From Parasegetibacter sp. NRK P23 (lineage in GTDB: Bacteria > Bacteroidota > Bacteroidia > Chitinophagales > Chitinophagaceae): DNA of 64,000 bases. Below are positions 1 to 64,000 of this stretch, one piece after another. The notes under the pieces are model-generated. The model searched no databases. It worked only from the letters and a program-made list of their open reading frames with translations, and had not been told where the DNA came from. A program made the position numbers and the translations under genes. The stretch spans positions 1,305,889 through 1,369,888 of the forward strand of contig NZ_JAMDLG010000001.1 of NCBI RefSeq assembly GCF_023721715.1, written 5' to 3'. How positions within the stretch are numbered: position 1 is the first letter of the stretch; the number at the start of each line of letters is the position of its first letter.

Positions 1-54
1 GGATGGATGAATTTAATTTAAATTGTACCTTCTTTCAGATCAAAAACCAAACAC

Positions 55-3000
55 ATGAGAAATTTGCGCCATTCTGTGGCCCTTGTTTTCCTATTTGCCG
101 GCGCGCAGGCGCAACAGGTTTCACCTGCGGCCATGAAAAGCTGGAAACCGAGAAACATCGGCCCGGCAGGAATGAGTGGTCGTATCACCACCATCGATGC
201 ACTCGCTTCCGACCCCAACACCATTTATGTGGGCGCCGCTTCGGGCGGGGTTTGGAAAACCACCTCCGGTGGTGCGGCCTGGACGCCGGTCTTCGACGAT
301 CAGCCCATCCTCAACATCGGCTCCTTAGCCATTCAGCAAAACAATCCTTCGGTAGTATGGGTGGGCACGGGCGAGGGTAACCCCCGGAATTCCGTGAGCC
401 TGGGAGAAGGCATCTACAAAACCCTTGACGGGGGCAATACCTGGAAGTGTATGGGCCTGGAAAAAACCAGGAACATCCACCGGGTACTGATTGATCCGCA
501 GTCGCCCAATACCGTGTATGCGGGCGCCATCGGCAACCCGTTTGCAGCGCACCCCGAACGGGGCGTATTCAAAACAACCGACGGCGGTACCACCTGGAAT
601 AAAATCCTCTATACCAACGACAGCTCAGGCGTAGGCGATATGGTGATGGACCCATCCAACCCCAATAAGTTACTGGTGGCCATGTGGCAACATTTCCGTA
701 CGCCCTACAGTTTTAAAAGCGGCGGTAAAGGCAGTGGTCTTTACCTCACCTTCGACGGTGGAAAAACATGGGAGAAACTGGGAAAAGAACACGGATTACC
801 CGAAGGAGATTACGGCAGGATTGGCCTTACCATTTCACGGAGCAACCCCAACCGCATTTACGCCCTGGTGGAAGCCACAAAAAATGGTTTGTACCAGACC
901 GATGACGGCGGAAAACACTGGACCCTCGTGAACAGCGACCCGCAATGGGTCACCAACCGCCCATTTTACTTCCAGGAAATATTCTGTGATCCGCAGAACG
1001 AGAACAGGCTCTGGCTCATCTACCAACAGGTAGCCGTGAGCGAAGACGGGGGCAAATCCTTCAGTACGGTGCTGCCCTACAGCGGAATTCACCCCGATCA
1101 CCACGCTTTCTGGATCAATCCCAATAACGGAAACTTCGTACTGGACGGCAACGACGGGGGCATCGGCATTTCCCGCGACCGCGGAAAATCCTGGCAGTTC
1201 GATGAAAAACTTCCCGTAGGACAATTCTACCATATCGCAGTAGACAATCAAATGCCCTACAATGTAATGGGCGGCATGCAGGACAATGGCTCCTGGCACG
1301 GCCCGGCCTATACCTGGATCAATGGCGGCATTAAAAACTACTATTGGCAAAGTATATGGGGTGGCGACGGGTTCGATATGATGCCCGACGCGGAAGATCC
1401 CAACTGGGTGTACGCCATGAGCCAGGGCGGCAGCGTGGGCAGGTACCATATCCCCACAGGCGAACGCTGGAACATCAAACCCCTTTCCCCGGATACCAAC
1501 ACCGTGCTGCGTTTCAACTGGAACGCCGCCATAGCACAGGATCCGTTCGATCCCAAAACAATTTATTTCGGAAGCCAGCTGCTCCATAAAAGCACCAACA
1601 AAGGTGCCACCTGGACCGTGATTTCTCCGGACCTCACCACCAACAATAAACAACAACAGGACCAGAGTGAGAACGGTGGTCTTTCCCTCGACATCACCAG
1701 CGCTGAAAACTACAATACCATCATCTGCATCGCCCCTTCTTTCAAAGAGAAAGAGGTGTTGTGGGTGGGTACCGATGATGGCAATGTTCAACTTACGCGC
1801 GATGGTGGTAAAACCTGGACGAATTTCAGAAACAAAATAGCGGGTATGCCCACAGGAAGCTGGATACCGCAGATCAGAGCCTCCAGGCACAATGCGGGCG
1901 AAGCATGGGTGGTGGCCAACGATTACCGCCGCGGCGACATGAAGCCCTATGTTTTCCGCACCACGGATTACGGCAAAACATGGACACGCATTGTAGATGA
2001 GAAAAAAGTTACCGGATACGCGCTCACGGTCTTGCAGGATCCTGTGGAACCCAACCTGGTTTTCGTGGGTACGGAACAGGGGCTTTGGGTGAGCCTGGAT
2101 GGCGGCGCTACTTTCTCCCAATGGAAGAACGGCTATCCTTCTGTATCTACCTACGACCTTGCGATCCAGGAAAGAGAGGCCGACCTGGTGATCGCTACCT
2201 TCGGAAGGGCTTTATGGGTACTTGATGACATCAGGCCCTTGCGTGGACTGGCACAGGGCAAAGGAAAGTCCCCGGCTTCCGCCCTCAAAGTATTCGCGGC
2301 ACCTGATGCCATACAGGCGCAGTTCAGAAACGCGCCGGGCTACGAATGGAGCACGATGGGATTGTACGATGCCGAGAACCGTCCCCGCGGAGCGGCCATC
2401 TCCTATTATATTCCGAAGAAAGAAAAAGCAGATTCGATGGTGCGTGTAAGCATTTACAATGCGCAGAACGAACGCATCCGCAGCCTGAGCTGGGACGCCG
2501 ATTCCGGACTGAACAGGCGGTACTGGGGCATGGAAGAGCGTGGATTCCGTGCACCCGGCGGATTTGCCGGCAGAGGTGGCGGACGTGGAGGAGCAATGGG
2601 TGGCGGAAGAAATGCTGAACCCGGCGGCTGGCAAGCACTTCCGGGAACCTACAAACTCGTTTTGGAATATGCCGGATCAAAAGATTCCACCACCATTAAC
2701 CTGTTGGACGATCCACGGTTAGGAAACAGGAACGAAGTGAAACTCGCACAACGCGCCATGCTCACGAGGCTGCGGAAATCTGGCGACTCCCTTTCGGCGG
2801 GTATGGAAAAACTGACCGCCGCTGAAGAAAGCATGAAAAAAGTGGAAGCGGCCTTCGCAGGACAACGTACCGCGGTAGCTGACTCTATCGTTGCGGCAGG
2901 AAAGAAACTGGCGGCCGACATCAAAGCCTTCCGGGAAGAACTGAATGGCGTGCAACGTGAACGACAAGGCTACGGCAATGTGCCGCAGGTAACCATTATG

Positions 3001-3192
3001 AGCGAACTTTCAGAAGCCAACCAGGCGATCACCGCCCGGCCATTGGCACCCGGCGCTTACGAAGAACAACAAGTGGTAGAAGCGGAACTGAAAATAGCGG
3101 CATGGGTAAAGAAAGTTAACGCATGGGCCAGCGGACCATTAAAAGCTTACCAGGCACTGGTGGAAAGCGGTAAACCCAGGTTCTTCCGATAA
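55..3192 (+). CDS. Secreted BNR/Asp-box beta-propeller protein (sortilin/VPS10-like, often labelled glycosyl hydrolase)
   Basis: 1045 residues. The first 20 form a signal peptide ending in AQA before QQVSP, so the product is exported to the periplasm or surface. Roughly ten Asp-box motifs (DGGNTW, DGGTTW, DGGKTW, DGGKHW, DGGATF and variants) lie between residues about 60 and 720, the signature of one or two BNR/sortilin-type beta-propellers. A glycine/arginine-rich linker (RGGGRGGAMGGGR) near residue 840 precedes a helical C-terminal part of about 180 residues. Proteins of this layout are common in Bacteroidota and are annotated as glycosyl hydrolase or sialidase, but no catalytic set is evident, so a binding role is equally possible. 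A strong terminator follows directly, so it is probably a single-gene unit. Only 54 bases of upstream sequence are available. Confidence 0.88.
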   Translation: MRNLRHSVALVFLFAGAQAQQVSPAAMKSWKPRNIGPAGMSGRITTIDALASDPNTIYVGAASGGVWKTTSGGAAWTPVFDDQPILNIGSLAIQQNNPSVVWVGTGEGNPRNSVSLGEGIYKTLDGGNTWKCMGLEKTRNIHRVLIDPQSPNTVYAGAIGNPFAAHPERGVFKTTDGGTTWNKILYTNDSSGVGDMVMDPSNPNKLLVAMWQHFRTPYSFKSGGKGSGLYLTFDGGKTWEKLGKEHGLPEGDYGRIGLTISRSNPNRIYALVEATKNGLYQTDDGGKHWTLVNSDPQWVTNRPFYFQEIFCDPQNENRLWLIYQQVAVSEDGGKSFSTVLPYSGIHPDHHAFWINPNNGNFVLDGNDGGIGISRDRGKSWQFDEKLPVGQFYHIAVDNQMPYNVMGGMQDNGSWHGPAYTWINGGIKNYYWQSIWGGDGFDMMPDAEDPNWVYAMSQGGSVGRYHIPTGERWNIKPLSPDTNTVLRFNWNAAIAQDPFDPKTIYFGSQLLHKSTNKGATWTVISPDLTTNNKQQQDQSENGGLSLDITSAENYNTIICIAPSFKEKEVLWVGTDDGNVQLTRDGGKTWTNFRNKIAGMPTGSWIPQIRASRHNAGEAWVVANDYRRGDMKPYVFRTTDYGKTWTRIVDEKKVTGYALTVLQDPVEPNLVFVGTEQGLWVSLDGGATFSQWKNGYPSVSTYDLAIQEREADLVIATFGRALWVLDDIRPLRGLAQGKGKSPASALKVFAAPDAIQAQFRNAPGYEWSTMGLYDAENRPRGAAISYYIPKKEKADSMVRVSIYNAQNERIRSLSWDADSGLNRRYWGMEERGFRAPGGFAGRGGGRGGAMGGGRNAEPGGWQALPGTYKLVLEYAGSKDSTTINLLDDPRLGNRNEVKLAQRAMLTRLRKSGDSLSAGMEKLTAAEESMKKVEAAFAGQRTAVADSIVAAGKKLAADIKAFREELNGVQRERQGYGNVPQVTIMSELSEANQAITARPLAPGAYEEQQVVEAELKIAAWVKKVNAWASGPLKAYQALVESGKPRFFR

Positions 3193-3238
3193 CCGGGATC
3201 ATCCAGCGAAACAGCCTATACATCCATTTTTTCTTTTG

Positions 3239-3280
3239 AAGCGCGCCGGTAATATGTAAATTGCCCGGCGCGCTTTTTTG
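3239..3280 (+). terminator. Rho-independent terminator after the BNR protein gene
   Basis: GCGCGCCGG at 3241-3249 pairs with CCGGCGCGC at 3265-3273 and is followed by six T. It lies about 50 bases after the stop of the upstream gene. Confidence 0.85.
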
Positions 3281-3306
3281 CGCCTAACCGAACTAAAAAC
3301 ACTTTG

Positions 3307-4566
3307 ATGCAACCTACTTTGAGCCATCTGGCTGAAACACTGATCGGATCAGAAATTGTGAAGCTGGCCGGAGATATCCGGGAAAAAATGAAACAGGGCG
3401 AGAACATCTACAATTTCACCATCGGTGATTTTGACCCGAATATCTTCCCGATACCACAGGTCCTGGAAGAAGAAATTCATAACGCCTACAAAAAGCACCT
3501 CACCAATTACCCCGCGGCGGATGGTGAAGCCGACCTGCGTCGTGCCATCGGTGATTTCATACGAAGGAAAGAAGGAATTGATTACGCAGACAATGAAATT
3601 CTCGTTGCGGCCGGCGGCCGTCCGCTGATCTATACGCTTTACCGGGCCATTGTAGATAAGGGCGACAAGATCATTTACGCCGTACCGTCCTGGAACAATA
3701 ACCACTACGTGCACTTCAATGAAGGCGTGCATTGCATTATCCAGGCGAAGCCGGAAAACAACTTCATGCCCACAGCGGAAGATATCGCGCCACATATTGA
3801 AGGCGCCACGCTGATCGCGCTTTGTTCTCCGCAAAACCCTACCGGCACCACGTTCTCTAAAGATGCGCTTGAAAAAATATGCGACCTCGTGATAGCGGAA
3901 AACAAACGCAGGGGCCCATCCGATAAAAAATTGTACATCATGTTCGACCAGATGTACTGGACACTTACTTACGGTGATACCCAACATTACAACCCAGTTT
4001 CCCTGCGCCCCGAACTGAAAGACTGCACCATATTCGTGGACGGCGTCTCCAAGGCATTCGCGGCCACAGGCGTAAGGGTGGGCTGGTCGCTGGGACCCGC
4101 ACCTGTGATCGCAAAAATGAAATCCATCCTTTCGCACGTAGGCGCGTGGAGCCCGATGGCGGAGCAGAAAGCCACCGCGGCTTTCCTGAACCAACCGGAA
4201 GCAGTGGACGCTTACCTAGAACACTTTAAAAAAGAGTTGGAAGAACGGCTTACAGGTATCTATAAAGGATTCGCTGATCTTAAACAACAAGGTTTTCCCG
4301 TAGATGCCATCGCACCGCAAGCCGCCATATACCTTACGGTTCAAATCAACCTCGTGGGTAAAACCACCGCCGATGGCCTTGAACTGAACACCCAACAGGA
4401 TGTTACGGCTTATATATTGAACGAGGCGAAACTGGCTTTGGTGCCGTTCCAGTTCTTCGGTACCGGAAGTGCGCCCTGGTACAGGCTAAGTGTGGGCACC
4501 TGTAAAAAAGAAGAAATACCAGCGATGCTGGAAAAGCTGAAACAAGCGCTGCAAAAACTGAAGTAA
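3307..4566 (+). CDS. PLP-dependent class I/II aminotransferase
   Basis: 419 residues from the ATG at 3307; a TTG lies directly before it but the ATG is the natural start. The fold-type I aminotransferase pattern is present: an N-terminal substrate region (NFTIGDFDP), the NYPAADGEADLRRAI block, the SPQNPTGTTF segment that contacts the cofactor, and the PLP lysine in DGVSKAFAATG at residue 249, followed by RVGW. The C-terminal GSAPWYRLSVG carries the expected arginine that binds the substrate carboxylate. It is a cytoplasmic amino-donor:keto-acid transaminase. The sequence resembles aspartate or aromatic aminotransferases, but substrate cannot be assigned. It is flanked by terminators on both sides, so it is probably monocistronic. 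Confidence 0.92.
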   Translation: MQPTLSHLAETLIGSEIVKLAGDIREKMKQGENIYNFTIGDFDPNIFPIPQVLEEEIHNAYKKHLTNYPAADGEADLRRAIGDFIRRKEGIDYADNEILVAAGGRPLIYTLYRAIVDKGDKIIYAVPSWNNNHYVHFNEGVHCIIQAKPENNFMPTAEDIAPHIEGATLIALCSPQNPTGTTFSKDALEKICDLVIAENKRRGPSDKKLYIMFDQMYWTLTYGDTQHYNPVSLRPELKDCTIFVDGVSKAFAATGVRVGWSLGPAPVIAKMKSILSHVGAWSPMAEQKATAAFLNQPEAVDAYLEHFKKELEERLTGIYKGFADLKQQGFPVDAIAPQAAIYLTVQINLVGKTTADGLELNTQQDVTAYILNEAKLALVPFQFFGTGSAPWYRLSVGTCKKEEIPAMLEKLKQALQKLK

Positions 4567-4567
4567 T

Positions 4568-4601
4568 AAAAAAGGGCCGTTCTCACGGCCCTTACTTTTT
4601 A
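4568..4601. terminator. Bidirectional terminator between convergent genes
   Basis: AAGGGCCG at 4572-4579 pairs with CGGCCCTT at 4586-4593. It has an A-run on the left and T-run on the right, so it can serve both the aminotransferase on the plus strand and the small gene on the minus strand. Confidence 0.85.
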
Positions 4602-4847
4602 ATTTTTATTGAAGATGAACTCAAATGCCTTGAAGTCTCTTTTCTGAATAATGTTCCTGATCTGGTGCGGCTTCTCCACAATCTTATACCTGTTCATGTC
4701 GATCACTTCATGCGCGACACAAAAACTGTCAATGGATTCTGCATCATACAGCATCTCATTCAGTTTTTCCACCTCATGTTCGATGGCCTGTTCGTTCATG
4801 TATTCATCTTTCACTAGAACAAGCAAATCTCGGTTCGGAGCTCTCAT
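4599..4847 (-). CDS. Small hypothetical protein
   Basis: 82 residues, acidic and charged, with no signal peptide or membrane segment. The middle (EHEVEKLNEMLYDAESID) is predicted helical. No family recognised. The frame is open between a start at 4847 and a stop lying on the shared terminator. It is convergent with the aminotransferase and divergent from the glycosyltransferase gene. An overlapping plus-strand frame is serine/cysteine-rich and looks like a shadow. Support is only the gene-like position and composition. Confidence 0.5.
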   Translation of the reverse strand: MRAPNRDLLVLVKDEYMNEQAIEHEVEKLNEMLYDAESIDSFCVAHEVIDMNRYKIVEKPHQIRNIIQKRDFKAFEFIFNKN

Positions 4848-5026
4848 ACACCATTAGAATTTAATATCCAACCATGCCCTTTCTGACATTACAACCGCAG
4901 CTGCTCTTTTTGCTCGCGGAACAGGAGGACATTACAGATATGCTACTAATCAATAACACCCCAAGGAGCAACCGGTTCATTTTAGTCATAAATTCGGTTT
5001 TTCAAAGTAAACTATTTTCTAAGATA

Positions 5027-5034
5027 TATATTTC
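5027..5034 (+). promoter_or_regulatory. Possible -7 box of the glycosyltransferase gene
   Basis: TATATTTC differs by one base from the Bacteroidota -7 consensus TAnnTTTG. It would place the transcript start near 5040 and so argues against any start codon upstream of that point. Confidence 0.35.
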
Positions 5035-5041
5035 GTTAGAA

Positions 5042-6166
5042 TTGCCAAATATTTCTTCTTTACATGTTTCCGCTTACAAACCCGTAATCCTTGTGGCGCC
5101 AATGGACTGGGGTTTAGGGCATACCACCAGGTGCATCCCCCTGATTACCATACTCAAAAGTATTGGTTGTGAAGTAATTACCGCCGGAACAACTGAAACG
5201 GAAAAGGTTTTTCAACGGGAATTTCCCGGCACCGAGCACCTGTTGCTGCCTTCTTATGGTATCCGTTACGGGCATGGAAACAACGCTATGGGGTGGCGAT
5301 TTTTGGGGCGAATGCCGAAAATATTGACAAAAATCAAAGAAGAAAGGGAAATCATTCGCGCTTTTGCGGAAAAGCGGCAGGTGCATGGCATCATCTCCGA
5401 CAACCGCTTTGGATGTTATCATTCCAAAATACCTTCCGTTTTTATCACCCATCAGCTCTCGTTGAAAACACTTTTTGGTGGACCGGTGGATGCACTGGCC
5501 ACCAGGATGAACTTACACCTGATCAGCCGGTTCCAACAGATATGGATACCCGATAACGAAGAGGCGCCATCGCTTGCCGGAACACTTGCTCATCCGGAAC
5601 GGAAGTTACCTGTACCCGCAATATATGGTGGTCCTCTAACACGGTTGAAACAATTAAATACAAATCAACCATTATACAGGTTTCTTTTCCTCCTCTCCGG
5701 TCCGGAACCACAGCGAAGTATATTCGAAGAAATGGTGAGGCGGCAATCTGCCCGGCTGCAGGGGGAAATGCTCCTGGTAAGAGGTATTGCAAACGGGAGT
5801 GACCATATCGTAAAAGAAGGACAACTGCATGTGGTGGATTTCGCCGACAGTACCGCACTTTCTTCCTTCCTTGCCGCATCGGAAATGGTGGTGGCGCGCA
5901 GCGGCTATACTACAGTGATGGACCTCGCTTCGCTCGGAAAGAAAGCACTATTCGTTCCCACACCCGGCCAAACCGAACAGGAATACCTCGCCAGACACCT
6001 TTCGGAACAAGGGTTGTTTTACAGCACCTCACAGAAAGATTTTCACTTGCAGGACGCGGTTCAAAAAGCGGAAACATTTTATCGTGAAAACACCGGTTCC
6101 ATCCATTTATCTTCCAGATGGGAAACGATATTGCAACAATGGGTGAATAGTCTGATGCTGAATTGA
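5042..6166 (+). CDS. Glycosyltransferase with MurG/GT28-like C-terminal domain
   Basis: About 374 residues if it begins at the TTG at 5042. The frame is open back to an ATG at 4874, but the extra 56 residues look non-coding. The N-terminal domain has the glycosyltransferase-B strand-loop VILVAPMDWGLGHTTRC. The C-terminal domain has VARSGYTTVMDLA followed by PTPGQTEQEYLA, the nucleotide-sugar site typical of family 28 and MurG-like enzymes. It probably transfers a sugar to a cell-envelope or lipid acceptor in the cytoplasm; acceptor unknown. The start is odd: an ATG at 5064 would give a natural N-terminus only if one extra T were present in TTT at 5066-5069. The gene ends just before the EamA transporter promoter. 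Confidence 0.8.
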   Translation: MPNISSLHVSAYKPVILVAPMDWGLGHTTRCIPLITILKSIGCEVITAGTTETEKVFQREFPGTEHLLLPSYGIRYGHGNNAMGWRFLGRMPKILTKIKEEREIIRAFAEKRQVHGIISDNRFGCYHSKIPSVFITHQLSLKTLFGGPVDALATRMNLHLISRFQQIWIPDNEEAPSLAGTLAHPERKLPVPAIYGGPLTRLKQLNTNQPLYRFLFLLSGPEPQRSIFEEMVRRQSARLQGEMLLVRGIANGSDHIVKEGQLHVVDFADSTALSSFLAASEMVVARSGYTTVMDLASLGKKALFVPTPGQTEQEYLARHLSEQGLFYSTSQKDFHLQDAVQKAETFYRENTGSIHLSSRWETILQQWVNSLMLN

Positions 6167-6174
6167 TCGTGCCG

Positions 6175-6182
6175 TATATTTG
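6175..6182 (+). promoter_or_regulatory. -7 promoter box of the EamA transporter gene
   Basis: TATATTTG is a perfect match to the Bacteroidota -7 consensus TAnnTTTG. It places the transcript start near 6188, which favours the ATG at 6214 over the one at 6187. No convincing -33 TTTG was found at the usual spacing. Confidence 0.6.
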
Positions 6183-6213
6183 CGCCATGTTGCAAAAAGA
6201 GAAGGGAACCCTG

Positions 6214-7092
6214 ATGGCGCACCTGGCTGTTATAGCGGCGAACCTCATTTTCGGCGCTACTTTCAGCATCGTAAAGATCATTACGCCCGCATTCATCCAG
6301 CCACTTTCGCTGAATGTGGTAAGAATCGCGGTGAGCCTGCTCCTTTTCTGGCTGCTTTTTCTCTTTAAACCAACCGATCCCGGCATTCAGAAAAAACATA
6401 TCCCACGCTTCATCACCTGCGCACTGACGGGCGTGGCCATCAACCAGATCTTCTATATTAAAGGGGTATCGCTAACCAGTCCTATCCACGCTTCTTTGCT
6501 GATGCTCAGCACCCCGATCCTCATTACCGTGATCGCCGCCTGGCTGCTGAAGGAGCGCGTTACATTCCTGAAACTACTTGGGCTGGCATTGGGTATTTCG
6601 GGCGCGGTGGTGCTGGTGTTGCAGAAAGACAATTCCGCCTCCGGCTCAGACATATTGCTCGGCGACCTGCTCGTGTTCCTGAACGCCGCGTCGTACGCGT
6701 TCTATCTTGTGTTGGTGAAGCCCTTAATGGAAGCCTATTCCCCGGTAAAGATCATCCGTTGGATATTCACGTTCGGCGCCTTGTTCATCATCCCCATCGG
6801 ATGGAACGATTTCTCGCATACCGATTGGACCGCGCTGACCCCGAAAGCCTGGGCCGCATTGTCGTTCATCGTGGTGGGCGCAACTTTCCTGGCATATCTT
6901 TTTAATATGTACGGCGTGCGGTACCTCGGCGCCTCCGTTACCGGATCATACATTTATTCTCAACCGGTATTTGCCGCCCTCATCGCCATGATCTTTATGG
7001 GAGAGGCGCTTACTCCTTACAAGATACTGTCCGCTTTACTCATATTTACCGGTGTTTTTCTGGCGACTTTCAGGAAAAAAACGGATGCTTAG
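6214..7092 (+). CDS. EamA/DMT-family transporter
   Basis: 292 residues from the ATG at 6214; an upstream ATG at 6187 would add nine residues but lies on the inferred transcript start. Ten hydrophobic segments fall in two halves, each half an EamA repeat of five helices. The first begins at AVIAANLIFGATF and the second at GDLLVFLNAASYAFYLVLVKP. This is the drug/metabolite transporter superfamily; members export amino acids or small metabolites across the inner membrane, and the substrate cannot be read from the sequence. Its 3' end overlaps the convergent sixA-like gene by 23 bases, and no terminator separates them. Confidence 0.9.
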   Translation: MAHLAVIAANLIFGATFSIVKIITPAFIQPLSLNVVRIAVSLLLFWLLFLFKPTDPGIQKKHIPRFITCALTGVAINQIFYIKGVSLTSPIHASLLMLSTPILITVIAAWLLKERVTFLKLLGLALGISGAVVLVLQKDNSASGSDILLGDLLVFLNAASYAFYLVLVKPLMEAYSPVKIIRWIFTFGALFIIPIGWNDFSHTDWTALTPKAWAALSFIVVGATFLAYLFNMYGVRYLGASVTGSYIYSQPVFAALIAMIFMGEALTPYKILSALLIFTGVFLATFRKKTDA

Positions 7093-7573
7093 GCGCATCA
7101 AAAAACCAGAACTTCGTGGAGCGTTCTTCAAAATCCTTCCAGGAAAGTATGTTTGTTTTGGCGGCAACCATGCTACAGGTGGGCATATTGTCGATGTTCA
7201 CGCCTGAAAACCTGTTGGCGAAATAAGTGATGCCGGGATTATGGGAGAAGAGCGCGATGGTGGTTGCGGTGTCGGGAAGTTGTGTGAGCACCTGCGTGAA
7301 AATATCCGGTTCGGGAAGATAGAGTTCAGGCTTCCACGCGATGGCTTTTTCAGGATAATTCAGCACGGCAGCGAACCCTTTGGCTGTAGTAGCTGCACGT
7401 TTCGCGGTACTGCTTACGAGGAGCTCGGGATGAATGCCCCTGTTGAGTAAACGGGCGGCCATCATGGGAACATCGCGCTTACCGCGCTCGTTGAGCGGAC
7501 GGTCGAAATCGCTCGTGTCCGGGTCGGCCCAACTGCTTTTGGCGTGTCGTATAAGGATGATGGTGCGCTCCAT
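7070..7573 (-). CDS. sixA: SixA-type phosphohistidine phosphatase (histidine phosphatase superfamily)
   Basis: 167 residues. The catalytic RHG-type motif is at the N-terminus (ILIRHAKSSW, His10), followed by the arginine-containing DFDRPLNERGKRD segment. The second active-site histidine is in LFSHNPG. Length and motif order match SixA, a small cytoplasmic phosphatase acting on phosphohistidine, for example on phosphotransfer domains. No phosphotransfer gene lies next to it, though two kinase/regulator pairs are encoded 3 kb away; those kinases appear to lack HPt domains, so a link is only speculation. It is read on the same strand as the pentapeptide protein upstream, 56 bases away. Confidence 0.85.
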   Translation of the reverse strand: MERTIILIRHAKSSWADPDTSDFDRPLNERGKRDVPMMAARLLNRGIHPELLVSSTAKRAATTAKGFAAVLNYPEKAIAWKPELYLPEPDIFTQVLTQLPDTATTIALFSHNPGITYFANRFSGVNIDNMPTCSMVAAKTNILSWKDFEERSTKFWFFDAPKHPFFS

Positions 7574-7629
7574 GGGATGTGTGATTGAAATTTGCGGCGG
7601 CGGAAACTATATTCCTCCGGGGTTGCCTC

Positions 7630-8205
7630 TCATTTGTTTTCGATAACAATATCGAACTTATGCAGCAAACCGGGTACGCCAGTGAGGGAGAATTTTGCTT
7701 TTTTGATCCGATTCACGGTGGGATCAATGGCGTAATTGTAAGCGGTGCGAAGATCGGCCTTCTCCAACAACGTTTGCTCAAACAGCGCCAGATGAAGGTC
7801 ACATTGCTCAAATACGGCAGCCGTAAGGTCGCAACCGGAGAAATCAGCCTCCTGTAACTGGCATTCCCTGAAGACCATCTTCTTCAGTTTTTTACCATGG
7901 AAAGTGCTGTGGTTTAACTGACATTGTTCGAAACTGAAAGAGAGGCCGAAGTCATTACACTGATCGAACCGCATCCCCAGCATCTTGCATCCTTTGAATA
8001 CCGCCTCCTGGAAAGAAGTATTGCCGGGCTGTACAAGGCTGAAGTTGCAATCGGTGAATACGCAGGAAGAAAATGTACGTGACCCCAGTATCAGGCTGGA
8101 GAAATCACACTTGGTAAAGGTGCAGCCATCAAAAGTGGCTGCGGCCAGCGGGCTTGTTGTGAAATCAATGTCGGTGAACACCTGGTCCTCCACAAATTTC
8201 TCCAT
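7630..8205 (-). CDS. Pentapeptide-repeat protein
   Basis: 191 residues consisting almost entirely of A(D/N)LXX/F-type pentapeptide repeats (for example CDFSS, CNFSL, ADFSG, ADLRT). These fold as a right-handed quadrilateral beta-helix. The layout resembles Qnr/McbG-like proteins that mimic DNA and protect gyrase, but most members have no known role and no resistance function should be assumed. It is cytoplasmic, with no signal peptide. The sixA gene follows on the same strand, and a purF terminator lies just upstream. Confidence 0.85.
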   Translation of the reverse strand: MEKFVEDQVFTDIDFTTSPLAAATFDGCTFTKCDFSSLILGSRTFSSCVFTDCNFSLVQPGNTSFQEAVFKGCKMLGMRFDQCNDFGLSFSFEQCQLNHSTFHGKKLKKMVFRECQLQEADFSGCDLTAAVFEQCDLHLALFEQTLLEKADLRTAYNYAIDPTVNRIKKAKFSLTGVPGLLHKFDIVIENK

Positions 8206-8222
8206 AATAACGGCTTTGCATG

Positions 8223-8250
8223 AAAAAGGGAGAAGCGGTCAACTTCTCCC
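8223..8250 (-). terminator. Terminator downstream of purF
   Basis: GGGAGAAG at 8228-8235 pairs with CTTCTCCC at 8243-8250. On the minus strand the hairpin is followed by a run of five T. It lies about 120 bases after the purF stop and just upstream of the pentapeptide gene. Confidence 0.7.
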
Positions 8251-8372
8251 TAAGTTTGTAAGATGGCGGTCTGACATAGGAAAATTATATCTGTATGCTG
8301 GTTTCCTTCGCAAGTGCAACAAAATGCCTGCCACAAATGAACTTTCCTCTTGATCTATGTCAAAGAAACATT

Positions 8373-10220
8373 TTAGTAACCACGAACATTCCTTCCTTCC
8401 ATATAATTCAGGAAAGCTTTGTTCACCACTCTGTTCCCTCCTTCTGTCGGGTAATTGCCGGTAAAATACCAGTCGCCGGTATTGGTGGGACAAGCCTCGT
8501 GCAGGCTTTCGATGGTCTGGAACACCACTTCCACGGGAAGGTTCAGCCCCTGAGGTGTAATGAGTTGCGCCACTTTCTTCGACACCTGTTCAGGCGTGAA
8601 AGGCTTGTACACCTGCTGCACCACGTTCTCCAGGTGGAGCTGGTTGTTGCGCTGCAGTTCCTTACATCTTTTATAAATATCCTGTAACAATTCTTCCTGT
8701 CCTGTTTCGCGGAGCAATTGAATAGCGGCCTGGAAAGCCACGAAATCTCCAAGCTTACTCATATCGATGCCATAGCAATCGGGATACCTGATCTGCGGGG
8801 CGGAGGACACCACGATGATCTTTTTCGGTTCCAACCGGGAGAGCATGCGGATGATGCTTTCTTTCAGTGTGGTTCCCCTTACGATGGAATCATCGATCAC
8901 CACCAGGGTATCCACGCCTTTGCGCACGGTGCCGTAAGTAATGTCGTACACGTGCTGCACCATTTCGTTCCTGCTGCTGTCTTCGGTAATGAAGGTGCGC
9001 ATTTTCACGTCCTTGATGGCGAGTTTCTCGATGCGCACACGGCGGTTCACCATTTCAGCGAGTTGCTCTTCGGTAAAATCCTTACCCCAGGCAAGGATCC
9101 GCTGGATCTTGATTTCGTTCAGGTAATCTTCCATTCCCTTGAGGAGGCCATAGAAGGCTACTTCCGCGGTATTGGGAATGAAGGAGAAGATGGTATTTTT
9201 CAGGTCATACTGGATCAGTTCCAGGATCGGTTTCCGGAGGTTGTAACCCAGCGTGGACCTTTCTTTATAAATTTTTTCGTCGTTGCCGCGTGAAAAGTAA
9301 ATCCTTTCGAAACTGCAAGCCTTTCTTTCTTTGGGCGCCACCACCTGGTCGATCACGATATCGCCTTTGTTGTTCACGTGGAGCGCCTGTCCGGGCATCA
9401 GTTCCTGCACTTCATTTTCTCCCACATTGAATGCGGTGCGGATAGCGGCTCTTTCAGAAGCGGCCACCACCAGGTCTTCACTGATGTAATAATAAGCCGG
9501 GCGAATGCCGTTCGCGTCGCGGAACACGAAGGATTCTCCGTTGCCGATTAGTCCGCCCACGGTAAATCCGCCATCGAAAAGCGGCACCGCTTTTTTGAGC
9601 GCGCCTATCACATCAGGCGCATTAGGACTTTGTTCATCAGCCTGCTCCAGAAAATGGTGGATCACTTCCATCATGGCCGCGAGGTCACTCTGGCGTTGGA
9701 ACTCTCCCGGATCGATGTTCACGAGTGAGAAAAGTTCTTCGGTGTTCACCAAATTAAAATTCCCGGCCAACGCGAGGTTGCGTGCGGGAATCGTATGTCT
9801 TTTGATAAAGGGATGGCAAAATTCAATGTTGTTCTTTCCCTGTGTGCCGTAGCGGAGGTGGCCGATCATCAGTTCACCGAGCGAATCCACGTGGCCTTTC
9901 ATAATCTCCGTGTGCTGCCTGATATCGGGCTGATAGCGTTCCAGCTCTTTCATTTCCGCGCCTATTCTGGCGAAGATATCAGCGATAGGCTGGTTGGCGT
10001 TGCTTCTCATCCTGTGGAGAAACGGCGTTCCGGGTGTGGTATCCAGCTTTACGGTGGCGATGCCCGCCCCGTCCTGGCCCCGGTTGTGCTGCTTTTCCAT
10101 AAGCAGGTACAACTTATTTAATCCATACAGAACTGTACCATACTTTTCCTGGTAATACGAAAATGGCTTACGTAAACGAATGTAGGCGAGTCCACATTCG
10201 TGTTTTATAGCGTCACTCAT
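8373..10220 (-). CDS. purF: Amidophosphoribosyltransferase-type enzyme (glutamine PRPP amidotransferase)
   Basis: 615 residues from the ATG at 10220. The upstream extension of the frame crosses the promoter and is rejected. It catalyses the first committed step of purine synthesis, PRPP plus glutamine to phosphoribosylamine. The N-terminal Ntn-type glutaminase domain should start at Cys9 (HECGLAYI) after removal of an eight-residue propeptide, and keeps NRGQDGAG. The C-terminal phosphoribosyltransferase domain has the PRPP loop VVIDDSIVRGTT. It is longer than the roughly 500-residue enteric enzyme but in keeping with the long Bacteroidota form. Transcribed alone from the -7 box at 10238-10245. 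Confidence 0.92.
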   Translation of the reverse strand: MSDAIKHECGLAYIRLRKPFSYYQEKYGTVLYGLNKLYLLMEKQHNRGQDGAGIATVKLDTTPGTPFLHRMRSNANQPIADIFARIGAEMKELERYQPDIRQHTEIMKGHVDSLGELMIGHLRYGTQGKNNIEFCHPFIKRHTIPARNLALAGNFNLVNTEELFSLVNIDPGEFQRQSDLAAMMEVIHHFLEQADEQSPNAPDVIGALKKAVPLFDGGFTVGGLIGNGESFVFRDANGIRPAYYYISEDLVVAASERAAIRTAFNVGENEVQELMPGQALHVNNKGDIVIDQVVAPKERKACSFERIYFSRGNDEKIYKERSTLGYNLRKPILELIQYDLKNTIFSFIPNTAEVAFYGLLKGMEDYLNEIKIQRILAWGKDFTEEQLAEMVNRRVRIEKLAIKDVKMRTFITEDSSRNEMVQHVYDITYGTVRKGVDTLVVIDDSIVRGTTLKESIIRMLSRLEPKKIIVVSSAPQIRYPDCYGIDMSKLGDFVAFQAAIQLLRETGQEELLQDIYKRCKELQRNNQLHLENVVQQVYKPFTPEQVSKKVAQLITPQGLNLPVEVVFQTIESLHEACPTNTGDWYFTGNYPTEGGNRVVNKAFLNYMEGRNVRGY

Positions 10221-10237
10221 GATGGGGAAATAGGCCG

Positions 10238-10245
10238 CAAAGGTA
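10238..10245 (-). promoter_or_regulatory. -7 promoter box of purF
   Basis: On the minus strand this reads TACCTTTG, a full match to TAnnTTTG. It lies 17 bases before the chosen ATG and gives a leader of about a dozen bases, which supports that start. Confidence 0.6.
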
Positions 10246-10307
10246 CGGTGATTTTCTGCAAAAAGGTGCAGTGATTTTGTTAAGAGAATGAAAGCGGCGG
10301 GAAAGTA

Positions 10308-10341
10308 AAAAAGAAAAACCCCTCTGTTTTCATAGGAGGGG
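10308..10341 (-). terminator. Terminator after the first LuxR-type response regulator
   Basis: CCCCTC at 10319-10324 pairs with GAGGGG at 10336-10341. On the minus strand it is followed by TTTTTCTTTTTT. It lies about 200 bases beyond the response-regulator stop; the stretch between (10342-10543) is A+T-rich and holds no gene I can support. Confidence 0.75.
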
Positions 10342-10543
10342 CAATTTCTCAAAAGGCATTGGACCTTGTAGGTTGTAATTCTGTTTTTCGGTCAGGATTA
10401 GGATTTCTTTTGTTCCTATAGGTTACGGATTGAAATACGTTATTGTTGTACAAAGATGCGCATTACATTTCTGTTCACACTATATTTTGCCCTTAAATTC
10501 AGGGGGTTAAGCGTATAACTGATGGCTCAATAAGGGTTTACTT

Positions 10544-11185
10544 CTATACGGGAAGCGTAGCGTTATTGATAAAATTGATGAGCGCCGCCGTGTTCTTCAG
10601 GTTCAGTTTTTTGAGGATATTATGGCGGTGCGCCTCCACTGTTTTTATGGAGATATCGAGGATGACGGCAATCTCTTTGGAAGACATACCTTCTTTGATG
10701 TGTTTGATGATCTGGATTTCTCTTTCAGAAAGTGAAGAGATGCCGGGCGCCTCGTCTTCCTCCCCGAGTATCTGCTGTGAAATAATGTTCTTGATCTCGT
10801 CACAAACGAATTTCTGCCCGTTGTAAACGGCCAGGATAGCTTCAATCATTTCCTCGCGGGAAGAGTTCTTGGTAACATAGCCTTTCGCGCCAATCTTCAT
10901 CATTTGTTTGGCGTAGGCGGGTTGGGAGTGCATGGACACGCCGATGATCTTCACATCGGGAAGTTGCTGAAGAATGTCTCGTGTGGCATCCAGTCCTGAA
11001 ACGGGCGCCATATTGATGTCCATCAGGATCACGTCCGGTTTCACCCGCACGGCGTCTTTAATGGCCTCTCCGCCTTCGCGGCTTTGGGCCACCACTTCAA
11101 GGCGGTCGTCAAGACCAAGCACGTACGACCATGTTTCGCGGATCAGTTTATGATCGTCGGCAATTTGTATCTGAATTTTGTTCAC
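10544..11185 (-). CDS. NarL/FixJ-family response regulator (second pair)
   Basis: 213 residues. The receiver domain (1-125) has the acidic pair IADDHKL, the phosphoacceptor aspartate in LMDINM, and the conserved Thr/Lys region ending GYVTKNSSREE. The C-terminal LuxR-type HTH (about 145-210) contains LSEREIQIIKHI and KTVEAHRHNILKKLNL. It is expected to be phosphorylated by the kinase encoded just upstream on the same strand, and to bind DNA as a dimer. It is closely similar along its whole length to the regulator at 13161-13808, which suggests duplication. It has its own -7 box, so its level need not follow that of the kinase. Confidence 0.93.
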   Translation of the reverse strand: MNKIQIQIADDHKLIRETWSYVLGLDDRLEVVAQSREGGEAIKDAVRVKPDVILMDINMAPVSGLDATRDILQQLPDVKIIGVSMHSQPAYAKQMMKIGAKGYVTKNSSREEMIEAILAVYNGQKFVCDEIKNIISQQILGEEDEAPGISSLSEREIQIIKHIKEGMSSKEIAVILDISIKTVEAHRHNILKKLNLKNTAALINFINNATLPV

Positions 11186-11206
11186 AGTTGGGGAATAAGG
11201 GTTTTA

Positions 11207-11214
11207 CAAAGGTA
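11207..11214 (-). promoter_or_regulatory. -7 promoter box of the second response-regulator gene
   Basis: On the minus strand this reads TACCTTTG, a full match to TAnnTTTG, 22 bases before the ATG. It lies in the 158-base gap after the smaller kinase gene. Confidence 0.5.
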
Positions 11215-11343
11215 TATTGGTTATTGTTCGCTGGATTACCCCTCTAAAATCTAATGAATATACCTTAAAAGAAAGGGGCTTTTACGAATTTTCGCGGTGC
11301 TAGTTGTTAAACTGATGGTTCAATAAGTATTAACCCCTACATA

Positions 11344-13041
11344 TTATTGTTTTTTCCCGGGTTTAAGTAAAGGTAAACTTACATAAAGGCGACATCCCTT
11401 TCCGGGTGCGCTGTCAATAGTTACTTTGCCGCCGAAAATTTCCGCGCGGTTGCTCATGTTTTTAAGTCCCAGTCCCCTAGCGGTCTTTTTCAGGTGAAAG
11501 CCCTTTCCGTCGTCCGTAACTTCCAGTTCCGCCAGGGAGGGTTTTACGTGAAGAAGGATAGTTACATTAGATGCGTCGGCATGCCGTACAACGTTATTGA
11601 GCTGCTCCTGTATGATGCGGAAAAAAGTGAGTTTCTGCCCCGGCGAAAGCACCTCGGACCTTCCCTTGCATTTGAAGTCGATCAGTAACCCCGTGCTCAG
11701 GCTTATCGTATCCGTGAGCTCCAGGATAGAGGCCTTTAACCCCAGGTCGCTGATGGACGGCGGCACCAGCGCCTTTGATATTTTCCTGATCTCGTTGATG
11801 GCCTGAACGATGTTCTGCCTGCTTTTCTCCATCATTGCCGTGGCATTTGATGGATCAGATATGGCAAGATCCAGCAACAGTTTTGAAGTAGTAAGTACCT
11901 GGTTGATGTTGTCGTGCAACTCCCGCCCTATTTCCAGGCGCTCGTTTTCCTGCCCTTCAATGGTCGCTTTCGCGATAAGCCGTTGCTTGTTTACCTCCTG
12001 TTCCAACAATTCCTGCTCCAGCCTTTTCCGCTCATTAATATTTTGCGCGGCCCCGATAAAACGCACCACTTTACCTTCCTCATCTCGGATCACATACCCC
12101 CTGTCGTGCACGTGATTGTATGTTCCGTCATCCGTTTTGAACCGGTATTGCATATCAAAACTGTCAATCGACTTGTCCCTGAAAATAATATCCATTTGTT
12201 CCTTTACGGCAGAAACATCTTCTTTGTGTACTCTTTTGAACCATTTTTCGGAGGTAAGCATGTTGTTATCTGTAATGCCGAACACTTTTTCAAGTCCTTT
12301 TCTATTCCTGTAAACTGTATTCTTCTCCAGATCCCAGTCCCAGATCATATCATTGGTGGCGCTTGTAATAAGGTCGTACCGGGTGTTCGACCAATGTATC
12401 TTTTCTTCGGCGAGTTTGTTGTCTATTATAATCCTGACGATCCGCGCTATCCGGCCAACGATTTCCATTTCTTCTCCGGTAGGCGATTTTGGCTCCGAGT
12501 AATATATGGCAAAACTCCCGATCACCCGGTTACCAACGCCCAAAAGCGGGACCGACCAGCAGGCGCGCAGGTTATGGGAAAGCGCTGCATCCTTATAGTG
12601 AGCCCATAACGGACTTGTGGCGATATCCTCCACAATTACCACTTGCCTTGTAAACATGGCGGTACCGCAGGAACCAACAGATGGGCCAATCTTCAGGCCT
12701 TCGATCGTGGCGCAATAGGCAGGCGGTAAATTAGGCGCCGAAAGTCCGGCGATAGCGTTGGTCTCGTGGTCAAGTAACAACACGGAACCTTTTGTTCCTG
12801 GCATGATTTGCTCCAGCCCGGCAAGCATCAGGTCAATTGTATCTTTTAAGGCATGGGTGAAAATCGCATTGTGTTCCAGCACTTTCCTCTCCAGGTCAAC
12901 CAGCATTTCCAACTGTCTTGTTTTCACACTGGCCTCACCTATATAGGCGCTTTCGGAAGCGGCATTGCCCCCGTCGTACAGGTTGGTAGCTGTTTTTTTT
13001 GCACGTGTATGGCGGTTCATATCCATAGGTAACCATAACAA
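11344..13041 (-). CDS. GAF-PAS histidine kinase, HisKA_3 (NarX/NreB-like) type
   Basis: 565 residues; ATGs at 13041, 13026 and 13020 are all possible starts. No membrane segment, so a cytoplasmic sensor. Order: a coiled N-terminus, a GAF domain (about 45-210, with SVGSCGTAMF and the RACWSVPLLG segment), one PAS/PAC domain (about 220-345, ending FIGAAQNINERK), then dimerisation helices with the phosphorylated histidine in RELHDNINQVLTT. An HATPase follows with NVVRHADAS, DDGKGF and GLGLKNM. The whole protein aligns with the last third of the 1794-residue kinase at 13814-19198. The response regulator downstream is its likely partner. Confidence 0.92.
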   Translation of the reverse strand: MLWLPMDMNRHTRAKKTATNLYDGGNAASESAYIGEASVKTRQLEMLVDLERKVLEHNAIFTHALKDTIDLMLAGLEQIMPGTKGSVLLLDHETNAIAGLSAPNLPPAYCATIEGLKIGPSVGSCGTAMFTRQVVIVEDIATSPLWAHYKDAALSHNLRACWSVPLLGVGNRVIGSFAIYYSEPKSPTGEEMEIVGRIARIVRIIIDNKLAEEKIHWSNTRYDLITSATNDMIWDWDLEKNTVYRNRKGLEKVFGITDNNMLTSEKWFKRVHKEDVSAVKEQMDIIFRDKSIDSFDMQYRFKTDDGTYNHVHDRGYVIRDEEGKVVRFIGAAQNINERKRLEQELLEQEVNKQRLIAKATIEGQENERLEIGRELHDNINQVLTTSKLLLDLAISDPSNATAMMEKSRQNIVQAINEIRKISKALVPPSISDLGLKASILELTDTISLSTGLLIDFKCKGRSEVLSPGQKLTFFRIIQEQLNNVVRHADASNVTILLHVKPSLAELEVTDDGKGFHLKKTARGLGLKNMSNRAEIFGGKVTIDSAPGKGCRLYVSLPLLKPGKKQ

Positions 13042-13160
13042 TGAAGGTTTTAAAAGTACGCTTTCAGGGGCTGGACACCAATGGATAAGAGATGGTTAAT
13101 ACACTATTTTCAAGGAATTAAGTGTTTACGATTACCTGCTGTACTGGCTTTCATAGTGCG

Positions 13161-13808
13161 CTATACAAGGTCGATAGCCGAATTGTTGATGAAGTTCACC
13201 AGCGAAGCGGTATTCTTCAGGTTCAGCTTTTTCAGGATATTGTGCCTGTGCACCTCCACGGTTTTCAGCGAGATATTGAGCTCAGTGGAGATTTCTTTGG
13301 AAGAACTGCCCTGCTTGATCAACCGGATGATCTGTATCTCCCTTTCGGAGAGCAGGTTAATACTGGGCGCCTGGTTTTCTTCCAGCAACTGCTCAGAAAT
13401 GATGTTCTTCACTTCATCGCAGATGTACTTGTTTCCACCGTGCACTTCCAGGATGGCCTTGATCATTTCTTCACGGGAAGAGTTCTTGGTAACGTACCCT
13501 CTTGCGCCGATACTGAGCATCTTTTTGGCGTAAGCGGGCTGGGAGTGCATGGAAACCCCGATAATCTTAGTGGCCGGAGAGACCTTTCGGATCTGCTGCG
13601 TGGCTTCGATACCGGTAGTGGGCGACATATTGATGTCCATCAGAACGATGTTGGGACGCTGGGCTTTGGCAATTTCAATCGCGTCATCGCCGTTGCTGCA
13701 TTCGGCGATCACTTTGAATCGTGCATCACTATTCAGGATAAAGGTCCAGGTTTCCCGGATCAGCTTATGGTCATCTGCAATCAGGATGGAAATTTTTTCG
13801 GCTGACAT
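13161..13808 (-). CDS. NarL/FixJ-family response regulator (first pair)
   Basis: 215 residues. A receiver domain with LIADDHKL and phosphoacceptor LMDINM is followed by a LuxR-type HTH (LSEREIQIIRLI, KTVEVHRHNILKKLNL). It starts five bases after the stop of the giant kinase and is therefore almost certainly co-transcribed and its direct partner. Stretches such as SMHSQPAYAK and GYVTKNSSREEMI are identical to the other regulator, so the two may read overlapping DNA sites or cross-talk. Target genes are not evident in the window. Confidence 0.94.
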   Translation of the reverse strand: MSAEKISILIADDHKLIRETWTFILNSDARFKVIAECSNGDDAIEIAKAQRPNIVLMDINMSPTTGIEATQQIRKVSPATKIIGVSMHSQPAYAKKMLSIGARGYVTKNSSREEMIKAILEVHGGNKYICDEVKNIISEQLLEENQAPSINLLSEREIQIIRLIKQGSSSKEISTELNISLKTVEVHRHNILKKLNLKNTASLVNFINNSAIDLV

Positions 13809-13813
13809 AGCTT

Positions 13814-16800
13814 TTATTTTTTTTCTCTGGGAACTGTTACATTCAATTTACAACCTTTTCCCGGACTGGTCAATATTTGTACTCTTCCGTTGAATAAATC
13901 TGCCCGGCTGGTGATGTTTGAAAGGCCAAGCCCTCTTTTTATCTTCTGCATTTCAAACCCGACGCCATCATCACTGATGTTCAGCTCAACGTATTCATCG
14001 TCGAAAGTAAGTTCAATAATAAGGTTTTTTGCTTTTGCGTGCTTCAATACGTTATTTATTTGTTCCTGAACAACCCGGAACAACATCAGTTTCAAGTTAT
14101 CCTCAATGTCTTCTTCTTCAATATTGATGGGATAAAATTCAATATTGATCATATTCGTGATGCGCACGTTCTCGATCAGATCAGTAATAGAAGCTACCAG
14201 ACCGAGATCGCCAATGCTTGGTGGCACAAGCGAACGGGAGAGCTGCCTGATTTCCTGGATGGTATCCACGATGTTCTGCGCGCTGCGGCTGATCAGGTTC
14301 ATCCTGTTCTTTTCATCGCTGCGGGCCAGTTCAAGGTAGAGCTTGGTGGTGGTGAGTATCTGGTTGATGTTGTCGTGCAATTCTTTCCCTATCTGCCCGC
14401 GTTCTTTTTCCTGTGCGTCTATCGCGGCCTGGGCCACCAGCTTTTGTTTTCCCAGTTCCTGGCTCAGCAGTTCTTTTTCCAGTTGTTTCCGCAAGGTGAG
14501 GTCCTGAATGGAACCCACCATCCGGAAAGGTTTTCCTTCCGAATCCTTGAGCACGAACCCCTTTTCCATCACGTAAGCATACTGGTTGTCCGCCTTCAGA
14601 AAGCGGTATTCCTTTTCCCAATGCGCCGTTTCCTCGAACTGGAGGAAACGCTTCAGGCTGGTCAGCACTTCTTCCGAGTCCTCCGGGTGAATACATTTCT
14701 CCCAGAAGCTGATGTGTTGCTGTTCAGCAGTGATCTCGTAGCCGAACAAGGTCGTGAACCCTTCTCCCCAATAGATATAATCCGTATTCAGGTCCCAGTC
14801 GTAAATCGCTTCATTGGTGGCTTTCAGCACGTAATTAAACCGCTCGCTGCTGAGGCGTAATCTTTCATCGGCCGTTTTGTTTTCGATGATGATGCGCAGG
14901 AAATTCGCGGCCCGTTCCATGAGCGACAACTCATTCTCCGCGGGCGTTGACGGTTGTTTGTAGTACACATCCAGGCAACCGAGTACCTGGTCCTGCGAAC
15001 TGATTACGGGCACGCTGCGGCAGGCCCTGTAACCATGAGAAAGCGCAAGTTGTTTGTGTTCTTTCCAAACCGGATCGAAGCCAATATCAGGAGAAACCGC
15101 ATATTTCTTCTGGTGCATGGCCAGGCAAGCGGAGGTTTGCGCCTTATGCACCGGCAATCCCGCGATTCCTTTTCTGAAGGATTCTGGGAACGAAGGCGCT
15201 GATAACAGGCGCGTATTTCTTCCCGAGGTATCCAGCCCCAGTACCATACAGGAAGCCCCGAAAAGAATTTCTTCCAATCCCTTTACGAAATAGTGAATCG
15301 TTGTCTGAAGCGTCACCTGCTCCACCGCGTTGATCTCCAGCACCTGTTTTTCAAGCCCCAGGATCATTTGTTGCTGTCTTCTTTCTGAAACATCCCTGAA
15401 ATAAATGGTCACGCCTTCCCCGATGGGATAAGCGCTTACTTCAAACCAGGTATTCATGTCTTCATACAATTCCTCAAACTGTACGGCCACTTTTTCCTTC
15501 ATCACCCGTTGGTAATGGTGGAAGAACGGGGTATCAATCGCCGACCGGAACACATCCCATTGCTTTTTGCCGATCATATCCGCACGTGGAATACCAAGTA
15601 TACGCTCGGCAGCGGGGTTTACGTAGGTGATGAGCCAGTCGTGGTCGAGGATAATCATCCCGTCGGAAATGGTTTCCATAATGCTGGAAAGGTTTTCCGC
15701 CGTTTCTCTGATCCGCTTTTCCGCCATTTTCTGGTGGGTGATATCAGCAATGGTAAGGCATATTTCTTCTACCATCCCCCGCTTGTTGTACACGGGATTG
15801 GCGTAAACATTGAACCATGTTTCTTCGGGCTGTTCATAACTGATCTCATATACCAACTCTCTTCCCCCGAGTACATAATTCATGCGTTCCATGAACATGG
15901 ACCTGCGGTCGGGCGGTAAGCTGAGCGCATACGATACGCCCTCTTTCATTTCCGCTTTCAGGTAAGTCTGGAAATAATTGATGGCCTTACTGTTGAATGT
16001 AACTACACGGAAGTCCGCGTCCAGCAACACAAAAGACTCATTGGTGGAGGAGAAGATGGCGCGGAGGTTTCTCTCGGAAATGCGCAAACGTTTTTCTGTT
16101 TCTTCCTTCTCCCAAAGTAATTTATTCAGTTCCAGCAAGGCTTTCTGCAACTCCATCTTACTTTCAATCACCAGCCGCTGCTGCTTCTTCTTTTCCGTGA
16201 TATCGCGGATGATGGTACTGTGGAAAGACCGGCCTTCGACATCCTTAAAATGCACGCTGGTAATTTCGGCGTCAATCGTATGGCCCTTCTTGTGCAAGAG
16301 TCTGAGCTCCCCTTTGTACCTGCCATTCATATCGCGGGAACGGATGGCGTCGTGGAACGATTCATCCGTAAAATCGAATATGTCTTTCCGCTTTTTCTTA
16401 AGAATTTCCTCCCTGGTATACCCGAGCAACTGGCAAACGGCATCGTTGGCGTTCTGAACGGCTCCTCCGGGAATAGTAAGTAAAATACCGTCGGCACTGT
16501 TGTCAAAAAGATTCCGGAACCTGTTTTCACTGGATTGCAGGGCCACCAGTGCCGCACGCATATCGGTAATGTCCTGGAGCACGAGGTTGAACTTTTCGTA
16601 TTCTCCGTTCACCCCTTTGGTGATGGTGCCCATGGCCGCGATGATTTTCTGCTTCCCGCTTGGCAGCACAATGCGGTATTCGTTTTGTATACCTGAGCCT
16701 TCTCTAAGTACCCGGCTGATGCTTTCGTATATTTCTTCCCGTTGGGAAGGATGGATGAAAGAGACGATGTATTCAAGGGTGAGTTCCGTGGTGGGATCGG

Positions 16801-19198
16801 TAATTTCAGCGAGTTGATAAGCTTCCTGTGAGCCGTTGTACCTGTTCTCCTTAAAATCATATTCCAGGTAAGCCAGCTTCGCGATGCGCTGGGCTGTCTC
16901 CAGTTGTTCGGTGTATTGCCGGAGCGCGGTTTCCAGTTTAATCCTTTCGGTGATATCCCTTGAATTGAGTACGAATCCGTCGATGGAAGGATCAGAACGC
17001 AGGTCGGTTACTACCGTTTCCAGCCAGCGGTATCCTTTGGTGGCATGCGGGTAACGGTAGGGCGAAATCGTGGTTTTCGTTCTTCCTTCGCTGATCATGG
17101 CATCAAACATCTCGCGTGTCCATTTCCTGTCGCCGGGATGGATGTGTTCGAAAACGTTCTTCCCGATATTCTCTTCCGGGTCGTTGCCCAATACGGTGAG
17201 CGCCGTGGGACTGGAATACAGCACTACTCCTTCGCTGTTGATGATCGCGATCACATCGCCGCCGCTCTGCATCAGCCCGCGGAACTTGCGTTCGCTCATC
17301 ACCAGCGCTTCTTCCGCTTTTTTCTGTTCCGTAACATCGCGCTGTGTACCCCATATTCGTTTCAGATAGCCATTTTCCACAATGCCTACAAGGGAATTCA
17401 GGAAGTACTTCCTGTTGCCGTGGCGGTCCGTTTCCACGGATTCCACGCTGTTCAACTGGAATCCGGCGCGGATGAAGTTTCTAAAATATTCGATGTTCTC
17501 GGGCTGGTCCAGGTTCACCATATCGCCGATGCTGGCGCCCAGTACGTCTTCCGCTTTTTCAAAGCCGTACATGCGGGCCATGGCGTCGTTGCATTCGGCC
17601 AGGTAGCCGGAGGCGATGCCTTGTTCGATGATGCGCATTTCCGGCCATCCGATGAACACGGGCTGCAGCATTTCAAAGCGCCAGGTGCCTTCGGAAGTTT
17701 GCCTGATGAAGGTCTTATACCTTTCTTCACTTTCACGCAAGGCGTCTTCCGTGATTTTACGGTGCGTAACATCGCTGATCACCAGTTTGATGGCGCCTAC
17801 GTGAGGGTTATCCAGCATATTGTGCGCGCGCACAAAGCACCAGAGCCAGTGGCCGTTGGCGTGTCGGATTCTTATTTCAATGGAACGCAGTTCGGGGGTT
17901 TGCAACACATCCGTTTCAAACGCGCGTTTCGCGAGGTGCAGTTCGTCGGGATGAATAAAATCAAAGCAACTCATGCCCATCAACGCCTGTTCATCGTACC
18001 CGAAAAGCGACATGGCAGAAGGCGTAACAAAACGGATAGCCGCAGCGCTGTCGATCAGCATCATCACATCCAATGAATCGGATATCATGGCGCGGAAACG
18101 CTTTTCATTGTTGGCGATGATCTCTGAGGCGGCGCGCTGTTCGGTAATGTCGTTCACCAGTATCAGCCTTGTTTCGCGCGAATGGTAGTTGAAGGGATAA
18201 GAATAGACCTCCACCTCACGGATTTCCCCTGACGCTTTCTGGTGACGGGAAGGACTTTTCCTGCCCGGCGCCTGGGGATCAAGGCTATTCATATAGTTCT
18301 GGAAGCTTTTCCTGTCTGCTTCCGGCCTGATGTCCAGCGCGGTCATCGTGGTAAAAACATCGGCGGGGAACCCATAATATTCCACGGCCTTCTTGTTCAC
18401 CTCCAGTATTTTCAACGTAGCCGCGTCGTATACCATCATGGGCATCGGGTTGTCGGTAAAGAACATCTTGTAAAGGTTCTCCGATTCACGCAATGCTTTC
18501 TGGGTAATCTTGTGCAGGCTCTGGTCCCTGACGATCATACTGCTGAAACGCTGGCCGGTAGGGTCGGAAAATATCCGGGAGGTAATTTCCGTATCCACTT
18601 TCGTTCCATCCTTATGGAGGAAAGTGATTTCACCTTTGTAATACCCCGTTTTTTCACGTATCCTTATGGCGTAATGCACCCGGCTGTCCTCCGGATCAAG
18701 GAGTTTATCCCTTCCCAGGGCAATTATTTCCGCTTCCGTGTACCCCAACATTTTACAGAAAGCCGGATTGGCCTTGAGTACACGGCCATCCGGGTGACCG
18801 AGTACAATACCATCCAGGCTGTTCATCACGATCAGTTCTCCCCCGGGAGCATTTTTTTCATTTCCCCATAGCCGCTGTCCATTCAAAATAAACTCCGTTT
18901 CTCCATCTTTCCGGGTTCTTCCGGCAATGGAAAAAAAATAATCTTCGAATACACTTCCCTGTAAGAAATGAAGATGGCATGCTTCCCGGTTACCATTTGA
19001 TCCGGCGAGTCTTGTAAGCATGGCCAGGAAAAGTGCCGCGTCACCGGGGTGAAGGCGCACGGGAATAGAGTCGCCTTCCTTCAACTGTAGTTCATCTTGC
19101 GAATACTGATCGATGAAGCGGATGTTCCCATCAATATCAGTAATGAGCATGAAGTTATTTTTGTGCTCTATCAAAGGGTTGCTCATGCTATCTTTCAT
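13814..19198 (-). CDS. Giant multi-PAS/GAF hybrid-free sensor histidine kinase
   Basis: 1794 residues with no signal peptide or membrane helix, so a cytoplasmic sensor. I count one degenerate N-terminal PAS-like domain, then PAS domains at about 125-225, 240-355, 365-485, 490-625, 635-755, 756-885, 890-1005, 1035-1155 and 1160-1270. A GAF domain follows at about 1280-1440, then another PAS at 1445-1570, a HisKA_3 helix pair with KELHDNINQILTT, and an HATPase (NNVLKHAKA, DDGVGF, GLGLSNI). Several PAC tails end in RDITE-like sequence. No receiver domain is fused. It runs directly into its response regulator. Such stacks usually integrate several redox, ligand or light inputs; none is identifiable here. 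Confidence 0.93.
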   Translation of the reverse strand: MKDSMSNPLIEHKNNFMLITDIDGNIRFIDQYSQDELQLKEGDSIPVRLHPGDAALFLAMLTRLAGSNGNREACHLHFLQGSVFEDYFFSIAGRTRKDGETEFILNGQRLWGNEKNAPGGELIVMNSLDGIVLGHPDGRVLKANPAFCKMLGYTEAEIIALGRDKLLDPEDSRVHYAIRIREKTGYYKGEITFLHKDGTKVDTEITSRIFSDPTGQRFSSMIVRDQSLHKITQKALRESENLYKMFFTDNPMPMMVYDAATLKILEVNKKAVEYYGFPADVFTTMTALDIRPEADRKSFQNYMNSLDPQAPGRKSPSRHQKASGEIREVEVYSYPFNYHSRETRLILVNDITEQRAASEIIANNEKRFRAMISDSLDVMMLIDSAAAIRFVTPSAMSLFGYDEQALMGMSCFDFIHPDELHLAKRAFETDVLQTPELRSIEIRIRHANGHWLWCFVRAHNMLDNPHVGAIKLVISDVTHRKITEDALRESEERYKTFIRQTSEGTWRFEMLQPVFIGWPEMRIIEQGIASGYLAECNDAMARMYGFEKAEDVLGASIGDMVNLDQPENIEYFRNFIRAGFQLNSVESVETDRHGNRKYFLNSLVGIVENGYLKRIWGTQRDVTEQKKAEEALVMSERKFRGLMQSGGDVIAIINSEGVVLYSSPTALTVLGNDPEENIGKNVFEHIHPGDRKWTREMFDAMISEGRTKTTISPYRYPHATKGYRWLETVVTDLRSDPSIDGFVLNSRDITERIKLETALRQYTEQLETAQRIAKLAYLEYDFKENRYNGSQEAYQLAEITDPTTELTLEYIVSFIHPSQREEIYESISRVLREGSGIQNEYRIVLPSGKQKIIAAMGTITKGVNGEYEKFNLVLQDITDMRAALVALQSSENRFRNLFDNSADGILLTIPGGAVQNANDAVCQLLGYTREEILKKKRKDIFDFTDESFHDAIRSRDMNGRYKGELRLLHKKGHTIDAEITSVHFKDVEGRSFHSTIIRDITEKKKQQRLVIESKMELQKALLELNKLLWEKEETEKRLRISERNLRAIFSSTNESFVLLDADFRVVTFNSKAINYFQTYLKAEMKEGVSYALSLPPDRRSMFMERMNYVLGGRELVYEISYEQPEETWFNVYANPVYNKRGMVEEICLTIADITHQKMAEKRIRETAENLSSIMETISDGMIILDHDWLITYVNPAAERILGIPRADMIGKKQWDVFRSAIDTPFFHHYQRVMKEKVAVQFEELYEDMNTWFEVSAYPIGEGVTIYFRDVSERRQQQMILGLEKQVLEINAVEQVTLQTTIHYFVKGLEEILFGASCMVLGLDTSGRNTRLLSAPSFPESFRKGIAGLPVHKAQTSACLAMHQKKYAVSPDIGFDPVWKEHKQLALSHGYRACRSVPVISSQDQVLGCLDVYYKQPSTPAENELSLMERAANFLRIIIENKTADERLRLSSERFNYVLKATNEAIYDWDLNTDYIYWGEGFTTLFGYEITAEQQHISFWEKCIHPEDSEEVLTSLKRFLQFEETAHWEKEYRFLKADNQYAYVMEKGFVLKDSEGKPFRMVGSIQDLTLRKQLEKELLSQELGKQKLVAQAAIDAQEKERGQIGKELHDNINQILTTTKLYLELARSDEKNRMNLISRSAQNIVDTIQEIRQLSRSLVPPSIGDLGLVASITDLIENVRITNMINIEFYPINIEEEDIEDNLKLMLFRVVQEQINNVLKHAKAKNLIIELTFDDEYVELNISDDGVGFEMQKIKRGLGLSNITSRADLFNGRVQILTSPGKGCKLNVTVPREKK

Positions 19199-19257
19199 CA
19201 GCCGGGCTTATTTTAAGCGATCCAGATTTTGCGCGTAAGATACGGGTTTTGAACACA

Positions 19258-19285
19258 GCAAAAAGCCCCCTGCAAGCAGAGGGCC
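19258..19285 (-). terminator. Terminator after the FMN reductase gene
   Basis: GCCCCCTGC at 19265-19273 pairs with GCAGAGGGC at 19276-19284 with one mismatch. The minus strand continues CTTTTTG. The surrounding gap 19199-19464 otherwise shows nothing I can support. Confidence 0.65.
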
Positions 19286-19464
19286 GGGTTCTTCCTAGGA
19301 ATCCAGTATGTTTAGAAACGCTTGTTGTTGGAAACGTAAATTTTTACACGTGTAAATGTCATACAAATAGATAATAAAAAACCATAATCTGTAAGACCGT
19401 TTCCTTATTTAAGCGTAAAATTCAGCATCCGTTAAGGGTTTTCTTCTAGCTGGATGCAGGGGAA

Positions 19465-20010
19465 CTAGCTTTTAGTGAGCGCAGTGGCCAGCCAAAGGAA
19501 CTCTTGCAGGAAAACCGAGACGCTCTTTTCGAAGTCAGGATCAGCCAAACTGCCGTCGGCATTGAACTTTTTATCTACCAGCGGCGTCACCAGCATTCTC
19601 GGAGAAGCGATCCCGAAAAGTGCGGGCACCAGTTGAAGCAGTTGCTGCGCGGCGCGCATTCCTCCCATCGCGCCATCAGAAGCCGTGGCGATACCGAATG
19701 CCTTCCGGCTGTGTTTAGGGAAATGATCGAGGAAGTTTTTCATGGTGGCCGAATAACCGCCGTTGTATTCAGGTGAAACAAGGATAAAGGCGTCTGCATT
19801 GAAAACCGCATCAACTATAGGCTGCTGCGCTTCCGGAGCCATTTCCGCATTTTTGTACACCTGCTGAATAGGCGGCAACCAGTGTTCGCGCATATCGATA
19901 TAGGTGATGTTGTGGTCCGTTTCATTTTTTAACCTGTTGAGCAGGTGAATGGCTACCCGTTGGGTAACGCTTTGCTGCCGTGGACTGCCCGAAATGAGTA
20001 CTATATTCAT
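19465..20010 (-). CDS. NADPH-dependent FMN reductase / flavodoxin-fold oxidoreductase
   Basis: 181 residues from the ATG at 20010; the longer frame runs through the upstream terminator and is rejected. The flavodoxin-like fold is seen in MNIVLISGSPRQQSVTQR, the FMN phosphate loop. FILVSPEYNGGYSATMKNFLDHFP is the signature of the NADPH-dependent FMN reductase family (chromate/azo reductase relatives). It probably reduces quinones or flavins in the cytoplasm. It stands alone between terminators. Confidence 0.88.
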   Translation of the reverse strand: MNIVLISGSPRQQSVTQRVAIHLLNRLKNETDHNITYIDMREHWLPPIQQVYKNAEMAPEAQQPIVDAVFNADAFILVSPEYNGGYSATMKNFLDHFPKHSRKAFGIATASDGAMGGMRAAQQLLQLVPALFGIASPRMLVTPLVDKKFNADGSLADPDFEKSVSVFLQEFLWLATALTKS

Positions 20011-20065
20011 AATTATGTTTTTTAAGCTGAAGCGGAACACCGCAAGTTTACACGCTATCATCCAA

Positions 20066-20093
20066 TAAAAAAAGCGTTCCACCGGGGAACGCC
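20066..20093 (-). terminator. Terminator after the SurA-like isomerase gene
   Basis: GCGTTCC at 20074-20080 pairs with GGAACGC at 20086-20092 and is followed on the minus strand by seven T. Confidence 0.85.
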
Positions 20094-20118
20094 TGTACAA
20101 TTCGTATTCCTTTTAGTA

Positions 20119-21462
20119 TCAATTCGCCTTGCTGATCACGGCTTCTTTGATCCAGGGTGCCAGTTCGGGACATCCGCTGTAGCTTTCATCGATCATGATG
20201 TAGAAATCCGGGATCCGGGTATTGAACCATTTTTCCAGCACTTCAAATTCTTTCTCCTTCTTGGCCATTTCAGCGATCTTGTTGTAATCGTCTTTCATGT
20301 TCATGCGGTGCGGTTCCGTTTTGGAGCGGATGTACACGATACGCACACCCTGCTTTTCACGTTCGTCTTTAAAAGGAAGTGGCTGGGAAAACTCACCGAT
20401 CTTCAACTGGCTCAATCTTTTTACCAGGTCCTTATCCATCTGATCGATGGTCACCACGCGGAGACCGCCGGTATTGAACTTACCGAATTCATCGTCGCTG
20501 TACAAGGCAACGGCCCTGCCGAAATCGATGGTACCCGCGATAAGTTTAGCGCGCACCGAATCAAGCTTCACGATGGCCTCATCAATTTCTGTTTGTGTGA
20601 CCTGCGGAATTTTCAGGATGTGGCGCACCAGCGCGTCGTCTCCGGAACGGCTGATCAGTTGAATGATATGGAACCCGAACTTGGATTTGATTACGGGAGA
20701 AATCTGCCCTTCCTTCAGGCGGAAAGCGGCTGCTTTAAAAGTGGGGTCCCAGATCTGTTCGGTTCTGTTCAGCAACAAAGTACCCCCCTGTTGCTGGGTG
20801 CCTTTATCATCTGAATACAGATCGGCCAGGTTCTCGAACTTACGGGAGCCCGATTCCACCTGCTTTTTGAAACCGTTCAGTTCTTCGATGGCGAGCAGTT
20901 CAATGTCCCTTGATGCCTTGGGATACACCATGATTTCACCCAGTTCGTACTCTGATTCGAAGAACTGAAGGCTATCTTTTGGAATTTTCTCAAAGAATTC
21001 TTTCACTTCAGCGGGCGTAACTTTCACGCCGCTGATCAGTTTATCGCGCATTTGTTCCGCCAGCAATCCTTCCCGGATGGGCAGGCGGAAATCTTCCTTT
21101 ATCTGGTAAACTGTACGTTGTGCCACCTGTTCCAGCGCGTCTTTGGAGCCGTACATCCGGATAAATTCCCGGATTTTCAGGTCGAGCCTGGCTTCCACGT
21201 CGTCATCTGTGAGGGGAAGCGAATCCTTTTCTGCCTGAAGCACCAGCGCTTTGGTAGCAAGCGCCTGTTGAAGCATGCCGCATTCGGAACCTTTCGGTAT
21301 CTCGACACCTCTGCGTTTCGCGTCGTTGATCTCGTTCATGATATCGGAATTGAGGACGATCTTGTCGCCCACGATGCCGATGATTTTATCTGCCACCATT
21401 TTCTGTTGGGCAAAAGCGGTAAAGGAGCCGGCCATGAGGGCCAGGGTGAGCAATTTCTTCAT
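20119..21462 (-). CDS. surA: SurA-like periplasmic peptidyl-prolyl isomerase / chaperone
   Basis: 447 residues. A signal peptide (MKKLLTLALMAGSFTAFAQQ) directs it to the periplasm. The N-terminal chaperone part follows SurA (VADKIIGIVGDKIVLNSDI). Two parvulin-type domains follow: one around residues 170-290 with the FHIIQLISR core, and a weaker one around 290-390. SurA-type proteins escort outer-membrane beta-barrels to the assembly machinery, which suits a genome rich in SusC-type receptors. A near-consensus -7 box (minus strand TATCTTTA at 21486-21493) lies 24 bases before the ATG. Confidence 0.87.
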   Translation of the reverse strand: MKKLLTLALMAGSFTAFAQQKMVADKIIGIVGDKIVLNSDIMNEINDAKRRGVEIPKGSECGMLQQALATKALVLQAEKDSLPLTDDDVEARLDLKIREFIRMYGSKDALEQVAQRTVYQIKEDFRLPIREGLLAEQMRDKLISGVKVTPAEVKEFFEKIPKDSLQFFESEYELGEIMVYPKASRDIELLAIEELNGFKKQVESGSRKFENLADLYSDDKGTQQQGGTLLLNRTEQIWDPTFKAAAFRLKEGQISPVIKSKFGFHIIQLISRSGDDALVRHILKIPQVTQTEIDEAIVKLDSVRAKLIAGTIDFGRAVALYSDDEFGKFNTGGLRVVTIDQMDKDLVKRLSQLKIGEFSQPLPFKDEREKQGVRIVYIRSKTEPHRMNMKDDYNKIAEMAKKEKEFEVLEKWFNTRIPDFYIMIDESYSGCPELAPWIKEAVISKAN

Positions 21463-21599
21463 TCAAACAGTGTTTCTGTATCGTGTAAAGATACCTTGTT
21501 ATTTGATAGGGGAAGCAGGCGGGGTTGTTTTAACAATAATTTTGTGGGGAGGTTCCCGCAAAGGGCGTGACTGCCTTTTGTCACGCAAAGAGCACACTG

Positions 21600-21745
21600 C
21601 TTCGTTCCTCGCAGACGCAAAGCGTTGTTGTCTTTCAAAATGAATCGCTCCGTTGAGTCGTAGCGGCGTTGCGTGCAAAAGTAAAGGAGCAAAAACGCCG
21701 GAATATCAACCATTCCTTGCGTCCTTGCTCCTGCGAGGAACGAAG
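21600..21745. repeat. Inverted repeat in the surA-infB intergenic region
   Basis: CTTCGTTCCTCGCA at 21600-21613 is matched exactly in inverted orientation by TGCGAGGAACGAAG at 21732-21745, with partly matching GCAA-rich flanks. The interval is rich in CGCAAAG-like words. The 309-base gap 21463-21771 holds no gene I can support. It shares a 17-base word with the gap at 27734-28059. Confidence 0.7.
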
Positions 21746-21771
21746 CACTCGCGTTCCTTGCGTAAAATAAC

Positions 21772-24700
21772 TTACAGCGTACGCTTCACCTCTTCCATCT
21801 CGAACACTTCCACGATATCGCCGGGGCGGATATCATTATAGTTCCGGAATGTAAGACCGCACTCCATGTGCGTGGACACTTCCTTCACATCGTCTTTGAA
21901 GCGTTTGAGTGATCCCAGTTCCGCGGAAGCGCCTTCGCCCGTCGGGTACACCACGATACCATCTCGGATCAGGCGCACTTTGGAGTTCCGGAATATCTTC
22001 CCTTCGAGTACATAACAACCTGCAACGGTGGCTTTGTCGAACTTGTACACTTCGCGCACTTCCACGTTGGCGGTGATTTTCTCCTGTATTTTCGGTTCCA
22101 GCATCCCTTCCATCGCGGATTTGATTTCTTCGATGGCGGTGTAGATGATAGAGTACAGTTTGATTTCCACGCCTTCTGTTTCGGCCAGTTTGTTGGCCTG
22201 GGAAGAAGGACGTACGTTAAATCCGATCAGGATGGCGTCGGAAGCGGCGGACAGGAGTACGTCGGACTCGGTGATCTGACCTACGCCCTTGTGCACCACG
22301 CGCACCTGTATTTCTTCCGTGGATAATTTCTGAAGTGAATCGGTAAGGGCTTCCACGGAACCATCCACGTCACCTTTGATGATGAGGTTAAGTTCCTTGA
22401 AGTTCCCGAGTGCCAGACGGCGACCGATTTCATCGAGGGTGATGTGTTTTTTGGTACGCATACCCTGTTCGCGGAGGATAGAAGCACGGCGGGTGGCCAC
22501 TTCTTTCGCTTCGCTTTCATCCTGGTACACCTTAAACTTCTCACCAGCCTGAGGCGCGCCGTTCAAACCAAGCACAAGTACCGGTGTGGCTGGCGGCGCT
22601 TTTTCGATGCGCTGGTTCCTTTCGTTGAACATCGCTTTCACCTTACCAAAGTACTGACCGGATACAACGGTATCGCCCATGTTCAGAGTACCATTCAGTA
22701 CCAGCACGGTGGCAACATAACCACGTCCTTTATCCAGCGATGCTTCGATGATGGTACCGGTGGCTTCTCTTTCAGGATTGGCCTTCAGTTCCAGCAATTC
22801 GGCTTCCAGCAATATTTTTTCGAGGAGGAGGTCCACATTCAAACCTTGTTTCGCGGAGAGTTCCTGCGACTGGAACTTACCACCCCACTCTTCCACCAGC
22901 AGGTTCATACCGGCCAGTTGTTCGTATATTTTTTGCGGATTGGCGCCATCCTTATCGATCTTGTTGATGGCGAAGATCATGGGAACACCGGCGGCCTGTG
23001 CGTGGGAGATGGCCTCTTTTGTCTGGGGCATCACCGCGTCATCCGCGGCCACTACGATTACCGCGATATCCGTTACTTTGGCACCACGGGCACGCATGGC
23101 CGTAAAGGCTTCGTGACCGGGCGTATCCAGGAAAGTGATGTGTTTTCCGTTGGGCAGGGTCACCTCGTAGGCACCGATGTGCTGCGTGATACCACCGGCC
23201 TCACCGGCAATTACGTTGGCTTTCCGGATATAATCGAGCAAGGAGGTTTTACCGTGGTCAACGTGTCCCATGATGGTCACGATGGGTGCGCGGGACTGAA
23301 GGTCTTCCGCGTCGTCCACTTCTTCTTCTTCCTCCATTTCCATTTGTTCGTCCATGCCGATGAATTCCACTTCGAAGCCGAATTCACTGGCCACGAGTTC
23401 AATTACTTCCGCATCGAGACGCTGGTTGATGGACACCATGATACCGAGGCCCATACATTTACCGATCACTTCGGCGAAGCTTACATCCATCAGGTTGGCG
23501 AGTTCGCTTACGCTGATGAATTCGGTCACCTGGAGCTTGTTGTCCTCCATACCGTGTTCACCCATCTGTTCGGCCATGTGCTCGCGTTTTTCGCGGCGGT
23601 ATTTGGCTTTGGAACCTTTTCCACTGCGGCTTCCTCCGGCCAGTTTGGCCTGGGTTTGCCGTATTTTTTCCTGAATTTCTTTTTGATCTATTTCGCGGTC
23701 GGCCGGTGTGGCTGGTCCTCTTCTGTTTTGTCCGCCACCTTGCTGACCGGGACGGTTATTCGGACCTCTGTTCTGTCCTCCGCCTTGTCCGGCACGCTGG
23801 ATGGTTGGGCGCGGACCCGTTCTTCCCTGCTGCTGGCCACCTTGCTGACCGCCTTGTCCCTGTTGTCCGGCAGGACGGCTTGGCGCATCGCCTTTCTTCT
23901 CAATGGGAATACGCTTGCGTTTGCGTTTTTCGTCTTTGGCCGCCGGCTTCGGACGGGTATCACTGTCAACGGGGAGTTCAATTTTGCCCAGGATCTTAGG
24001 TCCTTCCAGGCGTTGCGCCCTGATATTTTCGATCACGGGTTCGCCTGTTTCCTGCACTTCTTCCTGTGCGGCGGCAGGCGCCTGTGCCACAGGTTCCTCT
24101 GCCTTCACTTCAGCTACGGGTTCAGGTGTTGTTTCCTGCACGGGCGCTGGTTCTGGCTCGCTTACTGGTTCCGCTGCGGGCATTTGTGGCGCCGGCTCTT
24201 CGGCTACAACAGGCGCAGGAGCTTCCTGCACTTCTTCCACCGGAGCGGGAGCTTCTTTCGGCTCTTCTTCTTTCTTTACCACCTTTTTGGGGCGGGTGGA
24301 AGAATCTATCGCAGACAGGTCTATTTTATCCAGCACTTTAGGCCCTTCCAGTTCGGGCGCTTCAATCTTCACCACTTCAGGGGCAGGCGCTTCCTCCTTC
24401 GGCTCCTCCTTAAATACGGGAGCGGGGGCGGGCGCTTCTTCCACTTCAGCAACCTGGGCAGCTTCTTCAGCGGCTTCCTCCTCTTTCCTGGCAGCGGCTT
24501 TTTTATCTGCGGCCGCTTTGGCAGCGGCTTCTTCCTCTTCTTTCTTTTTCCTGGCATCACCTGCGCCGCCCTTCGGCAGGTCGATCTGGTCGCTCTTCAA
24601 TTTGGCGACCTTATCGCCCTGAAACTCCTGTTGCAAAGAACGGTACATTTCCTCCGTTAACTTCGACGTGGGTTTCAGGTCGTCCCTGCTGAATCCTTTA

Positions 24701-24786
24701 CTTTCCAAAAAGTCCACTATGGTATCTTTACCAACATTGAACTCTTTGGCAGCAGCCATTAGGCGTGGTGTTGTAACTTCTGACAT
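21772..24786 (-). CDS. infB: Translation initiation factor IF-2
   Basis: 1004 residues. A short N-terminal IF2_N domain ([21 protein letters not shown]) is followed by a long Ala/Pro/Glu-rich low-complexity stretch (about 80-270). A glycine/glutamine/arginine-rich segment (about 300-360) comes next, then the second IF2_N domain, the GTPase domain with G1 [17 protein letters not shown] and NKIDK, and the beta-barrel and fMet-tRNA binding C-terminal domains. It positions initiator tRNA on the 30S subunit. It is the last gene of rimP-nusA-infB, 116 bases after nusA. A long minus-to-plus shadow frame inside it is a by-product of its biased composition. Confidence 0.97.
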
Positions 24787-24902
24787 TCGCGTTTATTTTT
24801 CCACTGATCGCGACCGGTAGCGCGATCCTCTTTTTAGTTTCCGGTTATAGAGTATCTCACCTGCGTGAGTGCTGCATCTCCGCAAAAATAGGGCTGCAAC
24901 AA

Positions 24903-26150
24903 TTATTCCTTGTCCATTTCTTCCTGGAGCACGCGACGCACATCATCAATGGTCACTCTTTCCAGGTCGGTACGACGTTCCAGTTCATCTGCTGTAAGTT
25001 GCAGTACGCTTCTTGCCGTATCGCAACCCACACGTTTGAGTTCGTCGATGATCCATGTTTCGATCTCATCGCTGAATTCATCCAGGTTCACGTCGAATTC
25101 TTCTTCTTCTCCCTCGTTATCGCGGTACACATCTATATTAAGTCCTGTCAGTTCACAGGCCAGTTTGATGTTCACGCCTTTTCTTCCGATGGCGAGTGAA
25201 ACCTGGTCGGGTTTGAGGTAAACATCGGCATGGTGTTTCTCCTGGTCGATGTCCATATAACTGATCTTGGCGGGCGTGAGCGAGCGTTGGATCAGCAGTT
25301 GTGTATTGGCGGTCCAGTTGATCACATCAATGTTCTCGTTCTTCAGTTCGCGCACGATACCGTGGATACGACTACCTTTCATCCCTACGCAGGCGCCCAC
25401 CGGATCGATCCTGTCGTCGAAGGATTCCACGGCCACTTTGGCCCTTTCACCTGGTTCACGAACGATTTTGCGGATCACGATAAGACCGTCGAAGATTTCC
25501 GGCACCTCAATTTCCAGCAATTTAGCAAGGAAAGACGGATGTGTGCGGGAAAGAATGATTACGGGCGAGTTATTTTTCAGTTCCACCTTTTTTACCACGG
25601 CGCGAACGTTCTCTCCTTTTTTGAAATAATCGGAAGGAATCTGCTCTGATTTAGGCAGGATAAGTTCGTTGCCTTCCTCGTCCAGCAGGAGGATTTCCTT
25701 TTTCCAAACCTGGTACACTTCGGCGGAGATGATTTCTCCCACCCTGTCACCATATTTTTTAACGAGTACATTCTTTTTCAGGTCGCTGATGCGGCTGGCA
25801 AGGGTTTGTTTCGCGGCCAGGATGGCGCGGCGGCCGAAGTCCATGATGTCCACCTCCTCGTAAAGTTCTTCCCCTACTTCAAAGTCGGGTTCGATCTTCA
25901 CGGCATCGCTGTAGGCGATTTCCGCCAGGGGGTCTTCAACGGCTCCGTCGTCCACGATCATACGGCGACGTACAATTTCCAGGTCGCCCTTTTCGGCGTT
26001 CACGATCACGTCGAAGTTCTCGTCACTGCCATACTTCTTCCGGAGCAGCGTTTTGAACACATCCTCCACCACTTTCATCATCGTAGGGCGGTCGATGTTT
26101 TCCGCCTCTTTAAAATCCTGGAATGCTTCGATCAGGTTAATACTTGCCAT
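24903..26150 (-). CDS. nusA: Transcription termination/antitermination factor NusA
   Basis: 415 residues, the usual length for the Bacteroidota form. The N-terminal RNA-polymerase-binding domain (1-125) is followed by an S1 domain (VGEIISAEVYQVWK onwards) and two KH domains (with VGACVGMKGSRI and SLAIGRKGVNIKLA). A short acidic C-terminal tail carries one helix-hairpin-like segment (LTADELERRTDLE). It binds RNA polymerase and nascent RNA to modulate pausing and termination. It begins 26 bases after rimP. Confidence 0.96.
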   Translation of the reverse strand: MASINLIEAFQDFKEAENIDRPTMMKVVEDVFKTLLRKKYGSDENFDVIVNAEKGDLEIVRRRMIVDDGAVEDPLAEIAYSDAVKIEPDFEVGEELYEEVDIMDFGRRAILAAKQTLASRISDLKKNVLVKKYGDRVGEIISAEVYQVWKKEILLLDEEGNELILPKSEQIPSDYFKKGENVRAVVKKVELKNNSPVIILSRTHPSFLAKLLEIEVPEIFDGLIVIRKIVREPGERAKVAVESFDDRIDPVGACVGMKGSRIHGIVRELKNENIDVINWTANTQLLIQRSLTPAKISYMDIDQEKHHADVYLKPDQVSLAIGRKGVNIKLACELTGLNIDVYRDNEGEEEEFDVNLDEFSDEIETWIIDELKRVGCDTARSVLQLTADELERRTDLERVTIDDVRRVLQEEMDKE

Positions 26151-26176
26151 AGCACTTTACATTTAGAACCAGTGTA

Positions 26177-26647
26177 TTAGAACACGATTTGAATTTTTGT
26201 TTGTTTGATATGCTCGAAAAGGAGCGCGTGGCTCACCACTTCTTTTTTCTTGTTTTTTCCTTTTTCTTCCTCCACCACGATGCCTTCTTCGGTAACTTCC
26301 GTGAGTTTTCCTTCTTTCTGTGTACCGTCTTTCAGCACCACTTCCACGTGTCGCCCGATATTCTTCCTGTATTGACGGAGCAGTTTCAACGGCTCACTCA
26401 ATCCCGGAGAGGATACTTCCAGGGAAAAATCGCCATCAGGATAGAGTGCGGATTCTTCCATCATTTTATAGAGCGCCCTGTTGTAGGTAACACATTTTGC
26501 GATGGAAATGCCCGAGTCGGCATCCAGGAAAACCTTCACATTATTGGTGGGTTTGATGCGGATTTCCACGAGAAAGCAATCCGGGTCTTCGGCCAGGAGT
26601 TGCGTCACCATCTGTTCAATTGCCTGAATCTGTACTTCGTTTGCCAT
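26177..26647 (-). CDS. rimP: Ribosome maturation factor RimP
   Basis: 156 residues from the ATG at 26647; the open frame extends upstream through the leader hairpin, which is not coding. The two-domain RimP layout is present: an N-terminal alpha/beta domain with FLVEIRIKPTNNVKVFLDAD, then the SLEVSSPGLSEPLK motif, then an Sm-like C-terminal barrel ending in a lysine-rich tail. It assists 30S subunit maturation. It is the first gene of the rimP-nusA-infB operon, a conserved order. Confidence 0.94.
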   Translation of the reverse strand: MANEVQIQAIEQMVTQLLAEDPDCFLVEIRIKPTNNVKVFLDADSGISIAKCVTYNRALYKMMEESALYPDGDFSLEVSSPGLSEPLKLLRQYRKNIGRHVEVVLKDGTQKEGKLTEVTEEGIVVEEEKGKNKKKEVVSHALLFEHIKQTKIQIVF

Positions 26648-26683
26648 AAAAAAAACCGTCCGTTTGTCCACTGGTAGGAAATA

Positions 26684-26712
26684 AAGAAGGGAACGGCGCT
26701 CGTTCCCTTCTT
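26684..26712 (-). promoter_or_regulatory. Strong hairpin in the rimP-nusA-infB leader
   Basis: A 12-base perfect stem, AAGAAGGGAACG at 26684-26695 with CGTTCCCTTCTT at 26701-26712, closes a five-base loop. On the minus strand it is followed by a modest T-rich stretch (TATTTCC). It lies between the -7 box and the rimP start, so it is in the 5' leader and could be an attenuator or mRNA stabiliser. Confidence 0.65.
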
Positions 26713-26731
26713 CAGTTTCATATTCCGAGTG

Positions 26732-26739
26732 CAAATGTA
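26732..26739 (-). promoter_or_regulatory. -7 promoter box of the rimP-nusA-infB operon
   Basis: On the minus strand this reads TACATTTG, a full match to TAnnTTTG. The leader to rimP would be about 80 bases. Confidence 0.55.
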
Positions 26740-26865
26740 TGTTTTTTTTTGAAAAAAAATTCATTTCGGGCCAGTACCCGTACAGCGGGGCCACCGGGTA
26801 CGTTAAAATTCTCTTAGAAGCAGCGGCGGGCCGGCTTAAAATGGAGAAATACTTACCTTCGTGGC

Positions 26866-27117
26866 ATGTTTTTGAAAATAGTACTCTGGGCCATCGGCCT
26901 TTACTTTTTATACAAATTCATTTATGGATTCGTGTTGCCGGTTTACCGCACCACCCGTAATGTGCGCCGGCAGTTCCGTGATGTGCAGTCGAAAATGAAC
27001 GCGCAATTCCGCGCGCAGCAACAACAGCAGGAACAATACCGCCAACAGCAGGAACAGGCCACCCGCAGTAAAAATGTAGTCGGCGACTACATCGAATTTG
27101 AGGAAATCAAGAAATAA
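26866..27117 (+). CDS. DUF4834-family small membrane protein
   Basis: 83 residues. One N-terminal membrane helix (FLKIVLWAIGLYFLYKFIYGFVLP) is followed by a basic stretch and a glutamine-rich coiled segment (QQQQQEQYRQQQEQ). The conserved tail is VGDYIEFEEIKK. This matches the small Bacteroidota family DUF4834, of unknown function, anchored in the inner membrane with its charged tail in the cytoplasm. It is divergent from the rimP operon. Its last 11 bases overlap the 3' end of the HAD gene on the other strand. Confidence 0.85.
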   Translation: MFLKIVLWAIGLYFLYKFIYGFVLPVYRTTRNVRRQFRDVQSKMNAQFRAQQQQQEQYRQQQEQATRSKNVVGDYIEFEEIKK

Positions 27118-27733
27118 GCGGGTCAAACAACCTGTTCACCGTATCTCCCGGCTGTAGCCAATAGGCCTGCCATCCCGCTTTACGGGCTCCGTCCACATTC
27201 ACGGCCGCATCGTCAATGAATAAGGTACGCGCCGGATCAAGGGGAGCATCTTCAGCAATGTATTCAAATCCACTGGTATCGGGCTTTCTATGGCCTATCA
27301 GGTGAGAGTAATAGGCTTTTTCGAAGAGTCCATCCATGCTTTTGCCGTACACTTCCTGGAAGGCGGCAATGAAAAACGCGTGGTGAATGGCGTTGGTATT
27401 GCTGTAGAGGAAGATTCTTTTGTGGCGGGAGAGTTTTTCAAGCAGTTCTACTCTTTCCGTGGGAAAATCGAGCAGCATGGCGTTCCAGGCGGCAAGCGCG
27501 GATTCGGGTGTTAGTTTTCCGTTGGTGAGTTTTACCATGCCTTGCACGAATTGTTCATCGGTAATGGCGCCGGTTTCATAGTCGCGGAAGATGGCATCGG
27601 CGTGGCCGAGGGCGAAGTACTGTTTGAAGTTGGTGAGGCCGGCGTTGACGAAGGCTTGTTCGGTTTTTCCGAAATCGAGGTTGAGGAGTACGCCTCCGAG
27701 GTCGAATACGATGGCATCTATGTTTTCGAGCAT
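27107..27733 (-). CDS. HAD-superfamily (IA) hydrolase
   Basis: 208 residues from the ATG at 27733; the upstream extension runs through repeat sequence. Motif I is VFDLGGVLLNLD, motif II YSNTNAIH, and motifs III/IV are HRKPD and FIDDAAVNVDGARKAG. The cap is alpha-helical. It resembles the YihX/epoxide-hydrolase-like subgroup that dephosphorylates sugar phosphates such as glucose-1-phosphate; substrate not determinable. Cytoplasmic. Confidence 0.9.
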   Translation of the reverse strand: MLENIDAIVFDLGGVLLNLDFGKTEQAFVNAGLTNFKQYFALGHADAIFRDYETGAITDEQFVQGMVKLTNGKLTPESALAAWNAMLLDFPTERVELLEKLSRHKRIFLYSNTNAIHHAFFIAAFQEVYGKSMDGLFEKAYYSHLIGHRKPDTSGFEYIAEDAPLDPARTLFIDDAAVNVDGARKAGWQAYWLQPGDTVNRLFDPLIS

Positions 27734-28059
27734 GGTCGGTTGTTTCTGCTTTGTTCCTCGCTGCTTCCTGCTTCGTTTCACGCAACTGCTTTGTGCTTTG
27801 CACAGCGCAGCGCAAAGGAGCAAGGACGCAAGGCGCTGTTTTATGGTGAATTGCTGAGGAAAAGGATTTTGAGTATTGGGTTATTTTCTCGCAACGGCGC
27901 AAAGGCGCAACGTTTGGAACGCTGAAAGTTCGTCACGGAGGAAAAATGAATGGTGTAATCCACTTCATTTTTCCTGTAAAGTTAAGCAGCACCAATTCAA
28001 TACTCAACATTCAAAATTCAAAATTTCTTCTCCGTGGCAAATATAATATCCAGCAACAA
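27734..28059. repeat. Intergenic region with dispersed CGCAAAG/GCAAGG repeats
   Basis: This gap has no credible gene. It contains GGAGCAAGGACGCAAGG at 27817-27833, identical in inverted orientation to 21715-21731. Related words such as GCGCAAAG and CGCAACGGCGCAAAGGCG lie around 27891-27911. Confidence 0.6.
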
Positions 28060-28862
28060 TTACCTGGCGTTATCTTTCTTTTTCCGGGAGAAGAGCCAGG
28101 GCAGCAGGTCTTTTTCGGCGAAGGTGGGGTCCCAGCTGTTGTGGTTGGCTTCGGGGTAGAGGGTGTACTTCACGGAAGCGCCTGCTTTTTTCAGGGCATC
28201 GACCATGATATCGGAATTTACGGGAGGAACGATATCATCTTTGGCGCCGTGGAAAACCCACCAGTCCACGTTTTTGACAACAGGTGCGATGGCCGGATCG
28301 GAGCCTCCGCAGATCGGGATGGCCGCGGCGAAGAGGTGCGGGTTGCGGTACACCATTTCGAAAGTGCCCATGCCGCCCATGCTCAAACCGGCCACATATA
28401 CCTGGTCGTTTTTTATTTTATATTCCTTAGTGTATGGTAAAGCAGCTCCTGCGCCATTTTCATGGCCAGAGAGGGCTCACCGCCCGATTTGAAGACGAAG
28501 ACTCTTTTTCCGGCAGTATCCAATTGGATGTTGACGTTGCTCCAATAGCTGGTGCGCGGGCACTGCGGGAACACCACGATGGCCGGATAATCCTTTCGGA
28601 TATCTTCCCGGATGAATAATTTTCCGCCGTGGGTGAGTTGTGCCTCATTGTTGTTACCCCGTTCCCCCGCGCCGTGCATGAAAAAGACCAGCGGATATGA
28701 TTTTCCGGGATCAAAGTTTTCGGGTAGCAATAACCGGTAGGGAAGGGTATCGTTACCGGAAATATGCACTTTCTTCTGGTAGAGGGAAAAATCCTGGGCG
28801 AAAACTTTGGCAAAAGCGCTAAGCATCATGAAGGCAATCAATACCGTCTTTTTCCTGTTCAT
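28060..28862 (-). pseudogene. Secreted alpha/beta-hydrolase esterase, split by a frameshift
   Basis: The first frame (28862 to 28413) encodes a signal peptide ending VFAQ and the N-terminal half of an esterase of the PHB-depolymerase/dienelactone-hydrolase type (PLVFFMHGAGERGNNN, the oxyanion region). The second frame, to 28060, continues with KNDQVYVAGLSMGGMG (nucleophile serine), the aspartate in HGAKDDIVP and the histidine in NHNSW. The frames join near 28415-28445, where a one-base shift changes LLYHTLRN into PYTKEYKIKND. All catalytic residues remain, so this is either a very recent mutation or a sequencing indel. Its place after the GH3 gene suggests removal of ester groups from the glycan or a trailing PUL gene. 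Confidence 0.8.
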
Positions 28863-28884
28863 AACCTTTGTTTTAACGGAATAA

Positions 28885-28917
28885 AATAAAGATCCCGGCT
28901 CGTTTCCGGCCGGGATG
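28885..28917 (-). terminator. Terminator after the GH3 gene
   Basis: ATCCCGGC at 28892-28899 pairs with GCCGGGAT at 28909-28916 and is followed on the minus strand by CTTTATTTT. It would end the PUL transcript before the esterase. Confidence 0.75.
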
Positions 28918-28921
28918 CTTT

Positions 28922-31201
28922 TTATCTGAGCGTAAAAGTTGCTTTGTTAGATGTGGCGCTGGAACCGCCTATGAAAACGTGGTATTCCCCGGGTTCATGC
29001 ACCAGTTGCAGGTCGCCGTTGTAGAACTTCAGGTCGTCGGGGGTAATCGTGAAGGTTACTTTCTTCGATTCACCAGGCGCAAGCGTTACCTTGCTGAAGC
29101 CTTTCAATTCTTTTACGGGACGTGTTACGGTGCCCACCAGGTCGCGCACATACAATTGCACCGTTTCTTCCCCCTTGTATTTCCCGGTGTTTGTAACGGT
29201 AACGGTGGCGGTAAGTTTCCCGGTTACGCCGAGGGTTTTTCCACTGAGCATGATGTCGCCGTAAGAAAAACTGGTGTAGCTGAGTCCGTGGCCGAAGGGA
29301 TACAAAGGCTCATTGGAAACATCGAGGTATTTACTGGTATATTTCTGGTTCTCATCCAGTGGACGACCGGTATTCTTGTGGTTGTAGTACAAAGGGATTT
29401 GTCCTACGTTCCGGGGGAAGGTCATGCTCAGTTTACCCGAAGGGTTCGCTTCGCCGTACAAGACATCTACGATAGCGGGCCCCGCCATCGTGCCGCCATA
29501 CCAGGTTTCAAGGATAGCGCTCATGTTTTCATCTTCCCAACTGAGTGTGAGCGGACGACCATTCATCAATACGAGCACGATGGGCTTCCCTGTTTCTTTC
29601 AATGCTTTCAGCAAACGTTGCTGGTTGGGCAGCAGCCCAATATCGCTGCGGCTGGCTGCTTCCCCACTCATGCCGAAGGGTTCGCCCAGGAAGGCTACCA
29701 CTACATCTGATTTGTTCGCGGTTTCCACGGCTTCCCTGATCAGCGCTTCCGGCGATTGTACATCAGCTTCCAGCATGGCGCCGTGCGGATTCAATTTATT
29801 CTTCAGCGCTTCATCATCCACCAGGTTGCAGCCCTTCGCATAGTAGAATGGCGCGGCGGTGATCTTTCTTTCCAATGCCTGCCATACGCTCACGGCCTGT
29901 TTGTAATCGCCCGCGCCACTCCAGTTGCCGATCAGGTCGCGCTGGTTCTTTACCAACGGTCCTATGAAGGCGATTTTTTTCTCGGCGCTCAGGGGTAAAA
30001 CGTTGTTTTCGTTCTTCAGGAGCACCATACTTTTGATGGCCGCTTCTTTCGCAAGCATTTTCTTCTGATCATTCATGATCTCGCGCCTGTTCCTTTCCTC
30101 ACTTACATATTTATAGGGATCTTCAAACAATCCGAGTTTGTATTTGGCTTCCAGTATCAGCCTGCAGGCGTTGTCAATTTCAGCAACGGATACTTTTCCT
30201 TCTTTCACCAGCCCGGGCAGTTGCTGGATGAACAGTTCGCCTACCATATCCATTTCCACGGGTGCTTTGATGGCACGACGGGCCACTTCTTTCCCGTCTC
30301 CGATGCCATGTGCGATCATTTCGTTGATGGCGGTATAATCGGTTACCACAAATCCTTTGAAACCCCATTGTTTGCGGAGTACATCTGTCATCAGCCATTT
30401 GTTTGCGGAAGCCGGCACCCCATCCACTTCGTTGAACGAACTCATTACCGTGGCCACGCCAGCGTCTATCGCGGCTTTATAGGGCGGGAAGTATTCATTG
30501 TACATCCTGATGCGGCTCATGTCCGTGGTATTGTAATCACGTCCCGCTTCGGAAGCGCCATAGAGGGCGAAGTGCTTCACGCAGGCCAGGATGGTATTGT
30601 CTTTTTTCAGGTCGTCGCCCTGGTAGCCTTTCACCATGGCCTTCGCGATCTGGGAACCGAGGAAGGGGTCCTCACCCGCGCCTTCACTTACGCGACCCCA
30701 GCGGGGATCGCGGGCAATGTCCACCATCGGAGAGAAAGTCCAGTTCAGGCCATCGGCACTGGCTTCTTCAGCGGCGGCACGTGCGGTAAGCCTGATCATC
30801 GCGGTATCCCAGCTTGCCGATAAACCGAGTGGTATCGGGAAAATCGTTCTGTGGCCGTGGATCACATCGTAACCAAACAGGAGCGGTATTTTCAAACGGG
30901 TTTGTGTAACCGCCATCTCCTGTAGTTTGCGTACCGCTACCGGCGTGAATGTATTAAATACACCGCCCACCAAACCTTTTTTGATCTTTTCTTCCACGCC
31001 CTGGCTCACCACAGGCCCCGTTACATCGAATCCAATAGAAGGCAGGTTGAGCTGACCAATCTTTTCTTCCAGCGTCATCTTCTGCATCAGCGCCTGCACA
31101 AAGGTATTCATACGCGCCTGCGCGGGATTTGTTTTGGGCTGGGCCATCGCGAAGGAACCCAGTAGTAACATGGCCGGAACCATCATTCTTTTCATCTGCA
31201 T
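28922..31201 (-). CDS. Glycoside hydrolase family 3 beta-glucosidase
   Basis: 759 residues with a signal peptide ending in AMA/QPK, so periplasmic. ATGs at 31201 and 31195 are both possible. The N-terminal (beta/alpha)8 domain carries CVKHFALYGASEAGRDYN and the nucleophile aspartate in GFVVTDYTAI. The middle alpha/beta sandwich holds FLGEPFGMSGEAASR, the usual acid/base region. The C-terminal fibronectin-III-like domain ends the protein (VTVTNTGKYKGEETVQLYV). Overall it is BglX-like. In the context of two GH144-type genes it may cleave sophorose-type oligosaccharides (beta-1,2), which some Bacteroidota GH3 enzymes do; that specificity is inference. Confidence 0.94.
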   Translation of the reverse strand: MQMKRMMVPAMLLLGSFAMAQPKTNPAQARMNTFVQALMQKMTLEEKIGQLNLPSIGFDVTGPVVSQGVEEKIKKGLVGGVFNTFTPVAVRKLQEMAVTQTRLKIPLLFGYDVIHGHRTIFPIPLGLSASWDTAMIRLTARAAAEEASADGLNWTFSPMVDIARDPRWGRVSEGAGEDPFLGSQIAKAMVKGYQGDDLKKDNTILACVKHFALYGASEAGRDYNTTDMSRIRMYNEYFPPYKAAIDAGVATVMSSFNEVDGVPASANKWLMTDVLRKQWGFKGFVVTDYTAINEMIAHGIGDGKEVARRAIKAPVEMDMVGELFIQQLPGLVKEGKVSVAEIDNACRLILEAKYKLGLFEDPYKYVSEERNRREIMNDQKKMLAKEAAIKSMVLLKNENNVLPLSAEKKIAFIGPLVKNQRDLIGNWSGAGDYKQAVSVWQALERKITAAPFYYAKGCNLVDDEALKNKLNPHGAMLEADVQSPEALIREAVETANKSDVVVAFLGEPFGMSGEAASRSDIGLLPNQQRLLKALKETGKPIVLVLMNGRPLTLSWEDENMSAILETWYGGTMAGPAIVDVLYGEANPSGKLSMTFPRNVGQIPLYYNHKNTGRPLDENQKYTSKYLDVSNEPLYPFGHGLSYTSFSYGDIMLSGKTLGVTGKLTATVTVTNTGKYKGEETVQLYVRDLVGTVTRPVKELKGFSKVTLAPGESKKVTFTITPDDLKFYNGDLQLVHEPGEYHVFIGGSSATSNKATFTLR

Positions 31202-31243
31202 GTCTTTCGTTTTTATCTGTTGATAAACTGTGTTTTTTACCGT

Positions 31244-31912
31244 CTATTTGAGGAGTACGGGTGCAAGCATGTCCTTCCATAGCTGATAGCCGTCGCTGTT
31301 CATGTGCAGCATATCGGGGCCAAAAAGGTTGCGCATCGGCTTCCCTTCACTATTGATCATTTTAGAGAACACATCTATGAAGGCGGTATTCGGTTGTTCG
31401 GAAAGGAACATAGCGATCAATCCGTTGGCACGTTTAACCTGGGGCATCAGGGCTTCCCTGCTGGGACTGGGTTTCAGGGCCACGAATACGAATGGCACAT
31501 CGGGCAATCTTTCCCTGATTTTCTGAAATAAGTTTCTGAAGCGGTAATACACAGAATCGCCGGTAACTCCTTTCTCTGTAAGGTCATTTTCGCCACAGTA
31601 AAATACAATCTGCGCCGGTTTATAAGGAAAAAGGATATCCTCCGCATACCTATCCACGTGAGGAATGGCCGATCCCCCAAAGCCCCGGTTCACCACCGGA
31701 TAACCCGGAAAGGCGCCAGGCAGATTTTTCCAGAGGCGTAAAGAAGAGCTGCCGATGAACACGATGGGGTTGGCCGGAACGGCCTGGATGCTGTCGATTT
31801 TTTTGTATTGAAGAATCTCGTTCCTGAAAGGAGCATTCTGCGCAAAAGCGCCTGTTCCAATCAGTAAAAGTAAAAGGGCAGGTAGGATTTTCTTAGCGAT
31901 GAAATTTTTCAT
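31244..31912 (-). CDS. SGNH/GDSL hydrolase, secreted
   Basis: 222 residues from the ATG at 31912; a TTG nine bases upstream is less likely. Signal peptide MKNFIAKKILPALLLLLIGTGAFAQ. The four SGNH blocks are visible: block I GSSSLRLW, block II NRGFGGS, block III GENDL and block V DMLHMNSDGY, which gives the catalytic Ser, Gly, Asn and Asp/His. It is probably a carbohydrate acetyl-esterase or lipase-like enzyme that trims substituents from the PUL substrate. It lies 42 bases before the GH3 gene in the same operon. Confidence 0.9.
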   Translation of the reverse strand: MKNFIAKKILPALLLLLIGTGAFAQNAPFRNEILQYKKIDSIQAVPANPIVFIGSSSLRLWKNLPGAFPGYPVVNRGFGGSAIPHVDRYAEDILFPYKPAQIVFYCGENDLTEKGVTGDSVYYRFRNLFQKIRERLPDVPFVFVALKPSPSREALMPQVKRANGLIAMFLSEQPNTAFIDVFSKMINSEGKPMRNLFGPDMLHMNSDGYQLWKDMLAPVLLK

Positions 31913-31993
31913 GATGTGCAAACAGTTTAAATCAATGCAATAGCTGGAACAAGATACATTTTATGTCCGGAACATGCTGTTTCCAACGTTGAA

Positions 31994-33358
31994 CTACTTC
32001 ATCCACGGACTTTCAAATCCCAGCTTTTTCAAACCCGTTTTCACTTCAGGGCAACTCATAAAAAGTTTCCACAACAAACCGGAGCGATGGTTTTCCATCA
32101 TCACAACAATAGGCCCCTGATCAATGGCAAGATGTGAAGAAGCATACCAGTTCTGTGTTTCGTTGAATGCGTCGGTGAACCCATACCGGCTCCATATCTT
32201 ATCGCCGAGGCTGAAATAAAAATGCTTCATGGCCTGCATGGAAAATTCGGGGGTATAAGGGAAAGCCGATAAAGCCGCCGTGGGCGTGATGGTACCGTGA
32301 TCGTTGTCGGGCGAATGCGCGTTGTAACCGTTGTACGTATCACTTGCCGTAAGCCCCCATGCCTGCGGGCCATATCCCTTAAATCCATTCGGGTTACGCA
32401 CACAATGTTCCCTGTTGATCAGCGTATGGTTGCGGTTTTGTTCCCAATAGTCGGCGTAGCGATCCTTCAACCCACGCGGATCAAGGCCGAGGAAAGAATA
32501 ATGGGAGAAGAAAAGCGGACCACCGTAATCAAAGCCCAGCGGCAATTTGATACCATAGAATTCTTTTCCGTTCTTAAAGAAATTGCTCTGCGCCCAGCCT
32601 TTGTGGTACACTGAACTGCTGACGGGATACCTTTCCGATGAAGCCGCCAGTACATACATGATCAACGCTTCATTAAAACCACGCACGGCAAAATCCATCG
32701 CCCAGCCGTTGTTGGGACTCCAGTGCCAGTACAATACATCCTGCCCGTCGCGGGTGAACCAGTTCCATTCCACGTCGTTCCATAGTCCGTTGATCCTGTT
32801 GCGGAGTTCTCTTTCCACCGGGTTTTCTCCGTTAAAATACTGCCGCACACACAAGAGTCCCTGGAAAAGGAAGGAAGATTCCACGAGGTCGGCGCCATCA
32901 TCTTTACGGCTGAAGGGTATCGTTTTCCCGGTTTCTCCGTTGAGCCAGTGGGGGAAAACACCGTGGTACGCATCGGCTTTTTCCAGGAATTTCAACATTC
33001 TCAACAGGTGCTTCGCGGCGGTATCACGGGAAATCCAGTTTCTTTCTGCCGCAACGATAATAGCCATTACCCCGAATCCGGTTCCGCCAACGGTTACTAC
33101 TTCACTTCCGTAATTAAATGCCACGTTACTGCGTTCCCGGGCCATACCGCTCACGGGATGTGCAAAGTCCCAGAAATAGGAAAAGGTCTGGCGTTGTACC
33201 AGGTCGAAGAGTGCGGAGTCGGAAAGTTCCACAGGCCTTTTGGCCGGATCGAATACCGTGGTTTTCTCCTGCTGCTTTCGTTTTTTCTGGGCAATGGCCG
33301 GGTGAAAAAACATAGCGCCGAGTAATGCAAGGAAAGTAACGCGATAAATATATTTCAT
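31994..33358 (-). CDS. GH144-like (Glycoamylase-domain) enzyme, periplasmic
   Basis: 454 residues with a signal peptide ending AIAQ. The single (alpha/alpha)6-type domain belongs to the Glycoamylase family PF10091: TFSYFWDFAHPVSGMARER, YHGVFPHWLNGETG, DVLYWHWSPNNGWAM, SDTYNGYNAHSPDNDHGTITPTAA (in parts), and AIDQGPIVVMMENHRSGLLW. The founding endo-beta-1,2-glucanase of GH144 is from Chitinophaga pinensis, a relative of the likely host. I therefore infer beta-1,2-glucan or its oligosaccharides as substrate. The next gene is a paralogue. Confidence 0.88.
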   Translation of the reverse strand: MKYIYRVTFLALLGAMFFHPAIAQKKRKQQEKTTVFDPAKRPVELSDSALFDLVQRQTFSYFWDFAHPVSGMARERSNVAFNYGSEVVTVGGTGFGVMAIIVAAERNWISRDTAAKHLLRMLKFLEKADAYHGVFPHWLNGETGKTIPFSRKDDGADLVESSFLFQGLLCVRQYFNGENPVERELRNRINGLWNDVEWNWFTRDGQDVLYWHWSPNNGWAMDFAVRGFNEALIMYVLAASSERYPVSSSVYHKGWAQSNFFKNGKEFYGIKLPLGFDYGGPLFFSHYSFLGLDPRGLKDRYADYWEQNRNHTLINREHCVRNPNGFKGYGPQAWGLTASDTYNGYNAHSPDNDHGTITPTAALSAFPYTPEFSMQAMKHFYFSLGDKIWSRYGFTDAFNETQNWYASSHLAIDQGPIVVMMENHRSGLLWKLFMSCPEVKTGLKKLGFESPWMK

Positions 33359-33372
33359 GTCGTATGTTTTAT

Positions 33373-35028
33373 TTAAAGGCCGGGTGCTGAGAAGCCTAGT
33401 TTTTTCAAACCTGCTTTTACTTCAGGTGCGCTCATGAAAAGATCCCACAGCAATCCTGTCCGGTAATTTTCGATCATGATGATGATGGGCCCCTGATCGA
33501 TGGCCAGGAACGAGTTGGCGAACCAGGGTTCGTTGAGCGAGAACGCATCTACGAAACCATATTCTTTCCAGAGTTTATCTCCGAGTTTATAGTAGAAAAA
33601 CTCCAGCGCCTTCATCGACGCTTCTGGCGTGTAAGGAAAAGAAGCCAATGCCGCGGTGGGCGCGATCACCCCAAGGTCGTTGGCGGGTGAGCTGGCGGAA
33701 TAGCCGGAAGGAATATCACTGGCTGTAAGTCCCCAGCAATCGGCACTGTAGCCGTAATAATTTTTGGGATTGGAAATGCAGTATTGGTAATTGATTCGTG
33801 CGTGGCGGACATTTTGTGTATCGTATCGCGCATATGTATCGCTCAACCCGTTCGGATTGATCCCCAGGAATGAATAGTGGGAGAAGAACAGTGGACCTCC
33901 AAAGGCGGGCCCAAGGGGAAGTTGCGTTTCGAAGTAGGTTTGTCCATTCCGCATGGCGCCATTCCCGGCCCAGCCCGCATCGTACACCGATTTTGGAATG
34001 GTATGCGTAGTGGAAGCCGCGGCCAGCGCATATACGATCAAAGATTCGTTCCATCCTTTGATGGGCAGGTTCATCTCCCATCCGAAATTGGGACTCCAAT
34101 GCCAGTACAACACGTCTTCATTGTTCTTTCTGAACCAATTCCATTCGATGCCGTTCCAGATGGTGTTGATATCGTTCCTGAGGGTGGTTTCCCCCGCATC
34201 GGCTCCGTTAAAAAACTGGCGGGCGGTCAGTAGTCCTTGCATCAGTAAAGCGGTTTCCACCAGATCGGCACCATCATCTTTAGCGCTGAAGGGAATGGTG
34301 GCGCCTGTGTTTCCGTTGATCCAGTGCGGAAATGCACCGTGGTATTTTACCACGGTATTTTTCAGGAAACCCACCATCTTCTGTAGTCTTTCCACACCCT
34401 GTTGGCGGGTGATAAAACCCCGGCTCACGCCCGTAACAATAGCCATGGCCCCGAAGCCGGAACCGCCGGAAGTAACCAGGTCGCCGGAAGTGTTTCTTTC
34501 CCTGGCCATGCCTGAAACCGGGTGTCCGAAATCCCAGAAATATTTGAAGGTCTGCTGTTGTACAAGGGTGAGCAGTTGGTCGGAAGAAATACGTGGGAAT
34601 TTATCTGAAGAGTCAATGCCTGTTCCCAACTGAATCAATACGGGATTGCGCAGCAATGCACCCGAGGTTCCTTTCAGCGCATTGGTCACGGACAATGTGT
34701 AGCGTGTGAAAGGCTGCAATGGTTGTTCAGGCTTTACGGTCACCACATCCCCCGGGCCTGACGACACAAAATCAATGGCCAAAGACTGGTTGCCCGAAGT
34801 ACGCAATACAATGCCCGAAGGCAGCGAAGCAACCGCCACCGGAGCCGAAAAGGCCATCCTGATTTCAGGGGTAAGCGATGTATTGTTAAAAACGGTACCG
34901 TTGCCCAACCCGTTTATGGTGGCCGAACGGTAATCGAAATAAGTAGTGGTTCCGCCGCCTTCCTTCTTTCCGCAGGCAAGCAGAGCCATCACTGCAACTA
35001 TCAGCACACAAACAACACTTCTTTTCAT
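33373..35028 (-). CDS. GH144-like enzyme with N-terminal Ig-like domain, lipoprotein
   Basis: 551 residues. A lipoprotein signal with lipobox MALLAC places it on the outer membrane or cell surface. Residues about 35-145 form an Ig-like domain of the SbsA/Big_5 type (LTPEIRMAFSAPV, PLQPFTRYTLSVTNALKG). The Glycoamylase/GH144 domain follows (TFKYFWDFGHPVSGMARER, DDGADLVETALLMQG, AIDQGPIIIMIENYRTGLLW). It ends 14 bases before the start of its paralogue. A lipid-anchored form beside a soluble form is the usual surface-endo/periplasmic-exo split of PULs, which is what I infer here. Confidence 0.88.
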   Translation of the reverse strand: MKRSVVCVLIVAVMALLACGKKEGGGTTTYFDYRSATINGLGNGTVFNNTSLTPEIRMAFSAPVAVASLPSGIVLRTSGNQSLAIDFVSSGPGDVVTVKPEQPLQPFTRYTLSVTNALKGTSGALLRNPVLIQLGTGIDSSDKFPRISSDQLLTLVQQQTFKYFWDFGHPVSGMARERNTSGDLVTSGGSGFGAMAIVTGVSRGFITRQQGVERLQKMVGFLKNTVVKYHGAFPHWINGNTGATIPFSAKDDGADLVETALLMQGLLTARQFFNGADAGETTLRNDINTIWNGIEWNWFRKNNEDVLYWHWSPNFGWEMNLPIKGWNESLIVYALAAASTTHTIPKSVYDAGWAGNGAMRNGQTYFETQLPLGPAFGGPLFFSHYSFLGINPNGLSDTYARYDTQNVRHARINYQYCISNPKNYYGYSADCWGLTASDIPSGYSASSPANDLGVIAPTAALASFPYTPEASMKALEFFYYKLGDKLWKEYGFVDAFSLNEPWFANSFLAIDQGPIIIMIENYRTGLLWDLFMSAPEVKAGLKKLGFSAPGL

Positions 35029-35093
35029 AATGTTTCAGCATGAAAATGGCGGTGCAGTGTTTATGGCACCGCACCGCCATACACATTGGTGTT

Positions 35094-35939
35094 TTATCTT
35101 TTGTTGGTAAAAAGAGCCGCTATCTCCACATCACTGATGGGTGTGGTATAAATCCTCAACTGGTCGAGCATACCGGTATAACGTTGCATCCAACTGTCAG
35201 GTGAGTTGCTGAATACGCCGGCATGCTGCTGGAAGCCGCCGATCACCAGTTTGGAAGGATCCACGAAAGCCAGCTTGCCCAGCGGAGCGCCATTTCTCAT
35301 CCTGTCTTCCACCGCGGGCGACAAAGCATATTTCACTCCATCCACGAAAGCCGAAAATTTAGAGGTGGTTTCATCGTACCGGAAAGCAAGGTGTTTCCAC
35401 TTGCCATACATATCGGGAATACGGGCCGGATTAGAGCCCGATCCAGTAAACTCCACCCAATTTCCTGCGAAGTGGAACTTCACCAGCATGGAGTTGTCGT
35501 TCGCATCACCGTTCCCTTCGATCATACAGAACAGGTTACCCCAGAAATCAGAGTTCCTGCCCAATACAAACACCGTTTGTGCCCCACCGGTATGTTTGTT
35601 GGTATTGATCCAGAAAGAAACCGTAAAGCTCGTCATGGTGGACACTTTGGGGCCACCACCAGGCAATACGATCATGGCGTTGGAGGCGCCTTTGTAAGCC
35701 TTGCCATTGATGCCATCCACATAAGTAACATTGGAGGCTACGCCTTTTTCGTAATATATACTGTCAATCGGACTTTCCTCGAACCAGAACATCCTTTGGA
35801 GCGGACCATTCAGTTTGGCCGTATCATCGGGGATGATCACCAACGGGGGGCGGTACATTTTCTGGCAGGAAGGCAACACGGCGACGAGGATAAGCGCCAG
35901 CGCCAATATCTTACAAAGCGCGATTTTATTTCGGTTCAT
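35094..35939 (-). CDS. LamG-like (concanavalin-A fold) lipoprotein, probable surface glycan-binding protein
   Basis: 281 residues. A lipobox (AVLPSCQK) follows a hydrophobic leader. A LamG/jelly-roll domain covers most of the rest (FTVSFWINTN, GKWKHLAFRYDE, FSAFVDGVKY, MLDQLRIYTTPISDVEIAALF). No glycosidase motif is seen. Position directly after susD is where PULs usually encode a surface glycan-binding protein (SusE/F position), which is the inferred role. Confidence 0.82.
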   Translation of the reverse strand: MNRNKIALCKILALALILVAVLPSCQKMYRPPLVIIPDDTAKLNGPLQRMFWFEESPIDSIYYEKGVASNVTYVDGINGKAYKGASNAMIVLPGGGPKVSTMTSFTVSFWINTNKHTGGAQTVFVLGRNSDFWGNLFCMIEGNGDANDNSMLVKFHFAGNWVEFTGSGSNPARIPDMYGKWKHLAFRYDETTSKFSAFVDGVKYALSPAVEDRMRNGAPLGKLAFVDPSKLVIGGFQQHAGVFSNSPDSWMQRYTGMLDQLRIYTTPISDVEIAALFTNKR

Positions 35940-35969
35940 AACACTTCATTTTAATGCGTAAGAAAATAC

Positions 35970-37484
35970 TTACTGGTAATCCGGGTTCTGAATGAGTACA
36001 CCATTCGACTTGTCGATTTCGGGCTGCGGAATGGGCAGGTACCTGTTTCGGGGCTGGTAATTTTTCCCGAGCGCGTTGAATACTTCCTGCGCGGTTCCCC
36101 AGCGGACGAGGTCGTAGAAACGTTCATTTTCCATGCCGAACTCCACCCTTCTTTCATGGCGGATGGCGGCCCTGAGTTGATCCTTATCGGTAGTGGTTAC
36201 TGCGGGCAATGTGCCTGCGGGCGCACCTTGCCTGGCGCGGTTCCGTACCAGTTCCAGCCAGGTGAGTGCATCGGTCACATTTTGTGTGCCCCCCAGTTCG
36301 TTGGCCGCTTCAGCGGCCCAGAGCAGCACATCGGCGTAACGGATCACGCGGAGGTTCATCCAGCGGCCCTTGCGGGGGTTTCCGCCACCAATCGTATTTC
36401 GGACGTTAGGGTTCGTATAAGTCTTCCTGTTATAATACAACTTATTGAACTGGCTTTGGGAAGTGATCACACCATTCACCCCATAAGGATCGGGAGAGTT
36501 GTTGGGCATGATGGTGGCGTTCTTCCTGGGATCGTTGGGTTCGAAAGCATCGGCCAGGTCCTGCGTGGGCGTGTTCCATCCGAAGCCGAGATCCCATACA
36601 CCGGAGCCGCGCACGCCCTGCACTTCGGCATACTGGATACCAAAGTCCTGGGTGGCGGAATAGAAAGCCTGAATCTCAAAGATGGATTCAGCGCTGTTCT
36701 CCCCTGTTTCTGAAAACAACTGCACGTAAGGCGTATGCAGCGAATAAGCATTGGAGCCAATCACTTCTTTGGCGGCCGCAAGGGCGCCGGACCAGTTGCT
36801 CCGTGTGATGAAGGTTTTCGCCTGCAACGCTTTGGCGGCCCATTTGGTGGTCCTGCCGATAAACCGGGGTTCCCAGGATGGCGGCAGGTTGGCAGCCGCT
36901 TCCTGCAGGTCGGCATCTATCAGGGCGTAGATTTCGTCAACCGTTGCTTTGGGTTTGTTCCCATCTTCCACGTTCTCTACCAGGAAATCAATTTTGGGTA
37001 CCTGTCCGAAGGCGCGCACCAGGTTGAAATAAGCATAGGCGCGCAGGAACTTCGCTTCCGCCCTGTTGACGATTTCCGCGGCATTGGGGTTATCGAGTTT
37101 TTCCACGGCATCAATCACATCATTGGTGAGTTTGATGAGCCGGTAGTGATCGCCCCAGTAATCGTTGAGCAGCCAGAAATCTTTGGTGTAGTTGAATTCA
37201 TCGAAGAAAGTTTCCGCCGCGAGGTTATCGCTGGGAATACTTCCCTTATCGGCATCATCGGAACGAATGCTGTGTACCGCGATGAACTTAATGCCCGACA
37301 TGCCTTCGGTTCTTAACCCGGCATACATGGCGAACACCTGCGATTCAATAGAACTTGCGCCCAGGTCGTCCAGCGTGTACCTGCCCAGTGGTTCCCTTTC
37401 CAGGAATTTCTTACATCCCGGCAACAGCAGCATGGCCATAGCGGCAAACGAGATGCTGAAGCTTATCCTCAATATATTTTTCAT
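35970..37484 (-). CDS. SusD/RagB-family outer-membrane nutrient-binding lipoprotein
   Basis: 504 residues. Lipobox LLPGCKK, then the SusD N-terminal sequence FLEREPLGRYTLDDL. The tetratricopeptide-like helices (EAKFLRAYAYFNLVRAFGQVP) and the C-terminal block (RVIRYADVLLWAAEAANELGG, ERRVEFGMENERFYDLVRWG, RNRYLPIPQPEID) are characteristic. It caps the SusC barrel and captures oligosaccharides at the surface. It lies 19 bases after susC. Confidence 0.95.
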   Translation of the reverse strand: MKNILRISFSISFAAMAMLLLPGCKKFLEREPLGRYTLDDLGASSIESQVFAMYAGLRTEGMSGIKFIAVHSIRSDDADKGSIPSDNLAAETFFDEFNYTKDFWLLNDYWGDHYRLIKLTNDVIDAVEKLDNPNAAEIVNRAEAKFLRAYAYFNLVRAFGQVPKIDFLVENVEDGNKPKATVDEIYALIDADLQEAAANLPPSWEPRFIGRTTKWAAKALQAKTFITRSNWSGALAAAKEVIGSNAYSLHTPYVQLFSETGENSAESIFEIQAFYSATQDFGIQYAEVQGVRGSGVWDLGFGWNTPTQDLADAFEPNDPRKNATIMPNNSPDPYGVNGVITSQSQFNKLYYNRKTYTNPNVRNTIGGGNPRKGRWMNLRVIRYADVLLWAAEAANELGGTQNVTDALTWLELVRNRARQGAPAGTLPAVTTTDKDQLRAAIRHERRVEFGMENERFYDLVRWGTAQEVFNALGKNYQPRNRYLPIPQPEIDKSNGVLIQNPDYQ

Positions 37485-37503
37485 GGAAGTATCGTTTTGT
37501 TAA

Positions 37504-40500
37504 TTAGAAATTCAGGTTTACGCCAAAGGAATAGATGGCCGGCAACGGATAAGAACCGTTGTCAACACCGAACTGCGTGGAGCTGCCCCCGAACTCCGGT
37601 GTGTATCCTGTATTGTTCTTGAAAGTTTTCAGGTTCTGTGCATTGAGGAACACGCGCAGCGATTTCATATGAAGTTTTTCCAATGCTGCCGTGCTGAAAC
37701 TATAGCCCAGTTGAATGTTCCTGAACCTGAAATAACTTCCGTCTTCTATATAGTAAGTCGAATTCAGCACATTGTTCGCGCGGCCGGTATGCAGGATAGG
37801 CTCCCAGTTAGAAGTTCCTACGCCGTTCCAGCGACCCAGTTGGTACGCGCCGAAATTGAATTGCGTAAACGTTCCTTTGTTCCAGTTCCTGAAAATTTCG
37901 TTGCCGTAAACACCCTGTCCTTCCAGGTTCAGGTCGAAGCCTTTGTAGCTGATGTTGAAGGCGACGCCGTAAGTGAAATCGGGGGTGGGGTTTCCGATCA
38001 TGGTGCGGTCGTCGTTATCAATCTGTCCATCTCCATTCACATCACGGAATTTAATGTCGCCGGGTTTTACTTCATTCAGCAGGTTAGCGGGAGATTTGAT
38101 GATCTCTTCCTGTGTCTGGTAAATACCTTCTGAAATAAATCCGAAGAAATAGCCGATGGGCAGACCTGCACGGGTTCTGCTGGGATCACTTACGATTTCG
38201 TAACCATCACGTACCAGGAAATTCACTTTGTTGTTGATGGTGGTGATGTTACCGCTGATGGAGTAGTTCCAGTCTTTTGAAATTTTATCGTTCCAGGTGG
38301 CGAGGAATTCGAAACCATTGTTGGACACTTCGCCTACGTTACTCAGTTCGGGACTTCCACCAGAAGAACCAAACGGTGGTTTGATAACAAGGATATCTTT
38401 AGTTATTTTGTCATAATAGTTCGCCTCGATATGTAGGCGGTTCCGGAACGTATTCATTTCGATACCGGTTTCCCATGAATGAACCGTTTCCCAATGCAGA
38501 TTTGGATCTACAAAATATTCAGGCTGCAATGCCTGCACTACATTATTTCCAAAAACCGCGGAGTTTGCGCCGGAAAGTGTTGGAAACATAGGATAAACCC
38601 TGCTTCCGCTGTTCTGGTTACCGAGTACGCCCCAACTGGCTTTCAACTTCAGGAAATCTATCGCGTCTACATTTGTCATAAAGTTCTCTTCTGAAATTTC
38701 CCATGCCGCACCTATCGCGCCAAAGTTCTGCCATATTTGTCCACCTCCGGCGGGGCCATTGAATGCAGAACTTCCATCTCTTCTGTAAGAGGCATTTAAA
38801 AGATACCTTCCTTTGTAATTATAAAGCGCTCTGAAAAGATAAGACGCGTTGGCTCTTTCCCATGCATCTGAATTACCCCTTAAAGTGGTAGCATCTCCAA
38901 TGTCGGCATTGGCATACCAGAACCTGGGATCATTGGGAATGGGTCTTCCGGTCCCCTGCCTTACACTGGCCGTAGTTTGTTCATAAGAATCAAAATAAGT
39001 GGTGAAGCCCGTCATCGCGGTAAGGTTGTGGTCGCCGAACCTTTTCTTATAGGTAAGCAGGTAATCACTTTGTATTTTGATGAAATTGTTCTTGTACTCA
39101 CTCACTGAAGTTTCGGGCTGAACGGAGTCAACGGGCACCGGGCTGATCTCCGGGTTATAGAAGACAGTTTGCGGCTGGTATGACCTTCCGGAATTGAACC
39201 CGTAATCAGCGAAGAGCGATGTTCTGAACGTAAAATCGTTGAGGAACTTCACTTCGCCGAAAATACTTCCCACGGCCCTGTATTCGTAGTTACGGGCATT
39301 GTTGGCCTGCACTTCAACACTATTGAGCGGGTTGAACACCTGCGCGCGCTGGAAGCCCGGCATGGTATGGTACAACCCGTAAGCTTCGTTGTACACCGGT
39401 GCAATGGGCGCCGCGGTAAGGGCGGTTCCCACATCTTTGTTTACGGGCAATTTCGCACGATAACCATTGAAGTTGATGCCGAATTTAAGCGCTTTCGACA
39501 CCTGCAGTTCGTCGCTGAAATTAAGTGTGGTCTTCTGTAATTGTTCGTGTTTGATCAGGCCTTCTTCCGTAACATAGCCCACGCCGAGGTAAAACCGGTT
39601 CTTATCCGTAGCGCCGGTGATGCTGATGTTGTTGTAATTGAGTACGGCATCCTGGAATATCAGGTCCTGCCAGTCGGTATTGGCTTGCCAGTTCGTATAA
39701 TCGAAGGCGGGGTTGCCCTGGTTGGCGAGTTGCTCATCGTAGAGCATTTTAAATTCCGGCCCGTTGGTGAGTTTGATGCGGTCCACCACTTTTTTGATGC
39801 CCACGGTGGAGTTGAAGTTCACGGTAAGCTGACCGGACTTTGCTTTTTTAGTGGTCACGATGATCACACCGTTGGCGCCCCTCACCCCGAAGATGGCGAG
39901 TGATGAAGGATCTTTCAGGATCTCCATGGATTCGATATCCGCGGGGTTGATAAAGTTGATGTTGTCGTTGATGATACCGTCCACCACGTAGATCGGCTTC
40001 ACACCATTGATGGTATTTGTTCCGCGGATGCGGATATCCGGTTCCTGCCCCGGGCGACCGGAGTTCACGATGGTAAGACCGGGCACTTTTCCCTGCAAAG
40101 AAGCCATGGGGTTGGTCGCGGGTTTATCGGCCACTTCCGATCCTTTTATCGTTTGGATGGAACCGGTAAGATCGCGCCTTGCGGCGGAACCGTAACCGAT
40201 CACCACCACCTGGTCGAGTGATTGCGTGGACTGCACCAGCACCACATTAATCTCCGTTCTGCCATTCACCTGCACTTCCTGTTCGGTATATCCTACGAAA
40301 GAGACCACCAGGGTGGCATCATCAGGCACATTCAGGGAGAAAGCGCCTTCGGAATCAGCAGCGGTGCCGAGGTTGGTGCCTTTCACCCGCACGGAGGCTC
40401 CGGCAATGGGTTCACCTTTTTCGTCCATGATTTTTCCCCGCACCTGCACGTCCTTCATGGCCGTGCCCCTGGTTTTCAATACCACCAAACCGTTGTCGAG

Positions 40501-40830
40501 CAATTGATAGTTCACCGTGGTCTCGTTGAACATCCTGTTCAATACGTTGGTCACCAGTTCATCTTTTGCTTCAAGGGTTACCTTATTAAAACCATCCAGC
40601 AAGGCCTGGTTGTATAAGAAACGGAGTTCTGATTTTTTTTCGATCTGGCTCAATGCCTTACGGACATCCACCGATTCGAATTTGATGCTGATCTTCTTTT
40701 GGGAGAATCCGCCGGCGGAAACATGCACACAGGCGGCGAGGAGCAATACAGTCATTAGTTTCATAATCCTCGTTAGCTTTTGGATGACCGGGGGTTCCGG
40801 AATTCCCAACACGAGTTGGATTTTTTTCAT
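37504..40830 (-). CDS. SusC/RagA-family TonB-linked outer-membrane receptor with STN domain
   Basis: 1108 residues from the ATG at 40830 (MKKIQLVLG); the open frame upstream is not coding. The signal peptide region is followed by an STN (secretin/TonB short N-terminal) domain at about 50-110 (ISIKFESVDVRKALSQIEKK). A carboxypeptidase-regulatory-like domain (VRGKIMDEKGEPIAGASV), a plug domain (PMASLQGKVPGL, PIYVVDGI) and the 22-strand barrel ending YSFGVNLNF come next. The STN domain is the part that signals to a FecR anti-sigma factor, and fecR and the ECF sigma gene lie directly upstream. Confidence 0.95.
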   Translation of the reverse strand: MKKIQLVLGIPEPPVIQKLTRIMKLMTVLLLAACVHVSAGGFSQKKISIKFESVDVRKALSQIEKKSELRFLYNQALLDGFNKVTLEAKDELVTNVLNRMFNETTVNYQLLDNGLVVLKTRGTAMKDVQVRGKIMDEKGEPIAGASVRVKGTNLGTAADSEGAFSLNVPDDATLVVSFVGYTEQEVQVNGRTEINVVLVQSTQSLDQVVVIGYGSAARRDLTGSIQTIKGSEVADKPATNPMASLQGKVPGLTIVNSGRPGQEPDIRIRGTNTINGVKPIYVVDGIINDNINFINPADIESMEILKDPSSLAIFGVRGANGVIIVTTKKAKSGQLTVNFNSTVGIKKVVDRIKLTNGPEFKMLYDEQLANQGNPAFDYTNWQANTDWQDLIFQDAVLNYNNISITGATDKNRFYLGVGYVTEEGLIKHEQLQKTTLNFSDELQVSKALKFGINFNGYRAKLPVNKDVGTALTAAPIAPVYNEAYGLYHTMPGFQRAQVFNPLNSVEVQANNARNYEYRAVGSIFGEVKFLNDFTFRTSLFADYGFNSGRSYQPQTVFYNPEISPVPVDSVQPETSVSEYKNNFIKIQSDYLLTYKKRFGDHNLTAMTGFTTYFDSYEQTTASVRQGTGRPIPNDPRFWYANADIGDATTLRGNSDAWERANASYLFRALYNYKGRYLLNASYRRDGSSAFNGPAGGGQIWQNFGAIGAAWEISEENFMTNVDAIDFLKLKASWGVLGNQNSGSRVYPMFPTLSGANSAVFGNNVVQALQPEYFVDPNLHWETVHSWETGIEMNTFRNRLHIEANYYDKITKDILVIKPPFGSSGGSPELSNVGEVSNNGFEFLATWNDKISKDWNYSISGNITTINNKVNFLVRDGYEIVSDPSRTRAGLPIGYFFGFISEGIYQTQEEIIKSPANLLNEVKPGDIKFRDVNGDGQIDNDDRTMIGNPTPDFTYGVAFNISYKGFDLNLEGQGVYGNEIFRNWNKGTFTQFNFGAYQLGRWNGVGTSNWEPILHTGRANNVLNSTYYIEDGSYFRFRNIQLGYSFSTAALEKLHMKSLRVFLNAQNLKTFKNNTGYTPEFGGSSTQFGVDNGSYPLPAIYSFGVNLNF

Positions 40831-41002
40831 AATTTTCCATTGACAAGTTAATGAATAGGAGTTCCTGTTCACAAGCAGTTGCGAACTCCGGGCGTTAACA
40901 AAAGGCGGGAAATGTGGCAGCATTTTCCGTCCTTCTTTGTAATTATTTCAGGACGATTCAGGAGGTGTTAGGCGTTACTTCAGTCATTTGGCAGCGTCGA
41001 TT

Positions 41003-42094
41003 TTAATGGTTTATCAAAATACTTTTCCCGTTGTGGGCGTAGGTAAAGTCTGCTGTAATCTGTAATGCTTTCAGCGCTTCTTCGCAGGTTTCCCGGTCGA
41101 ATTTCCCGGTAAACCGAAGCCCTGCTATTTTTTCATCGAGGAAGCGGATATCCACACCGAACCATCTCTCCATTTTCACCGCAAGTTCAGCGAAAGACTC
41201 ATCTTCAAACACAAGTGTATTGGCCACCCATGCGGTTTCGATGCGTATACTGTCGGCACGCGTATAATGCAAAGGTTGCACCAGCACCGTTTTGGTGGAA
41301 GCTGTGCCTTTTTCACCCGTTTCGGCTTCCATTGCGGAAGGCTTTTCCCCTTTCACCACTATTTTTTCATTGGGTTTGAGCAGGATTGGTTTCATATCGG
41401 CATTCAACACCTTCACTTCCACGCTTCCGCGCACCAGGGCCGTTTCCGCAAAACCATCGGAAGCGTAGGCCTTCACATTGAAAGCCGTACCCAGCACTTT
41501 TACATCCATCTGTGCCGTATGAATAATGAAGGGACGTTTTTTATCGTGGGTTACATCAAAATAAGCCTCCCCTTCCAGTTGTACGTTCCTTAACGGGCCA
41601 TTGAACGCGGAATCGTAAATAAGTTTGCTGTCGGCATTCAGCAGCACCACGGAACCATCGGGCAACACTACCCTGGAGCGGGTGCCTTTCGCGGTGGTCA
41701 CCACTTCTTCAGGCAACGAACTATTACTTCTCAGCAATGGTGTGCCGTTTCTCATCGCCCACCATGTTCCTGCCACAAGAATCAATATTGCGGCCGCGCT
41801 TAACCAGGTGGACAATTTTTTATAGAAAGGAACGGAACCATTCCGGTCTTCAAGCGTACCTTCTTCCATCGAAACACCGCGTTGCTCCATGCGGGCGAGG
41901 TGGTCCTCCCAGGCATGATCAACCTGCTGCGGTGCGGTCTTAACAGGCTGTTTCCACAAACCCGTGACATGATCAGCGGCATAGTGCATATCGGGATCCT
42001 GCCGGAGCCACTGTTCCAGTTCCGCGAGTTCGGCCTCGGTGGCTTCTCCCGCCAGTTTTTTCGACAACAATTCCCAGATAGCTTCTTTTGACAT
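41003..42094 (-). CDS. FecR-family anti-sigma factor
   Basis: 363 residues from the ATG at 42094 (MSKEAIWELLSKKLAGEATEAE). A cytoplasmic N-terminal sigma-binding part of about 85 residues is followed by one membrane helix (LSAAAILILVAGTWWAM). A periplasmic FecR domain follows (VVLPDGSVVLLNADSKLIY, GEAYFDVTHDKKRPFIIHT, VKVLGTAFNVKAY), with a C-terminal STN-interacting domain (FTGKFDRETCEEALKALQ). It transmits occupancy of the SusC receptor to the ECF sigma factor. Confidence 0.93.
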   Translation of the reverse strand: MSKEAIWELLSKKLAGEATEAELAELEQWLRQDPDMHYAADHVTGLWKQPVKTAPQQVDHAWEDHLARMEQRGVSMEEGTLEDRNGSVPFYKKLSTWLSAAAILILVAGTWWAMRNGTPLLRSNSSLPEEVVTTAKGTRSRVVLPDGSVVLLNADSKLIYDSAFNGPLRNVQLEGEAYFDVTHDKKRPFIIHTAQMDVKVLGTAFNVKAYASDGFAETALVRGSVEVKVLNADMKPILLKPNEKIVVKGEKPSAMEAETGEKGTASTKTVLVQPLHYTRADSIRIETAWVANTLVFEDESFAELAVKMERWFGVDIRFLDEKIAGLRFTGKFDRETCEEALKALQITADFTYAHNGKSILINH

Positions 42095-42154
42095 GAAAAC
42101 GGATTGGTATGTAGAGGACAAAATTTTCCGTTCATCCCCCTAAGCCATCCGGCA

Positions 42155-42748
42155 TTATTTTTTAGAACCGGGGGCGGTAGGTGTGGTACGGTGCAGGTCG
42201 AAGCGGATGGTGCTGCCCAGTTTCTTTACGGCCAGGGTTACCTGGGCCTCTACTGTTTTGATGGAGATGTCGAGCAGTTCGGCCACTTCCTTGTATTTAA
42301 GGCCGTCTTCCTTCACGAGTTTGAAAATCATTTTACACCGTGGCGGGAGTTGGTTCACTGCCAGTCGTACGCGATTGGCCATTTCACGGGTAATCAGCAC
42401 CTGTTCGGGATCGGCGTAAAGACTCTTCAGTTCTACAGAAAGCTGGTCGAGTTCGAAGGTTTTGTTTTTGAGTAATTTCTGAAGGTAGTTAAGGGAAAAA
42501 TTTTTAGTGGAAACGTAGAGGTATAATTTCAGGTTGTCGATTTGTTCTAACTGTTTTCTTTTCTCCCATATGCGGATGAACACATCGGAAACAATCTCTT
42601 CCGCCAGCTCATGGGATTTGATAAAAGAGTATGCGAACTGATAGAGCCAGGGTTGCAGGTTTTTGAACAACGACTTATACGCCAACTGATCGTCGTTCCT
42701 GGCGATCTGGGTTTGTAAATACCTGATATCGTGTTCAGAGAGGTTCAT
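42155..42748 (-). CDS. ECF RNA polymerase sigma factor (FecI/RpoE-like)
   Basis: 197 residues from the ATG at 42748; another ATG lies six bases upstream. Region 2 (YSFIKSHELAEEIVSDVFIRIWEKR) and region 4 (LPPRCKMIFKLVKEDGLKYKEVAELLDISIKTVEAQ) are clear, with no region 3. It precedes fecR by 60 bases. Together with the STN-bearing SusC it forms a trans-envelope regulon that probably drives the PUL. The tRNA promoter lies divergently upstream. Confidence 0.93.
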   Translation of the reverse strand: MNLSEHDIRYLQTQIARNDDQLAYKSLFKNLQPWLYQFAYSFIKSHELAEEIVSDVFIRIWEKRKQLEQIDNLKLYLYVSTKNFSLNYLQKLLKNKTFELDQLSVELKSLYADPEQVLITREMANRVRLAVNQLPPRCKMIFKLVKEDGLKYKEVAELLDISIKTVEAQVTLAVKKLGSTIRFDLHRTTPTAPGSKK

Positions 42749-42812
42749 TGGCATGGATGCAACCGGCTATGAAAAGACAAATATCGGCTACAAATTGTTG
42801 CACGAAAAATTA

Positions 42813-42843
42813 TTGAATTGCCGTAGGAATTTTGCTACATTTG
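42813..42843 (+). promoter_or_regulatory. Promoter of the tRNA gene
   Basis: A -33 TTG at 42813-42815 and a -7 box TACATTTG at 42836-42843 are separated by 20 bases, the Bacteroidota pattern. The start would be near 42849, about 20 bases before the tRNA. Confidence 0.65.
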
Positions 42844-42869
42844 CACCCTGCCGGGAAAATCCCGTGCGG

Positions 42870-42943
42870 GGATCTTTAGCTCAGTTGGTTAGAGCATCTG
42901 ACTCATAATCAGAGGGTCGCTGGTTCGAGCCCGGCAAGATCCA
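42870..42943 (+). tRNA. tRNA with CAT anticodon (elongator Met, or Ile2 if lysidine-modified)
   Basis: 74 bases. The acceptor stem GGATCTT/AAGATCC, D-arm AGCTCAGTTGGTTAGAGC, anticodon stem TCTGA/TCAGA around loop CTCATAA, and T-arm GCTGG-TTCGAGC-CCGGC are all intact. The G1:C72 pair and the lack of a GGG anticodon stem exclude the initiator. The T-arm and variable region (GGTCGCTGG) resemble bacterial Ile2 as much as Met, so the amino acid is uncertain. CCA is not encoded. The A+T-rich accessory region begins just downstream. Confidence 0.92.
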
Positions 42944-42952
42944 CTGGAAATC

Positions 42953-42985
42953 AAGGGATTATACATAGTATATTCCCTTTTTTTG
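42953..42985 (+). terminator. Terminator of the tRNA transcript
   Basis: AAGGGA-(T)-TATAC and GTATA-(T)-TCCCTT form a hairpin at 42953-42979, followed by a T-run. Confidence 0.8.
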
Positions 42986-43133
42986 TGGGGTTTTGCAAAT
43001 TTGCCTAACATTTCAAAAAGCGGCTTTATTTACCTGTCTGCTTATTTGTGTTGCGAAAATGGAAAAGAGCTGGTTGAATGTCCTGAGCGGAAGGCGTTTA
43101 CGGAGATGAAATTACCGAATTTTCTGCCCATTT

Positions 43134-43580
43134 TCAGAGGGTAGATAAAGTACGCCAACATTCTGGCTTTATAAGGCTGTATTGGTTAGCATATATATCG
43201 AAACGCTCAAAAACGACCCTTCCAAAATCCTCCTCCGTCTTTATATCCGGATAGATTTTCGCCGGTTCGACCGCATCAAAACTTTCCCCACCTTCTTTAT
43301 GCAGCAACCAATCGAGGTCAGTGGTAGAATATTTAAATGTCACGAGTCTTGTCCATCGTCAGGCACTGCCCCCGTAGTGTTCAATTGAAAAAAATCCTTT
43401 CGTGATAGCGATACCGGTATATGGGTCTCCCATCATTCCACCGCAATCAATGCACAGAACAACGTTTCTCGCTGCCAGTTTATAGGTTCCATCCTGTTGC
43501 CCTAATAAAGCAGGAGTGGCTTCTTTTCCGGATGGTCTGCAACATCGGAAGTCTCCTTTTCATTATAATCAAGACCAGAT
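43134..43580 (-). pseudogene. Decayed gene of an unnamed secreted-type Bacteroidota family
   Basis: Read on the minus strand, one frame gives a continuous protein-like text: LLGQQDGTYKLAARNVVLCIDCGGMMGD (in parts), then GFFSIEHYGGSA, a TGA stop at 43361-43359, then RWTRLVTFKYST and WLLHKEGGESFDAVEP to the stop at 43134. The TGA most simply replaces a tryptophan codon (SAWRWTR). Upstream, near 43520-43530, the coding text moves to another frame (DVADHPEK). So there is one nonsense and one frameshift lesion and no clear start. Function unknown; I do not recognise a named domain. Confidence 0.55.
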
Positions 43581-43687
43581 CGGGAAATGGGTCTCTATTC
43601 AGCGTTATTAGACGATTTAGCCACCCATTCTCAAATAATCATTCCCCAACTATTAGGTTTGACACATTGACATAGGAATTCAGTTAT

Positions 43688-45037
43688 TTATTGACGTGAT
43701 GGAAAAAGTCGAGCTATTTTTTCTAACAACCTTGAATTTTCTGCAATAATCTCTCCAGTTAGTGAAAGGCCGCTCTTATATTGCACTGAATATCCAAAAC
43801 TCGTCTTTAAACCGTTTGTTAAGGATACTTTAGCAAGATACCCTGAATCTGTTGCCACATTACTTACATATGTAATCTCACCTTCTATTTTCCCGTACTG
43901 CTGATAAGGATAAGCATCAACCTTGAATAATACCTTTTGCCCAACTTTTACTTTTCCAAAATTGTATTGCGCAAGTATCATTTCAATAAACTTAGGGCCG
44001 TTTTGTGGTTCAACATAAAAAATCTTCTGCCCCGCAACAAATTCTTGCTGCTCTTCAAAAAAGCTCGCATATGCTAGCCGGCCATTAATTGGGGCTTTCA
44101 ATAAGTATAAGTATTCCCATTTTTCGACTTCGGAGCGCATAGACTGAACTGCCTGAATAAATAGGCTTTTTTGAGTCGTTAGCGCAATGTCGAGTTCATA
44201 AATTTCCTTTGTTTTATCATTTATCCTTGCTTCATTAAGTAGAAGAGAAGACTTAATTTGAGGAAGTGAAAGTTGCTTATTAATAAATTTGCTTTCCTCA
44301 GCCCTTACCTCCTCTGGAGACAGAACTTTGTCCTTTAAAAGGGATAATTTGGATTCAAATGTTTTGTTGTTTAATGCGATATCTTTTTCGATTAAATTTT
44401 CTTGTACGGCCAAGTTTCTCGATAGATGTTTTAGAATTACCAAATCTTGCGTTAACATCTTTCTCTTTTGTTGATAATATCCTTTACCTATAAAATCTTT
44501 AAACTCGAGAAAAACTTGCATAAATGTTTGAAAGGAAGCTTGCAGCTCCCCTAGACCGCCAATAAACTCAATGTTATTGTATTTATCAAAGTATTGTAAA
44601 ACATCTCTATAATCGCCAGAAGCCAAAAGTTTGGTGATTGTGTCAAGTTGCGCTTTAATCAAGTTCACTGCGGTGGGACTAGCAACACTTTCGATATGCG
44701 CTAACACATCTCCCTGCCCAACCTGATCTAAATGACTAAAATATAACCTGTTAACTTTTCCTGATTTTCTTGCAATGATTACCTTTTCGCTGTTGGCGCT
44801 TGAAAGCCGAGCTTTGGCAACTATGATCTCTGGATATCTTATCCACCAAGACATAGCAACTAAACATAAGACTAACCCGATAATGATATAAATTCCCTTT
44901 TTGATTAGAAACGATGGACTGCTATGTAGAAATGTATTTACATCTTCACTTCTCTCGCTGTACACGTCAAATAAATCCTTCTTATCATTTGTCGATAAAA
45001 TATTTTTAATTTCCAAGTTCAAGCTGATTTTTGACAA
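43688..45037 (-). CDS. HlyD-family membrane fusion (adaptor) protein of the peptide exporter
   Basis: 449 residues if started at TTG 45037; other TTG codons at 45022 and 45016 are possible and no ATG is suitable, so the start is uncertain. One N-terminal membrane helix (IYIIIGLVLCLVAMSWWI) is followed by a beta-barrel/lipoyl half (VNRLYFSHLDQVGQGDVLAHIES). A long coiled-coil region (about 125-310) precedes the second lipoyl half and C-terminal barrel (GRLAYASFFEEQQEFVAGQKIF). It links the ABC exporter to an outer-membrane channel. The gene overlaps the end of the exporter gene, a sign of translational coupling. Confidence 0.88.
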   Translation of the reverse strand: MSKISLNLEIKNILSTNDKKDLFDVYSERSEDVNTFLHSSPSFLIKKGIYIIIGLVLCLVAMSWWIRYPEIIVAKARLSSANSEKVIIARKSGKVNRLYFSHLDQVGQGDVLAHIESVASPTAVNLIKAQLDTITKLLASGDYRDVLQYFDKYNNIEFIGGLGELQASFQTFMQVFLEFKDFIGKGYYQQKRKMLTQDLVILKHLSRNLAVQENLIEKDIALNNKTFESKLSLLKDKVLSPEEVRAEESKFINKQLSLPQIKSSLLLNEARINDKTKEIYELDIALTTQKSLFIQAVQSMRSEVEKWEYLYLLKAPINGRLAYASFFEEQQEFVAGQKIFYVEPQNGPKFIEMILAQYNFGKVKVGQKVLFKVDAYPYQQYGKIEGEITYVSNVATDSGYLAKVSLTNGLKTSFGYSVQYKSGLSLTGEIIAENSRLLEKIARLFPSRQ

Positions 45038-47195
45038 GGTTATAATAGTAGCCTTTCCTCAAAGAAAGGTCTGTGTGAGTTCCATATTCCACCAGGCGCC
45101 CTTGATGAAGCACCACAATGTAGTCGGCATTTTTTACTGTACTTAGCCGATGTGCGACAACAAGCACAGTTCTGTTTTGAAAAAATGATTGAAGGTTCTC
45201 CATTATCATTTTTTCATTCTTTGCATCTAAAGCATTTGTTGCCTCATCAAAAAATAAAAAATCAGGATTTTTATAAATAGCTCTGGCAATTAAAATCCGC
45301 TGCTTTTGTCCTTGGCTTAAACCAACGCCCTCCGCCCCTATTTTTGTCTTTAAACCCAACGGAAGCGATTCAACGAAGTCTAAAATATTTGCTATTCTAC
45401 AGGCATCCATTACTTTCTGCTCATCCATCTGTATTGGCTGCATCGCAATATTATTGGCAATAGTATCATTAAAAATAAATCCGTCTTGTAAAACACAACT
45501 ACATGACGCTCGCCATTGCGCTGGGCTAACTGCATTGAAATCCGTATTGGCTACCTTTATCTCACCTGAGTAGTCGGTATAGAATTTGAGCAAAATTTTT
45601 AATAGCGTTGTTTTTCCGCTACCGCTCATTCCGACAATGGCTGTAGTTTTCTTTTCTGGAATAATGAGATCAATATCGGAAAGTACTGGTGTATTTCCTG
45701 CACCAGGGTACGTAAATGTAAACTTACGTAAACAAATGTCTTTCGATGTCTGAACATCAAAATGTTTGAAGCCTTTATTCTCTTCTGGTTCCAGCACATG
45801 AACTTCATTTAATCTTTCTAAAGAAAGCTTTGTATCCTGAGCTTGTTGAACGAATGAAATCAGCTGTTCAACCGGGCCTGAAAGCTGCCCTATAATATAT
45901 TCTATCGCAAGCATAGATCCTAAAGTCAACTCACCGTTTATTACGGCTCTTGCAGACAAAAACAGGATGATGATGTTTTTAGTTTGATTTATAAAAAATG
46001 CACCGGCTTGTTGATATTGGTTTATTGATAGGCTCTTAAAATCAAGCTTGAATATTGAAACCTGTAACTTTTCCCACTCCCATCTCCTATATTTGGCGCT
46101 GTCGTAAATCCGTATTTCCTGCATCCCTTGAATTAGCTGTATAGTTGAAGTATTCTCTCGACTTTGAAGGGAAAACTTTTTGTAATCAATTTTTCTTCGT
46201 TGGCTTAAAAACAATCTAACCCAAAAAAAATATGCTAATGTCCCAATAAAGAAAACAGCAAATACGGAAGAGGAATAAAAAAGAAGAACAAATGAAAATA
46301 ATACTAAATTGATGATAGAGAATATAATATTTAATGAGCCCGTCGTAAGGAACTGCTGAATTCTACCGTGATCATGTATGCGTTGAAGAATATCTCCTGT
46401 TTTTTTTGTATCAAAATATGATAAAGGAAGATTCATTAATTTTATCCAAAAATCCGAAAGAATCGAGATATTTATCCTACTTCCTATGAATAGTAGAATA
46501 TGACCTCTAATAAACTCTGTAGTAGCTTTCCCTGCAAGTAAGAATAATTGGGCAAACAAAATCATTGCTACATATGAGAGATCTTTCGTTGCTATGCCTA
46601 CGTCAACAATACTTTGTGTAAGAAATGGGAGTATAACTTGAAATAATGAGATTAGTATTAGACTTATGAATAATTGCAGAAAAAATCGCTTGTGCTTTAT
46701 GAGATGACTAGATAAAAATTTCCATCCAATTTTTTTTTGTGTATTTTCTTCTTCTCCGTATAATCGAAAATCATGAGAAGGCTCTAGCAAAAGAACAAGC
46801 CCATCCGAGTTATGATTGTCATGACCTATCCACTTTGAAGTAAACTCGTTTTTTTCATATTTTATAATGCCTTGAGCAGGGTCTGCTACATATATTTTAT
46901 GACGTGTAGAAGCAGGTATTACAACTACAAAATGCTTCTGCTCCCAATGAATAATAGCTGGCAAAGGAGCTTTTTCAATTAAATCATTGAATGATAATTT
47001 AACCCCTGAAGTTCGGATACCATTCATTTCCGCCGCATCGGCAAGTCCGAGAAAAGAGGTTCCTTCTCTTGTTGTTTGAGTCGCATTTCTCAGACTTTCG
47101 ATAGAGATTTCTTTTCCGTAAAATTTGGCTACCATTTTTAAACATGTAGCCCCGCAATCCATTTCATTGGCTTGCTTATAAAAAGGGAAGCGCAT
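45006..47195 (-). CDS. Peptidase-containing ABC transporter (C39 peptidase, LanT/PCAT type)
   Basis: 729 residues. The N-terminal C39 cysteine peptidase (1-145) keeps the catalytic Cys in MDCGATCLKM, the His in WEQKHFVVV and the Asp in ADPAQG. Six membrane helices follow (about 165-440). The ATPase domain has Walker A GMSGSGKTTLL, signature LSQGQKQRILIAR, Walker B FLFFDEATNALD and the His-loop VAHRL. It cleaves double-glycine leaders and exports the mature peptide. Its substrate is very probably the peptide encoded at 49984-50193. It starts directly after the VKOR-fusion stop codon. Confidence 0.95.
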   Translation of the reverse strand: MRFPFYKQANEMDCGATCLKMVAKFYGKEISIESLRNATQTTREGTSFLGLADAAEMNGIRTSGVKLSFNDLIEKAPLPAIIHWEQKHFVVVIPASTRHKIYVADPAQGIIKYEKNEFTSKWIGHDNHNSDGLVLLLEPSHDFRLYGEEENTQKKIGWKFLSSHLIKHKRFFLQLFISLILISLFQVILPFLTQSIVDVGIATKDLSYVAMILFAQLFLLAGKATTEFIRGHILLFIGSRINISILSDFWIKLMNLPLSYFDTKKTGDILQRIHDHGRIQQFLTTGSLNIIFSIINLVLFSFVLLFYSSSVFAVFFIGTLAYFFWVRLFLSQRRKIDYKKFSLQSRENTSTIQLIQGMQEIRIYDSAKYRRWEWEKLQVSIFKLDFKSLSINQYQQAGAFFINQTKNIIILFLSARAVINGELTLGSMLAIEYIIGQLSGPVEQLISFVQQAQDTKLSLERLNEVHVLEPEENKGFKHFDVQTSKDICLRKFTFTYPGAGNTPVLSDIDLIIPEKKTTAIVGMSGSGKTTLLKILLKFYTDYSGEIKVANTDFNAVSPAQWRASCSCVLQDGFIFNDTIANNIAMQPIQMDEQKVMDACRIANILDFVESLPLGLKTKIGAEGVGLSQGQKQRILIARAIYKNPDFLFFDEATNALDAKNEKMIMENLQSFFQNRTVLVVAHRLSTVKNADYIVVLHQGRLVEYGTHTDLSLRKGYYYNLVKNQLELGN

Positions 47196-48803
47196 CTAAA
47201 AAGTGGTATTTCTTATCTCGTTATCAATAGCATATTCGGGAGTACTTTCCCCTTCACAAAGTTCGAGAAGAAAGAACATGAGATCGTCTCTATCAAACTC
47301 AGTAGGAAACGGGTGACCGTCAATTATTAACGTTGGAGTAAAAAAGATGTCTTGCTCTAAACAGAAATCACGTTGCTCAATCAGTATATCATCAGACGTA
47401 TAGTCTTTGGAACTTCGGGTAATTTCAATGAGCTTTTTATCTAATTCACTTTTCTTTAAACTCATAAATCGAAGGTATTCATCATGAAAAACCTCAAAAC
47501 CATTCTTGTGGAAGAATTGATGAAAGTATCTTGCAATGTCTGATTGACGAGAGTTTATATCATTGTTGAAGATGATATGTATGTCCAGGTCTTCTTTTAC
47601 TAACTCATACACTTTGTTTATATCTTTGTGTACCTGATAACAGTGACCGCAAAATGGACTGGTTACTATTGTCAGCCGGTGTTTGGATTTTGAGCTTTTA
47701 TAAATAATTGATTTTTCCGTTATAGGGACAGGAGCCCGCTCATTGGACTTTAAAGCATAATCAAATAGTTTGATGCTTCTTGATTGTTTTATCTTTCGTC
47801 TAAGCTTCTTCTCAGTGTTAAGTGAAGCAAGGATATGCTTTTTGACCTCTATCCAAGTAAAGAGAATTAGAACGTTTACCAAACTGAAAGCTAAAAACTG
47901 ATAGATGGAGATATAAAAGCTTAAACTTCTAGAAAGGGAGTAAAATACATATGTTTGAATATATAGAATTATGATAATTGATAGGCATAGTGTACACCAT
48001 TTCTTTTCAACCTTCCATTGATAGTATATTGAAAGAGTGCTAATTGGTATTGATAGCCAAATAAAGGCCCTATAATATGAAATTAGTGTTGTTATTGGTG
48101 TTTCTAGTGAATAAAAAAGTAGTATTAGTTGTGCTGTAAAAAAGACAATCGCTAAATCAGAGAATGGAAGTATCTCAAATACTTTCCATTTCTGAGATTT
48201 TACTACAGATGAGCAGTCTGATGTTATACTTATTTTGCAGAGGCTAGATACAATTCCAGATTTTCCTATTGTTTGTCTGAAGGTTTCAATTGCCAAAATA
48301 AGGCCTATTGAAGAAGTAACAATTAATATATATGCACTTGCACTATAGCTGCCAATCGCTAACAAATAAATTGATACTATTGCAATTAGTAAAGTACTTA
48401 TTCTTTTAATAGACCAATTAAGACCAGCGCCTTTTGTCGTTGCTTTATCCTCTTCAATAATTAAAACGACTTCTTCGAAGACCTTTTTAAACGTTTCTTC
48501 CGAAAGTTTTTCATTTTCTATTTGAAAGATTTTGTCAGTTCTTTTCACTGAACAGAGTTTTGAATCTCCGTCCACTTGAATAAGTGCGATAAATTCAGGA
48601 GGGAGCTCTAAGACAAACTTTTTTTCTAAGCGCAGGGTGGAGTGAAGAATACCAAAGAAAGTTAATGCATCGCTAAAACACAAAATACTCGGGTAGTTAG
48701 GGTGTCCGATGACTTGATTTCTAAATTCGATCTCGTCAACTTTCATGCCAGCATGAGATAGAAATGACAGTACAGAATCTGTACCGGTTTGTTTCAAATT
48801 CAT
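47196..48803 (-). CDS. VKOR-thioredoxin fusion with C39-like N-terminal domain
   Basis: 535 residues. Residues about 1-120 resemble a C39 peptidase fold (HPNYPSILCFSDALTFFGI) but lack the N-terminal catalytic cysteine. Membrane helices follow (about 130-330) carrying the vitamin K epoxide reductase cysteines: the CKISITSDC loop pair and the CTLC active site (KKWCTLCL). The C-terminal periplasmic thioredoxin-like domain has SPFCGHCYQ and the cis-proline region FFTPTLIIDG. VKOR plus thioredoxin forms disulfide bonds using quinones. Together with the six-cysteine peptide gene this indicates oxidative folding of the exported product. Confidence 0.9.
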   Translation of the reverse strand: MNLKQTGTDSVLSFLSHAGMKVDEIEFRNQVIGHPNYPSILCFSDALTFFGILHSTLRLEKKFVLELPPEFIALIQVDGDSKLCSVKRTDKIFQIENEKLSEETFKKVFEEVVLIIEEDKATTKGAGLNWSIKRISTLLIAIVSIYLLAIGSYSASAYILIVTSSIGLILAIETFRQTIGKSGIVSSLCKISITSDCSSVVKSQKWKVFEILPFSDLAIVFFTAQLILLFYSLETPITTLISYYRAFIWLSIPISTLSIYYQWKVEKKWCTLCLSIIIILYIQTYVFYSLSRSLSFYISIYQFLAFSLVNVLILFTWIEVKKHILASLNTEKKLRRKIKQSRSIKLFDYALKSNERAPVPITEKSIIYKSSKSKHRLTIVTSPFCGHCYQVHKDINKVYELVKEDLDIHIIFNNDINSRQSDIARYFHQFFHKNGFEVFHDEYLRFMSLKKSELDKKLIEITRSSKDYTSDDILIEQRDFCLEQDIFFTPTLIIDGHPFPTEFDRDDLMFFLLELCEGESTPEYAIDNEIRNTTF

Positions 48804-48829
48804 AAGTAAGGTTAAATCGATAAAGATTA

Positions 48830-49894
48830 TTAATCCAAAAATTCCTTCAACTTTTTAATATCAACATCGCGACCAATAATTTCACCTTTAGCATCAATTA
48901 AAATATTACTCGGGTATTTATAAATTATTCCATATTTCCTAAAGCTCTCGGCATTGGCATCCCATAAGTTTATCCACGGTAAATCCATGCTATTTAACAC
49001 TGCACAAGCTTCTTCCGTTACTCCTTCTTCGTCCGTATTGATACTCAGAAAGTCCACAATATTTGATAGGTCGGTGAACTGGGTTTCTTTAATTTCTTTC
49101 ATTTTGGCATAACAGGGTTTGCACCCTGTAAACCAAAATTCTATTAGCAGGTTTTTTTTTTGTTTCTTTGGATCAATGTTTATTTGGTTGCTGGCAGAAT
49201 CCTTTAAAGTGAGCGGAATAAATTTATGCGAAGGAAAATATTGACTTTGGAAATATCTATAAGCTTTAGTTTTTTGAATCATCTTATCAAAGTGCGCTAA
49301 GATTGTTTTTGAAGATGGCTTTAAATCGTAATTAAACACTTGATTAATAATAAGGTATAGTGCAACAAATGATTGCTTGTGATGACTAACATAATTAGAA
49401 AATAGCTCTTTGTCTATTTCGACATCCGCATTTTTTTCCTTTATACCTTTAAGGAATTCGCGATACTCATTTTCAATTCTCGTTGATGGCCTATTATTGA
49501 TTATAAGTTCATTATTAACAAGGGAAATTTCTAAACTTTGCGATCCTGGCTCAATGAACAGTAATTCATTAATGCTGAGTGTGTCAACTCCACCAAATAT
49601 CCTAAACGCAGTTGGGTATAATATTTCTCCAGAGAAAACAAATATGGTGTCACCAAAAGTAGATTTTGAAATTTCTTTCTTAGCAGCTTTGTATCCTTCT
49701 AAGAAAAATGATTCCCCCAGGCGGAGATCTATTTTAAGCAGAGATTTATTTGAAACTCGGAGCGTGAATTTCTGATATTTTTGGGCGATAGTAGGGGTGT
49801 TAAGAAGAAGAATAAGTATTAAAGTAAAGAATATGGCTTGACGTATTTCTTTGTATCTATTTCTTTTGTTGTCAAATGACGCGATCCTAATCAT
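48830..49894 (-). CDS. TlpA/ResA-like thiol-disulfide oxidoreductase
   Basis: 354 residues. One N-terminal hydrophobic segment (AIFFTLILILLLNTPTIAQ) exports it. The middle (about 45-240) is a DUF4369-like domain without recognised motifs. The C-terminal thioredoxin domain has the active site TGCKPCYAKM, then FLSINTDEEGV and the cis-proline region YKYPSNILIDAKGEIIG. TlpA-type proteins reduce or isomerise disulfides in the periplasm. It sits between the precursor peptide and the VKOR fusion and probably proofreads disulfides in the peptide or keeps it reduced for export. Confidence 0.85.
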   Translation of the reverse strand: MIRIASFDNKRNRYKEIRQAIFFTLILILLLNTPTIAQKYQKFTLRVSNKSLLKIDLRLGESFFLEGYKAAKKEISKSTFGDTIFVFSGEILYPTAFRIFGGVDTLSINELLFIEPGSQSLEISLVNNELIINNRPSTRIENEYREFLKGIKEKNADVEIDKELFSNYVSHHKQSFVALYLIINQVFNYDLKPSSKTILAHFDKMIQKTKAYRYFQSQYFPSHKFIPLTLKDSASNQINIDPKKQKKNLLIEFWFTGCKPCYAKMKEIKETQFTDLSNIVDFLSINTDEEGVTEEACAVLNSMDLPWINLWDANAESFRKYGIIYKYPSNILIDAKGEIIGRDVDIKKLKEFLD

Positions 49895-49983
49895 TATTTT
49901 ACCACATTTTGATTAAGACAACAGTATCTCAGCGATGTTTCTGGTATCTGCAGGACAGAATCTCTGTCCTGCAGAAAAGGAGT

Positions 49984-50193
49984 TTACCAAGCGCTACATC
50001 CGGTGTTACCGTTCTTGCATTGCTTAGTACACTTTCCTTTGTTTACTTGTTGACACTCCCAGTCGGCAGTGCATCCCATGCAGCCGAAATCTTCATCTCT
50101 TCCGGGGGTAAGACCATCGCCGCCTTTAATTGTTTTCATCTCACTTCTTGTAAGGCTCGATGCAAAGGAATTCAACTTAACTGTTTTTTTCAT
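49984..50193 (-). CDS. Double-glycine-leader precursor of a six-cysteine secreted peptide
   Basis: 69 residues. The leader (1-25) begins MKKTVKLNSFASSLTRSEMK and ends TIKGG, the form of Bacteroidota GG-leader natural-product precursors (TIGR04149-like). Cleavage after GG leaves 44 residues beginning DGLTPGRDEDFGC, with six cysteines, enough for three disulfides, and no serine/threonine density typical of lanthipeptides. No lanthionine or radical-SAM enzyme is nearby. It is the first gene of a five-gene minus-strand cluster ending in a C39 exporter and adaptor. Target or activity (bacteriocin, signal, other) is unknown, and no immunity gene is obvious. Confidence 0.85.
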   Translation of the reverse strand: MKKTVKLNSFASSLTRSEMKTIKGGDGLTPGRDEDFGCMGCTADWECQQVNKGKCTKQCKNGNTGCSAW

Positions 50194-50552
50194 AAAACAA
50201 AATTTGGTTTAATGTGGCTGAAAGTTAAAATGAAAAATTATACGAGAAGCATTAGATTTTATTTTTTTCTAGATTTTTTTTTTCGCGAGTAAAAAATACT
50301 ACTAAATGGGTATTGTTTGAACGTTTCTAACGGTTTTGAGTAATTGTTTTCGGTTATAGTCCTCTTTATAGATATAAAATTTGAACTGTGTATAATATTG
50401 AACTAGTTTTAGCTTTCATATCATTGACCATACGATAAAATTCAGCGCACGCTGCTCACCTCCGGAAGTCGTAAAAATCAGGTAAGGTACATAAATGATA
50501 TTTACCCCCACGACCCCCGTCCATACCGTGATGTTTTTGCTTGCGTTCCTGA
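50194..50552. other. A+T-rich leader/intergenic region before the peptide cluster
   Basis: About 360 bases with long T and A runs. It must hold the promoter of the peptide cluster, but I see no clear TAnnTTTG box on the minus strand and no gene. Confidence 0.5.
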
Positions 50553-50941
50553 TTACCGTTTTTTTATTTCATTCCTCCGAAGCCCTCCCAACTCCACATA
50601 GCTGACCACTATTTCGACCCTTCTGTTTTTTGCTCTGTTTTCCGGAGTGTCATTCAATGCCGCCGGTAATTTATTGCCGTAGCCAATGGTAACAACATGC
50701 TCTTTTAACTGTGGCAGTTCGGAAATGAGATAGGCGGCAACCGATTCGGCCCGCTTCAAAGAAAGCACCTTGTTTAAAGTATCGGTGCCGTTATACACTT
50801 ATTCCGATCCATTAGATGCTGTTCTTTCGTTGCGCTATTCAACAACATTAATCTCTTCTTCCTTTCACAATCGCCACCAGAAAACAAGCCGCCAATAACC
50901 ACAGCCCCGGTAATGCACAAGATAAAATTTGCTTTCCGCAT
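50553..50941 (-). pseudogene. Remnant of an OmpA-domain protein
   Basis: The 3' part (50798 to 50553) encodes the second half of an OmpA peptidoglycan-binding domain: TLNKVLSLKRAESVAAYLI, TIGYGNKLPAALND, ENRAKNRRVEIVV. A signal-anchor-like N-terminus (MRKANFILCITGAVVIGGLF, from about 50941) lies in another frame and stops near 50774. The first half of the OmpA domain is missing, so an internal deletion plus frameshift has broken the gene. Confidence 0.6.
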
Positions 50942-51021
50942 ATTAATAATAGGTTTTCGCATATCCCTTTCCGACCCTTTTCCCGACATTCCCGCCATCC
51001 TTAACGGCAAAATTTTCACGC

Positions 51022-51816
51022 ATGAACCGCAAAGCGACAACACCTCTGCCCGCCCGGATCGGCGCACTGCTCCGGCGCATGTTCCAAGCTGGTACTGGCA
51101 TCCGCACCCCCGGAAACTTCACGCCCTATTTCCGGTACCGCATCGGTAAAAGCCAAAACGACTGGCATTTGTATTTCCGCCGGGAGCCTTTCGCGCGCAG
51201 GTATTACAACGAGTGTTTCAACCGCATCGCCGCGCTCAGCGGCTCCGATATCTACCGATTCATCGGGTTTCATTACGAGCGCTACCCGGATAAAACTGAT
51301 TTTACCCGTTTCCTCCACTATGAGCTCACCGACCGGCTCCGGCAAAAACTTCCGAGAGCCTACCGGGATAAACTGCTCACCGCCCTGCATTGGGTCACCG
51401 AAGCCGAGGGCGCTAACCAGGCGCAGCCCATCGTCGCCGCACCGTCCCATACCCTGCACGAGCGCATGGAAGCCCTCTTCCAACAGGCGGAAGAAAAGCT
51501 CCACCTCGCCGCCGGTCGCCTGCCCACCGGCAGCATCGAACTCAACAACCGCAGCCATGAGGACAAACTCATCCAGTGCCTGATCCTGCTCAAGGAAGTG
51601 ACCGCACCCGCCCATGTTGCAAAATCAGAACAACTGTTCAAGCGCATATCCGACATTGATATAGCGACCATCCTCCACCTCCATGTCGAGCATTTCCGGG
51701 ACAAAAAAATCCCGACCATCCAGAAAACCATCGGGCAACTGAACGGACAAATCAGGCCGAACCATCCCAAAGTCCGTAAACTCACCGAGGCGCTCCGGGA
51801 GTTTTTCTACGAATAA
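51022..51816 (+). CDS. Hypothetical protein, G+C-rich, mobile-element context
   Basis: 264 residues, basic, no signal peptide or membrane helix. The N-terminal half has an aromatic/arginine-rich block (FTPYFRYRIGKSQNDWHLYFRREPFARRYYNE, in parts) and the C-terminal half is helical with a basic tail (KIPTIQKTIGQLNGQIRPNHPKVRKL). I do not recognise the family. Position before an excisionase-like HTH gene recalls RteC-type regulators of conjugative elements, but the sequence likeness is not convincing. Base composition is much more G+C-rich than the peptide cluster to its left. Confidence 0.6.
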   Translation: MNRKATTPLPARIGALLRRMFQAGTGIRTPGNFTPYFRYRIGKSQNDWHLYFRREPFARRYYNECFNRIAALSGSDIYRFIGFHYERYPDKTDFTRFLHYELTDRLRQKLPRAYRDKLLTALHWVTEAEGANQAQPIVAAPSHTLHERMEALFQQAEEKLHLAAGRLPTGSIELNNRSHEDKLIQCLILLKEVTAPAHVAKSEQLFKRISDIDIATILHLHVEHFRDKKIPTIQKTIGQLNGQIRPNHPKVRKLTEALREFFYE

Positions 51817-51953
51817 CTGGCCTGCATTTGCCTGCCGCACCCTTCCCGTACTTCGTTTAACCTATTCAGTTAGAAGGCGTAAGAATCCCCGATTCATCGT
51901 GCATTGACTGGCGTGTCCGTTTACCCCAACTTGCACGGATAAAACGAATCTGT

Positions 51954-52252
51954 ATGCAAACGCTCTTTATTCCTGAAGAACAGGAGTTCCGGCGGTGGGT
52001 GCGGGAAGTGGTGATGGAATGCCTGGAAAAAACGGCGGGGGCAACAACAGGTCCGGCACCACCCGGAGAGGAAATCCTGCTCAACCGCAAGCAGACGGCG
52101 GGGCTGCTCCACATCTCACTGGTCACCCTGCACGAACGCATGAAGGACTGCCCTTTTACAAACAAGGAGGCAGAGTGTACTTCGTCCGCTCCGAACTGAG
52201 CAAAAAAAAGTTCAAAAACCCGAAGAAAAATGCACGCTCCAGGAAATTTTAG
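51954..52252 (+). pseudogene. Excisionase-like HTH (MerR/HTH_17) gene with frameshift
   Basis: The first frame runs from MQTLFIPEEQEFRRWV to a normal helix-turn-helix opening ILLNRKQTAGLLHISLVTL and HERMKD. Near 52145 the text moves to another frame, GLPFYKQGGRVYFVRSELS, to a stop at 52252. Together they make a standard 95-residue HTH_17 protein of the kind found next to integrase genes. A four-base loss from a repeated AGGA would explain the break. No integrase gene remains in the window. Confidence 0.65.
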
Positions 52253-52358
52253 GCCTGCGCTATATCCGCGGCTATTCCTGCGAATTTCTTAAACCAGCTT
52301 AAGTTTTAACGTTTTTTCATTTTTCAATTTTGCATTGAACAATTCAAATAAGAACACC

Positions 52359-52811
52359 ATGCAAAAAAGATTTAACATGAAAGCGGTAGCCCCAAATGCG
52401 CTAAAAGCAATGATTGGTTTAGAAACCTATCTCTCACAGTGCGCCATATCCAAAACAACGAGGGAACTTATAAAGATCCGTGCCTCACAAATTAATGGTT
52501 GCGCGTTCTGCATCAACATGCATACCCGTGACGCCATCAAAAATGGCGAAACCCAGCAGCGCATTTTTTTGCTGAATGCCTGGAGAGAAGCAGGAAATAT
52601 TTTTACGGAGGAAGAGAAAGTAGTGTTGGCCATAACAGAAGAAATAACTTTGATCCACGAGCATGGATTGTCTGATGAAACGTACACCAGCGCCTTGCGG
52701 TTTTTTGATGAAACACAAATTGCGGATATGATAATGGCGGTTGTTACCATCAATCTCTGGAACAGGATTGTACTAAGTACACAGCTGCAGATAGGGGACA
52801 GTATGGCGTAG
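52359..52811 (+). CDS. Carboxymuconolactone decarboxylase/AhpD-like protein
   Basis: 150 residues from the ATG at 52359; an upstream ATG at 52335 is less likely. All-helical CMD fold with the redox motif CAFCINMHTRDA (CxxC then His two turns later), as in AhpD-like alkylhydroperoxidases. Cytoplasmic; probably a peroxide- or organic-radical-handling enzyme. It ends at a shared bidirectional terminator with the dioxygenase gene. Confidence 0.9.
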   Translation: MQKRFNMKAVAPNALKAMIGLETYLSQCAISKTTRELIKIRASQINGCAFCINMHTRDAIKNGETQQRIFLLNAWREAGNIFTEEEKVVLAITEEITLIHEHGLSDETYTSALRFFDETQIADMIMAVVTINLWNRIVLSTQLQIGDSMA

Positions 52812-52845
52812 GGCGAGCGTCATTAGAAATTTCAGGTTTTACTAA

Positions 52846-52880
52846 ATAGAAAGAGGCTGTAAAAAACAACCTCTTTCTAT
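52846..52880. terminator. Bidirectional terminator
   Basis: ATAGAAAGAGG at 52846-52856 pairs with CCTCTTTCTAT at 52870-52880 between two convergent genes. Confidence 0.75.
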
Positions 52881-52892
52881 GATCTTTCCCAA

Positions 52893-53672
52893 TTAATCTA
52901 TCCCTAAACGAATGGCCCGTTCAACGGGCGTATAGCCAGTGGCAGCACCGGAAATATTCAATTCCCCCTTTAACAGCAAAGGCGGTTGCGCCATGAATTT
53001 TGGCGTTTTGGCCCGGTGCGGTTGAGCGGCATGCACCAAGAAGGGATGACACAGGTAAACCGTACCAGCCTTACCCGTAGCATATACTTCTTTTCTTTCG
53101 GGTAGCGCCTCCGCCTTTCCCGTCAGTTCCATAAAGGAGAGACCAAAATCGTCCTCCTGAGACAATATCCGTGCAATATCAATGTGTGAGCCTTCATAAA
53201 TTATTGTCGGGGCATCTTTTTCGCTGACATCAGAATACAATACCAGCATCAATAAGGCCCGCCCCCTGGATTTTACATTCGCACGCCATTCAAAATAATT
53301 CTCAGGATCTTTTCCTGGAAAACTTACATCTACATGCTTACCTGTGTCATTCGGCTGCTTATCAGCGGGAAACCTGACGGGGAACGTGCCTACATTTCTA
53401 CAGGGAATCCATCTATTTTCACCAATTAATTGGTTAAAAGCTGAATGCAGCTTGTCCGTGTTGAGCGAATCAATAAAAGGCTGTTGGGTGTACATCCCCA
53501 AACGAATAACAGGTTTTGTCCAGGTAGATGGGTTCAACCTGTCGCAGGGCAGGTCTTTCCATAAAATGTCCAAAGCCGCGCCGGTAATTTCCTGTGAAAA
53601 CGCATTATCGATGCGTACATAGCCGTTATGAATAAACTGCTCTATTTCCTTTTCTCCTAATATAGCTGACAT
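52893..53672 (-). CDS. Phytanoyl-CoA dioxygenase (PhyH)-family protein
   Basis: 259 residues. The iron-binding HxD is in GKHVDVSF and the distal His in CHPFLVHAAQPHR, followed by the arginine that binds 2-oxoglutarate. N-terminal FIHNGYVRIDNAF is the usual PhyH opening. It is a non-haem iron, 2-oxoglutarate-dependent oxygenase; the substrate is unknown, and members act on lipids, osmolytes or secondary metabolites. No signal peptide. Confidence 0.88.
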   Translation of the reverse strand: MSAILGEKEIEQFIHNGYVRIDNAFSQEITGAALDILWKDLPCDRLNPSTWTKPVIRLGMYTQQPFIDSLNTDKLHSAFNQLIGENRWIPCRNVGTFPVRFPADKQPNDTGKHVDVSFPGKDPENYFEWRANVKSRGRALLMLVLYSDVSEKDAPTIIYEGSHIDIARILSQEDDFGLSFMELTGKAEALPERKEVYATGKAGTVYLCHPFLVHAAQPHRAKTPKFMAQPPLLLKGELNISGAATGYTPVERAIRLGID

Positions 53673-53907
53673 GATTTTTTTGTTATAAACCAGTCCTACA
53701 CAGCAACAAATTTTGCCCGGCCGTGAACCTGGTTTTCGTTTACCAATAAAATGAATATAGAAAGTTGCGCTTTGTATGAATAAAGCGTGTAGCTTAAGAA
53801 CTAAGCTTGAAAGAGAAATTATAACATCACTGTCATGGTCATAGGTGTGAAGTTAAAAAGAATCGCTAAACGAACCAAGCTGAATGGCCGCATGTTTTTC
53901 AACCATT

Positions 53908-54288
53908 TCACTCTTCGCGGAAATGATCAATCATGGTATTATAGAAATATACCGTAGAGTCGTCGTATTTTCTTTTCGGCACCCTGTACTTTTGAACGAT
54001 CTTCTTCAATAACTTTCTTTCCGGGTTATAAAAATTAACGATCAAAGAATCTTTGCCGAACTGCAAACTATCAACGGTATCAAGACCTCTCATCGTTCTC
54101 AGCTCCAGTTCCTGTATTTTCATTTTGTCCTTGAAATTATGAACGGCATAAAGCAGGTGCAGCCCATCAACCAGTCCTTTTACCGAATCTTTGGGCACTG
54201 ATACCACACGAACGCGTTGGGCGTAGCAACAGAAACCGAGCACAGAAAAGAAGAGCAGCAACCCAGGAAATTTTAAATCCTTTTTCAT
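53908..54288 (-). CDS. Secreted hypothetical protein
   Basis: 126 residues. Signal peptide MKKDLKFPGLLLFFSVLGFCCYAQ, then a basic helical domain with no recognised motif (LRTMRGLDTVDSLQFGKDSL, VPKRKYDDSTVYFYNTMIDHF). Probably periplasmic. The 235-base gap on its right toward the dioxygenase gene shows nothing supportable. Confidence 0.6.
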   Translation of the reverse strand: MKKDLKFPGLLLFFSVLGFCCYAQRVRVVSVPKDSVKGLVDGLHLLYAVHNFKDKMKIQELELRTMRGLDTVDSLQFGKDSLIVNFYNPERKLLKKIVQKYRVPKRKYDDSTVYFYNTMIDHFREE

Positions 54289-54365
54289 TGATCAAACCTG
54301 TTTATTTGCTTGTTTCATAATACCTGAACACACTGTTACCGATAGTCGAAGTTAACCAGAATCTA

Positions 54366-54672
54366 TCATCTTTCATATCTGTATTTCGCCATTTCTATTG
54401 CGGCTTTCAGTACGAGATCATGCCCGCTTGTAAATTCTCTTTTATTGTACGGTATAATTTTATCCAGCAACACGCCGTTCCTATTCACAAGCGCACAGTA
54501 CGCCTTGACTATCCTTAAGTTCAGCGAGTAAAGAAAGAATGGAGAAGTTGTATTCTTCTATATTTTTTCCTGAGCAAATAAAGGAATATGCTTTTTTAAA
54601 GCAACACCCCAATGCGCAGCTTCAGTAGAAGCAAGAGGAGAACAATAGCGTATTAAAATGCCGACATGTGAC
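54366..54672 (-). pseudogene. Decayed gene with two frameshifts
   Basis: On the minus strand three frames in turn read like one protein: VGILIRYCSPLASTEAAHWG and VALKKHIPLFAQEK, then IEEYNFSILSLLAELKDSQG, then ALVNRNGVLLDKIIPYNKRE and SGHDLVLKAAIEMAKYRYER to a TGA at 54366. The first shift falls in a run of six A where seven would keep frame; the second is near 54490. No start codon other than TTG is seen. Family not recognised. Confidence 0.45.
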
Positions 54673-54691
54673 AATCCTACATAATCGAAAA

Positions 54692-54730
54692 GCCGCCTCA
54701 AATACTTTTGAGACGGCCTCCTTTTTTATT
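54692..54730. terminator. Terminator, probably bidirectional
   Basis: GCCGCCTCAAA at 54692-54702 pairs with TTTGAGACGGC at 54707-54717. It has T-rich sequence on the plus side and CTTTTCG on the minus side, and lies directly after the small membrane protein gene. Confidence 0.7.
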
Positions 54731-54913
54731 TTAAGCCCTTTTCGTACCCATTCGATTCCACAATTTCACCAAAAGAATTATCGATAACACAAATACAATT
54801 GCAAATAAAATTTCCGTCAACCAATTTACACTGTGTGTGAATTTTAAAACTGTAGCAACAACTGAAACTATCAGCCAAGTCAGGGCTATATAAATAGACT
54901 TTATATTTTTCAT
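54731..54913 (-). CDS. Small two-helix membrane protein
   Basis: 60 residues from the ATG at 54913 (MKNIKSIYIALTW). Two hydrophobic segments (about 6-24 and 31-50) are separated by a short loop, with a basic tail (KLWNRMGTKRA). No family recognised. It follows the cysteine-rich lipoprotein gene by 19 bases and ends at a terminator, so it probably shares that transcript. Confidence 0.6.
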   Translation of the reverse strand: MKNIKSIYIALTWLIVSVVATVLKFTHSVNWLTEILFAIVFVLSIILLVKLWNRMGTKRA

Positions 54914-54932
54914 TGTTCTTTTTTTAAGTATT

Positions 54933-55649
54933 TCACTTAGAACATTGAGTTGCATTACAACCGCAAGCAGCTGCTATGAGAAGCATCACTTGTGGTTGTG
55001 TATCAACAGCTAAGCAAGACCAAAAGCCATCGCAAAATTCATCTTTTTCCGCTTTGTAACAATTCGAAAAACTTTCACCAGGTTCTCTTTGGCAAAAGCC
55101 AGTTCCGCCATGATTTCCCTGGCAGTCCTTCACCTGGATGATTCTATATTCAGCGTCATTATAACCAAGTTGTGTAAAGAATTGAATACCATTTTCAACA
55201 TCAATTAAAATCGCATCGCTATTATTGGTGATTACGATTTGTCCGCTGTTCTGATCAGTAATTTTTCGTCCAAAAAGGAATTCATTCGTTATCTGAAAAG
55301 CTCCTTTTGAAAAATAGCCTTTTACAGCATAATATTTTTCAGGGGTTTCTTCGAAACGCATCATGGCAACTGTTATTCCTTCATTTTTATTTTCAAAAAG
55401 CCTGATAGATTTTTTTTGAATTTTGGAAGCAATTCTACTGTAGACCCCGGTATAACCCGAAAGAGAAGAAAATATTACATCACTTTGCGATTGGCTTGGG
55501 GCAACATCGAAGGCGGATAATCCATAAGCCACCTTCAATGAGCTAATTAATTGAGCATCTTTTTCATTGTCGAAGGTGGCGATCCCCTTTTGTTCTTTCT
55601 TACAGGAGACCAATGAAATAGCTAGAACGGCAATTAAAAAATTTTTCAT
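54933..55649 (-). CDS. Lipoprotein with cysteine-rich C-terminus
   Basis: 238 residues. Lipobox AISLVSCKK gives a lipid-anchored protein. Residues about 25-170 are a mixed domain of unknown function. The last 65 residues hold eight cysteines (CQGNHGGTGFC, NCYKAEKDEFCDGFWSC, ACGCNATQC) around a hydrophobic stretch VMLLIAAA, which looks like a separate disulfide-bonded or bacteriocin-like module. It has its own -7 box and lies just after an HTH gene, which may control it. Function unknown. Confidence 0.75.
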   Translation of the reverse strand: MKNFLIAVLAISLVSCKKEQKGIATFDNEKDAQLISSLKVAYGLSAFDVAPSQSQSDVIFSSLSGYTGVYSRIASKIQKKSIRLFENKNEGITVAMMRFEETPEKYYAVKGYFSKGAFQITNEFLFGRKITDQNSGQIVITNNSDAILIDVENGIQFFTQLGYNDAEYRIIQVKDCQGNHGGTGFCQREPGESFSNCYKAEKDEFCDGFWSCLAVDTQPQVMLLIAAACGCNATQCSK

Positions 55650-55670
55650 AGTTTCTGTTTTTTAGGAAAA

Positions 55671-55678
55671 CAAAAATA
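55671..55678 (-). promoter_or_regulatory. -7 promoter box of the cysteine-rich lipoprotein gene
   Basis: On the minus strand this reads TATTTTTG, matching TAnnTTTG, 22 bases before the ATG. It lies between the HTH stop and the lipoprotein start. Confidence 0.45.
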
Positions 55679-55705
55679 GAAACTGTCACTCCGATAATAT
55701 TGGAG

Positions 55706-55942
55706 TCAAAAATTTTCTTCGAAAAACTTTATTTTGAACCTTCCGTTTATTTCATAGTAATAAGTGCATTTTATTTTGTCGTACTTAATGGGGGCACCTA
55801 AATCTTTCATAACTGCAAAGTATTCATATAATGTGCTCTCCGAAATGTCTAATCTTTCTGCAAGCTCCTGTGGCGTTCCGGTTGCTTTTCTGGCAATCAG
55901 CTGGTCAATTCTTGTAAATCTGTCAATAAACTTCTTAGGCAT
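55706..55942 (-). CDS. Small HTH DNA-binding protein
   Basis: 78 residues from the ATG at 55942 (MPKKFIDRFTRIDQLI); the longer frame overlaps the GNAT gene end and is rejected. It is essentially one winged HTH: ATGTPQELAERLDISESTLYEYFAVM, then the wing YDKIKCTYYYEING. This short HTH_11-like type is common in Bacteroidota beside small secreted-peptide or lipoprotein genes, which is also the case here. Likely a local regulator of the lipoprotein gene. Confidence 0.75.
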   Translation of the reverse strand: MPKKFIDRFTRIDQLIARKATGTPQELAERLDISESTLYEYFAVMKDLGAPIKYDKIKCTYYYEINGRFKIKFFEENF

Positions 55943-56048
55943 AATGATTTTTTTTAGATAGCATCCAGTACAACGGTAGGGCTTTGCGATGGCAGGAATT
56001 TCTTTCCGTAAATGAATTCCCTTATAAAAATGAACATCACGATTACCC

Positions 56049-56597
56049 TCATGCCAGGTCCGTTGTACTAAGCTTCGCATAGATGTCTATGCTAATAAAT
56101 TTTCCATTTTTAATTTCACAATCCCTCATAGTGCCCTCATAGTTAAAATCAAGCTTTTTCATTGCATTTTTGCAACTTATGTTGCCTGTCTCTACAAACC
56201 CCTCAATTCTGTGCAATCTCAATATTTCAAACCCATAGCCACAAACGATGGGCATGACCTCTGTCATTACTCCTCTCCGCCAAAAGTCTTTCAACAACCA
56301 ACATCCGATTTCAGCCTTTCTATGTTCTTTGCTTAGGTTATTAAATCCTACACCACCATAAAAAGCTTTGTTGTCCAGCGAGCAAATGGCCCACCAAATA
56401 CCACTGCCATCTGTTTCCAATTTTGAAAAGAACTTCATTTGCTCTTTTGCACTTTCCAGGGTTTTATAACTAACCCCATAATATTCGATGACCTCAGGAT
56501 CAGAAAGTCCCTCGAATACTTTATGTAAATCGCAGTCAACAAATTGCCTAAGCAAAAGCCTGTCAGTCATTAGTGTTGGAAATTCCATTGCTTTCAT
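56049..56597 (-). CDS. GNAT-family N-acetyltransferase (RimJ/RimL type)
   Basis: 182 residues. The N-terminal TDRLLLRQFVDCDL is the usual RimJ/L opening. Acetyl-CoA-binding motif A is in AEIGCWLLKDFWRRGVMTEV, followed by GYGFEILRLHRIEGFVETGN and the C-terminal SCKNAMKKLDFNYEGTMRD. Substrate unknown. Cytoplasmic. Confidence 0.9.
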   Translation of the reverse strand: MKAMEFPTLMTDRLLLRQFVDCDLHKVFEGLSDPEVIEYYGVSYKTLESAKEQMKFFSKLETDGSGIWWAICSLDNKAFYGGVGFNNLSKEHRKAEIGCWLLKDFWRRGVMTEVMPIVCGYGFEILRLHRIEGFVETGNISCKNAMKKLDFNYEGTMRDCEIKNGKFISIDIYAKLSTTDLA

Positions 56598-57252
56598 ACG
56601 ATCGAATGCTGGAATAGTAGATTCATCAATATGCTGACCTTCAACTCACAACAACGAAAATATTTCCCCCTCGTACGTTAACGATGTTGATTAAAGTTCA
56701 GCGCCTTATTGATGTTTTTTGTGATGCTTCGCCACCTCAGTCCTACACGATGAGCGGCAAGGATAAGGCGGGTTGAAGTAGATTAGAAAAATATAAAGAT
56801 TTTCTGAAATATCAAAACCGGCTTTCTGGTTAGTATTTTTGGTCAGCGAACTTTGGGGCAAGCTTCGGCTTTCGTTGTGTCACTCCCTTCATCGTTCGGG
56901 GCTTTCCCCGGCAGCGTATTACCGCATTTCTTCCCCCGCAGCAAAGATATCCGCACATGTTGATACCCATGTTTCCGCTTATGTCCTGACCGATCCGGCA
57001 GCATATTGAAGCTCCCCAAATTCTACCAGGCAGTTCAAATCCACTATCATATGCCAGGACTTCGAGATAGCGCATACAAATTTTTACTCTTTGGAAAAAC
57101 TTCTCATTTTGGGCTCACTATTAAAAATTACAAGGAGCCGCAAAACGCATCCTGCCACATTAACCACCGCTTAACTTGGACTTTTTTCAAACAGGTAGTA
57201 TCTTGCAAGCTCATAGGATAAGGTTTAATGGTTTAATGACCCAAAGTCATTC
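56598..57252. other. Long region without a supported gene
   Basis: About 650 bases. Short frames exist on both strands (for example 56830-57075 minus, 57006-57221 plus), but none has a credible start or composition. Likely decayed sequence. Confidence 0.5.
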
Positions 57253-57286
57253 AAGCCCCCGGTGTCTACCGGGGGCTTCGTTTTTA
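57253..57286 (+). terminator. Orphan rho-independent terminator
   Basis: AAGCCCCCGGT at 57253-57263 pairs with ACCGGGGGCTT at 57268-57278, followed by CGTTTTT. No plus-strand gene ends before it. Confidence 0.75.
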
Positions 57287-57495
57287 GGTCAACTTCAGAA
57301 AAACGCTAAGGAAAATTTGAGACGCTCCCATTTTTTTGAAACCGCGTAGCTTCAGAACAAAGGCGAACAACATGGGAAACGGCCTTTTTGCGTACATCTC
57401 ATCAGTAAAATCAGCGGCCTGGCTGAAAAAGGACAGAAGAGAAAAATCTATTATTTGTACACGATGGGGGTACAACCCCTGGCATTTCACAACAA

Positions 57496-57503
57496 TATAT
57501 TTG
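57496..57503 (+). promoter_or_regulatory. -7 promoter box of the small membrane protein gene at 57545
   Basis: TATATTTG, a full TAnnTTTG match, 41 bases before the ATG. It supports the start at 57545. Confidence 0.5.
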
Positions 57504-57544
57504 CCTGCAATCATGCAATAATAACGTACGAAAATTCAAAAGAC

Positions 57545-58138
57545 ATGCCAACCGCCAACCCCAACTACAGCTTTAACGTTATCCAGGACAACGGAAAGTA
57601 TACCATTAACTGGAAAGCGGCAAGATTAACGCTCATCATCATCTTCCCGCTCCTGGTCCCCACTATGGCACTCGGTTTGCTCATCGCCAATTTTACCAGC
57701 GAAAACAATTTATCTTCTTTCCTTTCGAGTTTTATACTCTGGACGGCCGCGCTGATTGTTGGTTTTATGCTGCTGCAAAACCGCGTAATCAGGAAAGGTG
57801 GACAATTCAGCTTCACAAAAGAGGGGTTTGAGTTGAACGGAATCAACTATGATGTGAAAGACATCAAAGGGCTTTACATTAAAACACCAAAGGGAGAAAG
57901 GGAAAGCATTCGTGTGCATACTACGGTACACGGATTTGGCGTAGCAGGTACCATGCATAATTTAGGACAGGGAATGTCGGCAGTAAGTGGCGCCGCCCAT
58001 AAAGCCATTCGCGGCAATATACGCAATCGGAGTTTTAAAGTATGCATTCAGTATGGTGAACGCGAAGTTGTGCTCGCCAGGCACCTTACTGAACAAACCG
58101 CTAAGGCGTTGATATCCAAAATAGATGAATTGATTTAG
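57545..58138 (+). CDS. Membrane protein of unknown function
   Basis: 197 residues from the ATG at 57545 (MPTANPNYSFNVIQDN). Two membrane helices (LTLIIIFPLLVPTMALGLLI and FILWTAALIVGFMLL) form a hairpin near the N-terminus. A cytoplasmic domain of about 110 residues follows (FTKEGFELNGINYDVKDIKG, then a glycine/alanine-rich loop), reminiscent of PH-like domains after a helical hairpin. No named family can be claimed. It is the first of several small genes read rightwards. Confidence 0.7.
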   Translation: MPTANPNYSFNVIQDNGKYTINWKAARLTLIIIFPLLVPTMALGLLIANFTSENNLSSFLSSFILWTAALIVGFMLLQNRVIRKGGQFSFTKEGFELNGINYDVKDIKGLYIKTPKGERESIRVHTTVHGFGVAGTMHNLGQGMSAVSGAAHKAIRGNIRNRSFKVCIQYGEREVVLARHLTEQTAKALISKIDELI

Positions 58139-58241
58139 TCCACAGCTTCACGTATTCAACATCCTCAAGCGAACCTTAACATACATGTAAATCTCTCAAC
58201 CGTCATTATAAAACCATTTTTCAATTAAACCCCGAATCAAC

Positions 58242-58769
58242 ATGAAATCCCTTGTTTATTTTTGTCTGCTCCTCCTCCCCCTCTTTACTTCCGCCCAAAA
58301 GAAAAATTGCAAATTCCAAAAATCCACCGATAAGCAAACCGGAAAGGTGTTACAAATGGTGGCGGCCCCGGGCCGGATAGGCAATTTCTTTCTGGCAAAA
58401 GATGGAGACAGCCTTGTGGTATCTTACGCCCGGAAAAGCGTAATGGCGTTGCTGGACAATAGTAACACAAATGTTGTCTATCTGAATATCGACAGCGTGC
58501 TGATAGGTTTCAACGACGGCTCAAAACATGTGTTCAAAGCGGTGGGTTCAGGTACCGTCGACAACAATAAAGTGGCTTTGAAACCGGATTTGATCAACGT
58601 AAAATTCGGCCTGATCACCACGGCGGAAGAAAGGCAAATACTGACTACAAAAGCGCCGACCGCCATACGGGTATATGGAGAAAAAAGCGCGGAATACCAT
58701 GATGTTTTTACGGAAAAGCAACAGGAAAAATACAAAGAAGCCTGCTCCTGTATACTGAGTGAAGGCTGA
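58242..58769 (+). CDS. Secreted hypothetical protein
   Basis: 175 residues. Signal peptide MKSLVYFCLLLLPLFTSAQ, then a beta-rich domain (FFLAKDGDSLVVSYARKS, YLNIDSVLIGFNDGS, VALKPDLINVKFGLIT) and a short helical end with CSC. No family recognised. Periplasmic or surface. Confidence 0.65.
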   Translation: MKSLVYFCLLLLPLFTSAQKKNCKFQKSTDKQTGKVLQMVAAPGRIGNFFLAKDGDSLVVSYARKSVMALLDNSNTNVVYLNIDSVLIGFNDGSKHVFKAVGSGTVDNNKVALKPDLINVKFGLITTAEERQILTTKAPTAIRVYGEKSAEYHDVFTEKQQEKYKEACSCILSEG

Positions 58770-58945
58770 TTTCCACCGACATCAAAGCCTTCTCACCTTG
58801 TTGCACCCACAACAAGAAAATCTACAGCCAACAACGATCATGCGGCAGATAGGCTTTAAGGCGGAACGGGGCCGTTTGCAGCCGCTCCGAGGTGCATCCA
58901 TGTTATCGGCCCTTTACCCTTCATAAGTTTTAAAATTCATGAGAT

Positions 58946-59773
58946 ATGAAAAGATTTTTTTTATTCGCCGCCATAGCTACGCTTAGCTCCTGTGGTAGCG
59001 ACCCCGACAAAGCCATCCTCGGCAAATGGAAGCCCGTGGACAAGTACGGCTCTGAAGAAGAAAAAACCGCGTTCACCATCATGGCATACGATAGAAAAGA
59101 AGCCATAGAGTTTCTGGAAGGTGGCAAATTCAATGTTTACAGGGATGACGTTATCAAAGGCAGCGCTGAATATACGCTGGCCTCCGACGGCAAATCCGTT
59201 GTTGTACAGGAAGGTGGAAGAGCCGGCGGTTCCATGAAAATCGTCTCCCTGGATAACGATAAGATGGAGATCGTGACGGATTTCAGTTTCATGAACGGCC
59301 ACGATACTGTGATCTTCAGAAAGTATGATTATGATAATAAAGAGGAAGTGTACGATTTGAAGAAAAAAGCAATTGAAAAAGAACTCACATCAGAACTATC
59401 ACGCTTTCACAAGTCCGTAACCGATGGTGTTTCATCCATAATAGCATTCATTCAGAAAAAATCGCCGGACAACGCGCAGATAAAGGAGTTGGCAGATTTA
59501 AGGAAAAGCATGATCGAAACGCAGCCCACCGGCTTGGACCAAGCCTCCGGACTGCTTAAATCACTTAACGCCTTCATACAGAAAACCGGACCAATGGTAC
59601 AGGAGTATTCAAAAAATGATTATTACGAAGGCTATAGAGTAAAGTCTACGCTGGAAAACCTGCAGAGTTTAGTATCAAACGGATATTATGGTCTGAACAG
59701 CAACATCGAAGCCTACAATAAACTCGCCAAAGAAATGAAGTGGGACGAAATGAAAAAGCCTTCCCTGCAATAA
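58946..59773 (+). CDS. Lipoprotein with lipocalin-like N-terminal domain
   Basis: 275 residues. Lipobox LSSCGSD. Residues about 25-130 look like the small lipocalin-like/META-type barrels of Bacteroidota (ILGKWKPVDKYG, FLEGGKFNVYRDD, YTLASDGKSVVVQEGG). The rest is helical and charged (KKAIEKELTSELSRF, ADLRKSMIETQPTGLD). Function unknown. Confidence 0.7.
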   Translation: MKRFFLFAAIATLSSCGSDPDKAILGKWKPVDKYGSEEEKTAFTIMAYDRKEAIEFLEGGKFNVYRDDVIKGSAEYTLASDGKSVVVQEGGRAGGSMKIVSLDNDKMEIVTDFSFMNGHDTVIFRKYDYDNKEEVYDLKKKAIEKELTSELSRFHKSVTDGVSSIIAFIQKKSPDNAQIKELADLRKSMIETQPTGLDQASGLLKSLNAFIQKTGPMVQEYSKNDYYEGYRVKSTLENLQSLVSNGYYGLNSNIEAYNKLAKEMKWDEMKKPSLQ

Positions 59774-59800
59774 TCAAGTCCTGTTAAAACAATCGTTCAG

Positions 59801-60514
59801 ATGAAAAAAACATGCTTCCTCCGTATCATTTACCTGTCCCTTTTTATCGCGGCGCTCCAATCCTGCAATTCCAATGGAAATGGTTGCAGGCCCCTCATGG
59901 ACAGCCTGCTGAATAACCGTGACATGTTACCGGCCGAAAAGGAAGCCTTGCTGATCGCAAGTTGTGGGCGGGGTGAAGTAATCAGGAAAGACAGCCTGAA
60001 CCTCGTTATTAAAACCGCTCAGGGAAAAGAAGTGGCGCTGCAATCGAAAATAGATGAAACCCAAACGATAATTTACACTTTCGCGGGGTATTATGAAGAA
60101 GGCGGCCTTTATGTTGTAAGGAAATCAGGATGGGAATGGGAAAACTATCTCCTGATTGAAAGGGAAAATGGTGAGCGGTATGAGGTCACCAATATGCCGC
60201 TTATTTTCTCCCCCGATAAAAAAAGTTTCGCGAGTTTCTCCAGCGACCAGGCCACATTAATGGACGCCAACCGGTTTGAAATATGGGAGAACCGGGGCAA
60301 TAGCTGGAAGTTAACATTGGCGCTGAATACCGCCGATAAAATGTTCCCGGAAAAATCCTGGGGGCCCGCCAACGCTACATGGATCAGCAACGAAGAAATC
60401 GATATCCTGCGGGAAGTGGGTGTAAACGGATACGGTACGGATTCCGGAACAAAAGAAGATGGAATAGAAAAATATATGAAAGTAAATGGCTCGTGGGTAA
60501 GAAAAACAAAATAG
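59801..60514 (+). CDS. Hypothetical lipoprotein
   Basis: 237 residues. Lipobox AALQSCNSN. The beta-rich body (IIYTFAGYYEEGGLYVVRKS, WENYLLIERENGERYEVTN, WKLTLALNTADKMF) has no recognised motif. It lies 27 bases after the previous lipoprotein gene and is probably in the same transcript. The 160-base gap after it shows no terminator. Confidence 0.65.
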   Translation: MKKTCFLRIIYLSLFIAALQSCNSNGNGCRPLMDSLLNNRDMLPAEKEALLIASCGRGEVIRKDSLNLVIKTAQGKEVALQSKIDETQTIIYTFAGYYEEGGLYVVRKSGWEWENYLLIERENGERYEVTNMPLIFSPDKKSFASFSSDQATLMDANRFEIWENRGNSWKLTLALNTADKMFPEKSWGPANATWISNEEIDILREVGVNGYGTDSGTKEDGIEKYMKVNGSWVRKTK

Positions 60515-60674
60515 CAGGATAAGATAAAATCAATACAAACAAAAAAACACCATATATCACTTGTACTTCCCGGAAACTATGCTTAGTTTAGGCGCAACGG
60601 CAGTATTCGCACTAATTTACTACTCCCTTTAAACTCCAATACTTATTAAGTACCACCCTAAATACTTATGAGTA

Positions 60675-63600
60675 ATGTTGAAAAGGATTTATACTTTAAT
60701 TCCCCTTATCTTTCTTTTTGCTGTTTCTTCCGGACAAACCATTCAACTCGTCAGATTTGACAATACACCATCTTACGCGCCAGGTTCAGGGGTGTCGTTA
60801 CATTTTATTCCTAACCTGTTCAAGATTGGTAATACGTTTACGCTGCAATTGTCCAATGCGGCAGGCAGTTTCGCGGCTCCTGTAGACATAGGCACGGTGG
60901 CAGATTTTTTTGTACCCGTCATCAACGGTGTAATACCTGCGGGTACACCGGCGGGCAATAATTACAGGTTGAGGATTGTTGGAAGCGCAGGAAATATAAT
61001 TTCCGCTCCCACCAGTCCATTCAGGATCATAGCGGGGCCACAACTTGCCAGGCCTTCCATAGAAGCCGTGGCCCCGGTAACGATGCCCGTGAAATGCCTC
61101 GGCAACAGCAATTTTTTCGGTTACCTGAACATGCAAAGCGGCGCCAGTTCCCTTGTCATGAGTTTTGACATCAAGGATTATGATCCCGCTGTTTCCTGGA
61201 CCGTGAACCTCATTAACAGTACAGGAACCGTAAGGTCGGTATTGCCCGTTAATGCGGGGAACGTGGAGATTGGCAGCCTGCCTATTGGTTACTACATGGT
61301 GGAACTGGTTAAAACCCAGAACGGTGTCACGTCGGTATTTTCCTATGTGGTATTGGTTGCGCGGAATGGTACCGGACTCACCAACCTGTCTTCCGAGCAG
61401 GTATGTACCGGCTCTCCGGTACAGTTCAGGATCGATGGCATCAACGACAACTACCCGGGTTCCAAATACACGATCGCTTATGGTGATGGAAGCGCGACTG
61501 AAACCTACACGCAAGATTCGCTGATGGTCAATCCTTTGTTGTCGCATATTTTTACCAGTCCCACCTGTAACTCTTCGTTTTCCATACCTGACCCCAACAA
61601 CAATAACAACAGGGCATTCGCGGTGGACCTGCAATTATTCAACAAAGGGCTTGCGAATAATTGCGCGGATTACACCACCAATTCGCAGAAGAAATCTTTT
61701 GTGAACGCGAGCACACCTCCGGAAGCTGATTTTATTGTGCCGCAGGCCGTATGTAACAGTTCGGGCATCAACGCCACGAACACTTCCATTGGCGGGTATT
61801 ACGGAAGCGGTGCTGTTTGCGTAAGATCATTTGTGAGTACCTGGCAGTACAAAAAGCCCTCTTCGTCTACTTACCAAAACGCGCCTGCCGCCTGGGTTAA
61901 TAGTGTAACCGGAAATTTATCTATACCGGCCAATGTTGTAACCGAACGCGGCTGCTGGTCGTTAAGATTACAGGTACAAAACCCTGAAGGCTGTCCCACT
62001 GTTTCAACGAAGGAGAAAACGGTAGGCGTGGAAATACCGCTAACGGCGGCATTCAACGTTAGTGCCACCACCATTTGCAGCAATCAAAGCGTGTCGGTTA
62101 CCGACCAGTCGAATGCCAATGCGGGCGGCTGTCAGCGCCCGGTCTATTCCTGGACCATTTCTCCCTCCACAGGCTTCACCATCAACGGACCAAATACGCC
62201 CAATCCAACCATTACATTTATTGACGCGGGCGTTTACACGATTGTACAAAACATCACCAACAGTTGCGGAACATATTCTTCCGCTGCGCGCACGGTAACC
62301 GTGAATGGCGCTCCGTTCGTAAGTTTTTCACCGGCCAACACCAGCCTGTGTAGAACCGGACCACTTAATGAGACCATTGATTTTTCACAGGCGCCTTTTA
62401 AACCCACTTACAGCACCTCCTCCGCCACGCCCGCCATCACCTCCTGGTCGTGGACGGTAGACGGGCCCGCCGCTGATTATGAATTTATAACCGCGAGCAA
62501 TATTGATTATCCCAGCATAAGGTTCAAAACATTCCGGTGCTATAATATAACCGTTACTGTGAACGGGAATTGTAATCCCCCCAATTCAAAGACGCTGCAG
62601 CTCTGCTTCAAACAATCTCCGGAGATTACCACAACGCCGCTATCTGCTACCATCTGTTCAAAAGGAACAGCTCCCGCCATTAACTTAACATCGAACATGC
62701 CGGGCGCCAGCTTCAGCTGGCAGGCCGTATATTCAGGTGTAACGCCTATCGGTCCTGCATCAGGGACCACCAATATTCCTTCACGTATTTATGAGGTGAC
62801 CGGCGCTTCCCCCGGTTCCATCACCTATACCATGGCTGCTACGGTGAATGGCTGCACGGGTCCTGCCAAACAATATGTTGTTGCTGTTACGCCTTCGGCC
62901 AACGCGGAAATAAAATATGAAGGATCCCCTATTTGCAACACCCTCGCTACATCACCGGTTAAACTCACCGGTACAACGGGAGGAACTTTTACGGCCAGCC
63001 CTGGCGGGCTCGTAATAGATGCCGTTACAGGCACTATTTCGCCCACGGCAAGTACACCCGGCACGTACACGGTAACCTACGCGGTTGCTGCATCGCCTCC
63101 CTGCGTTGCGTTCAGCACCACCACCACGGTTACCATCAACCAGGGGAACGCGGCTTCCGCAGGCATCAGTTACCCGGCGGAACTTTGTAATGTAGCCAAC
63201 ACCGCCGCTACGCCCAATCCGCCTGTTGCCGTTGTACGCACCGGCACACCCGGAGGCACCTATTCTATTGCACCGGTTACTGGTCTGACCATTGATGCCG
63301 CTTCGGGCACCATCAACCCTGCGGGCGCAACGCCTGGTACTTATACCATTACCTATACCATCGCGAACACCGCCGGATGTGCTGATTATAAAGTTACCGC
63401 CAATGTAACCATACAGCCCGCGCCTACTGCGCAAATCAGCTATGCAGGTCCGGTATGCGCATCCGTGACCGCAGTACCCGTATCGCTTTCCGGCACTACG
63501 GGCGGCACCTATAGCGCCGCCGCGGGCCTAGCCATCAATGCCACCACGGGCACCATCAACCCTTCTTTAAGTACGCCAGGCACTTATACCATAACCTATA

Positions 63601-64000
63601 CCGTTGCGCCTTCGGCTGCATGCCCCGGCACTTCAGCCACCGCCAATATTATAATTACGCGGCCGCCTTCCGCCAGTATAAATTACCCGGCCACGTTGTG
63701 TAATGTAGCCAACACTCCTTCCACGCCCAACTTACCCGTGCCGGTAACGCACACCGGTACTACAGGAGGAATATATTCAATAGCGCCTGCCACGGGTTTA
63801 AAAATTGATGCCGTTACAGGAACGCTGGACCCCTCGGGCGCTGCGCCCGGCACCTACATTATTACTTACACCGTTGCGGCGGCGGGCGGATGCAACACCT
63901 TTACCACGTCGGCCACCGTAAATGTGAATGGTACGCCTACAGCTACCATATGGTACACCTCTCCGTTATGTTCTTCCGCCGGTATTGCCGCGGTCACCAG
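60675..64000 (+). CDS. Giant surface protein with Ig/PKD-like repeats (runs off the right edge)
   Basis: At least 1108 codons, no stop before the window ends. The start is ATG at 60675, followed by a signal peptide (MLKRIYTLIPLIFLFAVSSG, then QT). Residues about 20-740 hold diverse Ig/PKD-like segments with paired cysteines (VCTGSPVQFRIDG, YSWTISPSTGF, SWSWTVDG). From 62904 on, regular repeats of 81-90 residues begin. This style is typical of gliding-associated or T9SS-exported adhesins of Bacteroidota, whose sorting domain would lie beyond the window. Long minus-strand frames opposite it are shadows of its low-complexity Thr/Gly/Ala content. Confidence 0.88.
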   Translation, partial: MLKRIYTLIPLIFLFAVSSGQTIQLVRFDNTPSYAPGSGVSLHFIPNLFKIGNTFTLQLSNAAGSFAAPVDIGTVADFFVPVINGVIPAGTPAGNNYRLRIVGSAGNIISAPTSPFRIIAGPQLARPSIEAVAPVTMPVKCLGNSNFFGYLNMQSGASSLVMSFDIKDYDPAVSWTVNLINSTGTVRSVLPVNAGNVEIGSLPIGYYMVELVKTQNGVTSVFSYVVLVARNGTGLTNLSSEQVCTGSPVQFRIDGINDNYPGSKYTIAYGDGSATETYTQDSLMVNPLLSHIFTSPTCNSSFSIPDPNNNNNRAFAVDLQLFNKGLANNCADYTTNSQKKSFVNASTPPEADFIVPQAVCNSSGINATNTSIGGYYGSGAVCVRSFVSTWQYKKPSSSTYQNAPAAWVNSVTGNLSIPANVVTERGCWSLRLQVQNPEGCPTVSTKEKTVGVEIPLTAAFNVSATTICSNQSVSVTDQSNANAGGCQRPVYSWTISPSTGFTINGPNTPNPTITFIDAGVYTIVQNITNSCGTYSSAARTVTVNGAPFVSFSPANTSLCRTGPLNETIDFSQAPFKPTYSTSSATPAITSWSWTVDGPAADYEFITASNIDYPSIRFKTFRCYNITVTVNGNCNPPNSKTLQLCFKQSPEITTTPLSATICSKGTAPAINLTSNMPGASFSWQAVYSGVTPIGPASGTTNIPSRIYEVTGASPGSITYTMAATVNGCTGPAKQYVVAVTPSANAEIKYEGSPICNTLATSPVKLTGTTGGTFTASPGGLVIDAVTGTISPTASTPGTYTVTYAVAASPPCVAFSTTTTVTINQGNAASAGISYPAELCNVANTAATPNPPVAVVRTGTPGGTYSIAPVTGLTIDAASGTINPAGATPGTYTITYTIANTAGCADYKVTANVTIQPAPTAQISYAGPVCASVTAVPVSLSGTTGGTYSAAAGLAINATTGTINPSLSTPGTYTITYTVAPSAACPGTSATANIIITRPPSASINYPATLCNVANTPSTPNLPVPVTHTGTTGGIYSIAPATGLKIDAVTGTLDPSGAAPGTYIITYTVAAAGGCNTFTTSATVNVNGTPTATIWYTSPLCSSAGIAAVT
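62904..64000 (+). repeat. Alternating A-B-A-B protein repeats in the giant surface protein
   Basis: Units start at 62904 (A, 255 bases), 63159 (B, 270), 63429 (A, 243), 63672 (B, 270) and 63942 (A, cut by the edge). All share a TGTTGGTYS-like core, a TGTINP-like turn and PGTYTITYTVA. Only B units carry CNVANT followed by TPN and SIAP.TGL. The two B units are the same length. The next-order period is about 510-525 bases. Confidence 0.8.

What the first reader, a model, noticed from the sequence alone, without database searches (positions are those of the whole stretch)
43688..50193. Self-contained system making a disulfide-rich GG-leader peptide
Five consecutive minus-strand genes encode a double-glycine precursor with six cysteines, a TlpA-like thioredoxin, a VKOR-thioredoxin fusion with a C39-like front, a C39-peptidase ABC exporter and an HlyD adaptor. 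Known GG-leader systems usually rely on general disulfide enzymes or on lanthionine or radical-SAM modification. Here two dedicated thiol enzymes are the only maturation genes, implying a secreted peptide matured purely by oxidative folding. I infer a bacteriocin-like or signalling role. No obvious immunity gene is present, so self-protection may lie in an unrecognised gene.
Basis: partly seen in the sequence, partly recalled or inferred. Interest (0 to 1): 0.8.

Follow-up and report, generated by a model that had tools for sequence, protein, structure and literature searches.

The report
Oxidative-folding cluster for cysteine-rich peptide
This is a five-gene bacterial assembly line that makes, cuts, exports and disulfide-bonds a small six-cysteine peptide; related lines occur in about one in eight sampled Bacteroidota genomes, and some of them encode peptides that look like the knottin toxins and inhibitors of animals and plants.

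Summary
Five co-directional minus-strand genes encode a GG-leader precursor (25-residue leader, 44-residue core, six Cys), a TlpA-like thioredoxin, a C39-like–VKOR–DsbA fusion, a C39-ABC exporter and an HlyD adaptor. The fusion's C39-like front is real (profile–profile E 5e-14; ComA/PCAT1 hits in PDB) but has no peptidase cysteine or histidine, so it probably binds leaders rather than cutting. The genome has no DsbB and no second VKOR, so the cluster carries its only recognised disulfide oxidase. The system is widespread in Bacteroidota (47 of 395 sampled genomes), usually ordered VKOR–precursor–TlpA–ABC–HlyD, often with repeated precursor–TlpA pairs; the window order is atypical. Bacteroidetocins (class IIf) share this gene syntax and lack an immunity gene, so the kind is partly known. 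New here: the quinone-coupled fusion as constant partner, the hypervariable even-Cys repertoire, and a subset with knottin spacing whose profile hits almost only knottins in the PDB. Target and activity remain unknown.

The parts
49984..50193 (-). precursor peptide: 25-aa GG leader and 44-aa core with 6 Cys (spacing 2-5-7-3-6)
   Evidence: translation; ComC leader at cut-off; matches leaders of relatives' precursors
49948..49974 (-). RNA hairpin between precursor and TlpA gene (12-bp perfect inverted repeat, 3-nt loop, no T run); probably a 3' stabiliser or attenuator setting precursor excess (inference)
   Evidence: sequence; MFE -26.8 kcal/mol, z -5.8 against shuffles
48830..49894 (-). TlpA-like periplasmic thioredoxin with N-terminal signal segment, active site CKPC
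   Evidence: Pfam Redoxin 41.8 bits; relatives lie directly downstream of precursors
47196..48803 (-). C39-like / VKOR / DsbA-like thioredoxin fusion; VKOR Cys189, 197, 270, 273 and thioredoxin Cys385, 388 invariant
   Evidence: Pfam VKOR; invariant columns; PDB profile hits; AlphaFold2 model pLDDT 83.6 and Foldseek
48434..48803 (-). degenerate C39-like front of the fusion, lacking the catalytic Cys and His; predicted leader-docking domain (inference)
   Evidence: hhalign to exporters' C39 domain, 98.2%, E 5e-14; Foldseek to PCAT1 and ComA peptidase domains
45006..47195 (-). peptidase-containing ABC exporter with intact C39 domain (Q8, C14, H88, D105)
   Evidence: Pfam C39 121 bits, ABC domains; residues invariant or nearly so in A3; 55-60% identical to exporters of related loci
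43688..45037 (-). HlyD-type periplasmic adaptor (TTG start, overlaps the ABC gene by 32 nt)
   Evidence: Pfam HlyD_3 43.2 bits; NCBIfam type I HlyD 84 bits, below its cut-off

Best explanation
A dedicated line for a disulfide-rich secreted peptide. The precursor's GG leader docks to the exporter's active C39 domain, is cut after GG, and the 44-residue core is moved across the inner membrane (type I route with HlyD and a TolC encoded elsewhere). During or just after translocation the membrane fusion oxidises the core: the DsbA-like domain donates disulfides and is re-oxidised by the VKOR domain, which passes electrons to quinone. The inactive C39-like front, placed by prediction on the cytoplasmic side, holds the leader so that folding is coupled to export. 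The TlpA-like protein, often paired with one precursor in relatives, most likely acts as peptide-specific isomerase or reductase that corrects pairing. The product is probably a three-disulfide peptide used against, or towards, related bacteria. Shown: gene content, domains, catalytic residues, even-Cys rule, co-occurrence. Inferred: topology, leader docking, isomerase role, disulfide number, function.
For: All domains confirmed. No DsbB and no second VKOR in the genome; the subthreshold VKOR hit is cytochrome bd. Only one C39-ABC exporter; the other C39 domain is a stand-alone protein. VKOR-linked precursors: 107, of which 99 have even Cys and none zero; 89 of 97 distinct spacing patterns are even. 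The same detector finds none in 16 VKOR-free exporter loci and 4 on the opposite strand of 79 VKOR loci, three of them also 6-Cys. TlpA starts within 700 nt downstream of 55 of 107 precursors, median gap 84 nt, and TlpA number rises with precursor number. Published precedent: deleting the TM or thiol oxidoreductase gene attenuates bacteroidetocin activity, and the native peptides migrate as if disulfide-bonded (PMC6671954).
Against: No disulfide, cleavage or activity has been measured for this peptide. The window's VKOR is only 20-29% identical to the family and its gene order is atypical. TlpA-family thioredoxins are often reductases, and about half of the detected precursors have no TlpA right behind them. 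The core is slightly acidic (net charge -1), unlike many membrane-active bacteriocins. Precursor sequences share relatives, so 107 are not 107 independent events.
Confidence: 0.75

Rival explanations
1. The cluster is simply a bacteroidetocin (class IIf bacteriocin) locus: the published five-TM protein of unknown function is the VKOR homologue, and the peptide kills related Bacteroidota at the outer membrane (BamA).
For: Same four-gene syntax TM-peptide-thiol oxidoreductase-C39-ABC, no immunity gene, disulfide-bonded peptides (PMC6671954); the target is BamA (PMC8546649).
Against: Leader 25 aa against 15-16; six Cys in a 2-5-7-3-6 spacing against four; acidic core against basic bacteroidetocins A and B; HlyD adaptor not part of the published set. 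The published TM protein could not be compared because those strains are not in the collections used.
Confidence: 0.2
2. The peptide is a signal, or an inhibitor of enzymes or of predators and grazers, rather than a bacteriocin; the knottin-like relatives would fit protease inhibitors.
For: Acidic, hydrophilic, highly variable cores (median charge -2); knottin-type relatives match toxins, trypsin inhibitors and antifungal peptides; no immunity gene.
Against: The window peptide itself does not have the knottin CC spacing and hits nothing in the PDB by sequence. No regulator or receptor gene is linked.
Confidence: 0.3
3. The TlpA-like protein is the self-protection gene, reducing or binding its cognate peptide in the periplasm.
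For: In relatives TlpA genes multiply together with precursors, often one behind each; no other immunity candidate.
Against: In the bacteroidetocin system, expressing the thiol oxidoreductase gave no protection and its deletion reduced toxin activity (PMC6671954).
Confidence: 0.12

Closest known systems
Bacteroidetocins (class IIf), PMC6671954
   Same: Bacteroidota; GG leader; C39-ABC; thiol oxidoreductase beside the peptide gene; a membrane protein gene; no immunity gene; disulfide-bonded peptide
   Different: Leader 15-16 aa, usually four Cys, different core; the membrane protein was called unknown and not identified as VKOR; HlyD not listed
Pediocin PA-1 with PedC, thermophilin 13 with BlpGst, sublancin with BdbA (PMC4919988)
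   Same: Dedicated thiol-disulfide oxidoreductase for disulfide maturation of a bacteriocin
   Different: Gram-positive producers; pediocin has an immunity gene; no quinone-coupled VKOR fusion in the gene sets described there
Bacterial VKOR-thioredoxin fusion (Synechococcus, PDB 3kp9, 4nv6)
   Same: VKOR domain with C-terminal thioredoxin fold acting as quinone-coupled disulfide oxidase
   Different: No C39-like front and not linked to a peptide exporter; about 120 extra N-terminal residues here
Inhibitor cystine knot (knottin) peptides
   Same: A subset of the related precursors has the six-Cys CC spacing; profile hits are almost only knottins, best E 3e-8
   Different: The window's own core lacks the CC motif; a knot has not been shown experimentally; bacterial GG-leader export instead of the eukaryotic secretory path

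Membership tests
Bacteroidetocin, class IIf bacteriocin | leader of 15-16 aa ending in GG | tested here: not met
   Leader is 25 aa, ends in GG
Bacteroidetocin, class IIf bacteriocin | at least two Cys, four with conserved positions in A and B | tested here: inconclusive
Bacteroidetocin, class IIf bacteriocin | C39-ABC exporter and thiol oxidoreductase beside the peptide gene | tested here: met
Bacteroidetocin, class IIf bacteriocin | orthologue of the five-TM protein | not testable with these tools
   The VKOR fusion is a multi-TM protein in the same syntax, but the published protein could not be fetched
Bacteroidetocin, class IIf bacteriocin | kills Bacteroidota through BamA | not testable with these tools
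   needs a bench test
Class IIa bacteriocin | YGNGVxC motif in the core | tested here: not met
   Absent from the core
rSAM-modified GG peptides (TIGR04149) | score above curated cut-off 25 bits and a radical-SAM gene | tested here: not met
   13.4 bits; no such enzyme among the five genes
Chryseobacterium bacteriocin-like leader (NF047798) | score above cut-off 23.5 bits | tested here: not met
   19.4 bits, leader only
VKOR family disulfide oxidase | Pfam VKOR above cut-off and the two Cys pairs | tested here: met
   36.7 bits against 27.5; Cys189, 197, 270, 273 invariant
C39 peptidase (front of the fusion) | catalytic Cys and His | tested here: not met
   The alignment starts after the exporters' DCG motif, and the exporter HFVV position aligns to KLCSV
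C39 peptidase exporter (PCAT) | N-terminal C39 domain with Cys, His, Asp plus ABC domains | tested here: met
Inhibitor cystine knot (window peptide) | C-C-CC-C-C spacing | tested here: not met
   Spacing 2-5-7-3-6, no CC pair
Inhibitor cystine knot (subset of relatives) | C-C-CC-C-C spacing and similarity to solved knottins | tested here: met
   18 precursors with the spacing; profile of 13 cores hits almost only knottins, best E 3e-8; Foldseek hits are knottins but E above 0.5, TM 0.4-0.66

The most novel reading that the evidence does not exclude
Bacteroidota own a general, export-coupled oxidative-folding machine (inactive C39-like leader dock fused to VKOR and DsbA domains, with peptide-paired TlpA foldases) that makes a hypervariable repertoire of even-cysteine mini-proteins, including true bacterial knottins, and the window cluster is one instance.
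Probability: 0.5. Interest if true: 0.85.

Novelty: new variant of a known kind. Interest (0 to 1): 0.66.

Why it matters
If right, it gives Bacteroidota such as this one, whose genome lacks the usual DsbB route, a dedicated path from quinone to peptide disulfides, and may explain the unidentified membrane protein of bacteroidetocin loci. It predicts large sets of unannotated, stable, disulfide-rich peptides in soil and aquatic bacteria, some knottin-like, and offers a bacterial foldase set for producing such peptides.

Tried and rejected
Looked for a second precursor or cluster copy in the genome: none; the genus has a single held genome. Second VKOR in the genome: the weak hit is cytochrome bd. 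Rfam: only a tRNA nearby. Link of the Cys-rich lipoprotein at 54933-55649 to VKOR loci: no homologue in any of them. Aligning the window core with cores of similar Cys spacing (A5) gave a poor alignment, so it was not folded; the two structure jobs went to the fusion and to the knottin-like subset. PDB sequence search with the window core: no hit. Literature searches for VKOR with C39 or GG-leader peptides and for bacterial knottins found no description; the library misses most subscription papers.

Full report
Observation. The five ORFs are present at the stated coordinates on the minus strand and closely spaced or overlapping. The core after GG has 44 residues and six cysteines. Pfam and NCBIfam support the leader (ComC, at cut-off), the VKOR domain, the TlpA-type redoxin domain, the C39-ABC exporter and the HlyD adaptor. 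The cluster lies in a block of 33-37% GC between flanks mostly at 45-55%, bordered by an OmpA-family fragment at 50553-50798 and a tRNA at 42870-42943, which suggests acquisition (inference).

The fusion. Pfam does not see the front domain, but a profile of 35 fronts against a profile of 28 exporter C39 domains gives 98.2% probability and E 5e-14. The alignment begins after the catalytic DCG motif, and the exporter's HFVV position is not histidine in the fusion, so this is an inactive C39-like domain. A profile of the whole fusion hits, in the PDB, VKOR-thioredoxin proteins, ComA and PCAT1 C39 domains, and DsbA-like proteins. The AlphaFold2 model (mean pLDDT 83.6, pTM 0.58) matches DsbA-like proteins and, over its front, the PCAT1 and ComA peptidase domains. 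The four VKOR cysteines and the thioredoxin CxxC are invariant in 34 sequences. An inactive C39-like domain that binds substrate is known from other type I exporters (own knowledge); leader docking here is inference.

Genome context. The genome has no DsbB, no other VKOR (the weak hit is cytochrome bd) and one C39-ABC exporter. Within the families searched, the cluster therefore carries the only recognised quinone-linked disulfide oxidase.

Distribution. Relatives of the fusion occur in 41 of 296 genomes of the family (single-sequence query) and 47 of 395 of the phylum (profile), plus 80 named loci from Mucilaginibacter, Pedobacter, Chitinophaga, Sediminibacterium, Spirosoma and others and eight plasmids. 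The common order is VKOR, precursor, TlpA, ABC, HlyD. Several loci carry repeated precursor-TlpA pairs, for example L188, L043, L048 and L055. The window order (precursor, TlpA, VKOR, ABC, HlyD) is atypical, and its VKOR is 20-29% identical to relatives while its exporter is 55-60% identical.

Cysteine test. With a leader-only detector that ignores cysteines in the core, 107 distinct precursors were found on the VKOR strand within 8 kb: 63 with six, 29 with eight, five with four, two with ten, eight odd, none with zero. Counting each Cys-spacing pattern once, 89 of 97 are even. The detector found none in 16 C39-ABC loci of VKOR-free genomes or VKOR-free stretches, and four on the opposite strand of 79 VKOR loci, three of which are also 6-Cys. 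A listing without the strict leader rule shows a Cys-rich small ORF just after VKOR in most loci that the detector missed. Flavobacteria-like families and a further class show the same. The count of 70 loci with a precursor among 120 is a lower bound, because some loci were held with only 1.5 kb of flank.

TlpA. A TlpA gene starts within 700 nt behind 55 of 107 precursors (median 84 nt), and TlpA number rises with precursor number (Spearman 0.38, p 0.001). I read it as a peptide-specific isomerase or reductase. An immunity role is less likely, because the bacteroidetocin thiol oxidoreductase did not protect and its deletion lowered activity (PMC6671954).

Knottin-like subset. Eighteen precursors have a C-C-CC-C-C spacing. 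A profile of 13 cores hits 61 PDB sequences at E up to 10, nearly all knottins, best 3e-8 (one hydrophobin-like protein at E 0.11 is an exception). Some members weakly match Pfam toxin families (best E 0.001). The model of one core (mean pLDDT 75.6, pTM 0.44) gives only knottin-type Foldseek hits, but with E above 0.5 and TM 0.4-0.66, so the fold is suggested, not shown. Cysteine-rich composition inflates such scores. The window's own core does not have this spacing and had no PDB hit.

RNA. A hairpin of 12 perfect pairs, at 49974-49948, separates precursor and TlpA (MFE -26.8, z -5.8) without a T run; a stabiliser or attenuator is likely (inference).

Known kin. Bacteroidetocin loci have the order TM protein of unknown function, peptide, thiol oxidoreductase, C39-ABC, no immunity gene, and self-inhibition. 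This is the same syntax; whether their TM protein is a VKOR could not be tested. The window peptide differs in leader length, Cys number and charge, so I do not file it as a bacteroidetocin, though it may work like one. In some relatives LanC-like or glycosyltransferase genes join the cluster, so the line is not always purely oxidative.

Verdict. A real, well-delimited system; a new variant of a known kind, with a broader and possibly knottin-producing family behind it. Activity, target and disulfide pattern are open.

Noticed in passing
L118:2310-2783, L084:11729-12147, L052:3740-4348, L053:7198-8335, L054:13027-13215, L188:9124-9509: VKOR-linked precursors with knottin (inhibitor cystine knot) Cys spacing; a profile of such cores hits almost only knottins in the PDB.
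   Followed up: partly
L188, L043, L048, L055, L105: Repeated precursor-TlpA cassettes, often one TlpA behind each precursor, in one locus with one exporter.
   Followed up: partly
L132 (Parabacteroides distasonis plasmid), L135 (Spirosoma oryzicola plasmid): VKOR/C39-ABC clusters that also carry LanC-like and/or glycosyltransferase genes, suggesting extra modification of the disulfide peptide.
   Followed up: no
L136 (Emticicia oligotrophica plasmid pEMTOL01, typed conjugative): A cluster with VKOR, two 6-Cys precursors, TlpA, ABC, HlyD and TolC; the system can travel by plasmid.
   Followed up: no
window 54933-55649, minus strand: Predicted lipoprotein whose last ~60 residues are Cys-rich, with no family match above cut-off; lies 4.7 kb upstream of the precursor and has no relative in other VKOR loci.
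   Followed up: partly
L052, L053, L054, L084, L118: Leaders ending in AG-S instead of GG form a second leader type in this system; the cleavage site is uncertain.
   Followed up: no
window 50553-50798, minus strand: An 81-residue fragment with the end of an OmpA domain beside the cluster, probably a broken gene at the border of the low-GC block.
   Followed up: no
G000:C1:2611065-2611433 (L210): A stand-alone C39-domain protein of 183 residues elsewhere in the genome, not linked to an exporter within 1.5 kb.
   Followed up: no
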